Shown here in pieces: positions 1-64,000 of a DNA stretch of 64,000 nucleotides (within the stretch, counting starts at the first letter, position 1; each line of letters starts with the position of its first letter). Made by a program: the position numbers and the translations under genes. This stretch comes from Paenibacillus zeirhizosphaerae (GTDB taxonomy: Bacteria > Bacillota > Bacilli > Paenibacillales > Paenibacillaceae). The stretch is taken from NCBI RefSeq assembly GCF_030705605.1, contig NZ_JAPCKK010000012.1:1-64000 (forward strand), read 5' to 3'. The notes under the pieces are model-generated. The model worked only from the letters and a program-made list of their open reading frames with translations, was not told the origin of the DNA and made no database searches.

Positions 1-19
1 CATAGACAGACTCTCCTTT
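1..19 (-). promoter_or_regulatory. Ribosome binding site and start codon of a gene leaving the left edge
   Basis: On the minus strand an AAAGGAG Shine-Dalgarno site (19 to 13) is followed after nine bases by ATG at 3 to 1. This is a textbook translation start, so a gene probably begins here and runs out of the window. Its product cannot be seen. Bases 20-168 contain no other gene I can support and would hold its promoter. Confidence 0.5.
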
Positions 20-168
20 GCAATTTAGCTCTGCTTTGGATCGCAGGCCCTTATACTACCTGTATTGCCAAAGTAACCTAAGATATTGCAAGTACGTGGG
101 AGTCTGTCTCGTTCATAATAACTGTTGGGGATGGTTCAGCCGGATAAGGATGTGTCTGAAGCAGCGGC

Positions 169-729
169 CTACTCGTTACGCAGGCTTTCTGCCAGCCGCA
201 GGAACGACCTGACAGCACTGAAAACGCGTTCGTCCGCTTCCGGCACGGACTCATGCACACCCGTCTGGAGGCCGGATATGCCTTCGAATTGGTGGCGCAG
301 ACTGCCGCCGATCGAGATCCATTCCGGGCAGTTCACGCCGTGCAGGTTGCGGACGATCGCCTGCAGCTGCAGCAGTGAGCTGATGCCAACCGGACCTCCG
401 GCGGTGCTGGCGGTTAGCACGGCCTTGCCTTTAAAATGCGCCTGGCCCAGGTAGTCGAGCGCGTTTTTGAGCACACCACTGATACTGCCGTGATACTCCG
501 GCGTAGTCAGCATGATGGCGTTAGCCTGTTCAAACGACTGCAGCAGCTGTTCTACGCCAGGATGCTGCAGATTTTCCGCTGTGGGAGAATAAAGCGGCAG
601 CGGCGTATGGTACAGATGGATTATGCGGACTGTATGTCCTGACTCACGCATGATGGCTGCGGCATATTCCGCAAGCCCGCTGCTTGCTGCATGATTACGG
701 TTGCTTCCTGTAAGGGCGACAATATTCAT
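169..729 (-). CDS. NADPH-dependent FMN reductase family protein
   Basis: Flavodoxin-fold reductase of 186 residues, the usual length for the SsuE/azoreductase-type family that reduces FMN, quinones or azo compounds with NAD(P)H in the cytoplasm. The N-terminal strand and phosphate loop read IVALTGSNR, and the family motif PEYHGSISGVLKNALD lies at about residues 78-93. A GGPVG loop follows. The start is ATG at 729 behind a strong AGGAGG site. It stands alone, with its own upstream gap of about 180 bases. The substrate is not predictable; azoreductase and chromate or quinone reductase are all possible. Confidence 0.85.
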   Translation of the reverse strand: MNIVALTGSNRNHAASSGLAEYAAAIMRESGHTVRIIHLYHTPLPLYSPTAENLQHPGVEQLLQSFEQANAIMLTTPEYHGSISGVLKNALDYLGQAHFKGKAVLTASTAGGPVGISSLLQLQAIVRNLHGVNCPEWISIGGSLRHQFEGISGLQTGVHESVPEADERVFSAVRSFLRLAESLRNE

Positions 730-845
730 TAGAGATTCCTCCTGTATTCCTGTAAATTAGGCTTCTGTTAGCGTTGTGCTGTTTCTACTGGTATCTTACC
801 TTACGGACGCAGCAGGGGGCGTCGGCAGAGGGATGTATCTTTGTA

Positions 846-878
846 TGGCGAAAAACGCTCAGCCGCAAGGCTGAGCGT
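846..878 (-). terminator. Intrinsic terminator after the response regulator
   Basis: A perfect 10-bp stem (855-864 with 869-878) closes on a four-base loop and, read on the minus strand, is followed by five T. It lies just downstream of the minus-strand response regulator gene and ends the two-component operon. Confidence 0.85.
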
Positions 879-910
879 CTACAACTTTAGGATGAGATGG
901 AATGGGTATC

Positions 911-1660
911 TTAGCTGCTGATTCCGTTTTTTAAGGCGAAAATGGCCGCCTGCGTCCGGTCAGCAAGCTCCAGCTTGTCGAGCAGATGGCTGACATGGGT
1001 CTTGACCGTTTTTTCGGTGATGACCAGCTTCTCCGCAATCTCTCGGTTGTTCAATCCGTGGGCAATCAGGTCCAGCACTTCACGCTCCCGGGGGGTTAGC
1101 CGCTCCAGGTGCGGGTAGGATGGTTTGCCTCTTGCGGATGCATTCTCATCGTGCGGCTCTTCTCCGTACCGAAGCTCCCCTGCATGGTGTGGAGGGTTCG
1201 TATCCTGCATATTTTGACCCACTCTCAGCCCTTGGGCATCCGGGGAAGACATCAGTCTCATCAGCTCTCCCGCTGCGTCGGGATGGAGCTCAACCTTCCC
1301 TTGATACACCCTCCGGATGGCTTCCGCCAGCTCGGAAGGTTCGATATCTTTCAGCAAATACCCCTTAACCCCGGCCTGGACGGCGGGCAGGACATGGGCT
1401 CTGTCATTGAAGGAGGTCATGACGATCACCTTGATCTGCGGCTGTGCCGCCCTCAGCTCCCGAGCCGCCGCAATCCCGTCCATCATGGGCATGTTCAAGT
1501 CCATCAGAATCACATCGGGCAGCAGCAGTGCTGCCTGCTCCAGTGTCTCCGCTCCATTGGAAGCCTCACCGACCACCTCGATATCCGATTGGGTAGACAA
1601 AAACACCTGCAGTCCCTTGCGCACCATGGCATGGTCGTCGGCAAGCAGCAGTTTAATCAT
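911..1660 (-). CDS. NarL/LuxR-family response regulator
   Basis: Response regulator of 249 residues. An N-terminal receiver domain has the acidic pair DD at 8-9 and the phosphoacceptor Asp54 in MDLNMP. A linker of about 50 residues, rich in charged residues and longer than usual, leads to a C-terminal LuxR-type helix-turn-helix (LTPREREVLDLIAHG, then TEKTVKTHVSHLL). The gene starts two bases after the stop of the histidine kinase, so the two are translationally coupled and form a partner pair. The kinase type suggests a redox or oxygen signal. Targets cannot be read from the sequence. Confidence 0.92.
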   Translation of the reverse strand: MIKLLLADDHAMVRKGLQVFLSTQSDIEVVGEASNGAETLEQAALLLPDVILMDLNMPMMDGIAAARELRAAQPQIKVIVMTSFNDRAHVLPAVQAGVKGYLLKDIEPSELAEAIRRVYQGKVELHPDAAGELMRLMSSPDAQGLRVGQNMQDTNPPHHAGELRYGEEPHDENASARGKPSYPHLERLTPREREVLDLIAHGLNNREIAEKLVITEKTVKTHVSHLLDKLELADRTQAAIFALKNGISS

Positions 1661-1662
1661 AA

Positions 1663-3354
1663 TCAGGCTCCTCCCGTCATCGGATCTCTATCACTCAAAC
1701 GGCCCAGAGGAATGGTGGCTTCCACGACGGTTCCGTTCCCGGCGCTGCTCGTAATTGTACAGCTTCCGCCTAGCGACTCGGCACGGTGCTTCATGTTGGC
1801 CAGCCCGTAATGCCCCCCTCCGGAGGCCGGATGCTTTAATACACCGCCGCGACCCTGATCCGCAATGCGCAGCACGGTCCGGTCTGGCAGGAGTGAAAGT
1901 CTTACATCGGCTGCTCTGGTTCCTGCATGTTTGACGACATTGTTCAAGGCTTCCTGCCCGATGCGCCAGAGCGCTTCCTCGACTGCTGGGGGAAGCTGCC
2001 GGACGCCCTCCATTTCCGTTTGAATCCGCAGTCCGAGCATGGATCCATATTCCTGCAACGCAGACAGCACACCGGCTTCCAGACCGGCGGGCCGCAGTTG
2101 CCGGATCAGGCTGCGCATCTCCTGCAGTGCGGTCTGCGACAGTTGGCGCATATCTCGGACGGCTGCGGCCGCCGGACCGTCGTTTTCTCCAGTGAGCATG
2201 GCTTCCACACCCTTGGCGGTCAGCGATAGAGAAAATAAAATTTGGCTGACCGAATCGTGCAAATCTCTTGCCAAACGGTTGCGCTCCTCCAGACGGGTCA
2301 ACAGCCGTTGCTGTTCCTCCAGCTTCACCCGTTCCAGTGTGACGGTAATATGCTCCGCCACCGCCTCGATCACCACGGCATCCACCTGTGTGGCTTCTTC
2401 TTCCCTACTGCCGTTGCACCCGACAACCAGCACGGCCGACTGTCTGCACCATGAAGGCACAGCAGCTGCAAAGGCTGCTTTCAGTTGAGTTCCGTTGTCC
2501 CCTGTTGCCAGGCGCAACTCCGCCAGCTCAGCAGCTGATGCGCGCACGGGTCGGCTGTCTGCGGCGCCCCTTGTCAGCAGGCTCCGCAGCCGCTCCGTAC
2601 CGGAACCGGCCTGATGGGACAGGCCGGTTCCGACATACAGACTCCGCAGGGTGTAACCGCCCTCTTCCGGCTCGAACAAGGCGGCCAAGGGCCACTCGGC
2701 GAACGTCTCGCCGAGCAGCTGTGTTACCCGGTCAGCCACCAGGTAGAGCATTGTGCCGGTTCCTGAGGCCATTTTAGCAAGTGCACCTCCGAATTCGCCT
2801 GCTTTGCTGAACAGCAGCGCTCGGCGCTGCTCCGCCTCGAACAGACGGATGCGCTCCAGTGCGCCTCCGATTTGCAGCGCTACGGACTGCAGGAGGGCCA
2901 GCTCGCTGTCTGTGAAGTGGTTTTTGCCTGGAGAAGCGACATTCATCAGGCCATAGCTGCGCTCTCCTGAGCGGAGCGGAACCGTGGCATGGTGAGTGAT
3001 TCCCCCAGTATCCGCAGTCCGCTGCTCCTCGGCGTCTTCGAGCCGTTTGCAGTTCAGAATGTTAACGGCATTATGCAGTCGTCCGCCATGATACCGGTCC
3101 ACGCACCAGCAGTTGCCGCATTTCATGGGCTGTTTATCCCTGTAAGTCAAAGCCGGCGGCAGATTCCGGTCGGCGGCAAATTCATATTCATGTGAGGTGT
3201 CCATCAGGAAAATCCAGCCTGTCGTCAGGCCGGTCAAATCCAGCAGTTGTTCGAGCACATTTTGCAGCATCGGCTGTAGTGTGCCTGAGTGATTCAAGGT
3301 TTCGGCAATGGTTTTCAGCGTGATGAGCTCCTGCATATGTGTAGGGTTGTTCAT
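1663..3354 (-). CDS. GAF-domain sensor histidine kinase, AirS/NreB-like
   Basis: Cytoplasmic sensor kinase of 563 residues with no membrane segment. An N-terminal GAF domain (about 20-165) carries Cys79, Cys82, Cys84 and Cys102. A second, degenerate GAF-like region follows, then a HisKA_3 dimerisation helix with phosphoacceptor His366 in RDLHDSVSQ, an N box with EALNNVVKHAG, and a G box with GLANMKHR. The cysteine spacing C-x2-C-x-C-x17-C recalls the GAF domain of staphylococcal AirS (YhcS), which binds a 2Fe-2S cluster. Redox or oxygen sensing is therefore a reasonable inference, not shown. The gene is divergent from argC; a TATAAT on the minus strand (3400-3395) is a possible -10. Confidence 0.88.
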   Translation of the reverse strand: MNNPTHMQELITLKTIAETLNHSGTLQPMLQNVLEQLLDLTGLTTGWIFLMDTSHEYEFAADRNLPPALTYRDKQPMKCGNCWCVDRYHGGRLHNAVNILNCKRLEDAEEQRTADTGGITHHATVPLRSGERSYGLMNVASPGKNHFTDSELALLQSVALQIGGALERIRLFEAEQRRALLFSKAGEFGGALAKMASGTGTMLYLVADRVTQLLGETFAEWPLAALFEPEEGGYTLRSLYVGTGLSHQAGSGTERLRSLLTRGAADSRPVRASAAELAELRLATGDNGTQLKAAFAAAVPSWCRQSAVLVVGCNGSREEEATQVDAVVIEAVAEHITVTLERVKLEEQQRLLTRLEERNRLARDLHDSVSQILFSLSLTAKGVEAMLTGENDGPAAAAVRDMRQLSQTALQEMRSLIRQLRPAGLEAGVLSALQEYGSMLGLRIQTEMEGVRQLPPAVEEALWRIGQEALNNVVKHAGTRAADVRLSLLPDRTVLRIADQGRGGVLKHPASGGGHYGLANMKHRAESLGGSCTITSSAGNGTVVEATIPLGRLSDRDPMTGGA

Positions 3355-3433
3355 ACGGATCCCCGCGCTTTCTTGTCATTTCTGAGTCGTTTTTATTATA
3401 GCATTGCCCCTACTGAAACTTAACATGGAATGG

Positions 3434-3462
3434 TTGTATTTATATGAATACGGATGTATAAT
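3434..3462 (+). promoter_or_regulatory. argC operon promoter
   Basis: A TTGTAT -35 (3434-3439) and a perfect TATAAT -10 (3457-3462) are separated by exactly 17 bases. Transcription would start near 3469, leaving a leader of about 33 bases before the TTG start of argC. The ATG at 3454 lies inside this promoter and cannot be the argC start. Confidence 0.75.
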
Positions 3463-3468
3463 AATACA
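3435..3468. promoter_or_regulatory. Tandem ArgR/AhrC-like operator (ARG boxes)
   Basis: Two AT-rich imperfect palindromes lie side by side: an 18-base box at 3435-3452 (TGTATT..AATACG) and a 14-base core at 3455-3468 (TGTAT..ATACA). They cover the spacer and -10 of the argC promoter, so a bound arginine repressor would block RNA polymerase. Their centres are 18 bases apart, slightly closer than classical E. coli ARG-box pairs. The assignment is inferred from symmetry, composition and the arginine operon downstream. Confidence 0.65.
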
Positions 3469-3501
3469 CAACTCAAGCAGAGCGGAATGGGGGAGCAGCA
3501 T

Positions 3502-4551
3502 TTGAACAGCAAATTGAAAGTAGCAATCGTCGGTTCCACCGGCTACGGCGGGGTGGAACTGATTCGTTTTTTACAGCATCATCCGCAGGTGGACGTTGTC
3601 TCGGTGATCTCATCCTCCAGCAGCGGAACGCCCATTAACGAAGGCTTCCCGCATTTAACGGATATATTGGTTCAGGATCTGGATGGGGTTATAGTAGAGG
3701 AGATTGCGGCCAAGGCCGATCTTGTTTTTACCGCGACGCCGTCGGGTGTAAGTACAGAACTGGTCCCTCAGCTTCTGGATGCCGGTCTGAAGGTTGTTGA
3801 CCTGTCGGGGGATTTCAGGCTGAAGGACGGCGCTTCCTATGAGCAATGGTACAAAAAGCCGGCTGCCCCCTCTGCTTATCTGGAACAGGCAGTATACGGG
3901 CTAGCGGAAGTGTATGGTGATCGTGCGGCGGGCGTGCCGTTCATCTCCAACCCGGGATGTTATCCGACAGCGACGCTGCTCGGTCTCATTCCGGCGCTCA
4001 AGGCTGGCTGGATCGACCACCGCAGCATGATTATTGATGCGAAATCCGGTGTATCCGGCGCGGGACGTGGCACCAGCCTGATGACGCATTTTGCCGAAAT
4101 TAACGAAAATTTCAAAGCGTATAAAGTGAATAAACATCAGCATATACCGGAAATTGAACAGGTGCTTGGAGATGTGGCGGGAGAGACAGTTACAGTCACC
4201 TTCACTACTCAGCTTGTGCCTATGACGCGCGGCATTATGAGCACCATGTATGCGACACTGAACGGAGACTATACGGATCAGGATCTGGTGGATCTCTACA
4301 GGGAGTATTACAAAGGACGGCCGTTTGTGCGTGTCCGGAATGCGGGCGTATGGCCGGCCACGAAGGAAGTATCCGGCTCCAACTATTGTGACATCGGCTT
4401 TGCCGTCGATTCAAGGACGAACAGGGTGACGATTATTTCGGTCATTGATAATGTCGTTAAAGGCGCGGCAGGCCAGGCTATTCAAAATATGAATCTCATG
4501 ATGGGATGGGAGGAAAACCTCGGGCTCGGCTTGACGCCGGTCTATCCGTAA
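3502..4551 (+). CDS. argC: N-acetyl-gamma-glutamyl-phosphate reductase
   Basis: Third step of arginine synthesis: NADPH-dependent reduction of N-acetylglutamyl phosphate to the semialdehyde. The dinucleotide-binding loop VGSTGYGG is at residues 10-17 and the catalytic Cys153 lies in SNPGCYPT. The protein is 349 residues, typical for the family. The start is TTG at 3502 behind GGGGGAG (spacing six to seven). Upstream in-frame ATGs at 3454 and 3487 are rejected, because the first lies within the promoter and neither has a ribosome site. First gene of the argCJBDFGH operon; argJ follows after 21 bases. Confidence 0.95.
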   Translation: MNSKLKVAIVGSTGYGGVELIRFLQHHPQVDVVSVISSSSSGTPINEGFPHLTDILVQDLDGVIVEEIAAKADLVFTATPSGVSTELVPQLLDAGLKVVDLSGDFRLKDGASYEQWYKKPAAPSAYLEQAVYGLAEVYGDRAAGVPFISNPGCYPTATLLGLIPALKAGWIDHRSMIIDAKSGVSGAGRGTSLMTHFAEINENFKAYKVNKHQHIPEIEQVLGDVAGETVTVTFTTQLVPMTRGIMSTMYATLNGDYTDQDLVDLYREYYKGRPFVRVRNAGVWPATKEVSGSNYCDIGFAVDSRTNRVTIISVIDNVVKGAAGQAIQNMNLMMGWEENLGLGLTPVYP

Positions 4552-4572
4552 CGCGGATACGGGGGCACAACT

Positions 4573-5799
4573 ATGGGGAAACAAATGTTCGAAATCGTGA
4601 GCGAAGGCTCGATTGTAACGCCGCGCGGTTTCAGTGCAGGCGGGCTGCATTGCGGCCTGAAGAAGACGGACCGCAACGATTTGGGGGCGATCCGCTGCGA
4701 GGTTCCAGCCACGGCGGCAGCCGTATACACCACCAACATTTTTCAGGCAGCGCCGTTGAAGGTAACACGGGAGAGTATGGCCGATGGCCGATTGCAGGCT
4801 GTTATCGTTAACAGCGGCAATGCCAACGCCTGCACCGGTCAACAAGGCGAGGAAGACGCCTACGCGATGCGTGCGGCAGCAGCGCGGGAGCTTGGCGTGG
4901 CTGAAAGTGATGTGGCCGTGGCATCCACGGGTGTCATCGGGGAGCTGCTGAAGATGGACTGTGTGCATGCGGGGATCCAAGGGCTGCCGGAGCAGATGAA
5001 CGTTGACCGCGAAGGAGCTGAAGCCTTTTCGCAGGCGATTTTGACGACAGATCTGGTGAAGAAGGAGTCGTGCGTTTCGCTGGTCATCGACGGGGTAACA
5101 GTACATATCGCCGGTGCCGCTAAAGGCTCGGGTATGATCCATCCCAACATGGCAACGATGCTTGCCTTTATGACTTGTGATGCGGCAGTGGAGCAGGCGT
5201 CGCTGCAGCAGCTCCTGAAGCAGGCGACGGATACGACGTTCAACATGATTACGGTTGATGGTGATACGAGCACGAATGATATGCTGGTCGCCATGGCAAG
5301 CGGACTTGCCGGCAATCAGGAGCTGAATGCGGAGCATCCGGATTGGGAGGCCTTTGCCGAGGCATTTACATATGTGTGCCGTATTCTGGCCCAGAGCATT
5401 GCCCGGGACGGGGAAGGAGCGACCAAGCTGGTGGAGGTGTCCGTAAGCGGTGCGGTCAGTGAGCTGTCGGCTAGAGCGATTGCGAAGACCGTGATCGGCT
5501 CCAGTCTGGTCAAATCAGCCGTGTTCGGAGCGGACGCCAACTGGGGACGCATTATCGCCGCCGTTGGCCGTGCGGGAGAGCCGGTCAATCCGGAGACGGT
5601 CGATATCCGGCTCGGTGATATCATCGTGCTGAAGGGCTCACGTCCGGTCGTATTTGATGAAGAGGAAGCTCTTGCTTATTTGCGCGGAGACACGGTACGC
5701 ATTGTTGTTGATCTGCATAACGGCGATGGTGCTGCTACCGCATGGGGCTGTGATTTGACTTATGATTATGTGCGAATTAATGCGGCTTACCGGACGTAA
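4573..5799 (+). CDS. argJ: Bifunctional ornithine acetyltransferase / N-acetylglutamate synthase
   Basis: Transfers the acetyl group from N-acetylornithine to glutamate, recycling it through the pathway, and may also acetylate glutamate from acetyl-CoA. The 408-residue precursor has the self-cleavage site MATM at 193-196; the enzyme cuts itself before Thr195, which becomes the nucleophile of the beta chain. Upstream motifs NSGNANACTG and STGVIGE are typical of the family. Gene order after argC and the lack of a separate argA or argE in the cluster fit a cyclic acetyl pathway. Confidence 0.96.
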   Translation: MGKQMFEIVSEGSIVTPRGFSAGGLHCGLKKTDRNDLGAIRCEVPATAAAVYTTNIFQAAPLKVTRESMADGRLQAVIVNSGNANACTGQQGEEDAYAMRAAAARELGVAESDVAVASTGVIGELLKMDCVHAGIQGLPEQMNVDREGAEAFSQAILTTDLVKKESCVSLVIDGVTVHIAGAAKGSGMIHPNMATMLAFMTCDAAVEQASLQQLLKQATDTTFNMITVDGDTSTNDMLVAMASGLAGNQELNAEHPDWEAFAEAFTYVCRILAQSIARDGEGATKLVEVSVSGAVSELSARAIAKTVIGSSLVKSAVFGADANWGRIIAAVGRAGEPVNPETVDIRLGDIIVLKGSRPVVFDEEEALAYLRGDTVRIVVDLHNGDGAATAWGCDLTYDYVRINAAYRT

Positions 5800-5836
5800 G
5801 CGGACTTATATATACCAGGAGTAGAGGAGGCATGCA

Positions 5837-6670
5837 ATGAAAACCGCAGCGGACAATACAGCACAGACAGTGCCGGAACGGCTGCGCTCCAGCTTTGTCA
5901 TGAAATGTGGCGGTAGCACGCTGGCTGCGCTGCCGGATTCCTTCTTCGACGATCTGGTGCACCTGCAGCGGGATGGCAGGCAGCCGGTCATCGTGCATGG
6001 CGGAGGCCCGGCCATCTCCGATACGTTGACGAAGCTCGGCATTGAGACCGAATTCGTCAACGGACTGCGCCGCACGACGGAAGAGGTGCTGGATGTGGTG
6101 GAAATGGTGCTGGCAGGCAGCATCAACAAGCAGATTGTACGCCGCATCATGGTGCGTGGTGGCAAAGCAGTTGGCCTGTCGGGTGCGGATGGTTCTCTGA
6201 TTCAGGCGCAGCCGGTGGCGAACAGGGCAGAGGTCGGCTGGGTCGGGGATGTGACAGCGGTCAATGCGGAGCTGATCGGGGGTATTGTGGATATGGGCTA
6301 TATGCCGGTCATCGCGCCGGTGGGCATCGATGCAGGAGGCCAGCGTTACAATATTAATGCCGATACGGCGGCAGGTGCGGTGGCATCCCACATCGGGGTG
6401 AGCCGGATGATCGTGGTGACAGATGTTCCCGGTATTATGCGGAATGTGGACGGCGTTAAGCAGGTGCTGCCTCTGGTGACGGTACAGGATATTGAGGATA
6501 TGATCGGCACAGGCGAAATTTACGGCGGCATGATTCCGAAGGTGCGGGCGGCGGTTGCTTGCATCCATGGTGAAGTCCGTGAGGTTGTCATTGTGGACGG
6601 GACGGAGCCGCAGGTGCTCAGCCGTGTACTGAACGGGGAAAATATCGGTACGAGAATAGCCAGAACGTAA
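5837..6670 (+). CDS. argB: N-acetylglutamate kinase
   Basis: Phosphorylates N-acetylglutamate with ATP. This is an amino-acid-kinase fold protein of 277 residues with a lysine-glycine loop (MKCGGSTL), the substrate loop VIVHGGGPAI and the ATP-site stretch GLSGADGSLI. The start is ATG at 5837 after GAGGAGG. About 20 extra residues precede the conserved core. Short-type ArgB enzymes like this one are usually not strongly feedback-inhibited, but that cannot be decided from sequence alone. Fourth in order of the pathway cluster, 37 bases after argJ. Confidence 0.95.
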   Translation: MKTAADNTAQTVPERLRSSFVMKCGGSTLAALPDSFFDDLVHLQRDGRQPVIVHGGGPAISDTLTKLGIETEFVNGLRRTTEEVLDVVEMVLAGSINKQIVRRIMVRGGKAVGLSGADGSLIQAQPVANRAEVGWVGDVTAVNAELIGGIVDMGYMPVIAPVGIDAGGQRYNINADTAAGAVASHIGVSRMIVVTDVPGIMRNVDGVKQVLPLVTVQDIEDMIGTGEIYGGMIPKVRAAVACIHGEVREVVIVDGTEPQVLSRVLNGENIGTRIART

Positions 6671-6732
6671 CTCTATCTTTACTAAAAAATCAACCCGGCC
6701 GTAGTGTCGGCATGAACAGGAGCGTGAAGGAT

Positions 6733-7977
6733 ATGGCTAACGGGCACAATGGAACAGCAGGCGGAGCCACGGTGAAGGAAATGGCGGCAGGTCAAGCGCA
6801 GGAGAGTGCCTTGTTTCCCACATATGCAAGATACCCGCTGAGTCTCGTCAAAGGAGAAGGCAGTTGGCTGTGGGACGACCAAGGGAAACGCTACCTTGAT
6901 TTCATGTGCGGCCTGGCGGTGACCAATCTGGGGCATGCGCCCAAAGCAGTGGCCGAGCGGCTGAAGCAGCAGATCGATACGTTGTGGCATGTATCGAATC
7001 TGTTTCATATTCCGGGTCAGGAGCAAGCCGCGCAACTGCTAACGGCAAATAGTTGCGCGGATGCGGTATTTTTCTGCAACAGCGGGGCGGAGGCGAATGA
7101 AGCCGCCATCAAGCTGGCGCGCCGTTACCACCAGAAGGTGAAGCAGGACGGAAGATATGAGGTTATTACGTTTACCCAATCCTTTCACGGACGGACACTT
7201 GCGACATTGACCGCTACCGGACAGGATAAAGTGAAGGAGGGCTTCCTCCCTCTGCCGGCAGGCTTCAAAAGCGTTCCGCTGCATGACAAAGCGGCTCTGA
7301 AAGCCGCGGTCAGTGATGTTACAGCCGCCATTATGCTGGAAATGGTGCAGGCCGAAGGCGGGGTATACCCGGTGGAAGCGGATTTTGTGGACTACATCGT
7401 GGAGCTGTGCCGCGAGCACGGGCTGCTGCTCATTATTGACGAAATTCAAACCGGCATGGGACGTACCGGCAAATTGTTCGCGCATGAGCATTACGGGATT
7501 GAGCCTGACATTTTTACCATTGCCAAAGGGGTAGGCAGCGGCTTCTCTGTCGGCGCGATGCTGGGCAAAGGGTATCTGCGCGAAGCCTTCACGGCGGGCA
7601 GTCACGGTTCCACCTTCGGCGGTACACCACTCGCGATGGCGGCGGTCAACGCAACAGTAGAAGTTATCGTGGGGGAAAACCTGGCGGCACGAGCGGCGGA
7701 AATGGGCGAATATTTTATGGAGCGTTTGAACAGCCGTTTTGCCAATATGCCTTTTGTCAAGGAAGTGCGGGGCAAGGGACTGCTCATCGGCGTTGAATGC
7801 GCGGAACCGGTGGGCGAGCTGGTGCTGGCCGGACAGGAGAAAGGATTGCTGTTTGTGACAGCAGGGCCCAATGTCATCCGTTTTCTGCCTAACTTGTATG
7901 TAACAAAGGAAGAGATTGACATGGCTGTGGGCATTGTTGCGGAAGTGATCGAAGCCCACACGGCTGCGGAAAAATAA
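6733..7977 (+). CDS. argD: Acetylornithine aminotransferase
   Basis: PLP-dependent class III aminotransferase that converts N-acetylglutamate semialdehyde and glutamate into N-acetylornithine. The phosphate-binding motif CNSGAEANEAAIK, the cofactor aspartate in IIDEIQTGMGRTG and the Schiff-base lysine in TIAKGVGSG are all present. I place the start at ATG 6733 because AGGAG (6718-6722) sits ten bases upstream; the in-frame ATG at 6712 has no ribosome site. That gives 414 residues, including an N-terminal tail of about 25 residues before the conserved core. Confidence 0.94.
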   Translation: MANGHNGTAGGATVKEMAAGQAQESALFPTYARYPLSLVKGEGSWLWDDQGKRYLDFMCGLAVTNLGHAPKAVAERLKQQIDTLWHVSNLFHIPGQEQAAQLLTANSCADAVFFCNSGAEANEAAIKLARRYHQKVKQDGRYEVITFTQSFHGRTLATLTATGQDKVKEGFLPLPAGFKSVPLHDKAALKAAVSDVTAAIMLEMVQAEGGVYPVEADFVDYIVELCREHGLLLIIDEIQTGMGRTGKLFAHEHYGIEPDIFTIAKGVGSGFSVGAMLGKGYLREAFTAGSHGSTFGGTPLAMAAVNATVEVIVGENLAARAAEMGEYFMERLNSRFANMPFVKEVRGKGLLIGVECAEPVGELVLAGQEKGLLFVTAGPNVIRFLPNLYVTKEEIDMAVGIVAEVIEAHTAAEK

Positions 7978-8007
7978 ACCGGCTGCAGGCCGAAAGGAGA
8001 CTCTCTC

Positions 8008-8964
8008 ATGAGCAAAACCGAAGAGAAGCTGAAGCTCGACCTGAAGGGGCGGGATTTTATAGAGCTGAACGATTTTACGACCGAAGAGATTCAATATCTG
8101 ATTGATCTGGCGGTGGATATCAAGCGCAAGCAGAAGAACGGAGAACTGTATCAGCCGCTGCAGGGCAAGACGCTGGGCATGGTTTTTGAAAAATCCTCAA
8201 CACGCACCCGCGTATCCTTCGAGGTCGGGATGTATCAGCTTGGGGGGCATGCCCTTTTTCTGAGCAAAAATGACATTCAGCTCGGCCGGGGGGAGATCAT
8301 CAGCGATACGGCGCAGGTGTTGTCCCGTTACCTCGACGGCATCATGATCCGCACGTTCGGCCACAACAATGTTATTGATCTGGCGCGTTACGCCACGGTG
8401 CCGGTCATCAACGGATTGAGCGATTTGGCACATCCGTGCCAGGTGCTGGCAGACTATCAGACGGTGTATGAGAAGAAGGGCAAGCTGAAAGGCCTCAAGG
8501 TCGCTTATATCGGCGACGGCAACAACATGGCGCATTCCTTGATGATCGGCGGAGCCAAGCTGGGGATGCACGTATCCGTAGCCAGCCCTGCCGGTTATGA
8601 ACCGGACAAAAATGTGGTGGCTGAGTGCAAAGAGATCGCCAAAGAAACAGGCAGCGAGATCGTGGTCACAGCCAGTCCGCAGGAAGCGGTCAAGGACGCT
8701 GATGTGATCTACACGGACGTGTGGGCGAGCATGGGCTTCGAGGAGGAGCAAAAGCAGCGTGAGGCGGCCTTCGCGTCGTATCAGGTGAACGAAGAGCTGG
8801 TCAAGCTGGCGAAGCCGGACTACCTGTTCATGCACTGCCTGCCCGCACATCGCGGGGAAGAAGTTACCGCTGGTGTCATCGACGGTCCGAATTCCGTGAT
8901 CTTCGATGAGGCGGAAAATCGGCTGCACGCGCAAAAAGCGCTGCTCGTCGCTTTAATGGCTTAA
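8008..8964 (+). CDS. argF: Ornithine carbamoyltransferase
   Basis: Makes citrulline from ornithine and carbamoyl phosphate. The 318-residue protein has the carbamoyl-phosphate loop SSTRTR, HPCQ in the inter-domain hinge, and the ornithine-site HCLPA near the C-terminus. The start is ATG at 8008 behind AAAGGAG. An anabolic role follows from its place in the biosynthetic operon; there is no arcA or arcC nearby that would suggest catabolism. Carbamoyl phosphate synthase genes (carAB) are not in this window. Confidence 0.95.
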   Translation: MSKTEEKLKLDLKGRDFIELNDFTTEEIQYLIDLAVDIKRKQKNGELYQPLQGKTLGMVFEKSSTRTRVSFEVGMYQLGGHALFLSKNDIQLGRGEIISDTAQVLSRYLDGIMIRTFGHNNVIDLARYATVPVINGLSDLAHPCQVLADYQTVYEKKGKLKGLKVAYIGDGNNMAHSLMIGGAKLGMHVSVASPAGYEPDKNVVAECKEIAKETGSEIVVTASPQEAVKDADVIYTDVWASMGFEEEQKQREAAFASYQVNEELVKLAKPDYLFMHCLPAHRGEEVTAGVIDGPNSVIFDEAENRLHAQKALLVALMA

Positions 8965-9051
8965 CAGTACAGCACCTAAAATATATATTTCAGGTCATGA
9001 ATGGTACATGTAATTAACAATAGTATGGATGCACAGGGAGGAAGCGGTCTA

Positions 9052-10284
9052 ATGGCAAAAGAAAAAATCGTACTGGCGTATTCCGGGGGTCTCGATACGT
9101 CGGTCATCCTGAAATGGCTGAAGGAAACCTATGACGCGGAAATTATTGCTTTTACAGCGGATATCGGCCAGAAGGATGAGCTGGACGGGCTGGAGGAAAA
9201 AGCGCTGGCAACCGGCGCATCCAAGGTATACATCGACGACCTGCGCGCCGAGTTTGCGAAGGATTTCATTTATCCGATGTTCCAGGCAGGGGCTTTGTAT
9301 GAAGGCCAGTATCTGCTTGGCACAAGCATCGCACGTCCGCTGATCGCCAAGCGCATGGTAGAGATTGCGCAGGCGGAAGGCGCGACGGCCATCGCCCACG
9401 GTGCTACAGGCAAAGGCAACGACCAGGTGCGCTTCGAGCTGAACGCGGCGGCGCTGACGCCGGACATCAAGGTGATTGCGCCTTGGCGGCTGGAAGAGTT
9501 CCGCAATCAGTTCCCGGGAAGAGCGGAAATGATCGCTTATGCGGAAAAGCACGGCATCCCGGTCACCGCATCTGCGGCGAAGCCGTATTCCACAGACCGC
9601 AACCTGCTGCACATCAGTTACGAAAGCGGGGTGCTGGAGGATCCGTGGTTTGATCCGAGCACACCGGAGAACAAGGATATGTTCCTGCTGAGCAACGATC
9701 CCGAGGACGCGCCGGACACACCGGAATACCTGGAGCTTGAATTTGAACAAGGCAATTGTGTCGCGCTGAACGGCGAGCGTCTGAGCCCGCTGCAGGTGAT
9801 GGAGAAGCTGAATGAGCTGGGCGGCAAGCATGGTATCGGCCGTGTCGATATGGTGGAGAACCGTTTCGTCGGCATGAAGAGCCGTGGTGTATACGAGACG
9901 CCGGGCGGTACCATCCTGTTCACGGCGCATCGCAAAATGGAATCCATTACGATGGACCGCGAAGTGATGAATCTGCGTGACAGTCTGATTACGAGATACA
10001 GCACGCTTGTGTACAACGGCTTCTGGTTTGCGCCGGAGCGTCTGGCATTGCAGGCACTCGTTGCGGAGAGCCAGAAAAATGTGACTGGCACGGTGCGCGT
10101 GAAGCTGTATAAAGGCAATGTCATCGGCGCAGGCGTGAAAAGTCCGGTCAGCCTGTACAATCCGGACATCGCCACGATGGAAGCCGATCCTACCCAGGCC
10201 TACGATCAAGGGGACGCAACCGGCTTTATCCGCCTGAATGCGCTCCGCTTGAAGGTGTATTCCGGTGTAAATCAGAATAAATAA
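9052..10284 (+). CDS. argG: Argininosuccinate synthase
   Basis: Joins citrulline and aspartate using ATP. The N-terminal PP-loop motif [10 protein letters not shown] identifies the ATP pyrophosphatase fold, and conserved [14 protein letters not shown] and SYESG segments follow. ATG 9052 is chosen over the upstream ATG 9001: GGGAGG lies ten bases before it, and translation from 9052 begins at the family's usual [13 protein letters not shown]. The result is 410 residues, standard length. Confidence 0.96.
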
Positions 10285-10304
10285 GGCAGAGAGGGGGCAG
10301 CAGA

Positions 10305-11723
10305 ATGAGCAAGCTGTGGGGCGGCCGTTTTACGAAGCAGACGAACAAGCTCGTGGAAGAATATACGGCTTCCATCAACTTTGATAAGACACTGGCTGAA
10401 GAGGACATTCAGGGCAGTCTGGCCCATGTCACCATGCTGGGCAAATGCGGAATTGTTCCGCAGGAGGATGTCGAGATCATTAAAGAGGGTCTGTTAAAGG
10501 TGCTGGAGCGCATCCGCAAGGGAGAGATTGAGTTCTCCGTAGCGGACGAGGATATTCACATGAATATCGAAAAGAATCTGATTGAAGAGATCGGTCCTGT
10601 CGGCGGCAAGCTGCATACAGGCCGCAGCCGTAACGACCAGGTGGCGACGGACATGCATCTGTACCTGCGCGGCCGTGTGGTTGCTCTTGTTGGCATGCTG
10701 CATGCGGTACAAGAAGCATTGATCGGACAGGCCAAGGAAAACATGGACACGATTGTGCCTGGTTATACGCATCTGCAGCGGGCGCAACCGATTCTGTTCG
10801 CCCATCATTTGATGGCGTATGTGTCTATGTTTGAGCGAGATATCGACCGGTTGAAGGATAGTTATAAGCGTATCAATATCCTGCCGCTTGGCGCAGGGGC
10901 GCTGGCCGGAACGACGTTCCCGATCGATCGTCATTTTGTGGCTGAGCAGCTCGGATTTGATGGTGTATACGAGAATAGTCTGGATGCGGTCAGCGACCGT
11001 GATTTTATCGTTGAATTCCTGGCCGCGGCTTCGCTGATCATGACCCATCTGTCCCGGCTCAGCGAGGAGCTGGTGCTGTGGAGCAGCACGGAATTCAGCT
11101 TTGTCGAGCTGGACGATGCCTTCTGCACAGGCAGCAGCATCATGCCGCAGAAGAAAAACCCAGATGTGCCTGAGCTGGTACGCGGCAAAACTGGTCGTGT
11201 CTACGGCAACCTGATGGGACTGCTAACTGTGCTGAAGTCCTTGCCGTTGGCCTACAACAAGGATATGCAGGAAGACAAGGAAGGCATGTTCGACACCGTG
11301 GCGACGCTGGAAGGCGCGCTGCAGTTGTTCGCGCCGATGATCGCCACGATGAAGGTCAACAAGGAGCGCATGCGCCGAGCGGTGAACCAGGACTTCTCCA
11401 ACGCGACGGATATTGCGGACTTTCTGGTGGGTAAAGGGCTCCCGTTCCGCCAGGCGCATGAAGTGATCGGCAAGACGGTGCTGTACTGCATCCAGAACGG
11501 CAAATACCTGCTTGACCTGACCTTGGATGAGTTCAAGCAGTTCTCGGAGCTGTTTGACGACCGGATCTATGCTGTGTTGCAGCCGGAAGCGGTCGTGAAC
11601 GCCCGCAACGTGTACGGCGGAACCGCCACTGCTCAGGTCACAGATGCGATCACGCGCAGCGAGAAAACGCTGCAAGCTACCGTGCACTGGCTGGAGCTCC
11701 GTCGGGGAAATGTGGAGGCATAA
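10305..11723 (+). CDS. argH: Argininosuccinate lyase
   Basis: Last step of arginine synthesis: cleaves argininosuccinate to arginine and fumarate. A member of the fumarase/aspartase superfamily, 472 residues, with the signature [12 protein letters not shown] near residues 280-291 carrying the catalytic serine loop, and an early TGRSRNDQ motif. It starts 20 bases after argG behind GAGAGGGGG and is followed by a strong terminator, which closes the seven-gene operon. Confidence 0.96.
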
Positions 11724-11751
11724 TATTTAGAAGATCACAGTTGAAGCAAAC

Positions 11752-11809
11752 AAGGAAGAAGCCCCAGGTGTCGAACTGAACTTTGACCCCGCAGGCTTCT
11801 TCCTTTTTC
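11752..11809 (+). terminator. Terminator of the arginine operon
   Basis: A perfect 12-bp stem (11752-11763 with 11794-11805) with a 30-base loop is followed by T residues. It sits 28 bases after the argH stop. The left arm is purine-rich, so on the minus strand it lacks a good T tract; it mainly serves argH. Confidence 0.8.
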
Positions 11810-11844
11810 TGTTCAGACAGGCGCGTCTTCGGGTGTCCATCCAT

Positions 11845-12387
11845 TTAAACCATGTGCGCCAGCACCAGACCGCCGTAAATGAATGCCGCCACAATCACCA
11901 GCGCGGGGTGAATCTTGCGCAGATTCATGGCCCAGAAGGCCACGGCTGCAATGCCGAGTGACTGCCACATGCCGATGGAAGCAAAGGACGTGGCGCCCAT
12001 TTGCCAGGTCAGCACTGCCATCATGACTGCGATGACCGGCTGCACGAGCAGCGTCATGCCTTTGACGACCGGGGACTGCCGGTACTTGGCCATAATGCGC
12101 AGCAGGATGATCAGCGCGGCGGCCGACGGAACCACAGTGGCAGCAAGCGCAATCAGAGCGCCTAACCAGCCGGACACGTCATAACCGACAAAGGCGGCAA
12201 TTTTGGTGGCAATCGGTCCGGGCAGAGCATTGCCAAGCGCCAGCATATTGGAAAATGCCTGATCATCTAGCCAATGATAGCGGGGTACAATTTCTTCATA
12301 CATTAACGGGATCGAGGCGGGGCCTCCCCCATATCCCAGGACATTAGCAATAAAGAATCCAAGCAGAAGCTGCAGCCATTCGATCAT
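11845..12387 (-). CDS. Chromate transporter, short-chain CHR protein (second subunit)
   Basis: Hydrophobic protein of 180 residues with about five to six membrane segments and the CHR-family signature GYGGGPASIPL near the N-terminus, plus NALPGPIATK. Short CHR proteins work as pairs that export chromate from the cytoplasm. The gene overlaps the preceding CHR gene by four bases (coupled translation). With the Lrp-type gene upstream it reproduces the Bacillus chrS-chr3N-chr3C order, this one corresponding to Chr3C. Confidence 0.88.
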   Translation of the reverse strand: MIEWLQLLLGFFIANVLGYGGGPASIPLMYEEIVPRYHWLDDQAFSNMLALGNALPGPIATKIAAFVGYDVSGWLGALIALAATVVPSAAALIILLRIMAKYRQSPVVKGMTLLVQPVIAVMMAVLTWQMGATSFASIGMWQSLGIAAVAFWAMNLRKIHPALVIVAAFIYGGLVLAHMV

Positions 12388-12983
12388 AGACCCTCCTCCT
12401 TTTGCTTGCGGCGTGCCTTCATCTTCGCCAGAAGCCGGAAATGCACGGCTCCGTAAGCAAGAAATAGCACGATTACAATGGCCGGATGAATTTCAATGAT
12501 CTGAAGCAGCAGCAGGGAAATGATAAAGAAGGCGATCCCCACATATTTGCCCAGTCCCTTGACAGCTTTCTCCCCGAATTCATAAGCCATGGTGCCGAGC
12601 ATGACCGCCACGACAGGGGTCACCGCAGCAATCATGCCCGCGATGACCCTGGAGGTGCTCAGAAACTGCACGGCAGATAGCAGCGCAACCATGGCGATGC
12701 AGCTTGGCAGGATGTGGGCAAGCACCGCGATGATCGCGCCGAGAGCTCCTTTTTGCCGGTATCCGAGGTAGGCTGCCATTTTGGTTGCAATCGGTCCGGG
12801 CAGGGCGTTGGCAATCGCCAGCGTCTCTCCGAATTCATCGTCCTCCATCCACTGATAACGGGTGACGGCTTCGTAACGGATCAGCGGAATGACGGACGGT
12901 CCGCCGCCGTAACCGAGAATACCGGTGCGCATCATGGCGGCCGACAGATTCCAATAGGTTGTGCCTGATGATTTCATCGTCAT
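12384..12983 (-). CDS. Chromate transporter, short-chain CHR protein (first subunit)
   Basis: Half-size CHR protein of 199 residues with the family motif GYGGGPSVIPLI and NALPGPIATKMA, membrane helices throughout and a basic C-terminal tail ending in KARRKQKEE. Homologous to the overlapping downstream gene: the shared motifs show an old tandem duplication. The two proteins are expected to sit in opposite orientations in the membrane and form one exporter. The basic cytoplasmic tail supports an inside C-terminus here. Confidence 0.88.
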   Translation of the reverse strand: MTMKSSGTTYWNLSAAMMRTGILGYGGGPSVIPLIRYEAVTRYQWMEDDEFGETLAIANALPGPIATKMAAYLGYRQKGALGAIIAVLAHILPSCIAMVALLSAVQFLSTSRVIAGMIAAVTPVVAVMLGTMAYEFGEKAVKGLGKYVGIAFFIISLLLLQIIEIHPAIVIVLFLAYGAVHFRLLAKMKARRKQKEEGL

Positions 12984-13010
12984 TGGATTAAAGTTCCTCT
13001 CTTGTCCATG

Positions 13011-13487
13011 TTATAAACGCATGCCCATGCGGCTCTTGTAGCGCTGAATCAGCACCTGGCAATCTACCCCGGTAATGCCTGGAAGGGGATACAGCTTTTC
13101 CTTCAGAAACTGTTCCATTTCCTGATGGTTGGCGAACAAGCCGTGCATATGCAGTTTGCTCGGGCCGGTCATGTGGTACAAGCTTGTCACTGTAGGTTCC
13201 TCGGCAAGAATTTCGGCCACCTGCTGCAGATGCTTGGGCTCCACCTCAACGTTAAAAAAAGCCGACACCGAAATGCCGATCTTCTCGGGATTAATGACGG
13301 CGGTAAAACGCTCAATGACCCCATGATCCATCAAGGCCTGAATACGGGTCTGCACGGCTACGCGGGAAAGGCCGATTTCCTTAGCAAGGTCTGTATAGGA
13401 GATGCGGGCGTTTTGGTGCAGGATGGAGATAATTTTGCGGTCAATCGTGTCGACAGGTGCGTGAGCCTGCTCATCCATATTTTTCAT
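13011..13487 (-). CDS. Lrp/AsnC-family transcription regulator (ChrS-like)
   Basis: Regulator of 158 residues with an N-terminal helix-turn-helix ([20 protein letters not shown], then [12 protein letters not shown]) and a C-terminal Lrp ligand-binding/oligomerisation domain. It starts the operon 27 bases before the first CHR gene. In B. subtilis the equivalent gene (ywrC, chrS) controls its own operon in response to chromate, so autoregulation by chromate is the natural hypothesis here. No operator could be singled out by eye. Confidence 0.87.
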
Positions 13488-13636
13488 GATGTGATCCTTT
13501 CCTGTTCAAATTCCAAACGAAATATAATAATCTATTTTCATTTCTTTATGTATGAATATAAGCTTAAAATGATTACCAATCAATGGTTGTAATCTGATTT
13601 TTGTTTCGTTTTGATAAAAAAACCGTTCGTTTTAGT

Positions 13637-13680
13637 AACAAAACAGGAAACCCTTCGCCAGAAAGGATTTCCTGTTTTTT
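13637..13680 (-). terminator. Terminator between esterase and Lrp-type gene
   Basis: Stem of ten bases (13641-13650 with 13668-13677), extended by a CC/GG segment after a bulge. On the minus strand it is followed by TTTTG and lies 40 bases after the esterase stop, separating the esterase from the chromate operon. The plus strand also has a T6 run. Confidence 0.65.
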
Positions 13681-13718
13681 GACGCATATTCGACAAAATT
13701 AGCATTAGGTGTGACGGC

Positions 13719-14507
13719 CTATTTCCGCTCGAAAGGCAGCCATGCCAGCACCTCTTGTATTTTGGCATCCCAATAGCCCCACTCGTGCTCCCCCGGTCCC
13801 TCTTCATAAGTAAGCTGGATGCCGGTGTTCAGACAAGCGTCCCGGAAGTTCAAATTTTCCTGATACAAAAAATCCTCCGTTCCGCAGCACTGGTAGAGCA
13901 GCGGCTTTGCGCCTTCACTCCGGTCGAGGCGTGCAAGCAGCTCCAGCAGGTCATTGTCTGTGCCTTGGATGGGGGCGGCACCGAAGATTCGGTCCCATTC
14001 GGCGGCTTCCATGACGCTCAGCTGCGGCGAGGTCCTCATTTTGCTTAAATCCAGTGCGCCTGACAGGCTGGCTGCGGCCGCAAACTTGTCCGGATGCCGC
14101 AGCGCAAGCTTGAACGCCCCGTAGCCGCCCATGGACAGGCCTGCAACAAAGTTGTCCTCCCGCTTGTCAGATAGTGGAAAGAAAGAGCGGGCGAGCCGTG
14201 GCAGCTCTTCGCTGATGAAGGTCCAGTAAGCGCCTCCATCAGCCATATCCGTGTAGAAGCTGCGATGGACCTGAGGCATGACGACCGCGATCCCGAGCGA
14301 TGCGACATACCTTTCGATGGAGGTGCGGCGCAGCCAGATGGAATCATCATCCGATAAGCCATGCAGTAAATAAAGGGTAGGATGCGGCCCGTGTCCTTTC
14401 GTATTTTGCAGTCCGATCTGGGAGCGGGTTTGCTGCGGCAGAATGACCGTCATGGACGTGCTCAGCCCGAGTGTTTCCGAATAGAACCGGCATTCAATCA
14501 GCGCCAT
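13719..14507 (-). CDS. Alpha/beta-hydrolase esterase (EstA / S-formylglutathione-hydrolase-like)
   Basis: Esterase of 262 residues in the esterase-D family. The oxyanion region LLHGLSDDD, the nucleophile elbow GLSMGGYGA with Ser125, an acidic residue in CGTEDF and the histidine in GEHEWGYWD make a complete Ser-Asp-His triad. No signal peptide is visible, so it is cytoplasmic. Such enzymes hydrolyse short acyl esters (tributyrin-type) or S-formylglutathione; since bacilli lack glutathione, a general short-chain esterase is likelier. It is monocistronic. Confidence 0.85.
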
Positions 14508-14889
14508 AAGTGTAGTTCCTCCTTTTGAAAAAGTAATTATTCCAGCAAATGATAAGCGCTTGCATGAACTATTTTATCGGAAATGATGAGTGGTGTCCTG
14601 ACGGAATTAAAGGTTTTGACATTTCTTGAATTTCGTAAATATGAAAATTAAAATTCGCAATAAATCAACGAAAAATGAAATATAGCTTTGCTTAGTGATT
14701 CTGGTGTTGATGAAAATAGAATCTTAAGTCCTGGTGTTGATGTTTTTTTATGCAGCATACCGCGAATGGGAGAATCGAATCATTTTCTGGAAAAAAGGGT
14801 TTTCATTGTTTGGAAATCTGATAAATTGTTTTAAAAAGGATGGGAGCTTCATTTCTTCGCAAGCCAACTCAAAGGAGGATGTAAAAGGA
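14508..14889. other. Divergent intergenic region before the SLH gene
   Basis: AT-rich 382-bp stretch between the esterase and the SLH protein. It holds a TTGACA (14616-14621) without a convincing -10 at standard spacing, an imperfect palindrome centred on AAGCGCTT (14549-14565), and a direct repeat (14701-14742, listed separately). I see no gene in it. Confidence 0.6.
14701..14742 (+). repeat. 12-bp direct repeat spaced by 30 bp upstream of the SLH gene
   Basis: CTGGTGTTGATG occurs exactly at 14701-14712 and again at 14731-14742. The period of 30 bp is close to three DNA turns, which would place both copies on one face of the helix. It lies about 150 bases before the SLH start. Confidence 0.7.
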
Positions 14890-16026
14890 ATGGGAAAATA
14901 TTTTCGCAAAGTAGTGACAGGAGCTTTGGGAACGGGATTGGTGCTGAGCGCATTCAGCAGCGCATCCGCAGCGACTGAAAATCTGAGCACGCATTGGGCC
15001 GGGGATCAGATCAAGCGCTGGGTAGCGATCGGCACTCTGGGCGGATATAGTGACGGTACACTGAAGCCGGACGGAAGCATTACGCGCGCCGAATTCATTT
15101 CACTTGTCAACCGTACCTTTGGCTCCTTCACTTCGTCCGCGCCGACGGTTGCGGATACCACCTATGGTTCAACCGGTTCCGGCTTCAGCGACCTGTCCTC
15201 CGGCAGTTGGGCTTATAACGATATCATGACAGCGGTACAGGCCGGTTATATCAACGGTTATGCGGATGACAGGATTCGCCCGAATCAACAGGTAACACGT
15301 CAGGAGGCAGCAGCGATTATCGCTAAGGTCATTGGGCTGACACCGGGTTCAGCAAGCACGCTCACAGGCTTCTCCGATGCTGACGAGATCGCTTCCTGGA
15401 GCAGAGGTAGTGTAGCGGCTGTGATCGGGCAGGGTTATATGAACGGGTATCCTGATGGCAGCTTTAAGCCTGAGAAAGAGCTTACCCGCGCTGAGGCCGT
15501 CGTTATTCTGGATGCGGCATCCGGATATACGCTGGACGATACGGACAATATCATAGCTCCTGATGAAAATACAGGAAGCGTTATTGATGATACTTACGGC
15601 GAAGATGATAATATGGTCCTCCCTCCGGTAGATACGGATGCCGAGCCTGAGCCCGCAGAAGATACGGACACTTCTACCGATACGGAAGATACGGCGGCCG
15701 CTGACAGCGGGGATGCTGTAGATACACAGGTATCAGCGCCGGATGTAGATGCTGTGGAGAGCGGGGAAAGCAGCATCACCGGTACGGCTGATCCGGGTGT
15801 GACCATCCGTGTATATTCTGAGGATGACACGCTTCTTGGCAGTGACACAGCGGATGAGTACGGACTGTTTGAGGTTTCCGTTTCGGAAGTGACGGGGGAT
15901 GCCGTATTGAGGGTCATTGCTGAGGATGCCGACGGCAATGAGAGCACAGAGGTTGAAATTACGGTGGTCAGCGAGGATGGTAATGATTCCACGTCCACGG
16001 AGGATGAGGACAGCATTGATCAGTAA
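14890..16026 (+). CDS. SLH-domain cell-surface protein with acidic linker and Ig-like domain
   Basis: Exported protein of 378 residues. Signal peptide (about 1-27, ending in SSASA), then three S-layer-homology repeats seen through GYSDGTLKPDGSITRAEF, GYADDRIRPNQQVTRQEA and GYPDGSFKPEKELTRAEA. A linker very rich in Asp, Glu and Thr (about 220-285) follows, then a bacterial Ig-like domain (GTADPGVTIRVYSEDDTLLGS..). SLH repeats anchor proteins to pyruvylated secondary cell-wall polymer. The start is ATG 14890 with AAAGGAGG at 14871-14878. The modest size suggests an accessory surface protein, not the main S-layer subunit. Confidence 0.92.
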   Translation: MGKYFRKVVTGALGTGLVLSAFSSASAATENLSTHWAGDQIKRWVAIGTLGGYSDGTLKPDGSITRAEFISLVNRTFGSFTSSAPTVADTTYGSTGSGFSDLSSGSWAYNDIMTAVQAGYINGYADDRIRPNQQVTRQEAAAIIAKVIGLTPGSASTLTGFSDADEIASWSRGSVAAVIGQGYMNGYPDGSFKPEKELTRAEAVVILDAASGYTLDDTDNIIAPDENTGSVIDDTYGEDDNMVLPPVDTDAEPEPAEDTDTSTDTEDTAAADSGDAVDTQVSAPDVDAVESGESSITGTADPGVTIRVYSEDDTLLGSDTADEYGLFEVSVSEVTGDAVLRVIAEDADGNESTEVEITVVSEDGNDSTSTEDEDSIDQ

Positions 16027-16075
16027 AGTTAACAACTGAAGCAAGGGTGTACCGCCCTGGTTGAGAGGGTAAAGC

Positions 16076-16110
16076 GAAAGCCGAGGGCTCTAATAGCTCC
16101 GGCTTTCTTG
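16076..16110. terminator. Hairpin between convergent SLH and VanW genes
   Basis: Seven-base stem (16076-16082 with 16101-16107) extended by GAG/CTC across a one-base bulge. It sits between two convergent genes. The T tracts on either side are short, so it is a weak or bidirectional terminator. Confidence 0.5.
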
Positions 16111-16114
16111 CCGT

Positions 16115-17563
16115 TTAATCCGAGTCTGTTTTGCCAACACCATCCTCGATCAGGGGGGAGCGGGATGGCTGCTGTCTATCTGTATTGGGTGTACGTCCTC
16201 TGAACTCGCTGCCAATGGCGATAACTCGTTTTTGCGCACTGTATGTGTCACGTGAAATTCGGATTCGCTCGACGGGCTTTCCATTAATGAGCTTCGTACG
16301 GAATGTATCGACAACATACCCGGGCTTACCCTCTTGGATCAATTGCTGACCGCTGCCGGGAAGACCGCTGTTCACATAGCTTACCGACGGGCTCAGCGTC
16401 TCAACCGTCCGTGATTCGATCCGATAGGAGACATTGGAGGGGAAGGTGCCGAAAAATTTGACGGTCAGCACTCCGTTACGAACTCCCGTACGAAGCAGCA
16501 GATGCTTGCCGGTGTTGTTTCTGAAACGGAAATTAATGTAGCCGGAGGCGAAGGTGGCATCCTGTCCTTTAGGCAGATAACTGACAGGCAGGGAGTGGTT
16601 GCGGCGCTCCACAATTTCAAGGCCAGCACGCAGGGCTGCATTGTATACCGTACTGGACACCTGGCAAATGCCGCCGCCGATGCCGGGCTGTAGACGACCG
16701 TTGACGATAACGGGTGCCTTTCGGAATCCGTATTGGCTCTCCGCCTTAGCGATGACCTTTCCGTAATCGAATACGCCCTCTGGCTCAAGAATCATGCCAT
16801 CAACGGCCCTTGCTGCCGACGCCACGTTAAACACTCGTCCTGCTGAGCTGCCGCGGAGCTTGGTCGAGAACAGAGTAATACGCCGCTCAATGCCCTCCTT
16901 TTTCAGCTTCTCTAGCGTTATGTCAGGCTCTTCAACGGCCAGCGGCAGTACAAGCTCAACGCCGCCGTCATCTGTTTGATCGAGAATGGAAAAATCGGCT
17001 GGCAAAGACTCGTCCAATCTGGTGCGCAATGACTTCCATTGAATTCGGTAGACCGGTATTTCGGGGATGTATTTAACGGTATCGTCGGCTTCAATCCGGC
17101 GAACTGCATTTGCCGGTTCACCGTAACGTGCCTTCTCCCATTCGGTGTTGAGCCTCTTTTCCAGCACCTCCGGCCTGCGTTCGGCTTCAATATTCCAAGA
17201 GCGGGGGAAAGAGGCACGGACGCGGACCCGCTGCAGCAAGCTTCCTTTTTGTAATCCTTCCAGTGCCCCCATAAAATGATCGGCATTGTAGACAATGCCT
17301 GCTTCGCCAAGCGACATCTGCACATCCGGGGCACGGGTCTCCTGATCGATAAGCACGAGTGGAATGGCTTCCATCGCTTGCAGGTCCGAACGGACACGGT
17401 CGGCCGCTTCATCCAGCTTCATGCCGCCGATGCCGTGTCCTCCTACCGTCACTCCTTCGGGTACGATATTCCGGTTGGCGTATAAGTGAAGTCCGCCATA
17501 AATCACGGAACCTGCCAATATGACAGACAGGACAACAATCATGATGAAATGTACTTTTTTCAT
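16115..17563 (-). CDS. VanW-family protein with N-terminal peptidoglycan-binding-like domains
   Basis: Membrane-anchored or secreted protein of 482 residues. One N-terminal membrane segment (about 7-25) precedes a YoaR-type region (putative peptidoglycan-binding domain 4, about 35-240), followed by the VanW domain with the hallmark PGIGGGICQVSSTVYNAALRAG. VanW proteins are of unsettled biochemical role; they occur in some glycopeptide-resistance clusters and, as here, as stand-alone wall proteins. ATG 17563 is preferred over 17578 because GGGAG lies eight bases before it. It is divergent from ftsE, and the shared gap contains a WalR-like box. Confidence 0.87.
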   Translation of the reverse strand: MKKVHFIMIVVLSVILAGSVIYGGLHLYANRNIVPEGVTVGGHGIGGMKLDEAADRVRSDLQAMEAIPLVLIDQETRAPDVQMSLGEAGIVYNADHFMGALEGLQKGSLLQRVRVRASFPRSWNIEAERRPEVLEKRLNTEWEKARYGEPANAVRRIEADDTVKYIPEIPVYRIQWKSLRTRLDESLPADFSILDQTDDGGVELVLPLAVEEPDITLEKLKKEGIERRITLFSTKLRGSSAGRVFNVASAARAVDGMILEPEGVFDYGKVIAKAESQYGFRKAPVIVNGRLQPGIGGGICQVSSTVYNAALRAGLEIVERRNHSLPVSYLPKGQDATFASGYINFRFRNNTGKHLLLRTGVRNGVLTVKFFGTFPSNVSYRIESRTVETLSPSVSYVNSGLPGSGQQLIQEGKPGYVVDTFRTKLINGKPVERIRISRDTYSAQKRVIAIGSEFRGRTPNTDRQQPSRSPLIEDGVGKTDSD

Positions 17564-17694
17564 AGACAGGTCTCCCATCCTGCAAATCTCCGGGCTTGCC
17601 CGGAAGTACTTACTCTATGTATATGTGAGCCTTCGTTAAAAATCACATGTTACGAAATATGCAAAAAAACGGCAAAATTCCGTCTACTCAACAG

Positions 17695-17711
17695 GTAACA
17701 AATTTGTTACA
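17695..17711 (-). promoter_or_regulatory. WalR-like box inside a perfect palindrome
   Basis: The 16-base palindrome GTAACAAATTTGTTAC (17695-17710) reads on the minus strand, from 17711, as TGTAAC-N5-TGTTAC. That fits the WalR/YycF consensus TGTWAH-N5-TGTWAH. It lies 132 bases upstream of the VanW start and 153 upstream of ftsE. Both flanking transcription units act on peptidoglycan, as WalR targets usually do. The rest of the 17564-17863 gap shows no gene. Confidence 0.4.
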
Positions 17712-17863
17712 ATAAGCCTTAGTCTGATGAATTTCAGCTTTTCCCAAAGGTTTTTAAGGGAAGCTGTCGAAATAGTAATAGTTAGGTGTCTTATTGCCCT
17801 ATACCGGTAGCGTCTCTTCATAAGTACAGTCAACAGCGCAAATATACAGCGGGAAGTGATGAA

Positions 17864-18550
17864 GTGATTGAAATGCAGGACGTGTGGAAGACCTATTCCA
17901 ATGGAACCCACGCGCTTCAAGGAGTGTCGGTCAAAATTGACCGCAATGAATTCGTGTATCTCGTCGGTCCGTCGGGTGCGGGCAAGTCGACGTTTATGAA
18001 GCTTATTTATAGAGAAGAAGTGCCCACCAAGGGACAGATTTCTGTAAACGGATTTAACATCGGCAAGCTTAAGCAGCGCAAAATTCCTTACGTGCGCCGG
18101 AACATTGGCGTTGTATTCCAGGATTTCCGTCTGCTGCCGAGGCTGACTGCATACGAGAACGTTGCCTTTGCGATGGAGGTTATTGAAGCCCCCAATCGGC
18201 TGATCCGCACACGGGTTCCGGAAGTGTTGGAGCTGGTCGGACTGAAGAACAAGGCGAATCGTGACCCGTCTCAGCTCTCCGGCGGTGAGCAACAGCGCGT
18301 GGCCATCGCGCGCGCGATCGTGAACAACCCCTCCGTCATTATTGCGGATGAGCCCACCGGCAACCTGGACCCGGAGAACTCATGGGAGATCATGCAGCTT
18401 CTGGATGAAATCAATTTTCGTGGTACGACTATTATTATGGCGACTCACAACAAGGATATCGTGAATTCCATGCGCAGGCGTGTTATCGCGATTGAACACG
18501 GCCACATTGTGCGGGACCAGATGAGAGGGGAATACGGGTATGACTTTTAA
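17864..18550 (+). CDS. ftsE: Cell-division ABC transporter ATP-binding protein FtsE
   Basis: ATPase of 228 residues that, with FtsX, drives activation of a peptidoglycan hydrolase at the division or elongation site. Walker A GPSGAGKS, signature LSGGEQQR, Walker B IIADEPTG and the H loop ATHN are intact. Translation most likely starts at GTG 17864 (product [14 protein letters not shown]), which gives the exact standard FtsE length; the longer reading frame upstream has no ribosome site. It overlaps ftsX by 11 bases. Confidence 0.95.
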
Positions 18551-19457
18551 TACCTTCTTGCGGCATATGCGGGAAGGGTTCAAGAACGTATTCCGCAACG
18601 GCTGGATGTCTATGGCATCCATTACGTCCATTATTGTGTCGCTTCTTATTTTGGGCGTGTTCATTTTGCTTGTGTTGAACGTCAATTCCCTCGTGGACGA
18701 GGCGGACAATCAGGTCCGTGTTAATGTGTTTCTGGAGCTGAATGTAGAAGATTCCCTGCGAGAAACGCTGCAGTCGGAAATCGGCGGCATGCCTGAAGTA
18801 AGCAAAACGGAGTTCGTCCCTAAAGACCAGGGATTGGAAGAGCTCAGAGCCGACATGGGTGAAGGCGGCGAAGGATTGCTGGAGGGCTTTGACAAGGACA
18901 ATAACCCGCTGCCGGATAAGATTGTCATCGAGGTTTTTGAACCGACAACGGCTCCTTTTGTTGCCAAGAAGATCGAAGCGCTTAACGAGAAGCATCAGGA
19001 GAAGCCGATTCTTAAAGTCAAATACGGTGAAGGCACGGTGGAAACGCTGTTCAAGATCACACGTCTCATCCGCAATGTCGGATTTGTATTCGTGGCCGGA
19101 CTTGCTCTCATGTCGGTGTTCCTAATATCCAATACCATTCGTGTAACGATTTTGGCGCGGCGGCGCGAGATCAGTATTATGAAGCTTGTAGGGGCAACCA
19201 ACTTCTTTATTCGCTGGCCATTTTTTATAGAAGGAGCGCTGCTTGGGGCCATCGGTTCGCTGATCACGATAGCTGTTCTGTTTATAGGATACGGTCGTCT
19301 GGAAGCAAGTATGGGCCAGGATTTGACGCTGGCTATGTTCAGGCTGCTCCCGCTCAGCGGTCTGTGGTTTCAGCTTGGCAGTTTGCTGCTGGTTCTTGGT
19401 ATCCTTGTAGGGATTTTGGGCAGTATGCTGTCTATTCGTAAATTTTTGAAGGTATAA
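18540..19457 (+). CDS. ftsX: Cell-division membrane protein FtsX
   Basis: Membrane partner of FtsE, 305 residues. One transmembrane helix near the N-terminus (about 20-43), an extracellular domain of about 120 residues that should contact the hydrolase, then three C-terminal helices with the conserved cytoplasmic stretch ARRREISIMKLVGAT. The start codon lies inside the end of ftsE, so translation is coupled. The downstream M23 protein is the probable partner of its extracellular loop. Confidence 0.95.
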   Translation: MTFNTFLRHMREGFKNVFRNGWMSMASITSIIVSLLILGVFILLVLNVNSLVDEADNQVRVNVFLELNVEDSLRETLQSEIGGMPEVSKTEFVPKDQGLEELRADMGEGGEGLLEGFDKDNNPLPDKIVIEVFEPTTAPFVAKKIEALNEKHQEKPILKVKYGEGTVETLFKITRLIRNVGFVFVAGLALMSVFLISNTIRVTILARRREISIMKLVGATNFFIRWPFFIEGALLGAIGSLITIAVLFIGYGRLEASMGQDLTLAMFRLLPLSGLWFQLGSLLLVLGILVGILGSMLSIRKFLKV

Positions 19458-19560
19458 CCGTCTGCCGCTGGCGGAATGCACATGCTGCCGCAGGTACTCA
19501 TGTCGATTTTTTAACGGGTTCCACCCGGCATCATTATGAACAAAGGATGGGGAGTACAAG

Positions 19561-20820
19561 TTGAAGAAAACAGTCTCTGTTATGGCCGTAGTCCTCACGG
19601 CTGCGCTGGTCATCCAGCCTTACGGTGTACAAGCCAAGAGCATGTCGGACATTAACAGCCAGTTGAACCAACTGGACAACCAGTCCCAATCGGCCAAACA
19701 GCAGAAGGAAGATGCCGCCGCCCAGAAGCAGAAAGCCCAGCATTACAAGAATAAGACCATGCAGAATTTGAAGCTTGTCATGGAGCAGCTCAACGATGTG
19801 AGTGAGCAGCTTACCCGGGTCGCTGTGGATATAGAAAATACGGAAGATAATTTGCGCAAGACAAAAAAGGAGATCCAGGAGGCCACCGATCGGATCGCGG
19901 CCCGTGAGAAAACGCTGGAAAGCCGCGTGCGTCTGATGTATACGGATGGTACGGTGTCCTATCTGGATGTGCTTTTGTCATCAACGAGCTTTAACGACTT
20001 TATTACCCGTGTCGATTCGATCAAGACGATTGTGGACCAGGACCAGTTTCTGCTGGACGAGCATAAGAAGGACAAGGCGCTTGTTGTCAGCAAGAAGAAG
20101 GAGCTTGACGCCCAGTATGCGTATGCCAAGAGCCTGTATGCGGTGAAGCAGAATGTGAGGAAGCAGCTAGACGCCAAGGAAGAGGAAAAGCAGCGCCTGA
20201 TTGCGAGCTATAACGAGCAGATTATTGAAGCGGATGAAATTTCGGAGGAATCGGATCAAATGCTTGTCCAGTTGGCGGGCAAGCGCTCTGAGTTGATTCA
20301 GCAGAAGAATAAACTGCAGGCTGAACAAGCCGCTCGTGCTGCCAGAGCCAGGGCCGCCGCAGCCGCTGCAGCCGCCAAGCGTTCGTCGGGCAGCTTCGCG
20401 GCTGCTAGCTCCTATACGGGAGGAAGCGGAGCATTGGCTTTGCCGGTTAGCAGCTATCGTCTTTCGTCAGGCTTTGGTCCCCGCACCCATCCCATCAGCG
20501 GTGTGGTCGGTAAAATGCATACTGGCATAGATATGGCAGCTCCTCAAGGGACGGATATCCATGCGGCTGAGAGCGGAGTGGTGATCGTTGCGGAATGGTG
20601 GAGCGGATACGGCAATACGGTCGTTATCGACCACGGCAACGGCTTATGGACGCTGTACGGCCATATCCGCAGTGGAGGTATTAAAGTTCGGACAGGCCAG
20701 ACGGTGACACGAGGCCAGAAGATCGCAGAGGTTGGCTCAACGGGCAACTCCACCGGTCCGCATTTGCATTTCGAGGTCCGCGAGAACAATAGTCCTGTTA
20801 ATCCTATGAATTATTTGTAA
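19561..20820 (+). CDS. Secreted coiled-coil M23 peptidase, EnvC-like partner of FtsEX
   Basis: Exported protein of 419 residues: signal peptide (about 1-25, ending VQA), a long coiled coil (about 30-250) very rich in Gln, Lys and Glu, an Ala-rich hinge, and a C-terminal LytM/M23 domain. The zinc ligands of an active M23 enzyme are visible (HTGIDMA and HLHFEV), so it may cut wall cross-links itself, unlike E. coli EnvC. In B. subtilis the FtsEX partner is CwlO (coiled coil plus NlpC/P60). Here the same job seems to be done with an M23 domain directly behind ftsX. The start is TTG 19561 after AAGGATGGGGAG. Confidence 0.88.
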   Translation: MKKTVSVMAVVLTAALVIQPYGVQAKSMSDINSQLNQLDNQSQSAKQQKEDAAAQKQKAQHYKNKTMQNLKLVMEQLNDVSEQLTRVAVDIENTEDNLRKTKKEIQEATDRIAAREKTLESRVRLMYTDGTVSYLDVLLSSTSFNDFITRVDSIKTIVDQDQFLLDEHKKDKALVVSKKKELDAQYAYAKSLYAVKQNVRKQLDAKEEEKQRLIASYNEQIIEADEISEESDQMLVQLAGKRSELIQQKNKLQAEQAARAARARAAAAAAAAKRSSGSFAAASSYTGGSGALALPVSSYRLSSGFGPRTHPISGVVGKMHTGIDMAAPQGTDIHAAESGVVIVAEWWSGYGNTVVIDHGNGLWTLYGHIRSGGIKVRTGQTVTRGQKIAEVGSTGNSTGPHLHFEVRENNSPVNPMNYL

Positions 20821-20830
20821 GGTTAAGTGA

Positions 20831-20882
20831 CCCTATGTATAACCGATATTCGTTAAATCGGTTATACATAGGGTTTGTTTTT
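20831..20882 (+). terminator. Strong intrinsic terminator after the M23 gene
   Basis: Perfect 17-bp stem (20831-20847 with 20857-20873), nine-base loop, then TTTGTTTTT. It isolates ftsEX-M23 from the S41 protease gene. It also shows that in-frame ATGs at 20835 and nearby are not the start of that gene. Confidence 0.95.
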
Positions 20883-21041
20883 AACGATTTGAAATATCAG
20901 GCCAATCAGTGGATAATGGGGAAAGCGGACTGTTTGTTCCGCCTTCGGTACAAACAGAGTTTTAGGGTTATTTCGCAGGCGATAAGACATAATATAAGAA
21001 TGGTTTTCATGGAAAAACATACAAAGGCGGGTGAACGGTTC

Positions 21042-22511
21042 GTGTTGAAAAAAGGCACGGCAGTAATGCTAATGGTGATCGGACTGCTTGGGGGCAGCCT
21101 GTTGACCTTTGCTTATACAGGATATTCCGGGGGATCGGGCAGCGTAGCAAGTGAGGGTCTTTTGGCAAGTTTGACAGGTAGCGCAGCCCAGAAGGATGAT
21201 TTGAAGAAAATTGAAACCGCAATGGAATTGATCGAAGGGCAGTATTATAAGGACATCGACCGGAGCAAGCTGGTGGATGGTGCCATTAATGGTATGATGG
21301 AAGCGCTCGATGATCCCTATTCCTCTTATATGGGCAAAGAAACAGCCGCCCAATTCGAGGAGTCTATTGAAGGGTCTTTTACAGGAATTGGGGCTGAGGT
21401 TGCCTCGGAGAATGGAAAGGTCGTGATCGTGACCCCGATCAAAGGAGCACCTGCGGAGAAGGCGGGTCTACGCGCGCAGGATATTATTTTATCCGTGAAC
21501 GGAGAATCACTGGAAGGGCTTGAACTGAATGATGCCGTCTCCAAAATCCGCGGACCGAAAGGCAGTGAGGCGAAGATTAAGGTCCAGCGTGCCGGCTCAA
21601 CAGATCCGTTGGAGTACTCGATTATCCGTGATGATATTGATATGGAAACCGTGACTGCCCATATGGAGAACGATGGAGTGGGTGTTATCACGATTACCCA
21701 ATTTTCTCTGAATACGGCCGACCGATTCAAGGAAGAGCTGGCGAAGCTGGAAAAGCAGAACCTGAAGGGCCTCGTCATTGATGTGCGCAACAACCCGGGT
21801 GGTGTGCTTTCTGTTGTCATCGACATTGCGCAGCAATTTGTGGAAAAGGGTAAAACGATTGTGCAGGTGGAGGACAAGAATCAGAAGCGGGAGAAGGAAG
21901 TTTCCAAGGGCTCCAACAAACCTTATCCTGTGACGGTTCTGATGAATAAAGGCAGCGCAAGCGCCTCTGAAATTTTGGCGGGTGCTCTGCAGCAGTCGGC
22001 GGGGGCTACCCTGATCGGTGAAAATTCGTTCGGCAAGGGCACTGTTCAGACGAGCTATGATAAGCAAATGGGCGACGGAAGTCTGCTCAAAATCACGATA
22101 GCCAAGTGGCTGACGCCTAACGGAACCTGGATTCACGAGAAAGGCATTAAGCCGGATATTGCGATACCGCAGCCTGAGTATTTTACCGTAGCGCCCCTCA
22201 GTAAAGAGAAGTCACTTAAATACAATGCGAATAATACGGATGTGAAAAATGCACAGATCATGCTGAAGGGTCTCGGTTATGATACAGGCCGTGAAGATGG
22301 TTATTTCGATAAAACAACAGAAGAAGCCGTCAAGAGCTTCCAGAAAAAGGCGGGGCTGACCGTTAACGGAGTCATTGATACGGAAACGGCCAGCAAGCTT
22401 GAGGCTGCTCTTATCGAAAATATCCGTGATCCACAGAACGATACACAGCTTAAGCGTGGAATTGAACAGATCCGGAAGGAAATGGCCGCAAGCGTGTCGA
22501 ATTCAAAGTAA
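21042..22511 (+). CDS. ctpB: Carboxy-terminal processing protease (S41, CtpB-like)
   Basis: Exported serine protease of about 489 residues. An N-terminal membrane anchor (about 8-28) leads to a cap region, a PDZ domain (about 105-185), the S41 core with the nucleophile serine in NKGSASASEILAG and the lysine in FGKGTVQT, and a C-terminal peptidoglycan-binding-1 domain (about 390-450). In B. subtilis the gene of this position (ctpB/yvjB) follows ftsEX and acts in sporulation signalling. Start is GTG 21042 or TTG 21045, after GGGTGA; ATG 21009 is possible but lacks a ribosome site. Confidence 0.9.
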   Translation: MLKKGTAVMLMVIGLLGGSLLTFAYTGYSGGSGSVASEGLLASLTGSAAQKDDLKKIETAMELIEGQYYKDIDRSKLVDGAINGMMEALDDPYSSYMGKETAAQFEESIEGSFTGIGAEVASENGKVVIVTPIKGAPAEKAGLRAQDIILSVNGESLEGLELNDAVSKIRGPKGSEAKIKVQRAGSTDPLEYSIIRDDIDMETVTAHMENDGVGVITITQFSLNTADRFKEELAKLEKQNLKGLVIDVRNNPGGVLSVVIDIAQQFVEKGKTIVQVEDKNQKREKEVSKGSNKPYPVTVLMNKGSASASEILAGALQQSAGATLIGENSFGKGTVQTSYDKQMGDGSLLKITIAKWLTPNGTWIHEKGIKPDIAIPQPEYFTVAPLSKEKSLKYNANNTDVKNAQIMLKGLGYDTGREDGYFDKTTEEAVKSFQKKAGLTVNGVIDTETASKLEAALIENIRDPQNDTQLKRGIEQIRKEMAASVSNSK

Positions 22512-22516
22512 GGCTG

Positions 22517-22546
22517 AAGGGGGCTGGCAACAGCCTCCTTTCTTTG
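22517..22546 (+). terminator. Intrinsic terminator after the S41 protease
   Basis: Ten-pair stem with one G-U pair (22517-22526 with 22531-22540), GCAA tetraloop, then TCTTTG. It lies six bases after the stop codon. Confidence 0.8.
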
Positions 22547-22638
22547 TAGGGTGAGATGGATATGTCGTTTACAGACATCATGATAGACAACTGTTGCCTG
22601 TCTGAGGACAGGGCACCAGCGGGAGGAGTGAATGGCTT

Positions 22639-23946
22639 TTGGATTGGGCTGCACAATGGGGATGGAATGTACTGAATGCATGCTTGCAGTTGCTGACGCA
22701 GCCGTTTTATTATATTTCGATCATCGTGGTTGCACTGGGCTACCGGCGGCAGATGTTGCTGGAACGGAAGCTGTTTCATACGAGGCTGCACGGCTGGTGG
22801 CCTCAGACATGGCGCACGGTCTTGACCGGTCTGGTTGCAGGTCTGTTAATCTCGGCAGTGGGATTGTTCGTGGGTGCTCATCTTACAGCAGGAACTGTGA
22901 TCAGCCTATGGGCATGCACAGGTCTGCTGATGCTGCTGCGTGTACGTTATCTGTGCTTTGCTTATGCTGCAGGTTTGCTGGGCGTCGTCCAGTTTGTCCT
23001 CAGCTTGGCGGACAGTTGGCAGCCTGAGGGGTGGGTCGGGGACGCAGTGGCTGTAGTTCGTGGTTTGGACATGCCTGCCCTGCTGCTTTTGGTGGCTGTT
23101 CTGCATATGGCGGAAGCGCTGCTGCTTCTGTGGAAGCGCGGCATGGCTGCAACACCGATGTACTTTGAGGGCAAAAGAGGCAGAATGGTTGGCGGCTATC
23201 GGATGGAGGATTATTGGCCGGTGCCGCTGCTTCTGCTCATTCCGGTGCAAAATGGGTTTTCGCTGCCTTGGCCTACACTGTTCGGTGATCAAGCGGGGTA
23301 CATGCTTGCTGCGCTGCCGGTGATCATCGGCTTCAGTGGTTTGACGACCGGGCGTTTGCCCGGTCACAAGGCTGCTCAATCAGCAAGGCGATTGTTTCTG
23401 TACAGCTTGGTGCTGCTGGTACTCAGTCTGCTGGCGGCGTGGTGGAATCCTCTGATCATTGCTGCGGCGCTCTTTTCTTTCCTAGCCCATGAGGTGCTTG
23501 TCTGGTTTGACAGCTATGAGGAAAATCAGATCAGCCCTCTGTATGTACATCCGGAAGAAGGTCTGCGCGTGCTTGCTGTGCTTCCGGGCAGTCCGGCGGA
23601 CGAGCTTGGCATAACTGCCGGAGAAGCTGTTTATAAGGTCAACGGCATGTTGATCCGGTCCAGGGAGGAGCTGCATCAGGCTCTCCGCGTGAACGCGGCG
23701 TTCTGCAAGCTGGAAATCCGCAACCACCAGGGCGAGAGCAAATTTATGCAGCGGGGGCTGTATGAGGGGGAGCATCATCAATTGGGAATGGTGCTCGCTC
23801 CAGACACGGATGTCGACTGGTCGGTGCCGACTCGGCAAGCTTCAATCTATCAAGTGATCACAATGCGCACCGGTGCCCGCCGCAGGAAGGCAGCAGAGCC
23901 GGTGCCAAGATTGCAGGGGAGAGTGCAGAAGCCGTTGGATATGTGA
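22639..23946 (+). CDS. MinJ-like polytopic membrane protein with PDZ domain
   Basis: Protein of 435 residues with about seven to eight membrane segments in the first 290 residues and a C-terminal PDZ domain (about 300-370; VLAVLPGSPADELGITAGEAVYKVNG). This is the architecture of B. subtilis MinJ (YvjD), which links DivIVA to MinCD and the division machinery, and the order ftsEX-ctpB-minJ is also that of Bacillus. The start is TTG 22639 with GGGAGGAG ten bases upstream. The final 40 residues are basic and likely cytoplasmic. Sequence identity to MinJ could not be measured, so the name is held back. Confidence 0.78.
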   Translation: MDWAAQWGWNVLNACLQLLTQPFYYISIIVVALGYRRQMLLERKLFHTRLHGWWPQTWRTVLTGLVAGLLISAVGLFVGAHLTAGTVISLWACTGLLMLLRVRYLCFAYAAGLLGVVQFVLSLADSWQPEGWVGDAVAVVRGLDMPALLLLVAVLHMAEALLLLWKRGMAATPMYFEGKRGRMVGGYRMEDYWPVPLLLLIPVQNGFSLPWPTLFGDQAGYMLAALPVIIGFSGLTTGRLPGHKAAQSARRLFLYSLVLLVLSLLAAWWNPLIIAAALFSFLAHEVLVWFDSYEENQISPLYVHPEEGLRVLAVLPGSPADELGITAGEAVYKVNGMLIRSREELHQALRVNAAFCKLEIRNHQGESKFMQRGLYEGEHHQLGMVLAPDTDVDWSVPTRQASIYQVITMRTGARRRKAAEPVPRLQGRVQKPLDM

Positions 23947-23957
23947 GTACTTAACTT

Positions 23958-24012
23958 CAAAAGAAACCTCCGCATTCATCGGTCACCCGATAGGATACGG
24001 AGGTTTCTTTTG
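23958..24012. terminator. Bidirectional terminator between minJ-like and motB genes
   Basis: A perfect 15-bp inverted repeat (23958-23972 with 23998-24012) flanks a second small hairpin. T runs occur on the plus strand and, through the A run, on the minus strand. It serves both convergent transcripts. Confidence 0.88.
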
Positions 24013-24013
24013 T

Positions 24014-24820
24014 TTACTGCTGCAGTTGCCTCAGCACGGTGATTTCTACACGGCGGTTCTTTTGACGTCCGGCTTCGGTGGAATTATCTCCGGCAGGGCG
24101 TGTATCCGCATATCCCGCATATTGGAAATGGGTTGGGTCCAGATGCTCACGGTCGATGAAAAAGCGCAGTACCGATAGTGCGCGCGCGCCGGATAGATCC
24201 CAGTTATCACGATAGACGGAGCCGTTCCCGACGGGCACGTTGTCTGTATGACCCTCAATACTTATGGGTGTGTTCAGATCGCGGAAAAGGCTTGCGAGCT
24301 TAGCGAGCGTCGGAGCGGAGCCGGATTTAAGCGCTGCCCGTCCCGGATCAAACAGGAAGCGGTCGCTCAGTGTAATGGAAATCCCGCGCGGTTCATCCGC
24401 AACGAAAATCTGGTTCTGCAGATTGTTGTCCGAGACATATCTCTGAATGACTCCCATCAGCTCCTGCAGCTCCTGTTCCTGCTGCCTGAAAGCCAGTTCG
24501 CGCTGGCTGAGCACGTCCGCGCCCTCGCTCCCTGTATTTGTTCTCTCATCTTCTGGGTTGGAGGGGGGATTTCTCGTTGTATTCACGTCTGCGGTACCAG
24601 TTAGGCCCGAGCCCATCTCCAGTATGGAGTCCCCGGAACGAAAGCTATTCTGGAGCGCTTGCGTGACATCATCATATTTGGTAGTATCCAGCCTGCTCAT
24701 GGCAAACATCATGACGAAAAAGATAAGCAGCAGGGTGATCAAATCAGCGTATGTGATCAGCCAACGGTCTCTGTTTCCAGGCTCCTGTCCGCGGCGCCGG
24801 CGGCTAACGCGTGCTCTCAT
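24014..24820 (-). CDS. motB: Flagellar stator protein MotB/MotS
   Basis: Stator subunit of 268 residues. A short basic N-terminus leads into a single membrane helix with the ion-binding Asp26 (TYADLITLLLIFF), a plug/linker, a coiled stretch rich in Gln and Glu, and an OmpA-like peptidoglycan-binding domain (GHTDNVPVG, then NWDLSGARALSV and AGRQKNRRVEI). The position 11 residues after Asp26, Val in proton-type MotB and Leu in sodium-type MotS of Bacillus, is Met37 here, so the ion is uncertain. The gene overlaps motA by 17 bases. Confidence 0.93.
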   Translation of the reverse strand: MRARVSRRRRGQEPGNRDRWLITYADLITLLLIFFVMMFAMSRLDTTKYDDVTQALQNSFRSGDSILEMGSGLTGTADVNTTRNPPSNPEDERTNTGSEGADVLSQRELAFRQQEQELQELMGVIQRYVSDNNLQNQIFVADEPRGISITLSDRFLFDPGRAALKSGSAPTLAKLASLFRDLNTPISIEGHTDNVPVGNGSVYRDNWDLSGARALSVLRFFIDREHLDPTHFQYAGYADTRPAGDNSTEAGRQKNRRVEITVLRQLQQ

Positions 24821-25604
24821 TCAGGGCCTCCTTGGTGTCGGCAGGCGGGCGCATCCGGCTGTCAGGACGGTGATGAAACTCCAGCTTTCTGCGCACAAGC
24901 TGTGGATTCTCCCCATTTTGCACGGCGATGATCCCTTGCATCAGCATCTCCAGCGTGCCAAGCTCATCCTCGCCGCGAGCTCTGATCTTGGATGCGATGG
25001 GCAGAAAGATCAGGTTGGCGCTGGCTACACCGTATAGAGTAGCCGTAAAAGCCAGTGCAATGGAGGGTCCAAGTTCGGCCGGCTCTGTCAGATTGCCAAG
25101 CACATGAATCAGCCCCATCACCGTGCCGAGGATACCCATGGTTGGCGCATATCCGCCGGCTGAATCGAATATTTTGGCATACCCTTCATACCTCTGCTCC
25201 ACAGCGTCGAGCTCCACTTCCAGAATCTCCTTGACCTGTTCCTGATCGGTACCGTCCACGACAAGCTGAAGGCCCTCGCGAAGGAACTCGTTGGGGTGCT
25301 CCATTGACAAACGCTCAAGCGCAAGCACACCCGCACGCCGGGCGGTCGCTGACATGGCTACAATATCTTCCAGCAGTTGCCCTTTGTCCAGAGATTCTTT
25401 TCCAAAAGCAATACGCAGCGCCGCAGGCAGGGTGCGCAGCTTGGAGGCAGGGTAGCTTACCACGACGGCTGCGGCAGTTCCGCCAAATACGATCAGGGCG
25501 GCTGTCCATTGCAGCAAACCGGAGAATTGTCCTCCCTCCAGCATGAAGCCCCCGATCAGAGCGGCCAGACCTGCAGCGATTCCAAGAAGTATGGTGATAT
25601 CCAA
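24804..25604 (-). CDS. motA: Flagellar stator protein MotA/MotP
   Basis: Membrane partner of MotB, 266 residues, four membrane segments. The C-terminal pair contains the conserved proline-glycine stretch GGYAPTMGILGTVMGLIHVLGNL and the loop with charged residues (KIRARGEDELG) that contacts the rotor. I place the start at TTG 25604, giving MDITILLGIAAG, which matches the family N-terminus and has GGGAG ten bases upstream; an in-frame ATG farther upstream (25640) adds hydrophilic residues not usual in the family. It forms a two-gene operon with motB. Confidence 0.93.
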   Translation of the reverse strand: MDITILLGIAAGLAALIGGFMLEGGQFSGLLQWTAALIVFGGTAAAVVVSYPASKLRTLPAALRIAFGKESLDKGQLLEDIVAMSATARRAGVLALERLSMEHPNEFLREGLQLVVDGTDQEQVKEILEVELDAVEQRYEGYAKIFDSAGGYAPTMGILGTVMGLIHVLGNLTEPAELGPSIALAFTATLYGVASANLIFLPIASKIRARGEDELGTLEMLMQGIIAVQNGENPQLVRRKLEFHHRPDSRMRPPADTKEALNESTR

Positions 25605-25889
25605 CTGTGCTTCACTCCCATTCAGACTTAACGTTTGCATCCCAAATACGAAAGATGTATAATATGACGGGAACAAACATTCTTATTCAACATATATTTT
25701 CCGTATCATTTCTCGGGAAATATCGACATAAACGCAGGCAACCTCGAATTTTAAGGTGTTCATATGTTATTAACAACAAGCTATAGTTTTTAAACGGCAA
25801 AAATCGTGTATTAATGAATACTATAGAAGTTTTAATCGAAATTTGTTTTCCAGTGTATCCATTTTAGACGATAAGGGTGATGCAGGGCA

Positions 25890-27881
25890 ATGAGCGATAT
25901 TGTCGTCAGTAACAAGACTTTTGAAATCCAGTCGGAGTTTTCCCCACAAGGCGACCAGCCCAAGGCGATCTTTGAATTGGTCGAAGGGATTCAGCATGGG
26001 AAGAAGCATCAGACTCTTCTCGGTGCTACAGGAACGGGGAAAACATTTACCATCGCGCAGACCATTGCCAAGCTGCAAAGGCCGACACTGGTGATTGCGC
26101 ACAACAAGACACTTGCTGCCCAGTTGGCAAGCGAGTTTAAGGATTTTTTTCCGAACAATTCTGTTGATTATTTCGTGAGCTACTATGACTATTACCAGCC
26201 TGAAGCATACATCCCGTCTTCTGATACCTATATCGAGAAGGATTCGAGTATTAACGAAGAAATCGACAAGCTGCGGCATTCAGCCACCAGCTCGCTGTTT
26301 GAACGGCGTGATGTCATTATTGTGGCGAGTGTATCCTGTATTTACGGTCTCGGTTCACCAGAGGAATATAGCAGCTTGCTGCTATCTCTGCGTGTAGGGA
26401 TGGAGAAGCCCCGCAATCAAATTTTGTCGCGGCTGGTAGATATCCAGTATCAGCGGAACGACATAAATTTTGTGCGGGGCACTTTCCGTGTACGTGGAGA
26501 CGTCGTCGAGATTTTCCCGGCATCCGAAGGAGAGCATGCGATCCGGGTCGAGCTGTTCGGAGACGAGATTGAACGTATTACGGAGATTGATGTGCTCACA
26601 GGGGAACTGTTGGGCGAGCGCGATCATGTGGCCATTTTCCCAGCCTCCCACTTTGTTACGCGTGAAGATAAAATGCGGGTCGCGCTGGTGAATATTGAGC
26701 GGGAGCTGGAGGAGCGGCTCACTGGCTTGAGAGCGGAAGGCAAGCTGCTTGAGGCGCAACGCTTGGAGCAACGTACGCGTTATGACATTGAAATGATGAA
26801 AGAGGTCGGCTTCTGTTCAGGCATCGAGAACTATTCGGGTCCTCTGACGTTCCGTGAGCCAGGCGATACTCCTTACACGCTGATGGATTATTTTCCGGAT
26901 GACATGCTGATTGTTATCGACGAATCCCATGTGACGCTGCCTCAGATCCGAGCTATGTATAATGGAGACAGAGCGCGGAAGACGGTACTCGTGGAGCATG
27001 GCTTCCGTCTGCCGTCCGCGCTGGATAACCGTCCTTTGAAGTTTGAGGAATTTGAAGACAAGGTGAAGCAGATAATCTATGTATCCGCAACGCCGGGTCC
27101 ATACGAGATGGAAAAATGCGATACGATGGTTGAACAGATTATCCGGCCTACCGGTCTGCTGGATCCGGTGATCGAAGTCCGTCCGACCAAGGGGCAGATT
27201 GACGATCTGATCAGCGAAATCCGAATACGAACCGAGAAGGATGAAAGGGTGCTCGTAACCACCCTAACCAAGAAGATGGCGGAGGATCTGACCGATTATC
27301 TGAAGGAGGTTGGCATCAAGGTCCGCTACATGCATTCCGAGATCAAGACGCTTGAGCGGATGTCTATTTTACGTGACCTGAGACTGGGCTCCTTTGATGT
27401 ACTGATCGGAATCAACCTGCTGCGGGAGGGTCTGGATCTGCCGGAGGTTTCATTGGTGGCTATTCTGGATGCTGACAAGGAAGGATTCTTGAGATCTGAG
27501 CGTTCTCTGATCCAGACCATCGGTCGGGCGGCCCGCAACAGCGAAGGGCGTGTCATTATGTACGGGGACAAGGTGACCGAATCCATGGACAGAGCCATCA
27601 AGGAAACGGCCAGACGTCGGGAAACTCAGATCAAATATAATGAAGAGCACGGTATTACGCCGCAGACGATCCGTAAGAAGGTAAGGGATGTTATAGAAGC
27701 GACGAAGGTTGCCGAGGCCCGCAATGATTATCTTCCGGGGACTGGAGGCAAGATGTCGAAGAAGGAGCGTCAGTCGCTTATCCAGCGTCTAGAGGCGGAG
27801 ATGAAGGAAGCCGCCAAGAATTTGCAGTTCGAACGGGCGGCGGAGCTGCGTGACGCCTTGCTGGAGCTGCAGGCGGAATAG
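25890..27881 (+). CDS. uvrB: UvrABC excinuclease subunit B
   Basis: Damage-verification subunit of nucleotide excision repair, 663 residues. Walker A GATGTGKT near residue 45, the beta-hairpin region ([21 protein letters not shown]) that clamps damaged DNA, DE-x-H-type motif [14 protein letters not shown], helicase motifs V and VI ([23 protein letters not shown]), and a C-terminal UVR domain that binds UvrC. Forms an operon-like pair with uvrA. The 285-base gap upstream contains GAACAAACATTC (25671-25682), a poor match to the SOS box. Confidence 0.97.
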
Positions 27882-27953
27882 GGATAGGATGTCAGCAAGG
27901 TGCGATACAGAGAATGCGGAACATGCAGGACATGTGTTCTTTTTTGGCGGAAT

Positions 27954-28036
27954 GTGATTCATCTCCCATCCTCTATAGGTGGAGATGAATCACACCTTAT
28001 AGATAAAGCAGTGGCCACTCCGGACTGTCGGTCCGG
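27954..28036 (+). repeat. Two inverted repeats between uvrB and uvrA
   Basis: A perfect 13-bp inverted repeat (27954-27966 with 27981-27993) has a 14-base loop but no T tract. A second, GC-rich hairpin (CCGGAC..GTCCGG) follows within about 30 bases. They may stabilise or partly terminate the uvrB transcript, or tune uvrA. Confidence 0.6.
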
Positions 28037-28078
28037 CTCAACGGCCGGAATGTATTGTATAAAAGGGAGATGAAACTT

Positions 28079-30943
28079 TTGGCGAGTGAAAGCATCATCA
28101 TCAAAGGTGCGAGGGCACATAATCTGAAGAATATCGATGTTACCATTCCACGTGACAAGTTTGTCGTGCTGACCGGACTGAGCGGTTCGGGCAAATCATC
28201 GCTCGCCTTCGATACAATTTATGCGGAGGGGCAGCGGCGTTACGTTGAGTCCTTGTCGGCATATGCCCGCCAGTTTTTGGGGCAGATGGAGAAGCCGGAC
28301 GTGGATTCCATCGATGGATTGTCACCTGCCATCTCTATTGATCAGAAGACGACAAGCCGCAATCCGCGTTCGACCGTGGGAACCGTAACGGAAATTTACG
28401 ATTATTTGCGTTTGCTGTTTGCGCGGATCGGCCGGCCGCATTGCCCGGAGCACGGCATCGAAATCACCTCCCAGACGGTCGAGCAGATGGTGGACAGGAT
28501 TATGCAGTACCCTGAGAAAACACGCCTACAGATTCTGGCACCGGTCATCTCCGGCCGCAAAGGTGAGCATAAAAGTCTGTTCTCCGACATTGCCAAGCAG
28601 GGCTTTGTACGTGTGCGAGTGGACGGTGAGCTGAGGGATCTTTCGGAGCAAATCGAGCTGGAGAAGAACAAAAAACACACGATTGAGGTGGTAGTCGACC
28701 GAATCGTTGTGAAGGAGGATGTACGCACCCGCCTCGCAGATTCGATCGAAACGGCCTTGAAGCTGTCGGGTGGGCAATTACTAGTCGACATTATTGGACA
28801 GGAGGAGCTGCGGTTTAGCTCAAATTTCGCCTGCCCGATCTGTGGTTTCAGCATCGAGGAGCTTGCGCCTCGTATGTTCTCGTTCAATAGTCCGTTTGGT
28901 GCCTGTCCAGACTGTGACGGGTTAGGTGTCAAGATGATCGTCGATCCTGAGCTGCTCGTTCCCGATTCCAGTAAGAGTATAGAGGGAGGAGCGTTTGAGG
29001 CCTGGAGCGGGGGAACCTCCACTTATTATCCCCAGTTCCTGAAATCGGTGTGTGAGCATTTCGATATTCCACAGAACGTACCAGTCAGTGAACTGACTCA
29101 GGCGCAGATGAGCATTCTTCTATATGGGACAGGGAATGAGAAGGTCCGTTTCCGTTATGAGAATGATTTTGGTCAGCGTAAGGAAGCATACGTTACGTTT
29201 GAGGGGATTATTCCTAATCTGGAGCGTCGTTACCGCGAAACGGCCTCTGAGGGCATCCGCGAATTCATTGAGGGTTTTATGGGATCGAAGCCATGCGGCA
29301 CCTGCAAAGGCAATCGGCTCAAGAAGGAAACTCTTGCGGTGACCATTCAAGATCAGAACATGGCTTATGTCACGAACCTTTCCATCGGGGAAGCCCGCAA
29401 TTTCTTTGATAGTCTTGAGCTTAGTGAGAAAGAGCGGTCTATTGCCAGCCTGATTCTGAAGGAAATTAACAGTCGCCTAGGATTTCTTGTTAATGTAGGG
29501 CTTGACTATCTTACGATGAGCCGTGCCGCCGGCACGCTGTCCGGGGGAGAAGCTCAGCGTATCCGGCTAGCTACCCAGATCGGGTCCAGCCTGATGGGTG
29601 TGCTGTACATTTTGGACGAGCCCAGCATCGGATTGCACCAGCGTGATAATGACCGGCTGATCCAGACGCTTGAGCATATGCGCAACCTGGGTAATACCCT
29701 GATTGTTGTTGAACATGACGAGGATACGATGTTCGCTGCCGACTATATTATTGATATCGGTCCAGGGGCAGGTATCCATGGTGGACAGGTTATCGCACAG
29801 GGCACTCCGCAGGAGATTATGAACGACCCGAACTCGCTGACAGGGCAATATCTTAGCGGCCGCAAGTTCATACCGGTGAATTCGGAACGGCGTAAGCCGT
29901 CAGACAAATGGCTGGAAATACGTGGAGCCAAGGAGAACAACCTGAAGAACATCAATGTTAAAATCCCGCTCGGGGTATTCACGGCCGTAACGGGTGTATC
30001 CGGCTCCGGCAAATCTACGCTTGTTAACGAGATTTTATACAAAACGCTGGCCCGTGATCTGAACAGAGCGCGTGTGCGTCCCGGACAGTATAAGGAAATT
30101 CGTGGACTGGAGCAGCTTGACAAGGTGATTGATATCGACCAGTCTCCGATCGGTCGGACTCCACGCTCGAATCCGGCAACCTACACCGGGGTGTTTGATG
30201 ATATTCGTGATTTGTTTTCACAGACCAATGAAGCTAAAGTGCGCGGATACAAAAAAGGCCGGTTCAGCTTCAATATCAAAGGTGGCCGTTGCGAAGCATG
30301 CAGAGGGGACGGCATTCTCAAGATCGAGATGCACTTCCTGCCGGATGTCTATGTCCCATGCGAAGTGTGCAAGGGCAAACGCTACAACCGCGAAACGCTT
30401 GAAGTGAAGTACAAAAATAAAAGCATTGCTGATATCCTGGAGATGACCGTAGAGGATGCGACCAAATTTTTTGAGAATATCCCCAAGATCCATCGTAAAA
30501 TGCAAACGCTGCTGGATGTTGGACTCGGCTACGTTACTTTGGGGCAACCGGCGACTACGCTCTCTGGCGGGGAGGCACAGCGTGTGAAGCTTGCGTCTGA
30601 GCTCTATAGACGCAGTACCGGCAGGACGATGTATATTCTGGATGAGCCGACAACGGGTCTTCACGTGGATGATATAGACCGTCTTCTTAAGGTTCTGCAT
30701 CGCCTGGTGGATTCGGGAGAATCCGTTCTGGTTATCGAGCATAATCTGGATGTTATCAAGACAGCAGACTACTTGATCGACCTTGGCCCCGAAGGCGGCA
30801 GTGGAGGCGGTACGATATTGGCCACAGGCACACCGGAGGAATTGGCGCAGGTTGAAGCATCTTATACCGGCAAATACCTTAAGCCTGTGCTAGAGCGGGA
30901 TACAGAGAGAAGCAAAGCGCTGCAGGCGGCTGAGTTGAGCTGA
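28079..30943 (+). CDS. uvrA: UvrABC excinuclease subunit A
   Basis: Damage-recognition ATPase of nucleotide excision repair, 954 residues from TTG 28079 ([18 protein letters not shown]). Two ABC modules: Walker [10 protein letters not shown] near residue 33 and GVSGSGKST near residue 640, two LSGGEAQR signatures, and zinc-finger cysteines (CPIC..CPDC and [16 protein letters not shown]). TTG 28079 is preferred because GGGAG (28065-28069) is nine bases upstream; the in-frame ATG 28070 abuts that site. Confidence 0.97.
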
Positions 30944-30966
30944 TTGCAGTTGTAAGAAGATATCAT

Positions 30967-31024
30967 ACCCCTGTTACACTTGAATCGGAGATGCCTCCGT
31001 TTGGGCTGTACAGGGGTTTTCTTA
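30967..31024 (+). terminator. Terminator after uvrA
   Basis: Outer eight-base stem (30967-30974 with 31010-31017) encloses a CGGAG/CTCCG hairpin and is followed by TTTTCTT. It ends the uvrBA transcript. Confidence 0.8.
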
Positions 31025-31065
31025 AGATTATAAAATGTATAAGTTTTCTGTGAAGCTGAACAATT

Positions 31066-31157
31066 CGATAATCGCAAGAAAAGCTTCTGCTAAACGTGGT
31101 CTGTTTTCTTAGGAAGTGAGGATGTCCCCAAGGGCTCTTGACCGGGGGCACTCTTTT
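31066..31157 (+). ncRNA. Repeated structured motif, copy A, followed by a terminator-like stem
   Basis: Bases 31066-31117 match 36614-36664 at 40 of 52 columns with one gap. The shared parts are TCGCAAGAAAA, a CTAA loop and TTCTTAG.AAGT; AAGAAAA pairs with TTTTCTT. Immediately after it, GAG-TGTCCCC pairs with GGGGGCA-CTC and is followed by TTTT (31118-31157), so this could be the end of a small RNA or of a leader. The type is a guess; only the repeat and the pairing are observed. Confidence 0.4.
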
Positions 31158-31190
31158 CGTGTGTGTTTCGTGCGTGGGTGAGACGGCTAC

Positions 31191-31272
31191 GAGAACGAAG
31201 CATTCCTACAATCGCTGTTGACCCTTCGGGCCAAAGGCGACCGCTCCGCTTTTCCGGAATTGCTTCGTTCTC
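31191..31272. repeat. 82-base near-perfect hairpin
   Basis: The arms 31191-31206 and 31256-31272 pair over 16 bases with a single bulged A. The 49-base apical part is GC-rich. No open reading frame uses it. It lies in the 700-base gap between uvrA and the next gene. Confidence 0.65.
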
Positions 31273-31675
31273 TCCGATGCCACGTGCATACCCCAACTTA
31301 ACAAGAACAACTGGAAATCGCAATCTTCTGGCTTAACAAAAATTGAAAAGGGGGATGCCTAAGCCATTTTCATGACTTTTGGGAAAGCCCCTTTTCTTAA
31401 TTGGAATATGTTTTGAAAATTGGATACCGGGTAAATAATTGCATGTCTGTGCGTTTTTCGAATACATATATGTGTATTCGTACAACGTATATGCCTTCGA
31501 AAGGCGACGATAGGCCTAAATTTTGAGGTGAAGCAGCTACTACGCAGCAGGAGAGAGGCGATTGAGCATGGAATATATAGAGAGGAGATAAGATCGGACA
31601 TAGGGACTTCGGCAAGCACGGAAGCAAGCGTACAACGGTCACTTGGACGTATACATGGAAAGGATGGTATCGAAG
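31273..31675. other. Non-coding stretch before the secreted protein
   Basis: Contains a terminator-like hairpin (GAAAAGGGG 31345-31353 with 31388-31396, then TT), a 22-base inverted repeat (31459-31480, arms CGAATACA and TGTATTCG) and, closer to the gene, a possible seven-codon leader (ATG 31569 to TAA) behind GGAGAGAGG. No gene that I can support. Confidence 0.5.
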
Positions 31676-32932
31676 TTGAACTTTTTAGGAGAAGCTGGCC
31701 AAGGGAAGAAGTGGATGAAGCTTTTGTCCGGAGTGACTTTGTCAGCGTTGGTGATCGGGGCCTCGGTTAATTTGTCAGGCATGGCGGCCGCAGAAGCAGG
31801 AACGCCCCTGGAAGCTGAAATTGCCACAAGCGCCGAAATGGGTTCATTCGACGACCAGGGTTATGAGCAAAATTATATCCAGCCCGTATCGAATGGAGGC
31901 TTTGCCGTCCTTCAAATGGAGAATGAGGAAGAGTCTAGTGTTTTGAAGGTGACATACAGCAAGCTTGACGGTGAGCTTGAAGCAGTATGGACGAACTCTA
32001 TAACATTGAACAAGCAGTCCAGCTCCAGATCCGGCAGAGGCATTCAACGCGAAACCGCTGACGGAGGACAATTGTGGCTGGTCGATTATATACGTGCGCA
32101 ATCGGGCAGAGAGCTGCTAGCGATTCGTACAGATCACCAGGGAGAGACAATGTGGTCTGCTCCGTTGCAGGCAGAGGAGTTGTTTGGCGGCAAAATGGAT
32201 AGCCGGATCGGTCTTGAACCTGTGCAGGACGGTGGTTTTTTAGTCTCTTCACTGGACGAGTCAGTGGATGAGCTTACGGTCGCCAAGTACAATCAAGACG
32301 GAAAATATCTCTGGTCCAAAGTAACGCCAAATACGGAATCCGGTTGGATCATTGGGAACGGCAGCGGTTATTGCATGGTATTGAACCAGGCGCAAGGGCA
32401 GGGAGAGGGTGGACCTGTGGTCGTTCTGGCTGATGTATATGGTGAGGAGCAGGGGAGGAACCACCTGAAGCTTGGCAGCGGGATAAAGATTTCTGGGGTT
32501 CAGAAGCTGACTGATGGCGGGATCGCTGTAGCCATTATGATCGAACAGGGAAAGAAGCCTGTAAAACGCACCCTCGTGTTAAACCGTCGCTTTCAGCCAG
32601 TGAGTGTATCTCCGGAATATGGTGTTGGCAGCACGTATATCCCTGACGATCAAACGATCGTTCGTATAGAGGATCAATATGATAGCCTCAAAACCGGAAG
32701 CGCTATTACCATTCATGGGATTGTCATTACAGGACTGGATGCGCAAGGAGAGACTAAATGGCAGGCTTCTACTCATTATCGTGAAGATCCGTACTTCAAG
32801 GTTGTCTATGACGGAAATCTGGTATACAAAATCCCTGGAGGCTATGCGCTGATTAGCAGAACCACCGGAAGCGGCCTACCTGTGCTGGATTTCATAAAAA
32901 TTTTACTTCCAAGCATAGAAAAGAGCTCATAG
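31676..32932 (+). CDS. Secreted protein of unknown function, possible beta-propeller-like repeats
   Basis: Exported protein of about 418 residues with a signal peptide (KKWMKLLSGVTLSALVIGA.. ending near AAAEA). The mature part shows recurring segments with aromatic and glycine residues (PVSNGGFAVLQ, PVQDGGFLVSS, KLTDGGIAVAI) spaced about 115 residues apart, plus repeated DxxGExxW strands (DHQGETMW, DAQGETKW). That pattern suits a beta-propeller-type surface or wall protein. I do not recognise a named family. The start is uncertain: TTG 31676 has AAAGGA upstream; ATG 31655 and 31664 are alternatives. Confidence 0.7.
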   Translation: MNFLGEAGQGKKWMKLLSGVTLSALVIGASVNLSGMAAAEAGTPLEAEIATSAEMGSFDDQGYEQNYIQPVSNGGFAVLQMENEEESSVLKVTYSKLDGELEAVWTNSITLNKQSSSRSGRGIQRETADGGQLWLVDYIRAQSGRELLAIRTDHQGETMWSAPLQAEELFGGKMDSRIGLEPVQDGGFLVSSLDESVDELTVAKYNQDGKYLWSKVTPNTESGWIIGNGSGYCMVLNQAQGQGEGGPVVVLADVYGEEQGRNHLKLGSGIKISGVQKLTDGGIAVAIMIEQGKKPVKRTLVLNRRFQPVSVSPEYGVGSTYIPDDQTIVRIEDQYDSLKTGSAITIHGIVITGLDAQGETKWQASTHYREDPYFKVVYDGNLVYKIPGGYALISRTTGSGLPVLDFIKILLPSIEKSS

Positions 32933-32994
32933 AATAAGTCTGGTAGTATAGATTCTAAGCTACCATGTGCTGGTGATCGCAGTTTTAGGGTTGT

Positions 32995-33036
32995 CCGCAG
33001 TCACTGAAAGAGGAAGGTGGCTGCGGGCTTTATTTT
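32995..33036 (+). terminator. Terminator after the secreted protein
   Basis: Ten-pair stem with one G-U pair (32995-33004 with 33017-33026), then GCTTTATTTTAT. Positioned 62 bases after the stop. Confidence 0.75.
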
Positions 33037-33093
33037 ATCCTGTAATGAGGAGGCGAATCTTACAAAAATAGGACTTTTTAGATTTGTTTTCAC

Positions 33094-33115
33094 GTTAACT
33101 TCATGTTAATTTCGT
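33094..33115 (+). promoter_or_regulatory. PhoP-box-like direct repeat
   Basis: GTTAACTTCAT and GTTAATTTCGT follow each other directly and match at nine of 11 positions. TTAACT and TTAATT hexamers with an 11-bp period resemble Bacillus PhoP binding repeats. It lies about 165 bases before the protease gene; the rest of 33037-33276 shows nothing else. Confidence 0.3.
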
Positions 33116-33276
33116 ACTATCTATAAATCTATTTTGGCCTTCGCAGCTTGTGCTTTTATAGAAATTTATGGGGATTTTTGAAGAAAAATAGATTAGTATA
33201 AACAGAGGTACATACAGGTAGGCTGCTTCAATGGTAAGAATTCAGAATGAACAGTATGAGAGGAAAAAGGTGAAGA

Positions 33277-34443
33277 ATGAGAACAAAGGGAAATGCTTGG
33301 TTCGTCACGAGTCTGGGAGTGGCTGTTTTCCTGAGCAGTGGCGGTACGGAGGCTGCGGCCGCAGGAGACAAGGCGTTAAAGGCGCAAAAAATCAAGGGTT
33401 CTATCTATGTCGATGTGAATGATCTCAATAAGGCGCTGGGGACAAACGGTACTTATAACGGATCTAGCGGTACTTATACGCTGTCTACAGGTACGGTTCC
33501 TCAGGTTATAGAGAAGGTATCGTCTTCAGTGGTTGGCATCATCGGCCGTCCCTTCTCTTCAGATACCTCGGCAGGCGGTGATCGCTACAACCTGGCCCAC
33601 GGGACAGGAGTGATTATTAAGAATAACGGGTGGATTGTCACCAACGCGCACGTCATTGACGGGCTCGATGAGGTGCTGGTCGTCACATCGGACGGCAAAA
33701 CCTATGGCATCACAGAACGCTTCAGCGATCCGGTCAGCGATTTGGCTGTGATTAAGATTAATGCCAACCATCTTAAACCGGCGGTATTTGCGGATTCACC
33801 CGCTCAGCTTCAGGTGGGAGAGCAGGTGGTCGCGATCGGCACGCCGATTTCCTTTTCGCTGCGCAACTCTGCGACAACGGGAGTCGTTAGCGGGCTGAAT
33901 CGGGGGGTTAACGCATCCTATAAGCTGATTCAGACGGATACGGCAATTAACCCGGGCAACAGTGGTGGACCGCTGGTGAACCTGAAAGGACAGGTCGTCG
34001 GGATTAATACGATGAAATTCTCGGCAGTAGGCATCGAAAATATGGGCTTCTCGATCCCGGCGGACACAGTCAAATATGTCATCAACCAATTTTTTAAATA
34101 CGGCGAGGTGCGGCGGGCAAGCCTTGGTCTGGATCTGGAGGAAAGCTGGTCCGCTATCGTGGGCCTTCCTACGGACGATCCGCTTACCGTGACAGCGGTT
34201 GCTTCAGCGGAAGCGAAGCAGGCGAAGATTGCCGAAGGGGATGAGCTTTACAGCATCAACGGGAAACGGATGACGTCGATCATTGATATTAATGAGCTGA
34301 TGAAGAGCTTTCAGCCTGGCCAGACGGTTACACTTCTCATGCAATCGGATGGGGATATCGTTGAACGCAAAATGAAGCTGAGCAGGGATGATGGCAGCAT
34401 GCTGGAGGCGGCGGAGGCTAGAGCTTCCGAAGCTGTTGAATGA
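33277..34443 (+). CDS. Stalk-domain HtrA-like serine protease with PDZ
   Basis: Exported trypsin-fold protease of 388 residues. Signal peptide (about 1-29), a short stalk/copper-amine-oxidase-N-like segment (about 38-70, IYVDVNDLNKALGTNG), then the S1C protease domain with His125 (TNAHV), Asp155 (SDLAV) and Ser229 (GNSGGPL), and a C-terminal PDZ domain (about 290-360). It resembles DegP/HtrA quality-control enzymes but is wall-facing, with no membrane anchor. The start is ATG 33277 after AGGTGA. The downstream gene also encodes a stalk-domain protein, suggesting both act on the surface. Confidence 0.88.
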   Translation: MRTKGNAWFVTSLGVAVFLSSGGTEAAAAGDKALKAQKIKGSIYVDVNDLNKALGTNGTYNGSSGTYTLSTGTVPQVIEKVSSSVVGIIGRPFSSDTSAGGDRYNLAHGTGVIIKNNGWIVTNAHVIDGLDEVLVVTSDGKTYGITERFSDPVSDLAVIKINANHLKPAVFADSPAQLQVGEQVVAIGTPISFSLRNSATTGVVSGLNRGVNASYKLIQTDTAINPGNSGGPLVNLKGQVVGINTMKFSAVGIENMGFSIPADTVKYVINQFFKYGEVRRASLGLDLEESWSAIVGLPTDDPLTVTAVASAEAKQAKIAEGDELYSINGKRMTSIIDINELMKSFQPGQTVTLLMQSDGDIVERKMKLSRDDGSMLEAAEARASEAVE

Positions 34444-34501
34444 GGCGTGCTATTCTGTTGGGGAAATGCATAAAAAATAAGCACTTTATAGGGGTACAAG
34501 T

Positions 34502-36406
34502 ATGATACCATTCCAAAAGAAAATTGTTCGCAGGTTTGCAGTCGGTCTGGCGGCCCTGAGCTTGCTGTTACCGGTCCTGCCCGTCGCGGCGGACGGTGAA
34601 TTATCTGAACTCCGCCTGCAGACCGGCAGTACAACGGCCGTCGTAAACGGTCAGAATATTGTAATTGCGAAGCCTTATACTAAGAACGGTACGATGATGG
34701 TGCCTGTCGGTGTATTCAAGAAAGCCTTTAACAGCCAAATTCGTCTTGAACAAAGCGATGTGATCAAGGTAATGAGTGGTCCCCATACGGTCATTCTGAC
34801 GATGGGCAGCCGGACGGCCTGGGTGAATGGGCAGAAGGTGAAGCTGCCTTCGGCACCGGAGATGAGCGGAGGCACACTCATGGTGCCTCTGCGGTTTGTG
34901 GTGGAGGGCCTAGGCGGAAGTCTAAAAACAGGCGGCGGGGGTTTTATCGTTCGCATGGAGGCTGGCGCAGGCGGAGCTGCGGCAGAGCCCGAGGTACCGA
35001 CGATCGATAACGATGAAGGAAAGACCAGGGTCGGGAACAGCTATTACAATTGGTCGATGAGTTATCCGACAGGGCTTATGATTGGGCAAGGTGGTGAGGA
35101 TGAGAGCATCTCCACCTTCATGAGCGAGGACAGTACCTATTACATGGAGGTGCATGTTGCTCCACAGCCAGTCCCTTATGATGCGGATGATCTGCTTCAG
35201 CAGCTCGTGCAGACGGCGAAGGAAACCGGCGAAACAGTTATTGACCGCAAAGCCTATCCGGATGCGGAAGTGCCTTACGCACGCATTATAACCAAGGATG
35301 GGGATGGGGCACTCTGGGAGAATAGACAGTATTACGACCATGAGCAGGTGTATGTTGTATATTTAACCGATTCAACGGCAGTCAACTATAAGGATCTAGC
35401 AAAATATTCGGGACTCCTGAATTCGTTCAAAACCTCATTTGATACGGCTGACAAAACGATGAAGGACCTTTCCACCATCGAAGGCGGCATACGGGATGTC
35501 TACAACAGCGATTACGGCATCGCGCTGAAAATTCCGGCCGGCTGGACCGGAGACAACAGTAGCTTGCTGTATGAAGGCAGGGATGGTTCCAAGCTCCAGA
35601 TGACAGTAACCTCAGCCCCGCAGGGCTCTGTACTGACAGACTGGAGTGCACAATTGCAGTCTTGGTTAAAGGATTCATTTACAGCCTCCGCTTATGAAGG
35701 GCAGAAAACGTATCCGCTGGAAGTGGCAGGTACCAACGCTATTGTACATGAATACCGCTACAACTTCGGGAACGGTTGGGTGAAGGAATACGATGTCATG
35801 CTGCAGGAGAATGGTTACCGCTACCTGACGGAATATTCGTTCCCGGACGATGACGGCAAGGGGCAGGATCAGTTTGAGCTGCTGATTCACAGCCTGGATA
35901 TCGATTTCAGTGTGGTTTCCTCCAATTTCGGCCAGCTCGAAGAGGATGAATATTTGGCGGATAAAACCAAATCTGACCGTAAAATATCGAAGGCTTACGG
36001 ATATACGGTAGATATACCAACCTACTGGACACCCGTAAGCGAACGCTTTGAGTCTGCGGATATCGAATACCAGTTTCTCGGCGGCAGCTTCTCCATCAAG
36101 ATTGATGAAGATCAGTCCTATGAAATGATGGTGTCCCAGCTCAAGGATTTTTATGACGGCGAGGCGAAGGATTACACAAGCCTGAAGGTTGAAGAAGTAG
36201 AAGATACGACCATTGCAGGAGTACCGGCTGTCTCCTTTACCTTCCATCAAACGGATAACGGTATTGGTTATACGGGGCGTCAAATTTTGCTTGAGCACAA
36301 CGGTGCCACTTATATCTTGTCTACAACGCTAAATGATGCGAACAATACCGCTTCACAGTCGCTTGCACTTAATTCCGCATTAAATTCATTTACATTTGTT
36401 GATTAG
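34502..36406 (+). CDS. Secreted stalk-domain (copper amine oxidase N-like) protein
   Basis: Exported protein of 634 residues: signal peptide (about 1-31), a copper-amine-oxidase N-terminal-like stalk domain (about 40-155, with MVPVGVFKKAF and MVPLRFVVEGLGG), then about three repeats of a beta-rich module that each begin with a Y-x-x-x-x-PxGW/PTYW motif (MSYPTGLMIG, LKIPAGWTGD, VDIPTYWTPV). Stalk domains are abundant in Paenibacillus surface proteins and are thought to present the following domains outside the wall. The function of the repeat module is unknown to me. Confidence 0.8.
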   Translation: MIPFQKKIVRRFAVGLAALSLLLPVLPVAADGELSELRLQTGSTTAVVNGQNIVIAKPYTKNGTMMVPVGVFKKAFNSQIRLEQSDVIKVMSGPHTVILTMGSRTAWVNGQKVKLPSAPEMSGGTLMVPLRFVVEGLGGSLKTGGGGFIVRMEAGAGGAAAEPEVPTIDNDEGKTRVGNSYYNWSMSYPTGLMIGQGGEDESISTFMSEDSTYYMEVHVAPQPVPYDADDLLQQLVQTAKETGETVIDRKAYPDAEVPYARIITKDGDGALWENRQYYDHEQVYVVYLTDSTAVNYKDLAKYSGLLNSFKTSFDTADKTMKDLSTIEGGIRDVYNSDYGIALKIPAGWTGDNSSLLYEGRDGSKLQMTVTSAPQGSVLTDWSAQLQSWLKDSFTASAYEGQKTYPLEVAGTNAIVHEYRYNFGNGWVKEYDVMLQENGYRYLTEYSFPDDDGKGQDQFELLIHSLDIDFSVVSSNFGQLEEDEYLADKTKSDRKISKAYGYTVDIPTYWTPVSERFESADIEYQFLGGSFSIKIDEDQSYEMMVSQLKDFYDGEAKDYTSLKVEEVEDTTIAGVPAVSFTFHQTDNGIGYTGRQILLEHNGATYILSTTLNDANNTASQSLALNSALNSFTFVD

Positions 36407-36442
36407 TCATTTATCAGGTCATATCCGAGAGGAATAGCTGAT

Positions 36443-36469
36443 AAGCCCGCCGCAAGGCGGGTTTCTTTT
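36443..36469 (+). terminator. Terminator after the stalk-domain gene
   Basis: Stem CCCGCC/GGCGGG (36446-36451 with 36456-36461) with GCAA tetraloop and TTTCTTTT. It lies about 40 bases after the stop codon. Confidence 0.88.
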
Positions 36470-36613
36470 GTTGTATACCCAAGCGGTCTGCTGCCAATTT
36501 TTTTGCGCAAGGAATGCCTGGAAAGAGTAGAAGGAAGCCGCCCAGTCTGGTAAACTAGATTAGTTGCAGTATCATTGAATTGTTCAAAATGAAAAGGCGG
36601 GGGCTGGACCATG

Positions 36614-36683
36614 CTATAGTCGCAAGAAAAACTGCCTCTAAGCGCGGTTTGGTTCTTAGAAAGTACGTCGAGAGACTTTTTTT
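36614..36683 (+). ncRNA. Repeated structured motif, copy B
   Basis: Second copy of the motif at 31066. Here AAGAA pairs with TTCTT and AAACTGC with GCGGTTT around a CTCTAAGC loop. A tiny GTC-GAGA-GAC stem followed by seven T ends at 36683, 96 bases before the U32 start. Between them lies a 22-base stretch of ATGGAT repeats (36691-36712). Leader, small RNA or mobile repeat remain open. Confidence 0.4.
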
Positions 36684-36779
36684 CTTATATATGGATATGG
36701 ATATGGATATGGCGTAGAGTTAGCAACATAGTAAGTAAAAGAGATACCGGCGCTGCGGGCGCCGATCAGGGAGGATGTT

Positions 36780-39293
36780 ATGGAAATGCAGCAATTGCGA
36801 AGAGAAGACGTGGAACTGTTGGCGCCCGCGGGCGACTGGGACTGCATGCGGGCGGCCGTGGCGAATGGAGCGGATGCCATTTTTTTCGGTGTGGAGAAAT
36901 TTAATGCCCGGGCACGTGCGAATAACTTCCGGATGGATGAACTGCCGGAGATTATGGAGTTCCTGCACAGCTATGGGGTTAAAGGCTTTTTGACCTTTAA
37001 TATTCTCGTTTTTGAAAATGAGATGGAGGATGCCAAAGAGCTGATAGATGCTTGCATTGACGCGGGCGTAGATGCGGTGATTGTGCAGGACCTGGGTCTT
37101 GTAAAAATGATTCGTGAGATCTCGCCGGATTTTCCGATCCATGGTTCGACACAGATGACCATCACTTCCCCGGAAGCGGTGGAATTCACCAAACCGTTTA
37201 ATATGGAGCGGGTCGTGCTTGGACGGGAGAACAACCTGAAGCAGATCAAGAAAATCGGCGAGCAGGCGAAGCTGCCCATGGAAGTGTTCGTTCACGGAGC
37301 GCTGTGTGTATCCTACTCCGGGCAGTGTCTGACCTCTGAAATGTGGGGAGGGCGGTCGGCGAACCGCGGCGAGTGTGCACAGGCGTGCCGCCTGCCGTAT
37401 GACCTCATGGTCGACGGCGAGCAGAAGCCGATGGGCGATGTGGCTTATCTGTTGTCGCCGAAGGATTTGGCTGCAATTGACATCATGCCTGAGCTGATTG
37501 AAGCGGGGGTAACCTCCTTCAAGATTGAAGGACGCCTGAAGTCGCCTGAATACGTGGCCAATGTCGTGAGCAAATACCGTAAGGCGATTGACCGATACTT
37601 TGACGGTGACCATACGAAACCGGGTAAAGAAGAAATACGTGAGCTGCAGCAAAGCTTTTCGCGGGGGTTTACGCATGGCTTCCTGGATGGCACGAATAAC
37701 AAGCAGCTCGTGGACGGCACATTCCCGAAAAGCCGCGGTGTCTACCTTGGGCGGGTCGAGCAAATTTTGCGTGACGGCGTTGTATGCCGGATTGAGGCGC
37801 CGCTCAAGCGAGGAGACGGCATCGTATTTGATGCTGGCGATCCGACGAAAAAGGAAGAAGGCGGACGTGTTTACGATATTCGCCGCAAGGGTATCAAGGT
37901 GGAAGGAGAAGCTGATGAGGGCTGGGTGATTGACATCGTGGCCGGTCGCAACGATGTGGACCTGCGCCGTCTCCATGTCGGTGACCGCATTTGGAAGACG
38001 AATGATCCGGCCTTGGACAAGCGCCTGCGCCAGACGTATGAGACAGAGAAGCCGTACCGGGTCTTCCCGGTACACGTGAAGGCTGTGGGTCATCCTGGCC
38101 AGCCTTTGACGACCTGGTGGACCGACGTGCAGAAGGGCACAACGGTCCGCGTGGATTCCGAGCTGGAATTGGAGATCGCCCAGAAGCGCCCGATGACCGC
38201 AGAGCTGCTCGAAGAGCAGTTCGGCCGTCTGGGCGGGACCGTGTTCCAGTTGGAAGCGCTGGACGTCCACCTGCACGGGGACGTCATCGTGCCGATGCGC
38301 GAGCTTAACAACATCCGCCGTAAGGCGGTGGAACAGCTCGCGGGCGAACGGCCGAAACCGCCGGTTTATGTGAAACGGGCGGCCCAGGTATACGGCGATG
38401 CAGCCGTGCCGGCAGCGCCGGTGGCGCGCGGTCAGGCGGAGCTGACCGCGCTGTGCCGCAGCCTCCCGCAGGTGGAGGCTGCGCTCGAAGCCGGCGTGCA
38501 GTTCATCTACGCCGACTTCGAGTTCATCAAGCAGTTCCCGGCAGCGGTTGAGACCGTACACGCCGCAGGGCGCAAGATCGCGCTGGTAACCCCGCGCATT
38601 CATATGCCCGGCGAGAACGGCTACCACAACAACATCCTGCGTCTTCAGCCCGATGCGGTGCTGGTGCGCAATACCGGTGCACTCTATTTCTACCTGAAGC
38701 ACCGCCGGGAAAATCCGGACGCGCAGCATCCGGAGCTGATCGGCGACTTCTCGCTGAACATCGCGAACCACAAAGCTGTCGACCTCTTCCTGGAGGCCGG
38801 CTGCGATGCCGTAACACCGTCGTACGATCTGAACATCCAGCAGATGGTCGATCTGCTCGGACGCTCGCGTACAGACAAGCTGGAGGTTGTCATCCATCAG
38901 CATCTGCCGATGTTCCATACCGAGCATTGCGTATATTGCACCTTCTTAAGCGAAGGAACGGACTATACGAACTGCGGCCGTCCGTGTGAGGAGCACAACG
39001 TCTCCCTGCAGGACCGTATCGGCATGTCCCATCCGGTCCGCGTGGACGAGGGCTGCCGCAACACGGTTTATAACGCCATCGAGCAGTCCGGCGCCGAGTA
39101 CCTGTCCAACTTCATGGACCTTGGCGTCTCCCGCTTCCGCGTGGAGTTCCTGGAAGAGACGCCGGAGCAGGTGCATGAGGTCATCGACCTTTACAAGCGC
39201 GCTCTGCGCGGCGACATCAGCGGTACTCAGGTGTGGAAGACGCTGAAGGCCACCAACCAGCTTGGTGTAACCAGAGGGCAGCTAGTGAAATAG
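36780..39293 (+). CDS. Large U32-family protein (RlhA/PrtC-type, with DUF3656-like C-terminus)
   Basis: Cytoplasmic protein of 837 residues. An N-terminal TIM-barrel-like region (LLAPAGDWDCMRAAVANGADAIFFG) leads to the U32 signature EVFVHGALCVSYSGQC (about 168-183) with clustered cysteines (GECAQACRLPYDL). The long C-terminal half contains another Cys-rich stretch (HCVYCTFLSEGTDYTNCGRPCEEH). Members are annotated as collagenase-like peptidases, but characterised relatives are RNA-modifying enzymes: RlhA hydroxylates 23S rRNA C2501 and TrhP tRNA. A hydroxylation role is likelier than proteolysis. The start is ATG 36780 after GGGAGG. A decayed copy of its 3' third lies at about 43150-43560. Confidence 0.88.
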   Translation: MEMQQLRREDVELLAPAGDWDCMRAAVANGADAIFFGVEKFNARARANNFRMDELPEIMEFLHSYGVKGFLTFNILVFENEMEDAKELIDACIDAGVDAVIVQDLGLVKMIREISPDFPIHGSTQMTITSPEAVEFTKPFNMERVVLGRENNLKQIKKIGEQAKLPMEVFVHGALCVSYSGQCLTSEMWGGRSANRGECAQACRLPYDLMVDGEQKPMGDVAYLLSPKDLAAIDIMPELIEAGVTSFKIEGRLKSPEYVANVVSKYRKAIDRYFDGDHTKPGKEEIRELQQSFSRGFTHGFLDGTNNKQLVDGTFPKSRGVYLGRVEQILRDGVVCRIEAPLKRGDGIVFDAGDPTKKEEGGRVYDIRRKGIKVEGEADEGWVIDIVAGRNDVDLRRLHVGDRIWKTNDPALDKRLRQTYETEKPYRVFPVHVKAVGHPGQPLTTWWTDVQKGTTVRVDSELELEIAQKRPMTAELLEEQFGRLGGTVFQLEALDVHLHGDVIVPMRELNNIRRKAVEQLAGERPKPPVYVKRAAQVYGDAAVPAAPVARGQAELTALCRSLPQVEAALEAGVQFIYADFEFIKQFPAAVETVHAAGRKIALVTPRIHMPGENGYHNNILRLQPDAVLVRNTGALYFYLKHRRENPDAQHPELIGDFSLNIANHKAVDLFLEAGCDAVTPSYDLNIQQMVDLLGRSRTDKLEVVIHQHLPMFHTEHCVYCTFLSEGTDYTNCGRPCEEHNVSLQDRIGMSHPVRVDEGCRNTVYNAIEQSGAEYLSNFMDLGVSRFRVEFLEETPEQVHEVIDLYKRALRGDISGTQVWKTLKATNQLGVTRGQLVK

Positions 39294-39385
39294 CAACGCA
39301 GCATAGCTTTCAAGGCTTTTCAATATATAACTGCAATGTATATCACAATTATGATATTGTAATATTGTGAATATACTGCACTTGC

Positions 39386-39428
39386 GCCTCCAGAGGAACC
39401 ACGTGAAACTGTGGGCTGGGGGCTTTTT
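39386..39428 (+). terminator. Terminator or attenuator before the helicase gene
   Basis: Eight-base stem (39386-39393 with 39416-39423) plus an inner CCAC/GTGG helix, followed by five T. It ends the U32 transcript and lies upstream of ATG 39507, which argues against translation of the helicase from 39411. Confidence 0.75.
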
Positions 39429-39506
39429 GTGTCTGGCGACGCAACGGCAGAAGTGAAAGCTGAATGTTCGAAGGAACTCGGTTTTGTGAAAGGCGGTACA
39501 GAAGCC

Positions 39507-42500
39507 ATGTTTGATTATAACTTGAACGATATACGTGCTCTGTGTGGAACAACAGCGTACAACAGGGGAAGAGACTACTGCGATTCAGGGCGTGTGATTT
39601 CTCTTGATCTTGAAGAAAATGAGGACTGGTCTGCTACCGACGAAAGATACAATGCTGTAGTTCAGGGGAACAAAAAATACAAAGTTACTATCGACATAGA
39701 TGACTACGGAGATGTAGAGACAAGCTGCACCTGTCCTGCTTATGGCGATTACTATTATGAAGGCTGCAAGCATATCGCGGCGGTGCTGATTGCCCTGTAC
39801 AGAAGGAACAAGGAGGCTGACAAGCAGGAGAGAAAGAGGGAAAAGGAGCGCATTGGACAGGAAGCCCTCTCCATTTGGGGACCAAACTCTATGCTGCATC
39901 AGGCGACCCGCACAACCTCCAGCAGCCGTCCGCAGACGAATCCTAAGCAACAGAAGTTATCAACGGTCAGTTACGCAGCAGCAGACCAGATGATGAAAAT
40001 ACTGGATGCACGGAAAGCGGGACATGATAGAGCAAAGACAGCCGATGCGGCCAGAAGTATTGCCGGGAAAGACACACTGCAGGTGGAATATATAGTCAAG
40101 GTCATGGATGGGTACCATGCTGAGGATTACTTAGCGCTGGAGATGAAGATCGGGGTCAAGCGAACTTACATTGTGCAGAAAATTAGAGATTTTCTGGATG
40201 CAGTGGAGGGTGAAGAAGCGTATCCTTTCACTAAGTTGTTCACCTTTGATCAGACAAGCCAGGTTTTTCTGCCGGAGGATCAGGCTATTATGGACATTCT
40301 GCTGCGTGTCAGAGCCAGTGAACGGTTGATGAAGAAAACGATAAATCCTTATATGTCCAATCACGGTACCTATGAAGATCCCAAGCGGATGTATATTCCG
40401 CCCATCATCTGGGATCAACTGCTGGACAAGCTGCTGCAAGCCAGGAATGTCATTTGGGAGGGAAAGGGCACATTGGGTACGGGTCAGCTTGAGCAGGCAG
40501 AAGGACTGCCTCCGGTGGAGTACAGCATCATGCCGGGTCAGGAGGACGGTTATTCTTTGAAAGTGGAGGGGGTAGACAGGCTCGCGCTGTTGGACAATTA
40601 CGGAGTTGTGCTGGGGTCTGGAAAATTGTTCAAAATGGAACCCCAGCACATTCGACATCTGTCCAGGCTGAAATCCACTTTGTCCTCTAGTGGGAGCAAA
40701 GAGCGGATTGAGGTGTCCGCCCGGCAGATTGAGCCTTTCCTGCAGCATACCCTGCCTGTGCTGCGTCAGCTCGGTCAGGTCAAGCTGGACAAGCGGGTGC
40801 AGCGGAAGATTCAGGAGCCTGAGCTTGTCGTCAAGGGTTTTCTGGATCAAGAGGACGATGACCTGGTGCTGCGCATCGAATTTCATTACGGGGATATTGT
40901 AATCGATCCTTTGGAGAGCACTTCCAAACAGCGCAAATCCGGAGAGACCATTCTCATTCGTGACGATGAGCGTGAACAGCTTGTGTTGAGACTGCTAGAG
41001 GCGGCGGCTATATCCTGTATCGGCGGTCGTTGGCTGGCAAGCACGGACGAGCAGATATACGATATGCTGTATCATGTACTGCCCTCGCTGGAGGAACTGG
41101 CAGAGTTATATGTGTCCCAGTCGGTGCAGCAGTTCAGGAAGAGCTCGTTGAACCAATTGAAGCTGAAGGCGGACATAACGGAGGGGCTTGACTGGCTGGA
41201 GCTCACCTTTGAGCTGGAGGGCATAGAGGCTGAAGAGATTGCTCATATTCTGAAGCATATTGTGGAGAAGAAAAATTATGTGCGCTTGCGCAATGGCGCG
41301 CTGCTGTCGCTGGAAGGGCAGGCTTATGATGAAATCCGGACAGTAGCCGAGCAACTGGACATGAAGCGTGACCAAGCGAAGCAAGGTGTGTTTCGTCTGC
41401 CGGGTCTACGGTCCTTGCAGTTGTTCCACCCCGAGGAGACGAAGAACAAAGCTGTGCGTCTGAGCAAGTCTTTGCGTCAGTTTCTGGAGCGTTTGCTTCA
41501 TCCGGAACGGACGTCATATGAGCTGCCTGATAGCCTGGAGCCGATATTGCGGGATTATCAGGTGGAGGGTTTCCAGTGGTTCAAAAACTTGTCTGCCTTT
41601 GGTTTTGGTGGTATTCTGGCTGACGATATGGGGCTGGGTAAAACCTTGCAGACGATCTCCTATATTCGCTCTGAGCTGGACGAGCGTGCAGCGGCCGCTG
41701 CGACGGGTACTAAAGCAAGCACTAAAGCAGGTGCTGAAGCAAGTATTGAAGCAAGTGCTGAAGTAGACACCGAAGCAGGGGCAGACAGCCAATATGTTGA
41801 TCCTGCAGCACAGCAGCCTGTGCTGATCATTACACCAGCTTCACTGACCTATAACTGGGAAAATGAGCTGCGCCGTTTTGCCCCGGAACTGAAGGTAGCT
41901 GTAGCCGCCGGCGACAAGGAGCAGCGCAGCAGCTTGATGGAGGACATGCAGGCACAGGCTTATGATGTGTTGATTACCTCTTACCCGCTGCTGCGCCGGG
42001 ATGCGGAATGGTATAAAGACAGGAGCTTCCCGATTCTTATTCTGGACGAGGCCCAGGCGATCAAAAACAGCGGCTCCCAGACGGCGCAACTGGTGAAGCA
42101 GCTATCCGCAAAGCATCGGTTTGCCCTAACGGGGACGCCAATCGAAAACTCGCTGCAGGAGCTGTGGTCCATCTTCGAGGCCGTTTTTCCCGCCTTGTTC
42201 CATGGGCAAACGCATCTGCAAGAACTGCCGCGTGAGCGTATTGCACGTATGATCTCACCATTTCTATTACGCAGGCTTAAGCAGGATGTACTGGAGGAGC
42301 TTCCGGACCGCATCGATACCGTGCACCGTTCGGCTCTTGCCCAAGAGCAGAAGAAGCTGTATATGGCGTATATGGCACGCTTGCGAGAAGACACCTTGAA
42401 GGATTTGGAGGAAGAAGGCTTCCAGAAGAGCCGCATGAGGATTCTGGCGGGAATTACACGTCTGCGCCAGCTCTGCTGCCATCCATCATTGTTCGTCGAA

Positions 42501-43028
42501 AACTACGAAGGCACCTCCGGCAAACTGGAGCAACTGCTGGAGCTCGTAGCGGACGGTCTGGCCAGTGGGCGACGTTTCCTGATCTTCTCCCAATTTTCCA
42601 GCATGCTGGGGCTGATTCGCACTACGCTGCAGGAGCGAGGCTACCAGACCTTCTATCTCGATGGAAGCACGCCTGCCAGTGAACGTGTGGAAATGAGCCA
42701 CCGCTTCAATGAAGGCGAGCGCGACATCTTCCTGATTTCGCTCAAAGCAGGCGGTACCGGCCTGAACCTGACCGGCGCCGATACAGTAGTGCTATTCGAC
42801 CTGTGGTGGAACCCGGCAGTCGAGGAGCAAGCAGCAGGCCGCGCCCACCGCATGGGACAGCGTAAAGTCGTGCAAGTCTTCCGCATGGTAGCGGAGGGCA
42901 CGATTGAAGAGAAAATGCTGGAGCTGCAGCAGAAGAAAAAGGATCTGATCGAGGATGTGCTGAACTCCTCCACAGGCAATACCTCTGCACTGAGCGAGGA
43001 GGACATCAGGGAATTGCTCCAAATGTAA
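39507..43028 (+). CDS. SWIM zinc-finger SNF2-family helicase
   Basis: Protein of 1173 residues. N-terminal SWIM finger (about 72-90; CTCPAYGDYYYEGCKH gives Cys-x-Cys-x(n)-Cys-x-His), a long bacterial SNF2-associated middle region, then a SNF2 ATPase: motif I DDMGLGKT (about 705), motif II DEAQ (about 845), and the C-terminal helicase lobe with SLKAGGTGLNLT and AAGRAHRMGQRK. Likely remodels protein-DNA or RNA polymerase complexes, as related RapA/HepA-type enzymes do. Between motifs I and II sits a low-complexity Ala/Glu/Thr/Ser insert (41690-41790) encoded by an imperfect short repeat. The start is ATG 39507 with AAAGGCGG upstream. Confidence 0.9.
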   Translation: MFDYNLNDIRALCGTTAYNRGRDYCDSGRVISLDLEENEDWSATDERYNAVVQGNKKYKVTIDIDDYGDVETSCTCPAYGDYYYEGCKHIAAVLIALYRRNKEADKQERKREKERIGQEALSIWGPNSMLHQATRTTSSSRPQTNPKQQKLSTVSYAAADQMMKILDARKAGHDRAKTADAARSIAGKDTLQVEYIVKVMDGYHAEDYLALEMKIGVKRTYIVQKIRDFLDAVEGEEAYPFTKLFTFDQTSQVFLPEDQAIMDILLRVRASERLMKKTINPYMSNHGTYEDPKRMYIPPIIWDQLLDKLLQARNVIWEGKGTLGTGQLEQAEGLPPVEYSIMPGQEDGYSLKVEGVDRLALLDNYGVVLGSGKLFKMEPQHIRHLSRLKSTLSSSGSKERIEVSARQIEPFLQHTLPVLRQLGQVKLDKRVQRKIQEPELVVKGFLDQEDDDLVLRIEFHYGDIVIDPLESTSKQRKSGETILIRDDEREQLVLRLLEAAAISCIGGRWLASTDEQIYDMLYHVLPSLEELAELYVSQSVQQFRKSSLNQLKLKADITEGLDWLELTFELEGIEAEEIAHILKHIVEKKNYVRLRNGALLSLEGQAYDEIRTVAEQLDMKRDQAKQGVFRLPGLRSLQLFHPEETKNKAVRLSKSLRQFLERLLHPERTSYELPDSLEPILRDYQVEGFQWFKNLSAFGFGGILADDMGLGKTLQTISYIRSELDERAAAAATGTKASTKAGAEASIEASAEVDTEAGADSQYVDPAAQQPVLIITPASLTYNWENELRRFAPELKVAVAAGDKEQRSSLMEDMQAQAYDVLITSYPLLRRDAEWYKDRSFPILILDEAQAIKNSGSQTAQLVKQLSAKHRFALTGTPIENSLQELWSIFEAVFPALFHGQTHLQELPRERIARMISPFLLRRLKQDVLEELPDRIDTVHRSALAQEQKKLYMAYMARLREDTLKDLEEEGFQKSRMRILAGITRLRQLCCHPSLFVENYEGTSGKLEQLLELVADGLASGRRFLIFSQFSSMLGLIRTTLQERGYQTFYLDGSTPASERVEMSHRFNEGERDIFLISLKAGGTGLNLTGADTVVLFDLWWNPAVEEQAAGRAHRMGQRKVVQVFRMVAEGTIEEKMLELQQKKKDLIEDVLNSSTGNTSALSEEDIRELLQM

Positions 43029-43149
43029 CCAGCAAAGATCTGTAAGGTGAAATTTGGTCCTCGTAGAGTAAAACCTCGCTGTGGCGTGTAATTGATGGAT
43101 GCGTTAGATCGTTAGCAGCGGGTTGTGATAGGAGAAGCAGTTCCCTTAG

Positions 43150-43560
43150 ACTGAAGTGGATTGCTTGAACATCACGAATCTAAGACAGCCGACCTCCTTC
43201 TGGAGGTCGGCTGTGATGCTGTAACGTCGTCGAACAATTTGAACATCTAGCAGATGGCCCGCCTATTGGGGAACTTTCGTACGGACAAGCTGGAGATCTC
43301 CCCGCCATCCATCAGCATTTGTCGATGTCGCATAGTATGTATTTCTTATACCTTTCTTAGTGAAGGTGGGACTACACCAACTGTGGTCGTCCGTGTGAGG
43401 AGCACCACGTCTCCCTGCAGGACTGCTTCGTATATCTATCTGGCGCGTGCCTATTCTACTCTATGGACCTCGGTGCCTCCTGCTTCTGCGTGCGGCTCTT
43501 GGAAGAGACATCGGAACAGGTATTACGAGAGCTTCGATCTTACAAGCGAGATTTGTGGAA
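43150..43560 (+). pseudogene. Decayed partial copy of the U32 gene
   Basis: Base-by-base similarity to 38750-39240 of the U32 gene is obvious, for example CGTCCGTGTGAGGAGCAC and GTCTCCCTGCAGGAC. It corresponds to residues about 657-815 of the parent. The copy has a TAG (43248-43250) where the parent has CAG, several small indels and a deletion of about 65 bases where the parent reads through 39020-39085. No continuous frame remains. A perfect 13-bp hairpin (43185-43197 with 43202-43214), imperfect in the parent, lies near its start and may now act as the helicase's transcript end. Bases 43029-43149 and 43561-43734 show nothing else. Confidence 0.88.
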
Positions 43561-43734
43561 ATTCTTTTTTGATATGGAAACCTTAGTAGTGTATCTTCTT
43601 TTCATTTTATCGGGTTATTATACTATATAACTATTTTCGAAAAGAACTTCTGACTGTCCAGTATATTTATCTTGAAACTTTAACAACCCTAAGCCTACAA
43701 TATAACATAGCGTATAAATATCGGGGGATAATAA

Positions 43735-44838
43735 ATGGAACAAGTTAATGAAAGAAGATTGGATGGTATTGATGTATTAAGAGGTGTCGCCGCAACAATG
43801 ATAATTGCGTTTCACGCGTTATTTATTGGAGGATTTGATGGGAAAACTAGCTTTGATCCTGTCATAACAAAGTTAGACATTGGTGTTAGGCTTTTCTATG
43901 CTCTTAGTGCGTTCTCTCTAATGTATGGATATGATAAGAAAATAGAAATGGAAAATGGTTTGCAAAAGTTCTATGTTAGTAGATTTTTTAGAATAGCACC
44001 ATTGTTTTATTTATGTATTATATTTTATTTAATTGCAATGCCAAAATGGTTTAATACTAGTGTTGAAATTACAGACTTATTAACAAACCTTACTTTTATA
44101 TTTGGAATTCTTCCTGGGAAGCACGAGAGTGTTGTTTGGGCGGGGTGGTCACTCGGGGTTGAATGGATATTCTATTTCATGTTCCCTTTATTTATTATAT
44201 GTAGTAAAAACATAAAGAATACTATGGTGTTATTTATACTATCTATTTTTATTTTTTACAATTTTGATATTCTAGGTGCGGAATTACTGAAAATATCCAA
44301 TAGCGCTTTTGAACTCAATTTCTTACATCATATTGTGTTTTTTATTTCAGGAATATTGAGCTATAGATTATTTAAAGTTATAAATTTTAATAAAAAAGTT
44401 TTCCGTATCACTTTTCCCGTTGCCATAATTTCAATTCTATATTTATATTTTTTTACAAGTTTTTTAGGGGAAAGAATCGGAGATTTATTAATGGCTTGTA
44501 ACTTTATATTAATAATTCTTTACTTTTCATATTTCCCTGCAAAATATTTTACAAACAAATTTTTTATTACATTGGGATTGAGTAGTTTTGGTTTATATTT
44601 GTTGCATCCAATTGTAATAATTATTTATTTAAAAACAGATATTTTGAATAAGCTAAACTTAATCCCTCAAAATGGAAATGGGGCTTTCTTCGTTTTCTTT
44701 GCATTTACATTTCTAATAACGTTTATTCTTGCATCTGTTTCATACAAGTTTTTTGAATATCCAATGATGAAACTAGGGAAAAAGATTGCTAATAAAAAGT
44801 CTATTGATATAGGGACAGAGAAGAGAAAAATTGCTTAA
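43735..44838 (+). CDS. Acyltransferase family 3 (OafA/YrhL-like) membrane protein
   Basis: Integral membrane acyltransferase of 367 residues with about ten helices. The N-terminal motif RRLDGIDVLRGVAA and the following histidine (IIAFHALF) are characteristic: this histidine and the arginine of helix 3 (YVSRFFRIAPLFY) are typical of the family that O-acetylates glycans or peptidoglycan. It is AT-rich, unlike the genes to the left, and opens the glycan region. It probably acetylates the surface polymer made by the genes downstream. Confidence 0.9.
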   Translation: MEQVNERRLDGIDVLRGVAATMIIAFHALFIGGFDGKTSFDPVITKLDIGVRLFYALSAFSLMYGYDKKIEMENGLQKFYVSRFFRIAPLFYLCIIFYLIAMPKWFNTSVEITDLLTNLTFIFGILPGKHESVVWAGWSLGVEWIFYFMFPLFIICSKNIKNTMVLFILSIFIFYNFDILGAELLKISNSAFELNFLHHIVFFISGILSYRLFKVINFNKKVFRITFPVAIISILYLYFFTSFLGERIGDLLMACNFILIILYFSYFPAKYFTNKFFITLGLSSFGLYLLHPIVIIIYLKTDILNKLNLIPQNGNGAFFVFFAFTFLITFILASVSYKFFEYPMMKLGKKIANKKSIDIGTEKRKIA

Positions 44839-44935
44839 TCACGTAATCAATATTCTGTAATTTAGATATATCACCAAGCCAAATGCATTGTATACGTCTT
44901 TTTAATACTCATTAGAACGATAATGGGTAGATAAG

Positions 44936-44961
44936 ATACACCTTGAAAAGGTGTATTTTTT
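44936..44961 (+). terminator. Terminator after the acyltransferase
   Basis: Nine-base perfect stem (44936-44944 with 44948-44956), three-base loop, then a T run. The rest of 44839-45239 contains the galU promoter but no gene. Confidence 0.88.
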
Positions 44962-45156
44962 AAATACTCAACCTTTGTAGAACAAAAATCGGCATGAAAG
45001 AAGATGTCCAACGGGTTGGAGAGTGATGAAACACTCAGCTTGGCAAAATAGAAAACATCGTTTTGTTTGGTAAAGTGAGAGTAACGAGCTTCCACTACCT
45101 GACAGAAGAGGTGTTCTCCATCATGATAAAGCAGATTTGTCTATATTAAATATGAT

Positions 45157-45187
45157 TTGCTGTAGTCTAGGAGATACCTGTTATAAT
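45157..45187 (+). promoter_or_regulatory. galU promoter with extended -10
   Basis: A TGT-TATAAT extended -10 (45179-45187) lies 53 bases before the galU start. A weak TTGCTG -35 is 19 bases upstream. The extended -10 would compensate for the poor -35. Confidence 0.55.
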
Positions 45188-45239
45188 AGAACATGTTTGT
45201 TTGATAGATTGTTATGCAATGAGACAAAGGAGCAGTTAC

Positions 45240-46136
45240 ATGAATAAAATACGTAAAGCAATTATTCCGGCGGCTGGCTTGGGTACACGATTCCTTCCTG
45301 CAACCAAAGCAATGCCCAAAGAAATGCTTCCCATTGTTGATAAGCCGACCATTCAATATATTATTGAGGAAGCCGTTGCTTCGGGAATTGAAGATATTAT
45401 CATCGTAACAGGTAAAGGGAAAAGAGCGATTGAGGACCATTTTGATTCCTCCTTTGAACTCGAATACAATTTGGCTGAAAAAGAGAAATGGAAACTGCTT
45501 GATGAAGTGCGCAAGCCCTCAGAGATGGCGGATATCCATTATATACGCCAAAAGGAACCGAAAGGCCTGGGCCATGCCATCTGGTGTGCTCGTAAATTTA
45601 TCGGTGAAGAACCCTTTGCTGTCCTCCTCGGTGACGATATCGTTGAATCCGACGTCCCTTGCCTCAAGCAGATGATCGATGTCTTTGATCAATATCAGCG
45701 GGCAGTAGTAGGGGTAAAGCAGGTTCCTTGGAACGAAGTGAATCGTTACGGTATCGTAGAGGGTACTCCGCTTGAAGAGAAGATAGTCAAAGCGAAACGG
45801 TTGATGGAGAAACCAAAGGCGGGGCAAGCAAAGTCAAATCTGGCCATTATGGGAAGATATATTTTGACACCGGATATTTTTGAGTTGCTAGGGCAGCAAA
45901 AAACGGGCGTGAATGGTGAGATTCAGCTTACTGATGCTTTAGCGGAATTAGGCGAGCGCAGTTCGATCCTCGGGTATGAATTCGACGGGAACAGGCATGA
46001 TGTGGGAGAGAAATTAGGCTTCATTGAGACGACTATCCATTATGCGCTCCAGCACAATGAATTGAAGGACGATGTCCTCGATTATATGAGACGGATTATT
46101 GAAAAAATGGATCAAGAGAAAAAGGTCACTCCTTAG
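45240..46136 (+). CDS. galU: UTP-glucose-1-phosphate uridylyltransferase
   Basis: Makes UDP-glucose, precursor for glucosylated wall polymers and for lipid-linked glucose. 298 residues with the nucleotidyltransferase signature GLGTRFLPATKAMPKEMLP and VDKPTIQYI. ATG 45240 is chosen because AAAGGAG is seven bases upstream; an upstream in-frame start adds 13 atypical residues. The TAG stop lies in the four-base target duplication of the adjoining insertion sequence, so the protein end is unaffected. UDP-glucose would feed the GtrB-type enzyme at the end of the window. Confidence 0.95.
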   Translation: MNKIRKAIIPAAGLGTRFLPATKAMPKEMLPIVDKPTIQYIIEEAVASGIEDIIIVTGKGKRAIEDHFDSSFELEYNLAEKEKWKLLDEVRKPSEMADIHYIRQKEPKGLGHAIWCARKFIGEEPFAVLLGDDIVESDVPCLKQMIDVFDQYQRAVVGVKQVPWNEVNRYGIVEGTPLEEKIVKAKRLMEKPKAGQAKSNLAIMGRYILTPDIFELLGQQKTGVNGEIQLTDALAELGERSSILGYEFDGNRHDVGEKLGFIETTIHYALQHNELKDDVLDYMRRIIEKMDQEKKVTP

Positions 46137-46208
46137 TGATATGCTCCCATCATAGTAGACAGTAGAAAAAAACAAAACTCTACTTCTACTATGATGGGAG
46201 TTTTTGTA

Positions 46209-46459
46209 ATGTCCAAAAGAAGCCCAATTTCATCTGAAATAAAGTTAAGGGCCGTAAGGCGCCGCCTGCAATATGAATCCAATCCCAACCATGAGGCAAA
46301 ACAATTAGGTGTCCATAGAAACACGGTTTCCGAATGGATAAGAAAATATCAAGCAGATGGAAAAGAAGGATTAGGAGAATCCAAAGGGTGGGAATCTTAC
46401 TCTAAGGAGCTAAAACGGTCTGCCATTCAAGATGTACTCTCTGGAGAATACTCCGTACG
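46209..46459 (+). pseudogene. IS150-type orfA, 5' part (continues at 47679)
   Basis: Encodes the N-terminal half of an IS150-type OrfA with a helix-turn-helix (HEAKQLGVHRNTVSEWIRKYQ) and the start of a second one (SGEYSVR). The reading frame is cut at 46459 by the inner IS. Joining codon CG at 46458-46459 to A at 47681 (or using the duplicated copy at 47679-47681) restores the frame ..SVREVAKKYHISSKSVLET.., proof that the two parts were one gene. Confidence 0.88.
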
Positions 46460-46539
46460 TGGATCGGCTACACTTAGTTGGACAATAAAAATAAGGGCTT
46501 GTAGAATAAACCTATCATGCTAAGGAGCGGAGCTCTACA

Positions 46540-46824
46540 ATGCCAAAACAACAACGGCGAACCTTCACCTCAGCATTTAAAAAGCAAATGGTGCAACTCT
46601 ATGAAAACGGGAAATCCAGAGCAGTGATTGTGGAGGAATACGACCTCACAGCTTCAGCCTTAGATCGCTGGATCAAGCAAGCTCAGACGTCAGGCTCCTT
46701 CAAGGAGAAGGACAATCGTTCTTCAGATGAAAACGAGCTCATCGCTTTGCGCAAAGAACTCCAGCGCCTGAGAATGGAGAATGATATTTTAAAGCAAGCC
46801 TCGCTGATCATGGGACGAAAGTAG
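46540..46824 (+). CDS. IS3-family transposase OrfA
   Basis: 94-residue DNA-binding subunit with a helix-turn-helix (YENGKSRAVIVEEYDLTASALDRWIKQ) and a leucine-zipper-like tail (LRKELQRLRMENDILKQ), the standard IS3 OrfA layout. It appears intact. The matching orfB directly downstream is broken, so the protein could only act in trans or inhibit transposition. Confidence 0.9.
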   Translation: MPKQQRRTFTSAFKKQMVQLYENGKSRAVIVEEYDLTASALDRWIKQAQTSGSFKEKDNRSSDENELIALRKELQRLRMENDILKQASLIMGRK

Positions 46825-47677
46825 CTATCATCCAGAACGACCGTGATAAATACTCAGTATCAGCAATGTGTGACGTCCTGCAAATCGCAAGAAGTACCTT
46901 TTACTATGAAGCGAAAGAACAACCGAACGAAGACGAGCTCACGGAAGTCATTGTGGAGATCTTCCGCAAGAATTGAAAAGCCTACGGCACACGCAAGATC
47001 AAGTGCAAGCTCCATGAACGTGGACTCGTCGTGTCCAGACGTCGTATGGGTCGGATCATGAAAGAACAAGGACTCGTTTCTACGTACACAGTGGCGCAGT
47101 ATAAGCCGCATAAAGCCGCATGTAACGAAGAAGCTACAGCCAACATCCTGAATCGTGAATTTGACCAAACCGAGACCAAACGCTTCGTCGTCAGTGACCT
47201 GACCTATATGAAGGTTCAGCACCAGTGGCACTACATTTGCGTACTCGTTGACCTGTTCAATCGAGAGATGATTGGTTATCGTGCAGGTCCGAACAAGGAC
47301 GCTGCCCTGATTTCACGCGCCTTTGCTACCGTACAGGGGGATCTGCGTCAAATTCAATGGTTCCATACAGACCGTGGCAGTGAATTTAAAAATGAAAAGA
47401 TGGATGAGCTTTTGGAAACGTTTGAGATCGGTCGTTCTCTGAGCACGAAAGGCTGCCCCTATGACAACGCTGTAGCGGAAGCCACCTATAAGGTGATGAA
47501 ACCGAGTTCGTCAACCAGCAGGAATTTCAGAACCTTCGTCATTTGGAGATCGAACTATACGATTACGTCAACTGGTTTAATAAGTATCGCATTCACGGAA
47601 CACTGGGATACATGACACCTGTTCAGTACCGCGAAGAAGCCCTTAAAAAAGCTGTCCGATTTACTGTTGACAATCCA
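46821..47677 (+). pseudogene. IS3-family transposase OrfB, inactivated
   Basis: A DDE integrase domain is readable: YGTRKIK.. then FDQTETKRFVVSDLTYMKV with the first Asp, FHTDRGSEFKN with the second, and NAVAEATYKVMK with the catalytic Glu. A TGA at 46974-46976 interrupts the frame where Arg is expected, and one A is missing near 47497 just after KVMK, shifting the C-terminal part (..YRIHGTLGYMTPVQYRE) into another frame. Two independent lesions make it non-functional. Confidence 0.9.
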
Positions 47678-47678
47678 A

Positions 47679-48074
47679 CGAGAGGTGGCGAAAAAATACC
47701 ATATTTCGAGTAAAAGTGTGTTAGAGACCTGAATTGCCAAGTATATTAAAGGGGTGAAAATGAAACCAACTCGGAAAAGGATAACGAAGAACGGATCGAA
47801 ATTGTACAATTCACCATCGTCAATGATTTAGATTACCAGAAGGCGATCGACAAATACGGTGTCTCTTACCCGCAGGTTTACGCATGGGTTCGTAAATATA
47901 CAGCTAGGGGTCAGGAAGCCTTACAAGATCATCGAGGGCGTAAAAAGCCACTAGAGGAGCTGGATGAGCAGGAACGACTAAAGCTTCGGATTAAGGGACT
48001 CGAAGCACGTAATGAGTACCTTGAAATGGAGAACGCACTTGCAAAAAAAGTTGGCAGAGATCCGGCGAAGAAAT
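47679..48074 (+). pseudogene. IS150-type orfA, 3' part
   Basis: Continues the orfA cut at 46459: ..KKYHISSKSVLET, then TGA (47730-47732) in place of a Trp codon, IAKYIKGVKMKPTRKR, a frameshift near 47786, and the second helix-turn-helix domain (YQKAIDKYGVSYPQVYAWVRKY) with a coiled tail (LKLRIKGLEARNEYLEMENAL). The A7G run near 48042-48049 may be the remains of the programmed frameshift site between orfA and orfB. Confidence 0.82.
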
Positions 48075-48561
48075 ACACGCTAACCTTAGCTCGGCATGTA
48101 GACATCTATCAAGCCATTCAAGAGCTACATGCTGAAAAAGGCTACGCGATCACAAAGCTCGTGAGCTCGCAGGAATCGCCCGATCTGCCTACTACAAGTG
48201 GCTGAAATGGACGTCATCCACTAGAGAACTCGAAAATATTGCACTAGCCAAGGAAGTCAAATGTCGCTACGACAAGCGAAAGGGGATACTCGGTTATCGT
48301 CAAATGCGTACTCAGCTGAATCGTAAGCTGAAAAAGAACTACAACCGCAAACGGTATTACCGTATCATGCGCGCACTTGAACTCAAGGCAGTCATTCGAA
48401 AATTACGTGAAAGCTCCAGCCCTTCATATCGCTGAGAATGTCATGAACGAGGATTTAAGGCGGATGCAGAGTGTAAAAACCTATATGCGCTATTGCAATA
48501 ATGATCGGTACACCGAACGACTAAACGGTTTATCCCCTAACGAATATCGACGAACAGCTTA
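48075..48561 (+). pseudogene. IS150-type orfB remnant with internal deletion
   Basis: The N-terminal part is recognisable across two frames (HVDIYQAIQELHAEKGYAITKL, SAYYKWLKW, GILGYRQMRTQLN). It then jumps from AENVMNEDL straight to the last 30 residues (YMRYCNNDRYTERLNGLSPNEYRR), so the DDE catalytic core is missing. Frameshifts occur near 48160 and 48400. Dead. Confidence 0.85.
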
Positions 48562-48566
48562 ACGAC

Positions 48567-48611
48567 AAAAAACAATCCCCTCGGCTTGGATAACCGAGAG
48601 GATTGTTTTTT
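48567..48611. terminator. Hairpin at the right end of the IS150-type element
   Basis: 12-base arms (48567-48578 with 48600-48611) and an inner CTCGG/CCGAG helix. T and A runs on both sides make it a bidirectional terminator between galU and the convergent ligase gene. Confidence 0.8.
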
Positions 48612-48705
48612 GGTCTGTCTACTTGACAGGGTGCATTTCATTAGGGAGTGGCCCTTTTCTTGTCTTCTGTGAAGTACTTCAAGAGATGTTTTCTTATGCT
48701 TACAT

Positions 48706-51168
48706 TCATTGAAGCTTTAGTGCAACCAAATCATCAATCTGCTGTTTTTCATTTGCATCGGCTTGAATCAGCTTGTCATACCAGATATGATCTACCTGAC
48801 CTTGTTTTTGCGTAGCGGCGACGTAGTATCGGGCGATTTCTTTATTTGTCGCGTTACTCAGATCTTCATTCAGAAGAGGCTGCAAGATCACCACCGCTTC
48901 GGCAAATTTATTGGACATAAACTGAATTTTGCCTGTATTCAAGGCAATTTCAGGCGTCAAATTAAACTGCCGTGTAAGTATAATGCTATCAGGCAGATCA
49001 TTGATGTGAGCTATTCCATCCAGCACTTGTTGATATGCGTTCAAACCTGCTTCAAAATACTGCTGCTGCTTCGCAATATCGCCCTGCTCTCTCGCCTGAA
49101 TGCCTAGAGTGAAGGCTTGTTGGATGAGATTACTGTACCACGAGATATCCCATTTATAGTTCGAAATTTTGCTCTGCAGGATTTCAAAAGCCTTCTCATT
49201 GCCGTTTTTTAACTGATAGTGAGACATTAAATAAGAATACATGCTTTTGTTATAAGGCTCTGCTTCCAGTCCCCGCTGCAGCAACTCTTCATCAGCTGTA
49301 TAAAACTGTTCATTCTGGCTTTGCTTATACGCTGCTTGATATAGAGATGACAGCAAGAGTAAGGAATCCGGGTGAGTCGGCCGGATGGATAAGTCTTCGT
49401 TGACCGCCACCTGAATTTGATCAAAAGACTGACTCGTACGGGCAACCTGTCTGGCCTCCGTAGCCGCATTGCTTGACTGTATAAAACGCAAACCTGTGAA
49501 CACCAAGACAATCGCTACAATACCAATGACCCCACTATACAGTGGACGGAAAGCACCAGGATTCAAAGTCAACCGTTTTACCGGTCTGCTGTCCATTGCT
49601 GCAGCCATACCTCCTAGCCCCACAAACACCAGCATGCCCATGAACACATAGCTCAAGTTAAAGTCCAGAATACTGTGCAGCAGAATAGACAGCGTTAAAA
49701 TGAAATAGAGAAAATAAGAGTCACGCTCTTCCGCATTCTGCTGGATATAGCCCCGGGTATATTTATAAAATACAAACAATATGAAAGCCATAAAGATGAT
49801 GAAGCCTAGTATGCCAACCTCCACTAAATACTGCATGAAGAAGTTATGCGCCTGACGGCTTGTATAAGGATAATCCTGGTATTTCTCGTACAGTGTTGCC
49901 CAGCCGCCACCACCAGCTCCTATGATCGGATAATCCGCAATCAGCTTGGATGCATCTTCATAAAACTGGAAGCGTTCCAATACACTGTGCTGCTGGAAGT
50001 TGATGCCTTCCACACGCACCCGGATATTTTCAGGCAGGACGTTGCGCAGACTTGTACCGATAAGCAAGAAGGCTACAACCCCAACGATGACGACCGAACC
50101 GACAGGCAGCCACAGATTGGAGAGCTTTCGCGAAGCCCATCCCTGCATGCCGTTCTCCAGCTTCGGTGCGACATACTGCTGAATCAGCCAGGATATCACA
50201 CCAGAAATGGCCGCAGCCGCAATGAGCAATCCCCAGCCTTTTGCTGCGGTAGCTCCGTTGTAAGTCTGGTTCAGCTCCAGCCCCATATTGGTAATCGGAC
50301 TAAGCACAGCCAGCGATACAATCCCTGCTACGACGCAATAGATAATCCACAGCAACTGCCGAGCAGATTTGAAGAACAGAAGCAGAATAACGAATACAAC
50401 CGGCAACATAACCAAGCCACCGCGTGACAAGGTCAGGAACAGAGACACGAGAATCGGAACGAGCATAAAGCCATGTGTTAGCCGTCCAAACCAAGTCTTG
50501 GATTTCATCAAACTAAAGATGGATGCGAACAAAAATGCCATCAGAAACGCTGCATACGTATTCGCATACTGGAATACAGAAGTCAGACGAAGACCGTTTG
50601 AATCCGTCATTACGGCACTGGTGTAGCGGTTTTGATACACTGCACTGGAGAACCAATCTACCAGCTTACCAGCCAGAATCCACTGTCCAAACCAGTTGAT
50701 AAAACCAAAGCCCACAATCAGATAGGCTACGGTCATAATTATGATTTGGATCATTTTATTCCCGAGCCGGTCCTGCAGCAGATACAATGATGTGATGAAC
50801 ATTGAGGCATAGACACACTGAACAATCACCATGTTCATGGCCAAATAGTGAGAAGCCGCTGAAATAAGAGACAATGCATATGTTACAGGCAGTAGAATCA
50901 CCAATACCGCCAGCCAGTCTCTTTGCTCTTCCAGTTTGAATTTTTTATAATAGCTTAGTATTACTAAAATCAATAGAATCGAGGTGATCGTAAGGGCCCA
51001 ATAAATAGGTTTTTCAAAATCTAGCATCTGTCCGTTGAACAGAGCGGCCTGAAACGGAGACCAAACAAAAAACAACATGATTCCAACAATTAACACCCAA
51101 AATAACGGTGACCTTTTCTCGTCACGGGTCGACGTATGGGCTTGTTTCCCGTATACTGGATTCGACAA
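48706..51168 (-). CDS. O-antigen-ligase-family membrane protein with TPR-like C-terminus
   Basis: Protein of 820 residues. About 12-13 membrane segments with the Wzy/WaaL signature region around residues 240-270 (FLTLSRGGLVMLPVV) and a large loop before SRQAHNFFMQYLVEVG, followed from about residue 570 by a soluble helical region resembling TPR repeats. In Gram-positives with glycosylated S-layers (Geobacillus WsaB, Paenibacillus alvei WsfB) such proteins transfer the finished glycan to the S-layer protein; a polymerase or wall ligase is the alternative. The start is TTG 51168 after AAAGGAG. It is divergent from the export operon. Confidence 0.87.
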   Translation of the reverse strand: MSNPVYGKQAHTSTRDEKRSPLFWVLIVGIMLFFVWSPFQAALFNGQMLDFEKPIYWALTITSILLILVILSYYKKFKLEEQRDWLAVLVILLPVTYALSLISAASHYLAMNMVIVQCVYASMFITSLYLLQDRLGNKMIQIIIMTVAYLIVGFGFINWFGQWILAGKLVDWFSSAVYQNRYTSAVMTDSNGLRLTSVFQYANTYAAFLMAFLFASIFSLMKSKTWFGRLTHGFMLVPILVSLFLTLSRGGLVMLPVVFVILLLFFKSARQLLWIIYCVVAGIVSLAVLSPITNMGLELNQTYNGATAAKGWGLLIAAAAISGVISWLIQQYVAPKLENGMQGWASRKLSNLWLPVGSVVIVGVVAFLLIGTSLRNVLPENIRVRVEGINFQQHSVLERFQFYEDASKLIADYPIIGAGGGGWATLYEKYQDYPYTSRQAHNFFMQYLVEVGILGFIIFMAFILFVFYKYTRGYIQQNAEERDSYFLYFILTLSILLHSILDFNLSYVFMGMLVFVGLGGMAAAMDSRPVKRLTLNPGAFRPLYSGVIGIVAIVLVFTGLRFIQSSNAATEARQVARTSQSFDQIQVAVNEDLSIRPTHPDSLLLLSSLYQAAYKQSQNEQFYTADEELLQRGLEAEPYNKSMYSYLMSHYQLKNGNEKAFEILQSKISNYKWDISWYSNLIQQAFTLGIQAREQGDIAKQQQYFEAGLNAYQQVLDGIAHINDLPDSIILTRQFNLTPEIALNTGKIQFMSNKFAEAVVILQPLLNEDLSNATNKEIARYYVAATQKQGQVDHIWYDKLIQADANEKQQIDDLVALKLQ

Positions 51169-51275
51169 GGTTTACAATCTCCTTTTCTTGTAGATACGTC
51201 AATATTTTAGCATAGAATGTCGCCAAGTTGAAATTGAAAGACCATGAACTTTTATATCGTTAGGGGATGCAATTT

Positions 51276-52067
51276 GTGAGCAATTTAAGAGAGTCTTCTT
51301 TTAGAAGAAAATTGATTGTTGATTTATCCAAAAATGATTTCAACAAGAAATTCAAGGGGTCATACTTGGGTGCCCTTTGGGCGTTTGTTAACCCAGTTAT
51401 CACTATATTGTTGTACTGGTTTGTTTTTGAAATAGGCTTTAGATCTGGAAGTACACCTGAGGGATATCCCTTTGTAGTTTGGTTAATATGCGGGATGGTC
51501 CCCTGGTTCTTTTTTGCTGAGGCCTTTGCAAGTGCGACGTTAAGTTTTTCCGAGTACAGTTTTTTGGTGAAAAAGGTTGTTTTTAATATAAGCATTCTTC
51601 CTTTAGTAAAGATATTTTCAGCCTTTTTCATCCATCTATTTTTCATATGTTTTTTAATTGTAGTTCTTTTATGTTATGGTGTTACGCCGACAATCGCTTG
51701 GCTGCAATTATTTTACTACGTGTTTTGTACTTTTGCCTTATTGGTTGGGACAACATTTATAACTGCATCGATTATGCCCTTTTTTAAAGATATTGCTCAA
51801 GTAGTCTCAGTTATAGTTCAAATTGGTTTCTGGTTGACCCCGATTGTATGGTCGCTAGATATTGCACCTTTAAAGTATCATTTGCTTTTTAAATTAAATC
51901 CCTTTTATTACATTGCGGAAGGATATAGGGATGCTTTTCTGTACAACACTTGGTTTTGGAGCAAACCATTTGAAACTTTGTACTTTTGGATTATCTGCTT
52001 TGTGTTATTCACGGTAGGGGTGGCTATGTACAAGAAATTGAAGCCTCATTTTGCTGATGTATTATAA
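51276..52067 (+). CDS. wzm: ABC-2 polysaccharide export permease (Wzm-like)
   Basis: Membrane subunit of 263 residues with six helices and the ABC-2 pattern (FKGSYLGALWAFVNPVITILLYWFVF near the N-terminus; FKLNPFYYIAEGYRDAFLY near the end). It exports a complete undecaprenyl-linked polysaccharide together with the ATPase of the next gene. The likely start is GTG 51276 with AGGGGAT at suitable distance; ATG 51267 overlaps that site. First gene of the long glycan operon; 20 bases separate it from wzt. Confidence 0.9.
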   Translation: MSNLRESSFRRKLIVDLSKNDFNKKFKGSYLGALWAFVNPVITILLYWFVFEIGFRSGSTPEGYPFVVWLICGMVPWFFFAEAFASATLSFSEYSFLVKKVVFNISILPLVKIFSAFFIHLFFICFLIVVLLCYGVTPTIAWLQLFYYVFCTFALLVGTTFITASIMPFFKDIAQVVSVIVQIGFWLTPIVWSLDIAPLKYHLLFKLNPFYYIAEGYRDAFLYNTWFWSKPFETLYFWIICFVLFTVGVAMYKKLKPHFADVL

Positions 52068-52087
52068 TCTGATTAGGGGAAATAATA

Positions 52088-53368
52088 ATGAACTCAATAA
52101 TCAAAGTGGAAGATGTTTCGAAAATATATAAATTATACATGAATCCGTCAGACCGTTTGAAAGAATCGTTGCATCCGCTTAAAAAAAGTTATCACAAAGA
52201 ATTTTTCGCTTTAAATAATCTTTCTTTTCATGTGAATAATGGCGAGTCTGTAGGGATAATAGGTAAGAACGGTTCTGGAAAATCAACTTTACTGAAAATA
52301 ATTACTGGTGTTCTTTCTCCAACTACTGGTAGTGTCCATGTCCAAGGGAAAATTTCGGCATTGCTAGAACTTGGAGCGGGTTTTAATCCTGATTTTTCAG
52401 GTTTGGAAAACATTTATTTAAACGGTACAATGATGGGCTTTAGCAAAGAAGAGATGGATGCAAAGTTAGATGATATAATTCAATTCGCAGATATCGGTGA
52501 TTTTATACATCAACCTGTTCGAACATATTCAAGCGGTATGTTTGTAAGATTGGCTTTTGCAGTGGCAATAAATGTTGAGCCGGAGATACTTATTGTCGAT
52601 GAAGCATTATCGGTCGGTGATATTTTCTTTCAAGCAAAATGCTTCAAAAAATTTACTGAGTTCAAAGAACAAGGGAAAACAATTCTTTTTGTTACGCATG
52701 ACATGAGTAGTATTATGAAATACTGTGATCGCGTAATTGTTATAAACGAAGGAGTTATAATAGAAGAAGGACCCCCTGGACCTATGATTGATGTTTATAA
52801 AAAAATACTGGTTGATATGTATGATAAAAATGAAGGAATTCAACCGCAAACTTTAGAAGAAATAAAAGATGAGCATGGAAGCTGGAAAGATAATCTTAGT
52901 ATTAATCCAGGGTACACGGAATACGGCAATAAACGAGCTGAAATTTTAGACTATGCCATTTTTGATCACAATAACGATCTAACAAATGTTGTTTTAAAGG
53001 GAAAAGAATTCAAAATCAAATTAAAAATCCGTTTTAATGAACCTTTGAGAGATCCTATTTTTGCTTTTAGTATTAAGGACGTTAGAGGGACTGAAATAAC
53101 TGGTACGAATACAATGTTGGAATCGGTGGATATTAAAGAAGCTGTTGCAGGGAAAATTATAGAGGTTTGTTTCACTCAAACTAATCATCTTCAAGGAGGC
53201 GATTATTTAATATCATTAGGATGTACCTGTTACGAAGGAAATGATTTTGTCGTATTTCATAGGCTTTATGATATTATGAATCTTCATGTCATATCTAATA
53301 AAAATAGTGTGGGTTTTTTTGATATGAATTCAAAAATACTTATCTCTGATTTTGAAAGGAATGGGTAG
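52088..53368 (+). CDS. wzt: Polysaccharide export ATPase with C-terminal glycan-recognition domain (Wzt-like)
   Basis: 426 residues. The ABC domain (about 1-245) has Walker A IIGKNGSGKST, signature YSSGMFVRL and Walker B ILIVDEALSVGD. It is followed by a separate beta-rich domain (about 265-426; FKIKLKIRFNEPLRDPIFAFSIKD) like the Wzt-C carbohydrate-binding module. In E. coli O8/O9a that extension binds the modified non-reducing end of the glycan and makes export depend on chain termination. Its presence predicts a terminal modification, matched by the methyltransferase and kinase genes directly downstream. Confidence 0.9.
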   Translation: MNSIIKVEDVSKIYKLYMNPSDRLKESLHPLKKSYHKEFFALNNLSFHVNNGESVGIIGKNGSGKSTLLKIITGVLSPTTGSVHVQGKISALLELGAGFNPDFSGLENIYLNGTMMGFSKEEMDAKLDDIIQFADIGDFIHQPVRTYSSGMFVRLAFAVAINVEPEILIVDEALSVGDIFFQAKCFKKFTEFKEQGKTILFVTHDMSSIMKYCDRVIVINEGVIIEEGPPGPMIDVYKKILVDMYDKNEGIQPQTLEEIKDEHGSWKDNLSINPGYTEYGNKRAEILDYAIFDHNNDLTNVVLKGKEFKIKLKIRFNEPLRDPIFAFSIKDVRGTEITGTNTMLESVDIKEAVAGKIIEVCFTQTNHLQGGDYLISLGCTCYEGNDFVVFHRLYDIMNLHVISNKNSVGFFDMNSKILISDFERNG

Positions 53369-53370
53369 GC

Positions 53371-54276
53371 ATGATTGAATATATAGGAAATGTTAAAATG
53401 AATTATAATTTTTATAATGGTCAAGACAGCTACTCGGATGGGGAAATAGAAGATGAGTTGCTGAAGGTATTACTTGATCAGAAAGATATCTCACAACTTC
53501 TGCAAGAGGATAACCGATGGCCGACATTATATCATTTTTCACCTAATCGTCATAATTTATTAGAGTGGTTTTCTTTTAAACCCGAGAGTGATGTTTTGGA
53601 AATAGGAAGTGGCTGCGGAGCTATTACAGGTTTACTCTGTGAGAAGTCTAAGAGTGTTACATGCATAGAATTGTCTAAAAAACGTTCTTTAATTAACGCT
53701 CATCGACATTTGGAAAAAAGTAATTTAGAGATTATTGTAGGGAATCTCAATGAGATTAAATTGGAAAAAAAATATGATTATGTTACTTTAATTGGAGTTC
53801 TTGAATATGCTGCGTTGTATACCGAGACTGAATCGCCTTATATATCTTTTTTGGAAAATGCAAGAAAGTATATTAAAGAGGGCGGAGTTTTAATTATAGC
53901 GATTGAGAATAAGCTTGGACTTAAATATTGGGCGGGAAGCAGAGAAGATCATACTGGCCAATTTTTTGACGGCCTTCAAAATTACCCGTCAAAACGAAAA
54001 GTTGCAACATTTTCAAATTTGGAATTGGAAGCTCTAGTTCGAGAGGCTGGTTACAAGGATGCTCAGTTTTATTATCCCTACCCTGACTATAAAATGCCGA
54101 CACAAATATATTCTGACAACAGATTGCCTGTTGTAGGTGAGTTAAAAGGCAATAGTCCTAATTATGATCAGAACAGAGTTTTATTGTTCGATGAAGAATC
54201 TGTTATGGATAATTTGATTCGAAATCAACTCTTTCCTACCTTTTCAAATTCATTTCTTGTTTTTTGTTCAAATTAA
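53371..54276 (+). CDS. SAM-dependent methyltransferase (candidate glycan-capping enzyme)
   Basis: 301 residues, class I fold: motif I VLEIGSGCGAITGL (about 72-85), acidic loop CIELSKKRS, and post-motif VTLIGVLEY. The C-terminal part has PYPDYKMPTQIYSDNRLPVVGEL, a stretch I associate with glycan-biosynthesis methyltransferases. It starts two bases after wzt, so the two are coupled. With the following kinase-like gene it covers the first two domains of WbdD, the enzyme that phosphorylates and methylates the end of E. coli O9a chains. Its acceptor here is unknown. Confidence 0.82.
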   Translation: MIEYIGNVKMNYNFYNGQDSYSDGEIEDELLKVLLDQKDISQLLQEDNRWPTLYHFSPNRHNLLEWFSFKPESDVLEIGSGCGAITGLLCEKSKSVTCIELSKKRSLINAHRHLEKSNLEIIVGNLNEIKLEKKYDYVTLIGVLEYAALYTETESPYISFLENARKYIKEGGVLIIAIENKLGLKYWAGSREDHTGQFFDGLQNYPSKRKVATFSNLELEALVREAGYKDAQFYYPYPDYKMPTQIYSDNRLPVVGELKGNSPNYDQNRVLLFDEESVMDNLIRNQLFPTFSNSFLVFCSN

Positions 54277-54295
54277 AAGGGAAGGCTGATGAGTA

Positions 54296-55903
54296 ATGGA
54301 GACGACCTTTGTTAAGTACAGTCGGGAGAGATCCACTGAGTATCAAATAAAAACAATGATCTTCAATGAAGACAATAAGACTTATGTATCCAAGCAGGCA
54401 CTAAACGACTCCGCAAAGGATCATGTAAACAAAGTTAATAATAATTATAAACTCCTTCACCCGGTATATAAACAAAACATACTTGCAAAACCTTTGCACT
54501 ATGAAGAAGGATCAGTGCTTTTTGAATATTTAGAAGGCATTAGTTTAGAACAGGTACTGTTAATGGCGGCTATTGAGAAAGAATTGCCGAAAATATATAC
54601 TGTTCTGGATATGTATACTGAATTTTTGGATAATGTGGCGACTGAACATTATTGTGACTTTTACAATTCGCCTGGATTCATCAGCTTTTTTGGGAACAGA
54701 GAAAGGTTAGTGGGATTAAAAAGTTTCAAAATATCGAATATTGATTTAAATTTAGATAATATAATAATGGATGAAAATGGGGAATTTAAAGTTATTGATT
54801 ATGAATGGGTACTTGACTTTTCCGTCCCATTAAATTTCATTAAATTCAGGGCGATAAATAACTTTTACTATTCTCATTTTGTAAGCATAAAGAATCTTAT
54901 TTCTATTGAAGACATATTTACTTATATAGGAATTTCTAAAGAAGAATTATCTGACTATATCGATATGTCTAATAAATTCGCCGATATGGTTGGAACCGAT
55001 AAGAATATGTTTCTCTTAGAGAAGTATCTTAAAAGAATAGTCCCATTTGAATTTGATGAGCCGCCAACTTTTATCGCACAGCTTTTTACCAGCGCAAATC
55101 AAGAGTTTATTGAAGAGGAGAGCTTACTTTACAACGTAAGCCAAACAAATCAAATAATTAACTATGATTTAACTTCGAAAGGCCAAATTAAAAATATCAG
55201 GTTTGATCCTTTACAGGGTAATGGTACAGTATGTATTAAAGATTTAAAATTAATAGATCTACAGGGTAACTCGATATCCGTTAATGAATATTATTCTAAT
55301 GCAGACTGGAATGGGAATGGTTTTTACATTTTTTTTGATAACGATCCTCAAATTTACTACGAGGTGGAGGAAAAAAAATATGCAAGTATTCAGATTTCCA
55401 TAGCATATTTTGACAACTTACCAGAAGAAATATCATATCAATTTCTTGAACAAACTCAGTGGTTTCAAAAAGAAATTGAAAAAAAGAAAAATCATCTAAA
55501 TAAATTAGAAGCCGATAGAGAACAGATTATTAATGAGAATAGTAATTTAGTTAACTTAAATAATAATTTGGCCAATCTAAATAATAATTTAGTTAATCTC
55601 AATAATAATTTAATAAATGAGCATAACAATTTAACCAAGTCCATAAGTGACATTGAAATGGAATATAAAAAGCTGCAGGAGAATTTTCGTATTAAAGAGG
55701 AAGATATTCGTACATTAAATCAAAAATTTAGTGCTGTTTCACAAGAGAATTTATCTTTAACGGAGTCCTTGTTGATTTCAGAAAAACAACGTGCTGAGTT
55801 GAATGATCTGGTTACTAATAGAGAGCAGATTATCAATGAGATGATCAGTTCTAAGTGGTGGAGGTTGGGGCTTTTTTTGAAAAAAATTGTAGGGAAACGT
55901 TAA
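54296..55903 (+). CDS. Kinase-like protein with C-terminal coiled coil (WbdD-kinase/ruler-like)
   Basis: 535 residues. The first part is an aminoglycoside-phosphotransferase/protein-kinase-like fold: hinge LFEYLEGISLE, catalytic loop IDLNLDNIIMD with Asp and Asn in place, and DFG-like IDYEW. A beta-rich middle part follows (about 285-390). From about 393 to 515 it is a coiled coil with heptads NLxNLNN repeated four times. The end, SKWWRLGLFLKKIVGKR, is an amphipathic basic-aromatic helix suited to membrane binding. Kinase, coiled coil and membrane helix in this order are the second half of WbdD. 20 bases after the methyltransferase gene. Confidence 0.75.
   Translation: METTFVKYSRERSTEYQIKTMIFNEDNKTYVSKQALNDSAKDHVNKVNNNYKLLHPVYKQNILAKPLHYEEGSVLFEYLEGISLEQVLLMAAIEKELPKIYTVLDMYTEFLDNVATEHYCDFYNSPGFISFFGNRERLVGLKSFKISNIDLNLDNIIMDENGEFKVIDYEWVLDFSVPLNFIKFRAINNFYYSHFVSIKNLISIEDIFTYIGISKEELSDYIDMSNKFADMVGTDKNMFLLEKYLKRIVPFEFDEPPTFIAQLFTSANQEFIEEESLLYNVSQTNQIINYDLTSKGQIKNIRFDPLQGNGTVCIKDLKLIDLQGNSISVNEYYSNADWNGNGFYIFFDNDPQIYYEVEEKKYASIQISIAYFDNLPEEISYQFLEQTQWFQKEIEKKKNHLNKLEADREQIINENSNLVNLNNNLANLNNNLVNLNNNLINEHNNLTKSISDIEMEYKKLQENFRIKEEDIRTLNQKFSAVSQENLSLTESLLISEKQRAELNDLVTNREQIINEMISSKWWRLGLFLKKIVGKR
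55544..55634 (+). repeat. 21-bp tandem repeats encoding the coiled-coil heptads
   Basis: Units begin at 55544, 55565, 55586 and 55607, with a partial fifth at 55628; each starts AATTT and encodes seven residues (NLVNLNN and variants). In-frame gain or loss of a unit by slippage would change the coiled coil by one heptad without breaking the gene. Confidence 0.9.
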
Positions 55904-55931
55904 TAAAACACTAATTTAAGGAATGATTTAA

Positions 55932-58169
55932 TTGAGAGAACTTGAAGTTGTTACTTTGTTTGGATTAAACAGAACAGAGGAAGAGTGGGAGAGTACTAGT
56001 AATGACCCTCAAATGTACTTTCAGGGGGGGGTTAAGAAAGGCTGGTATAGAATAAAGTGTGAGGGAACCTCTGAATCATTGAGGTATCTTAAACTCTATG
56101 TTGATTACGGTGCAGGTTTTAATGAAGACGACTCTTTTATAATTGGAAAATTGGATCGACTTCAATCCAGTTTTCGGCCAGTTTACTTTAAAAAGGATGT
56201 ATTATCTCTGCGTTTAGATCCTGGGGATTCCCCAGGAGTGTTTTACATACAGCGAATTGGTATAGAAAAGGTTGGATCTTTATCTATACTTAATCAGGCA
56301 ATTCAGAGTTACAAAGAAATAAACCAGGGTAATAATCAAAGTTTATTTTTGCATGCACTAAAAAAAATGAGGCAACACGGTCTTAGATGGTTGTGGAATC
56401 GGGCTGTCACGCTTATGCTTAATCGGCCAGATCACCAGATTGGGAAGTTTGAGCCATACGCTTATAGTGAAGAGGGGAAAATTCCGAATTTCCATTCTGA
56501 TAATAAACCGCTATTTACAATTATTATTCCGATTTATGAGTACAATCTCACTTACCTATCTAATTGTTTAACGTATTTAAAGAACCAATCATATACGAAT
56601 TATGAAATAATCTTGATTAGTAGAGAGAGTATAGATAAACACACCTTGTCAGAATTCGTCTCTTCCAACAAAATTAATTGTATAACAACTTCCAAGAACA
56701 CATTGTTGGGGATGATTCAAGAGGCGAGTAATTTTGTGGGTGGGGATTACATTACTGTTCTCGAACAGGAAGATTTTATTTCAGTAAATACCTTGCACGC
56801 TGCTGCGTTAAATACGACAGAAGATGTAGATTTGATATTTACTAATGAAGATAGGTTCCTTAATAATGGAGATCATTTTGCACCTTTTTATAAGGAAGAG
56901 TTTTTGCGGCAAGATAGATTGACAGCAAAGATCGTGGGTTCGTTTTTTGCCGCAAGAACAGATTTATTTAAAGAACTCATTCTGCTGGACTTCAATGATT
57001 ACGAGGACTTTACAGATGCTTTGGTTGAAAAGGCATTGAATATAAAACATATTACAAAATTCTATTATCATCGAAGAGTGGCGGAATCCGTTTGGCCTGA
57101 ATATAAAGATAATAAAACAGATATTGTTCCTTTTTATTTGCCGCAATTTCACGCGATTCCTGAGAATGATAAATGGTGGGGGAAAGGGTTTACGGAATGG
57201 ACCAATGTGACAAAAGCTAAACCTTTGTTCAAAGATCATTACCAACCGCACGTTCCCTCAGATTTAGGATACTATAATCTCGTAGAGGATAATGACATTC
57301 AACAAAGACAAGCAGAACTAGCTAAGCAGTACGGCGTAACGGGATTTTGCTATTATTATTACTGGTTTGATGGTAAGCGTTTGTTGGAAAAACCTTTAAA
57401 CGCTTTTCTGGAAAACAAGGATATAGATATTCCTTTTTGTGTTTGTTGGGCAAATGAAAGCTGGACAAGGCGCTGGGATGGACAAGAAAAAGAAATGCTT
57501 ATGAAACAAGTTCATGATGAGGATTCAGATGCCAGATTTATTGAAGAGATGATCCCTGTTCTTCAGGATGAAAGGTACATTCGAATTAATGGAAAGGATC
57601 CCGTGCTTCTTATTTATAGAGCGGAGTTGTTTCCTAATTTAAAGGCAACTGTTCAAGCGTGGAAAGCAAGATGCAGAGAGGCAGGTATTCCCAATCTGCA
57701 CGTTTGTATGGTACAGTCATTTGGACAAGTAGATCCAACTGTTTATGGATGTGATTCTGCGGTAGAGTTTCCACCTCATGGGGTTTATGCTAATGAAATC
57801 TCAAAAACTATGGAGCAACTGGCTCCCGATTTTTCCGGGAATATATATGACTACAGAGAAGTAGTTGACCGTGCTCTGCAGAAAAAAAGTGCAGGTGATT
57901 ATACTTGGTTTAGAGGGGCAATGCTGAGCTGGGATAATACAGCAAGAAGAAAAAGTGCAGCGAATATTTTTCATTACGCTGATCCTGTTGAATATGAAAA
58001 GTGGTTGGTTGGCTTAGTTGATTATACCAGACGGTTCAACAAAGACTCGCATCAAATGATTTTTGTGAATGCTTGGAACGAGTGGGCAGAGGGTACGCAC
58101 TTAGAACCTGATCAAAAATATGGTAAGCAGTATTTAGAAGTAACTCATAAAGCATCTAAGGTGCGATAA
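55932..58169 (+). CDS. Glycosyltransferase fused to a WbsX / GH99-like domain
   Basis: 745 residues. After an N-terminal region of about 190 residues comes a GT2-like domain (about 195-395; FTIIIPIYEYNLTYLSNCL) whose acidic motif is degenerate (LEQED). Then the WbsX domain (about 398-740) starts with VPFYLPQFHAIPENDKWWGKGFTEWTNV and contains CVCWANESWTRRWDG and VNAWNEWAEGTHLEPD. WbsX/GH99-like modules occur in O-antigen and S-layer glycan clusters and probably act as glycan-processing or transfer enzymes. The start is TTG 55932 with AAGGAATGA upstream. Confidence 0.85.
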   Translation: MRELEVVTLFGLNRTEEEWESTSNDPQMYFQGGVKKGWYRIKCEGTSESLRYLKLYVDYGAGFNEDDSFIIGKLDRLQSSFRPVYFKKDVLSLRLDPGDSPGVFYIQRIGIEKVGSLSILNQAIQSYKEINQGNNQSLFLHALKKMRQHGLRWLWNRAVTLMLNRPDHQIGKFEPYAYSEEGKIPNFHSDNKPLFTIIIPIYEYNLTYLSNCLTYLKNQSYTNYEIILISRESIDKHTLSEFVSSNKINCITTSKNTLLGMIQEASNFVGGDYITVLEQEDFISVNTLHAAALNTTEDVDLIFTNEDRFLNNGDHFAPFYKEEFLRQDRLTAKIVGSFFAARTDLFKELILLDFNDYEDFTDALVEKALNIKHITKFYYHRRVAESVWPEYKDNKTDIVPFYLPQFHAIPENDKWWGKGFTEWTNVTKAKPLFKDHYQPHVPSDLGYYNLVEDNDIQQRQAELAKQYGVTGFCYYYYWFDGKRLLEKPLNAFLENKDIDIPFCVCWANESWTRRWDGQEKEMLMKQVHDEDSDARFIEEMIPVLQDERYIRINGKDPVLLIYRAELFPNLKATVQAWKARCREAGIPNLHVCMVQSFGQVDPTVYGCDSAVEFPPHGVYANEISKTMEQLAPDFSGNIYDYREVVDRALQKKSAGDYTWFRGAMLSWDNTARRKSAANIFHYADPVEYEKWLVGLVDYTRRFNKDSHQMIFVNAWNEWAEGTHLEPDQKYGKQYLEVTHKASKVR

Positions 58170-58182
58170 TTGAGGTGATAAG

Positions 58183-59136
58183 ATGAAGAGTGGTAGTACT
58201 CCCTTAGTTAGTGTCATCGTACCTTCTTATAACTATGAACACTATATTAAAGAGGCTTTAAACTCTATACTCGAACAGACGTATGACGAGTTGGAGTTAG
58301 TTATTGTTGATGATAATTCAAAAGATAACAGTTGTCGTATTGTAGAAGAGCTTATTTCAACTCAGGCATATTTAGAGAAGTTTAGGAGTCGTATAAAATT
58401 CATTAGACACGATCATAATCAAGGTGCACATAATTCAATAAACCAGGGGATTCGCTCGTCTCATGGTGATTATGTAACTATACTAAATGCGGATGACTTA
58501 TTTCAGTCTAACCGTATTGAGGAAATGATTGGACAAATGCTCAGGGGTGATGCAGAATTTGCATTTTCGAAGATTAAAGTGATTGATGCAAACGGGGGAA
58601 ATATAAGTTCAACTTCTGATCAGGCTAAAAATTTCATTCATACTCAAGAATCTATTTTAAATTTCCCAAGTGTCGGCTGGTCTTTAATACCTCACAACAC
58701 TGCTATATCAACAGGAAATATGGTGTTCAGTAGAAAAATTTTTGAAAAATTGCATGGATTTCGAAATCTGAAATATTGTCATGATTGGGATTTTATTTTA
58801 AGAAGTGTTATCCTAACCGAGCCGATTTATGTCGAGAATACTTTTTATTCCTACCGCTTACATGGAAATAACACTTTTTTATCTTTAAGTGATGTGGTAG
58901 ACAAAGAAGTAAAAACGGTTCTAGGATCTTATTTCAAATTATGTCGTAAAACGAACGTTCCAAATAAGTTGGCACCATCTCCTAATAATTGGCCAAAACA
59001 ATTTTTTGAAGTTCTGAAAAATAGCCATATTATAAAGTTTTGGTACTATTCCAAATCTTTTTCGAATTTTATTTTACAGTTTAGGCAAAACCAATTAGAC
59101 AATAAAGATAGAAATACCAATAAAAATATATGTTGA
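58183..59136 (+). CDS. Family 2 glycosyltransferase
   Basis: 317-residue GT-A enzyme with VSVIVPSYNYEHYIKEALNSI at the N-terminus, the nucleotide-sugar motif VDDNSKDNS, and LNADDLF as the metal-binding DxD-type site. A conserved GGDW-like segment reads CHDWDFILR. It adds one sugar of the repeat, donor unknown; with rmlA and rmlC next to it, dTDP-rhamnose is a candidate. 14 bases after the preceding gene, in the same operon. Confidence 0.9.
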   Translation: MKSGSTPLVSVIVPSYNYEHYIKEALNSILEQTYDELELVIVDDNSKDNSCRIVEELISTQAYLEKFRSRIKFIRHDHNQGAHNSINQGIRSSHGDYVTILNADDLFQSNRIEEMIGQMLRGDAEFAFSKIKVIDANGGNISSTSDQAKNFIHTQESILNFPSVGWSLIPHNTAISTGNMVFSRKIFEKLHGFRNLKYCHDWDFILRSVILTEPIYVENTFYSYRLHGNNTFLSLSDVVDKEVKTVLGSYFKLCRKTNVPNKLAPSPNNWPKQFFEVLKNSHIIKFWYYSKSFSNFILQFRQNQLDNKDRNTNKNIC

Positions 59137-59152
59137 TTTTCAGGAGGGTATT

Positions 59153-59896
59153 ATGAAAGGTATAATTTTAGCTGGAGGAACTGGAACTAGACTATATCCA
59201 TTAACGAAAGTAACAAATAAGCATTTGTTGCCTGTGGGGAAATATCCAATGATTTTTCACGCTGTTCATAAATTAAAGCAAGCTGCTATTCAAGATATAC
59301 TTATTGTGACCGGTAAAGACCATATGGGCGATGTGGTTAACCTATTAGGAAGTGGATCTGAAATGGGAGTAAGCTTTACTTACAAAGTTCAGGATGAAGC
59401 GGGAGGAATTGCCCAAGCTCTGGATTTGGCTGAACAATTTGTAGGGGAAGACCAAATGGTTGTTATTTTAGGGGATAATGTATTTGTGGATGACATATCA
59501 CCATATGTTGAAAATTTCCGAAAACAAGAGGCAGGGGCTAAACTGCTTCTGCAACAGGTAGAGGATCCAAAACGCTTTGGGGTAGCTGAACTACTTGGAG
59601 AACGTATTGTTTCTATAGAAGAAAAGCCTCAGAATCCTAAGAGCAATTATGCGGTAACCGGTATTTATATGTTTGATCATAAGGTTTTTGAAATTATTAA
59701 GACCCTGAAGCCTTCAGCAAGAGGCGAGTTAGAAATCACCGATGTCAATAATGAATACATTAATAAAGGTGAATTAAGTTTTGATATTTTGCAAGGCTGG
59801 TGGACCGATGCAGGCACCCACGTTTCTCTTGCGAAAGCCAATGACCTTTCTAAAGATATAATATTTAGTGAAGAGTTTGGGAAATTAAAAATATAG
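59153..59896 (+). CDS. rmlA: Glucose-1-phosphate thymidylyltransferase
   Basis: First enzyme of dTDP-L-rhamnose synthesis, 247 residues, the short form found in Gram-positives. Signature GGTGTRLYPLTKVTNKHLLPVG, then LGDNVFVDD with the metal-binding Asp and VEDPKRFGVAE. rmlB and rmlD are not in the window; they may lie to the right. Its stop codon overlaps the ribosome site of rmlC. Confidence 0.93.
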   Translation: MKGIILAGGTGTRLYPLTKVTNKHLLPVGKYPMIFHAVHKLKQAAIQDILIVTGKDHMGDVVNLLGSGSEMGVSFTYKVQDEAGGIAQALDLAEQFVGEDQMVVILGDNVFVDDISPYVENFRKQEAGAKLLLQQVEDPKRFGVAELLGERIVSIEEKPQNPKSNYAVTGIYMFDHKVFEIIKTLKPSARGELEITDVNNEYINKGELSFDILQGWWTDAGTHVSLAKANDLSKDIIFSEEFGKLKI

Positions 59897-59909
59897 GGAG
59901 CGTGTGAAA

Positions 59910-60455
59910 ATGAAGATAACTGAATTGAAGTTGAAAGATGCGCTGCTAATTGAACCGGTGGTACATGGAGACCACCGAGGCTTCTTTATGGAAAGTTATA
60001 ATCAATTGGAGATGGATTCGCTAGGAATAAACTATAATTTTATACAGGATAATCAGTCTCTATCGGCTGATCCTGGAGTTATTCGTGGACTTCATTATCA
60101 ATTAAATCCCAAAGCGCAGACGAAACTAATACGTGTTATTTCTGGAGCTATTTATGATGTTGTTGTAGATATTCGGCGAGATTCAAGCACTTTTGGAGAG
60201 TGGGTTGGTGTAATTTTAAGTCAATATAATAAGAGACAGCTATTGGTCCCAAAGGGCTTTGCACACGGGTTTTGCACATTAACTCCAAATACTGAGGTTT
60301 TATATAAAGTGGATGAATATTATTCTCCTGAGCATGATAGAGGTATCTTATGGAATGACCCGGATTTAAGTATCGATTGGCCAGTTACACAACCGGTACT
60401 ATCTGATAAAGATCGAAATCATCCTGTACTGAAAAATGCCGAATGTAATTTTTAG
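59910..60455 (+). CDS. rmlC: dTDP-4-dehydrorhamnose 3,5-epimerase
   Basis: Cupin-fold epimerase of 181 residues, third step of dTDP-rhamnose synthesis. Conserved GDHRGFFMESYN, the catalytic His in RGLHYQLNPKAQTKLIRV, FAHGFCTL, and the C-terminal WNDPDLSIDWP. ATG 59910 fits the ribosome site GGGAG at 59896-59900 better than GTG 59904. It shows that rhamnose is part of the polymer. Confidence 0.94.
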   Translation: MKITELKLKDALLIEPVVHGDHRGFFMESYNQLEMDSLGINYNFIQDNQSLSADPGVIRGLHYQLNPKAQTKLIRVISGAIYDVVVDIRRDSSTFGEWVGVILSQYNKRQLLVPKGFAHGFCTLTPNTEVLYKVDEYYSPEHDRGILWNDPDLSIDWPVTQPVLSDKDRNHPVLKNAECNF

Positions 60456-60479
60456 TGAAATAATTTTATTTGTTAGTAA

Positions 60480-62612
<2,133 letters not shown>

Positions 62613-62630
62613 GAAGTTGAGGAGTTTATT

Positions 62631-63575
62631 ATGAATTTTAAAATTTCTTTAGTAGTTCCGATGTATAATGAGTCGGATAATATAGGTTACTTCTATGAAC
62701 GAATCACTAGTGTGTTGACAGATTATATTTTTGAAATAATATGCATAAACGACGGAAGCAAAGATTCTACCTTAAATAAACTAAACGAACTTGCTAGTAA
62801 GGACAAAAGAGTTAAAGTTATTGATTTATCACGAAATTTTGGCAAAGAAGTAGCTATGAGTGCGGGGCTCAAATACGCCCAAGGAGATATCATCATTCCA
62901 ATTGATGCTGATTTACAAGATCCTCCCGAGTTAATACCAGACATGATAGAAAAATGGCAAGAAGGATATGATGTCGTTTATGCAACAAGAATTATTAGAG
63001 AAGGGGAAACCTTTTTTAAGAAAGCTACGGCCAGCATCTTCTATAAATTTATTAGAAAAATCACCAAAATTGACATTCCGGCTGATACTGGGGATTTTCG
63101 TCTTATGTCGAGGCAAGTAGTTGACGCGGTTAACGCATTACCAGAGAGTCACAGATTCATGAAGGGTTTATTTAGTTGGGTAGGATTTCGTCAGATTAGT
63201 ATCCCTTATCAACGCGAACCCAGATTTGCAGGAAAAACAAATTTCAATTATTGGAAACTTTGGAATTTTGCAATTGAAGGGATTACTTCATTTAGTTTTG
63301 CCCCTCTTCAAATTTCCATGTATATGGGTTTTTTAGTCTCTATTGCTGCTTTAATTTACGCTTTCTACTTAGTGGTAGACACATTATTGTTTGGTAACTC
63401 AGTGCCAGGTTATCCTTCTCTAATGGTTGCGATCTTGTTTTTTGGGGGTGTGCAGTTAATAACATTGGGAGTAATCGGAGAGTATGTCGGCCGGATTTAC
63501 GGTGAAACTAAACGACGGCCCTTATTTTTGGTTAGGGAAACTATTAATATCGAACTATCTGAACAAGATAAATAA
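62631..63575 (+). CDS. gtrB: Polyprenyl-phosphate glycosyltransferase (GtrB/DPM1-like)
   Basis: 314 residues: a GT2 catalytic domain (VVPMYNESDNIGYFYERI; DADLQDPPELIP with the DxD metal site; DTGDFRLMSRQVV) and two C-terminal membrane helices. It transfers a sugar, typically glucose from UDP-glucose, to undecaprenyl phosphate on the inner face of the membrane. UDP-glucose could come from galU in the same region. 18 bases after the DUF6056-like gene. Confidence 0.92.
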   Translation: MNFKISLVVPMYNESDNIGYFYERITSVLTDYIFEIICINDGSKDSTLNKLNELASKDKRVKVIDLSRNFGKEVAMSAGLKYAQGDIIIPIDADLQDPPELIPDMIEKWQEGYDVVYATRIIREGETFFKKATASIFYKFIRKITKIDIPADTGDFRLMSRQVVDAVNALPESHRFMKGLFSWVGFRQISIPYQREPRFAGKTNFNYWKLWNFAIEGITSFSFAPLQISMYMGFLVSIAALIYAFYLVVDTLLFGNSVPGYPSLMVAILFFGGVQLITLGVIGEYVGRIYGETKRRPLFLVRETINIELSEQDK

Positions 63576-63591
63576 AAGCAGGGTAGAGTTT

Positions 63592-64000
63592 ATGAAAATA
63601 CTCATTAATTCTGAGTTCATCAGATTTTTAATTGTTGGTGTAATTAATACAATTGTCGGTCTGGGAACTATCTATTTACTCTATAATATTGTTAACCTAA
63701 ATTACTGGATTTCTACAAGTTTGGGGAATATTGCGGGGGCTGGTTGCAGCTTCTATCTAAATAGAAAATTTACTTTCAAAGTAAGTGTGTGGCAGTATAG
63801 GCAAATATATAAATTTGCAGTCATAACGTTGGTTTCTTATTTTGCTTCCTATTACTTGGGATATCTATTAATCATATTTATGCAACAAGTTCAGTTAAAG
63901 GGAATATTATATACTATGGGAATTGATAATATTTCAATTTTGTTGGCTTCTGGTTTATATACTATTTTCAATTACATCGGTCATAGGTATTACACATTTA
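63592..64000 (+). CDS. GtrA-family flippase, partial (runs off the right edge)
   Basis: 136 residues visible from ATG 63592, with four membrane helices and the family features FIRFLIVGVINTIVGLG at the start, FYLNRKFTFK between helices 2 and 3, and NYIGHRYYTF at the end, where the family normally closes. It thus lacks only a few residues. GtrA proteins are thought to flip undecaprenyl-phosphate-glucose for use by a GT-C enzyme, completing the cassette with gtrB and the DUF6056-like gene. Confidence 0.9.
   Translation, partial: MKILINSEFIRFLIVGVINTIVGLGTIYLLYNIVNLNYWISTSLGNIAGAGCSFYLNRKFTFKVSVWQYRQIYKFAVITLVSYFASYYLGYLLIIFMQQVQLKGILYTMGIDNISILLASGLYTIFNYIGHRYYTF

Follow-up and report, generated by a model that had tools for sequence, protein, structure and literature searches.

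Introduction

The coiled coil of WbdD, the chain terminator of Escherichia coli O9a, is reported to set the length of the O antigen (PMC5082667, PMC11231755), a point on which the preliminary description of the DNA studied here relied correctly. WbdD is described as a single three-domain polypeptide that lacks a beta domain (PMC3482155). The terminator of Klebsiella pneumoniae O7, ORF6(O7), contains a kinase that was likened to AmiN and whose activity was lost when its Asp was changed (PMC11231755). According to one review, ABC transporter-dependent capsules are described only, or primarily, in Gram-negatives (PMC12220298).

Here we analyzed a window of 64,000 nucleotides from Paenibacillus zeirhizosphaerae (contig NZ_JAPCKK010000012.1, positions 1 to 64,000), in which a predicted glycan chain terminator, differing from WbdD in its layout, carries an array of 21-bp repeats in its coiled coil. 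We read this array as the trace of an in-frame lengthening of the coil by heptad steps and not as a contingency locus, and we give this reading a probability of roughly 0.6.

Gene neighborhood and glycan cluster

The genes of the glycan cluster described here lie on the forward strand, and their order is wzm, wzt, methyltransferase, kinase-coil protein, and glycosyltransferase. Wzm, an ABC-2 transporter permease (51267–52067, Pfam PF01061), is followed by Wzt with a C-terminal Wzt_C domain (52088–53368, PF14524, 1.4e-38) and by a SAM-dependent methyltransferase of 301 aa on a separate gene (53371–54276, Pfam Methyltransf_12). The kinase-coil protein (54296–55903) precedes a glycosyltransferase with GT2 and WbsX domains (55932–58169, PF00535 and PF14307). 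The remaining glycan cluster in the window (58183–63575) comprises ORFs for a GT2 protein, an RmlA-like and an RmlC-like protein, a DUF6056 protein, and a second GT2 protein, with Pfam assignments for those starting at 58183, 60513, and 62631. The names of the putative RmlA-like and RmlC-like proteins come from our reading of their sequences. The DUF6056 protein (60513–62612) is also present in 2 of the 78 related loci described below, within the DNA examined.

The G+C content is 0.50–0.57 in the first 44 kb of the window, 0.40–0.43 at 44–52 kb, and 0.32–0.37 at 52–64 kb, and an integrase-core (rve) ORF is found at 47031–47615. Given the drop in G+C and the rve ORF, we consider the glycan cluster a probable acquired island, in line with what is described for clusters of S-layer glycans (PMC2943079). 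A second coding tandem repeat, of 24 or 12 bp, lies at 41706–41763 within a SNF2-helicase gene.

Domains and predicted fold of the host protein

From its ORF and its relatives, the 535-aa protein carrying the array is predicted to be a chain terminator composed of a kinase, a beta domain, and a coil. The kinase domain (aa 1–232, 54296–54991) matched the aminoglycoside phosphotransferase/choline kinase fold with VIA-align, the matches including APH(3')-Ia (4fev_C, Z 14.7, 3.6 Å over 202 residues) and the choline kinase LicA (4r77_B, Z 13.1). Three residues are invariant among the 14 aligned sequences and would have counterparts in this fold: D150 as its catalytic Asp, N155 as the Asn that binds Mg, and D168 as its second Asp. 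The following domain (aa 259–372, 55070–55411; pLDDT 89.6 when modeled alone with AlphaFold2) is all-beta and possibly a carbohydrate-binding module; the best match in a fold search reached only Z 6.5, and none was clear.

The AlphaFold2 model of the full protein was built on the 14 aligned sequences and has a mean pLDDT of 82.8. In this model, residues 377–518 (55424–55849) form one continuous helix of 142 residues with the array units within it. Given a helix rise of 0.15 nm per residue, this coil would be ~21 nm long. C-terminal to the array, hydrophobic residues occupy heptad positions 1 and 5, position 5 being part of the core there. A last helix (aa 521–534, 55856–55897, low confidence) starts at a WW motif and, by analogy with the WbdD literature, presumably contacts the membrane or the polymerase. 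The preliminary description had placed the repeat units inside a coiled coil, which agrees with the predicted helix at residues 377–518. A long coil after the catalytic domain and the proximity of Wzm and of a Wzt with a C-terminal binding domain are features shared with coiled-coil glycan chain terminators. By its layout, the protein is predicted to be a glycan chain terminator of the O7 ORF6 type whose methyltransferase is carried by a separate gene.

A heptad-coding array in the predicted coiled coil

Tandem Repeats Finder returned a 21-bp period at 55530–55633 (5.0 copies, 74% matches), which a 42-bp period outscored at the same array (113 vs 87), and a direct-repeat search found four 42-nt copies at 21-nt spacing, three of them with 64–76% identity to the first. 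The array is real, and each 21-bp unit encodes one heptad. Defined by Tandem Repeats Finder, the in-frame units, and amino-acid shuffles, it spans 55526–55630 and consists of u0 (IINENSN, 55526–55546), u1 (LVNLNNN, 55547–55567), u2 (LANLNNN, 55568–55588), u3 (LVNLNNN, 55589–55609), and u4 (LINEHNN, 55610–55630). The claim that tandem 21-bp units encode one heptad each is thereby confirmed, and the originally proposed boundaries (55544–55634) were right within a few bases.

Three of the five units are very similar and two are looser: u1 and u3 are identical at 7/7 residues, and u2 is one residue off from both. The best run of neighboring heptad matches was reached in 0 of 20,000 shuffles preserving the composition of each heptad position; with the same shuffles, a weaker statistic, the total over all heptad neighbors, gave P = 0.011.

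These shuffles bear on whether a duplication took place at all. The units could have become alike by drift and convergence in a low-complexity, AT-rich coding stretch with AAT-rich codons, the heptad pattern being selected. The low GC of the array (0.17 vs 0.31 for the whole gene) fits this account, as does the fact that the protein sequence and codon usage suffice to explain the DNA identity between units (see below). We nevertheless consider it unlikely, as the agreement of u1, u2, and u3 goes beyond what shuffling within heptad columns produces, the coil exceeds that of the nearest relative found by exactly 28 aa, and fresh 21- and 42-bp duplications are present in three relatives (L005, L016, and L161).

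The array is also rich in Asn (15/28 residues) and differs from the coil after it in having Leu at heptad position 4 and no hydrophobic residue at position 5. The Asn-rich heptads might therefore form a hinge, or a special segment setting the oligomer, rather than added length; over the first half of the coil, the model confidence is lowest at the array and falls to 55 at residues 411–420. This alternative is improbable, since AlphaFold2 predicts a single continuous helix and since relatives show whole-heptad length steps at other sequences. A simple extension of a ruler by the Asn-rich units is likely, though these units may make the core of the coil weaker or displace it.

Age of the array at the DNA level

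Recent copies should agree at synonymous sites beyond chance. We kept the protein constant and resampled its codons according to their frequencies in ten cluster genes. The pairwise DNA identity among u1–u3 is 76–86%, and over all their pairs it is 0.810 where 0.755 is expected (P = 0.17); the same test gave P = 0.19 for u1–u4 and P = 0.07 for u0–u4. No excess of identity at synonymous sites was thus found in any of these three unit sets. The longest exact match at a lag of 21, 42, or 63 in the array is 13 nt (P = 0.27). Array units do not agree as recent copies should, so the array is either old or shaped by selection on the protein; we read it as old because the amino-acid repetition exceeds the shuffles, yet no synonymous excess accompanies it.

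Relatives and their loci

An earlier scan of genome contigs had found no relative. The alignment-based scan of the contigs of named genomes, in collections with one genome per species, gave 107 relatives, from which 80 loci were kept (7 of the 80 being duplicate proteins from the other genome set). Of these loci, 78 matched the kinase part by BLAST, and among the 78, a methyltransferase was found in 73, Wzt in 67, and Wzm in 55. In 34 of the 78, the methyltransferase is fused to the kinase protein. L016, for instance, is one fused protein whose methyltransferase part (aa 4–295) is 44% identical to the separate methyltransferase of the window and whose kinase-beta-coil part (aa 309–828) is 23% identical to the window protein. 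From these alignments, the gene at 53371–54276 would correspond to the N-terminus of the fused relatives.

The relatives come mostly from Gram-positive genera. The protein core of L007, whose genome belongs to the family of the window, is also that of the Paenibacillus oralis contig L036, from which the family would be that of Paenibacillus. Kinase relatives were also found in contigs labeled Alistipes, Deltaproteobacteria, and Epsilonproteobacteria (L072, L088, and L100, from metagenome bins), so that the family is not only Gram-positive.

Coil length across relatives

To compare coils, we measured the distance to the WW motif from a conserved Tyr in the last beta strand, which could be anchored in 7 of the 14 aligned proteins, those sharing WW. 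This distance is 150 residues in the window protein, 122 in L002, 112 in L007, 94 in L008 and L010, and 119 in L009 and L011. From the window protein to L002, and again from L002 to L008, the distance drops by exactly 28 residues. L007 and L009 differ from each other by 7, and this pair is offset by 3 or 4 from the group formed by the window protein, L002, and L008; the window coil exceeds that of L007 by 38 and that of L009 by 31, neither of them a multiple of 7, which counts against the heptad-step reading. For five random, independent lengths, the probability of a grouping of this kind is 217/16,807 (~0.013), as calculated after the pattern was seen.

Compared with L002, the nearest relative found (~50% identical), the window coil is 28 aa, or exactly four heptads, longer. 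The best-scoring single gap against L002 covers u0–u3 (55526–55609, 84 bp or 28 aa), with a one-gap alignment score of 173 and neighboring placements at 171–172. Shuffled coils placed their best 28-residue gap near the array in 639 of 2000 cases, so the placement at the array is by itself not significant; since shuffles often hit the same neighborhood, it is the length and not the place of the gap that serves as evidence.

Coils, delimited by a no-proline rule, were comparable in 41 of 205 related pairs; the other 164 were dropped for a coil below 70 residues in one or both members or for fewer than 50 shared coil columns. Among the dropped pairs that were listed, L051/L056 (one 7-residue coil indel) fits the heptad reading, and L064/L065 (an indel of 3), L070/L107 (two of 5), and L110/L112 (one of 1) go against it. 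At 60% identity or more, 12 of 20 pairs showed no net coil change. In these 20 pairs, 8 of the 14 coil indels of at least 2 aa are 7, 14, or 21 residues long, five are 3 or 4, and one is 6, and 0/16 indels outside the coil are multiples of 7. At 48–60% identity (21 pairs), where alignments are less trusted, the multiples of 7 are 9/58 inside and 0/15 outside the coil. As compared pairs share members, these indel counts are not independent. Of the four closest species pairs (89–92% identity), three have equal coil lengths and one shows a 1-residue indel, while the fused terminators L019 and L022 (88% identity) differ by one 14-residue coil insertion. Judged from these alignments, coil length in the terminator family often appears to change by whole heptads.

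Tandem repeats in relatives

A tandem array score of at least 6 was found in 11 of 106 distinct family proteins, and the period was a multiple of 7 in 10 of these 11. L067 is the exception to the heptad rule: close to its C-terminus (aa 391–408), the motif NEKYM recurs with a period of 5 residues (15 bp). L005, which belongs to the same genus as the window and combines a methyltransferase, a beta domain, and a coil, has 3.5 copies of a 21-bp unit encoding TQQLDER (positions 2231–2303 of its locus, 94% matches), with identical codons at 13/14 sites (P = 0.0004) and neighboring units 98% identical. Synonymous excess was also detected in the 42-bp repeat of L016 (0 of 3000 resamplings) and in the 21-bp repeat of L161 (P = 0.0033). 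It reached a nominal P < 0.05 in 6 of the 11 arrays, with L005 and L016 alone surviving correction for 11 tests. These sequences indicate that tandem heptad duplication does happen in the terminator family, and L005 appears to be the best candidate for current heptad variation.

SMC proteins served as a weak control, with loci from 30 of 60 genomes representing one conserved family of one genus. None scored above 6, and 12/30 reached 6; in ten of these, the score came from a single motif at lag 21, and in the other two, the lag was 52. At a score of at least 6, arrays are therefore rarer in terminators (11/106) than in SMC (12/30), whereas at 7 or more, the counts are 10/106 and 0/30. A period that is a multiple of the heptad is thus common in coils as such and no special mark of terminators.

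Is the array still varying?

The preliminary description had proposed slipped-strand mispairing of the units as a simple way to vary the chain length. As a contingency locus, the array would slip at useful rates, and chain lengths would differ within one population. Its units are indeed in frame and in tandem, and precedents exist: in-frame repeats of E. coli tolA vary, with RecA-dependent contractions at 6.9e-5 (PMC3477136), perfect heptad-coding repeats of NeuO slip (PMC3046976), and L005, within the same genus, has nearly identical neighboring units. In the window, on the other hand, u1–u3 have diverged, show no synonymous excess, and share no exact match longer than 13 nt, and most close pairs of relatives keep their coil length. 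As a proxy for strain variation in the window species, we took the span of wbdD in E. coli. Coverage was 80% or more in 210 genomes, and each of the 48 full-length rows listed from these had the same span, 2127 bp, at identities down to 90%. We therefore set aside active slippage as the leading reading, and a contingency locus seems very unlikely here.

Proposed origin and role of the array

The in-frame, heptad-step lengthening of the coil, our preferred reading, would have proceeded by tandem duplication, with mainly those new copies surviving that kept the heptad register and with the copies having since diverged to background level. The methyltransferase (53371) and the kinase (54296) would act jointly, adding a methyl-phosphate cap to the non-reducing end of a lipid-linked glycan. 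The coil would keep the kinase at a distance from the membrane-bound polymerase, and a chain would be capped only once it is long enough to reach the kinase; the C-terminal domain of Wzt would recognize the cap and export the chain. Four extra heptads, ~4.2 nm of the ~21 nm coil, would raise the minimum length at which a chain is capped. The sequences and models show the array, the architecture, the 28 extra residues relative to L002, and the preference for whole heptads among coil indels of close pairs; from these we infer that the enzymes are active, that the coil acts as a ruler, that the units arose by duplication, and in which direction the length changed.

More tentatively, ABC-exported glycans of Gram-positives may owe their chain length to a quantized coiled-coil ruler, with recurrent tandem duplication driving its evolution in heptad steps. 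If so, the modal glycan length would be predictable from the coil length read in the genome, and members with fresh 21- or 42-bp repeats (L005, L016, and L161) may still vary within their species. A kinase-coil protein beside wzt would be a candidate terminator in related Gram-positive clusters, and the natural relatives, whose coil distances range from 94 to 150 residues, would readily allow the two lengths, of coil and of glycan, to be compared.

Comparison with known systems

Two known repeat systems resemble the array. Like the window protein, NeuO of E. coli K1 is a glycan-modifying enzyme with a heptad-coding DNA repeat, and its copy number varies; unlike the array, its repeats are perfect 7-bp units that switch the frame, it has 1–31 heptads, and its authors exclude a triple coiled coil (PMC3046976). 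The tolA gene of E. coli also contains an in-frame coding repeat that alters protein length and varies among strains, with units of 15 bp in 8–16 copies and in a protein of different function (PMC3477136).

WsaE and the slg S-layer glycan clusters share with the window wzm/wzt upstream, rml genes downstream, low G+C, and a termination based on a methyltransferase, but WsaE is a methyltransferase plus two GTs, for which we found no kinase described (PMC2943079), whereas the window has a predicted one.

WbdD of E. coli O9a shares with the window system the kinase and methyltransferase functions, a long coil, a C-terminal region, and the gene order wzm-wzt-terminator-glycosyltransferase. The comparison drawn in the preliminary description holds as a functional analogy. 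Homology was rejected by BLASTP, which gave no significant match to WbdD of E. coli HS for either the window protein or its methyltransferase; that WbdD does not appear in the fold matches listed does not speak against a relationship. No 21-bp repeat was detected in E. coli HS wbdD, where Tandem Repeats Finder reports only a 15-bp, 2.2-copy repeat, and the limited library searched returned no article on the WbdD coiled coil together with a tandem repeat.

The layout of the O7 terminator fits better. ORF6(O7) (MN173773) has the same order of methyltransferase, APH-like kinase, beta/CBM domain, and coiled coil, and its cluster also contains wzm, wzt, and rml genes (PMC11231755). The two are likened by layout and not by sequence. 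Unlike ORF6(O7) as described in PMC11231755, the window protein lacks GT modules after its coil, its methyltransferase is encoded separately, and its relatives are mostly Gram-positive. L016 and other fused relatives form a bridge between these layouts.
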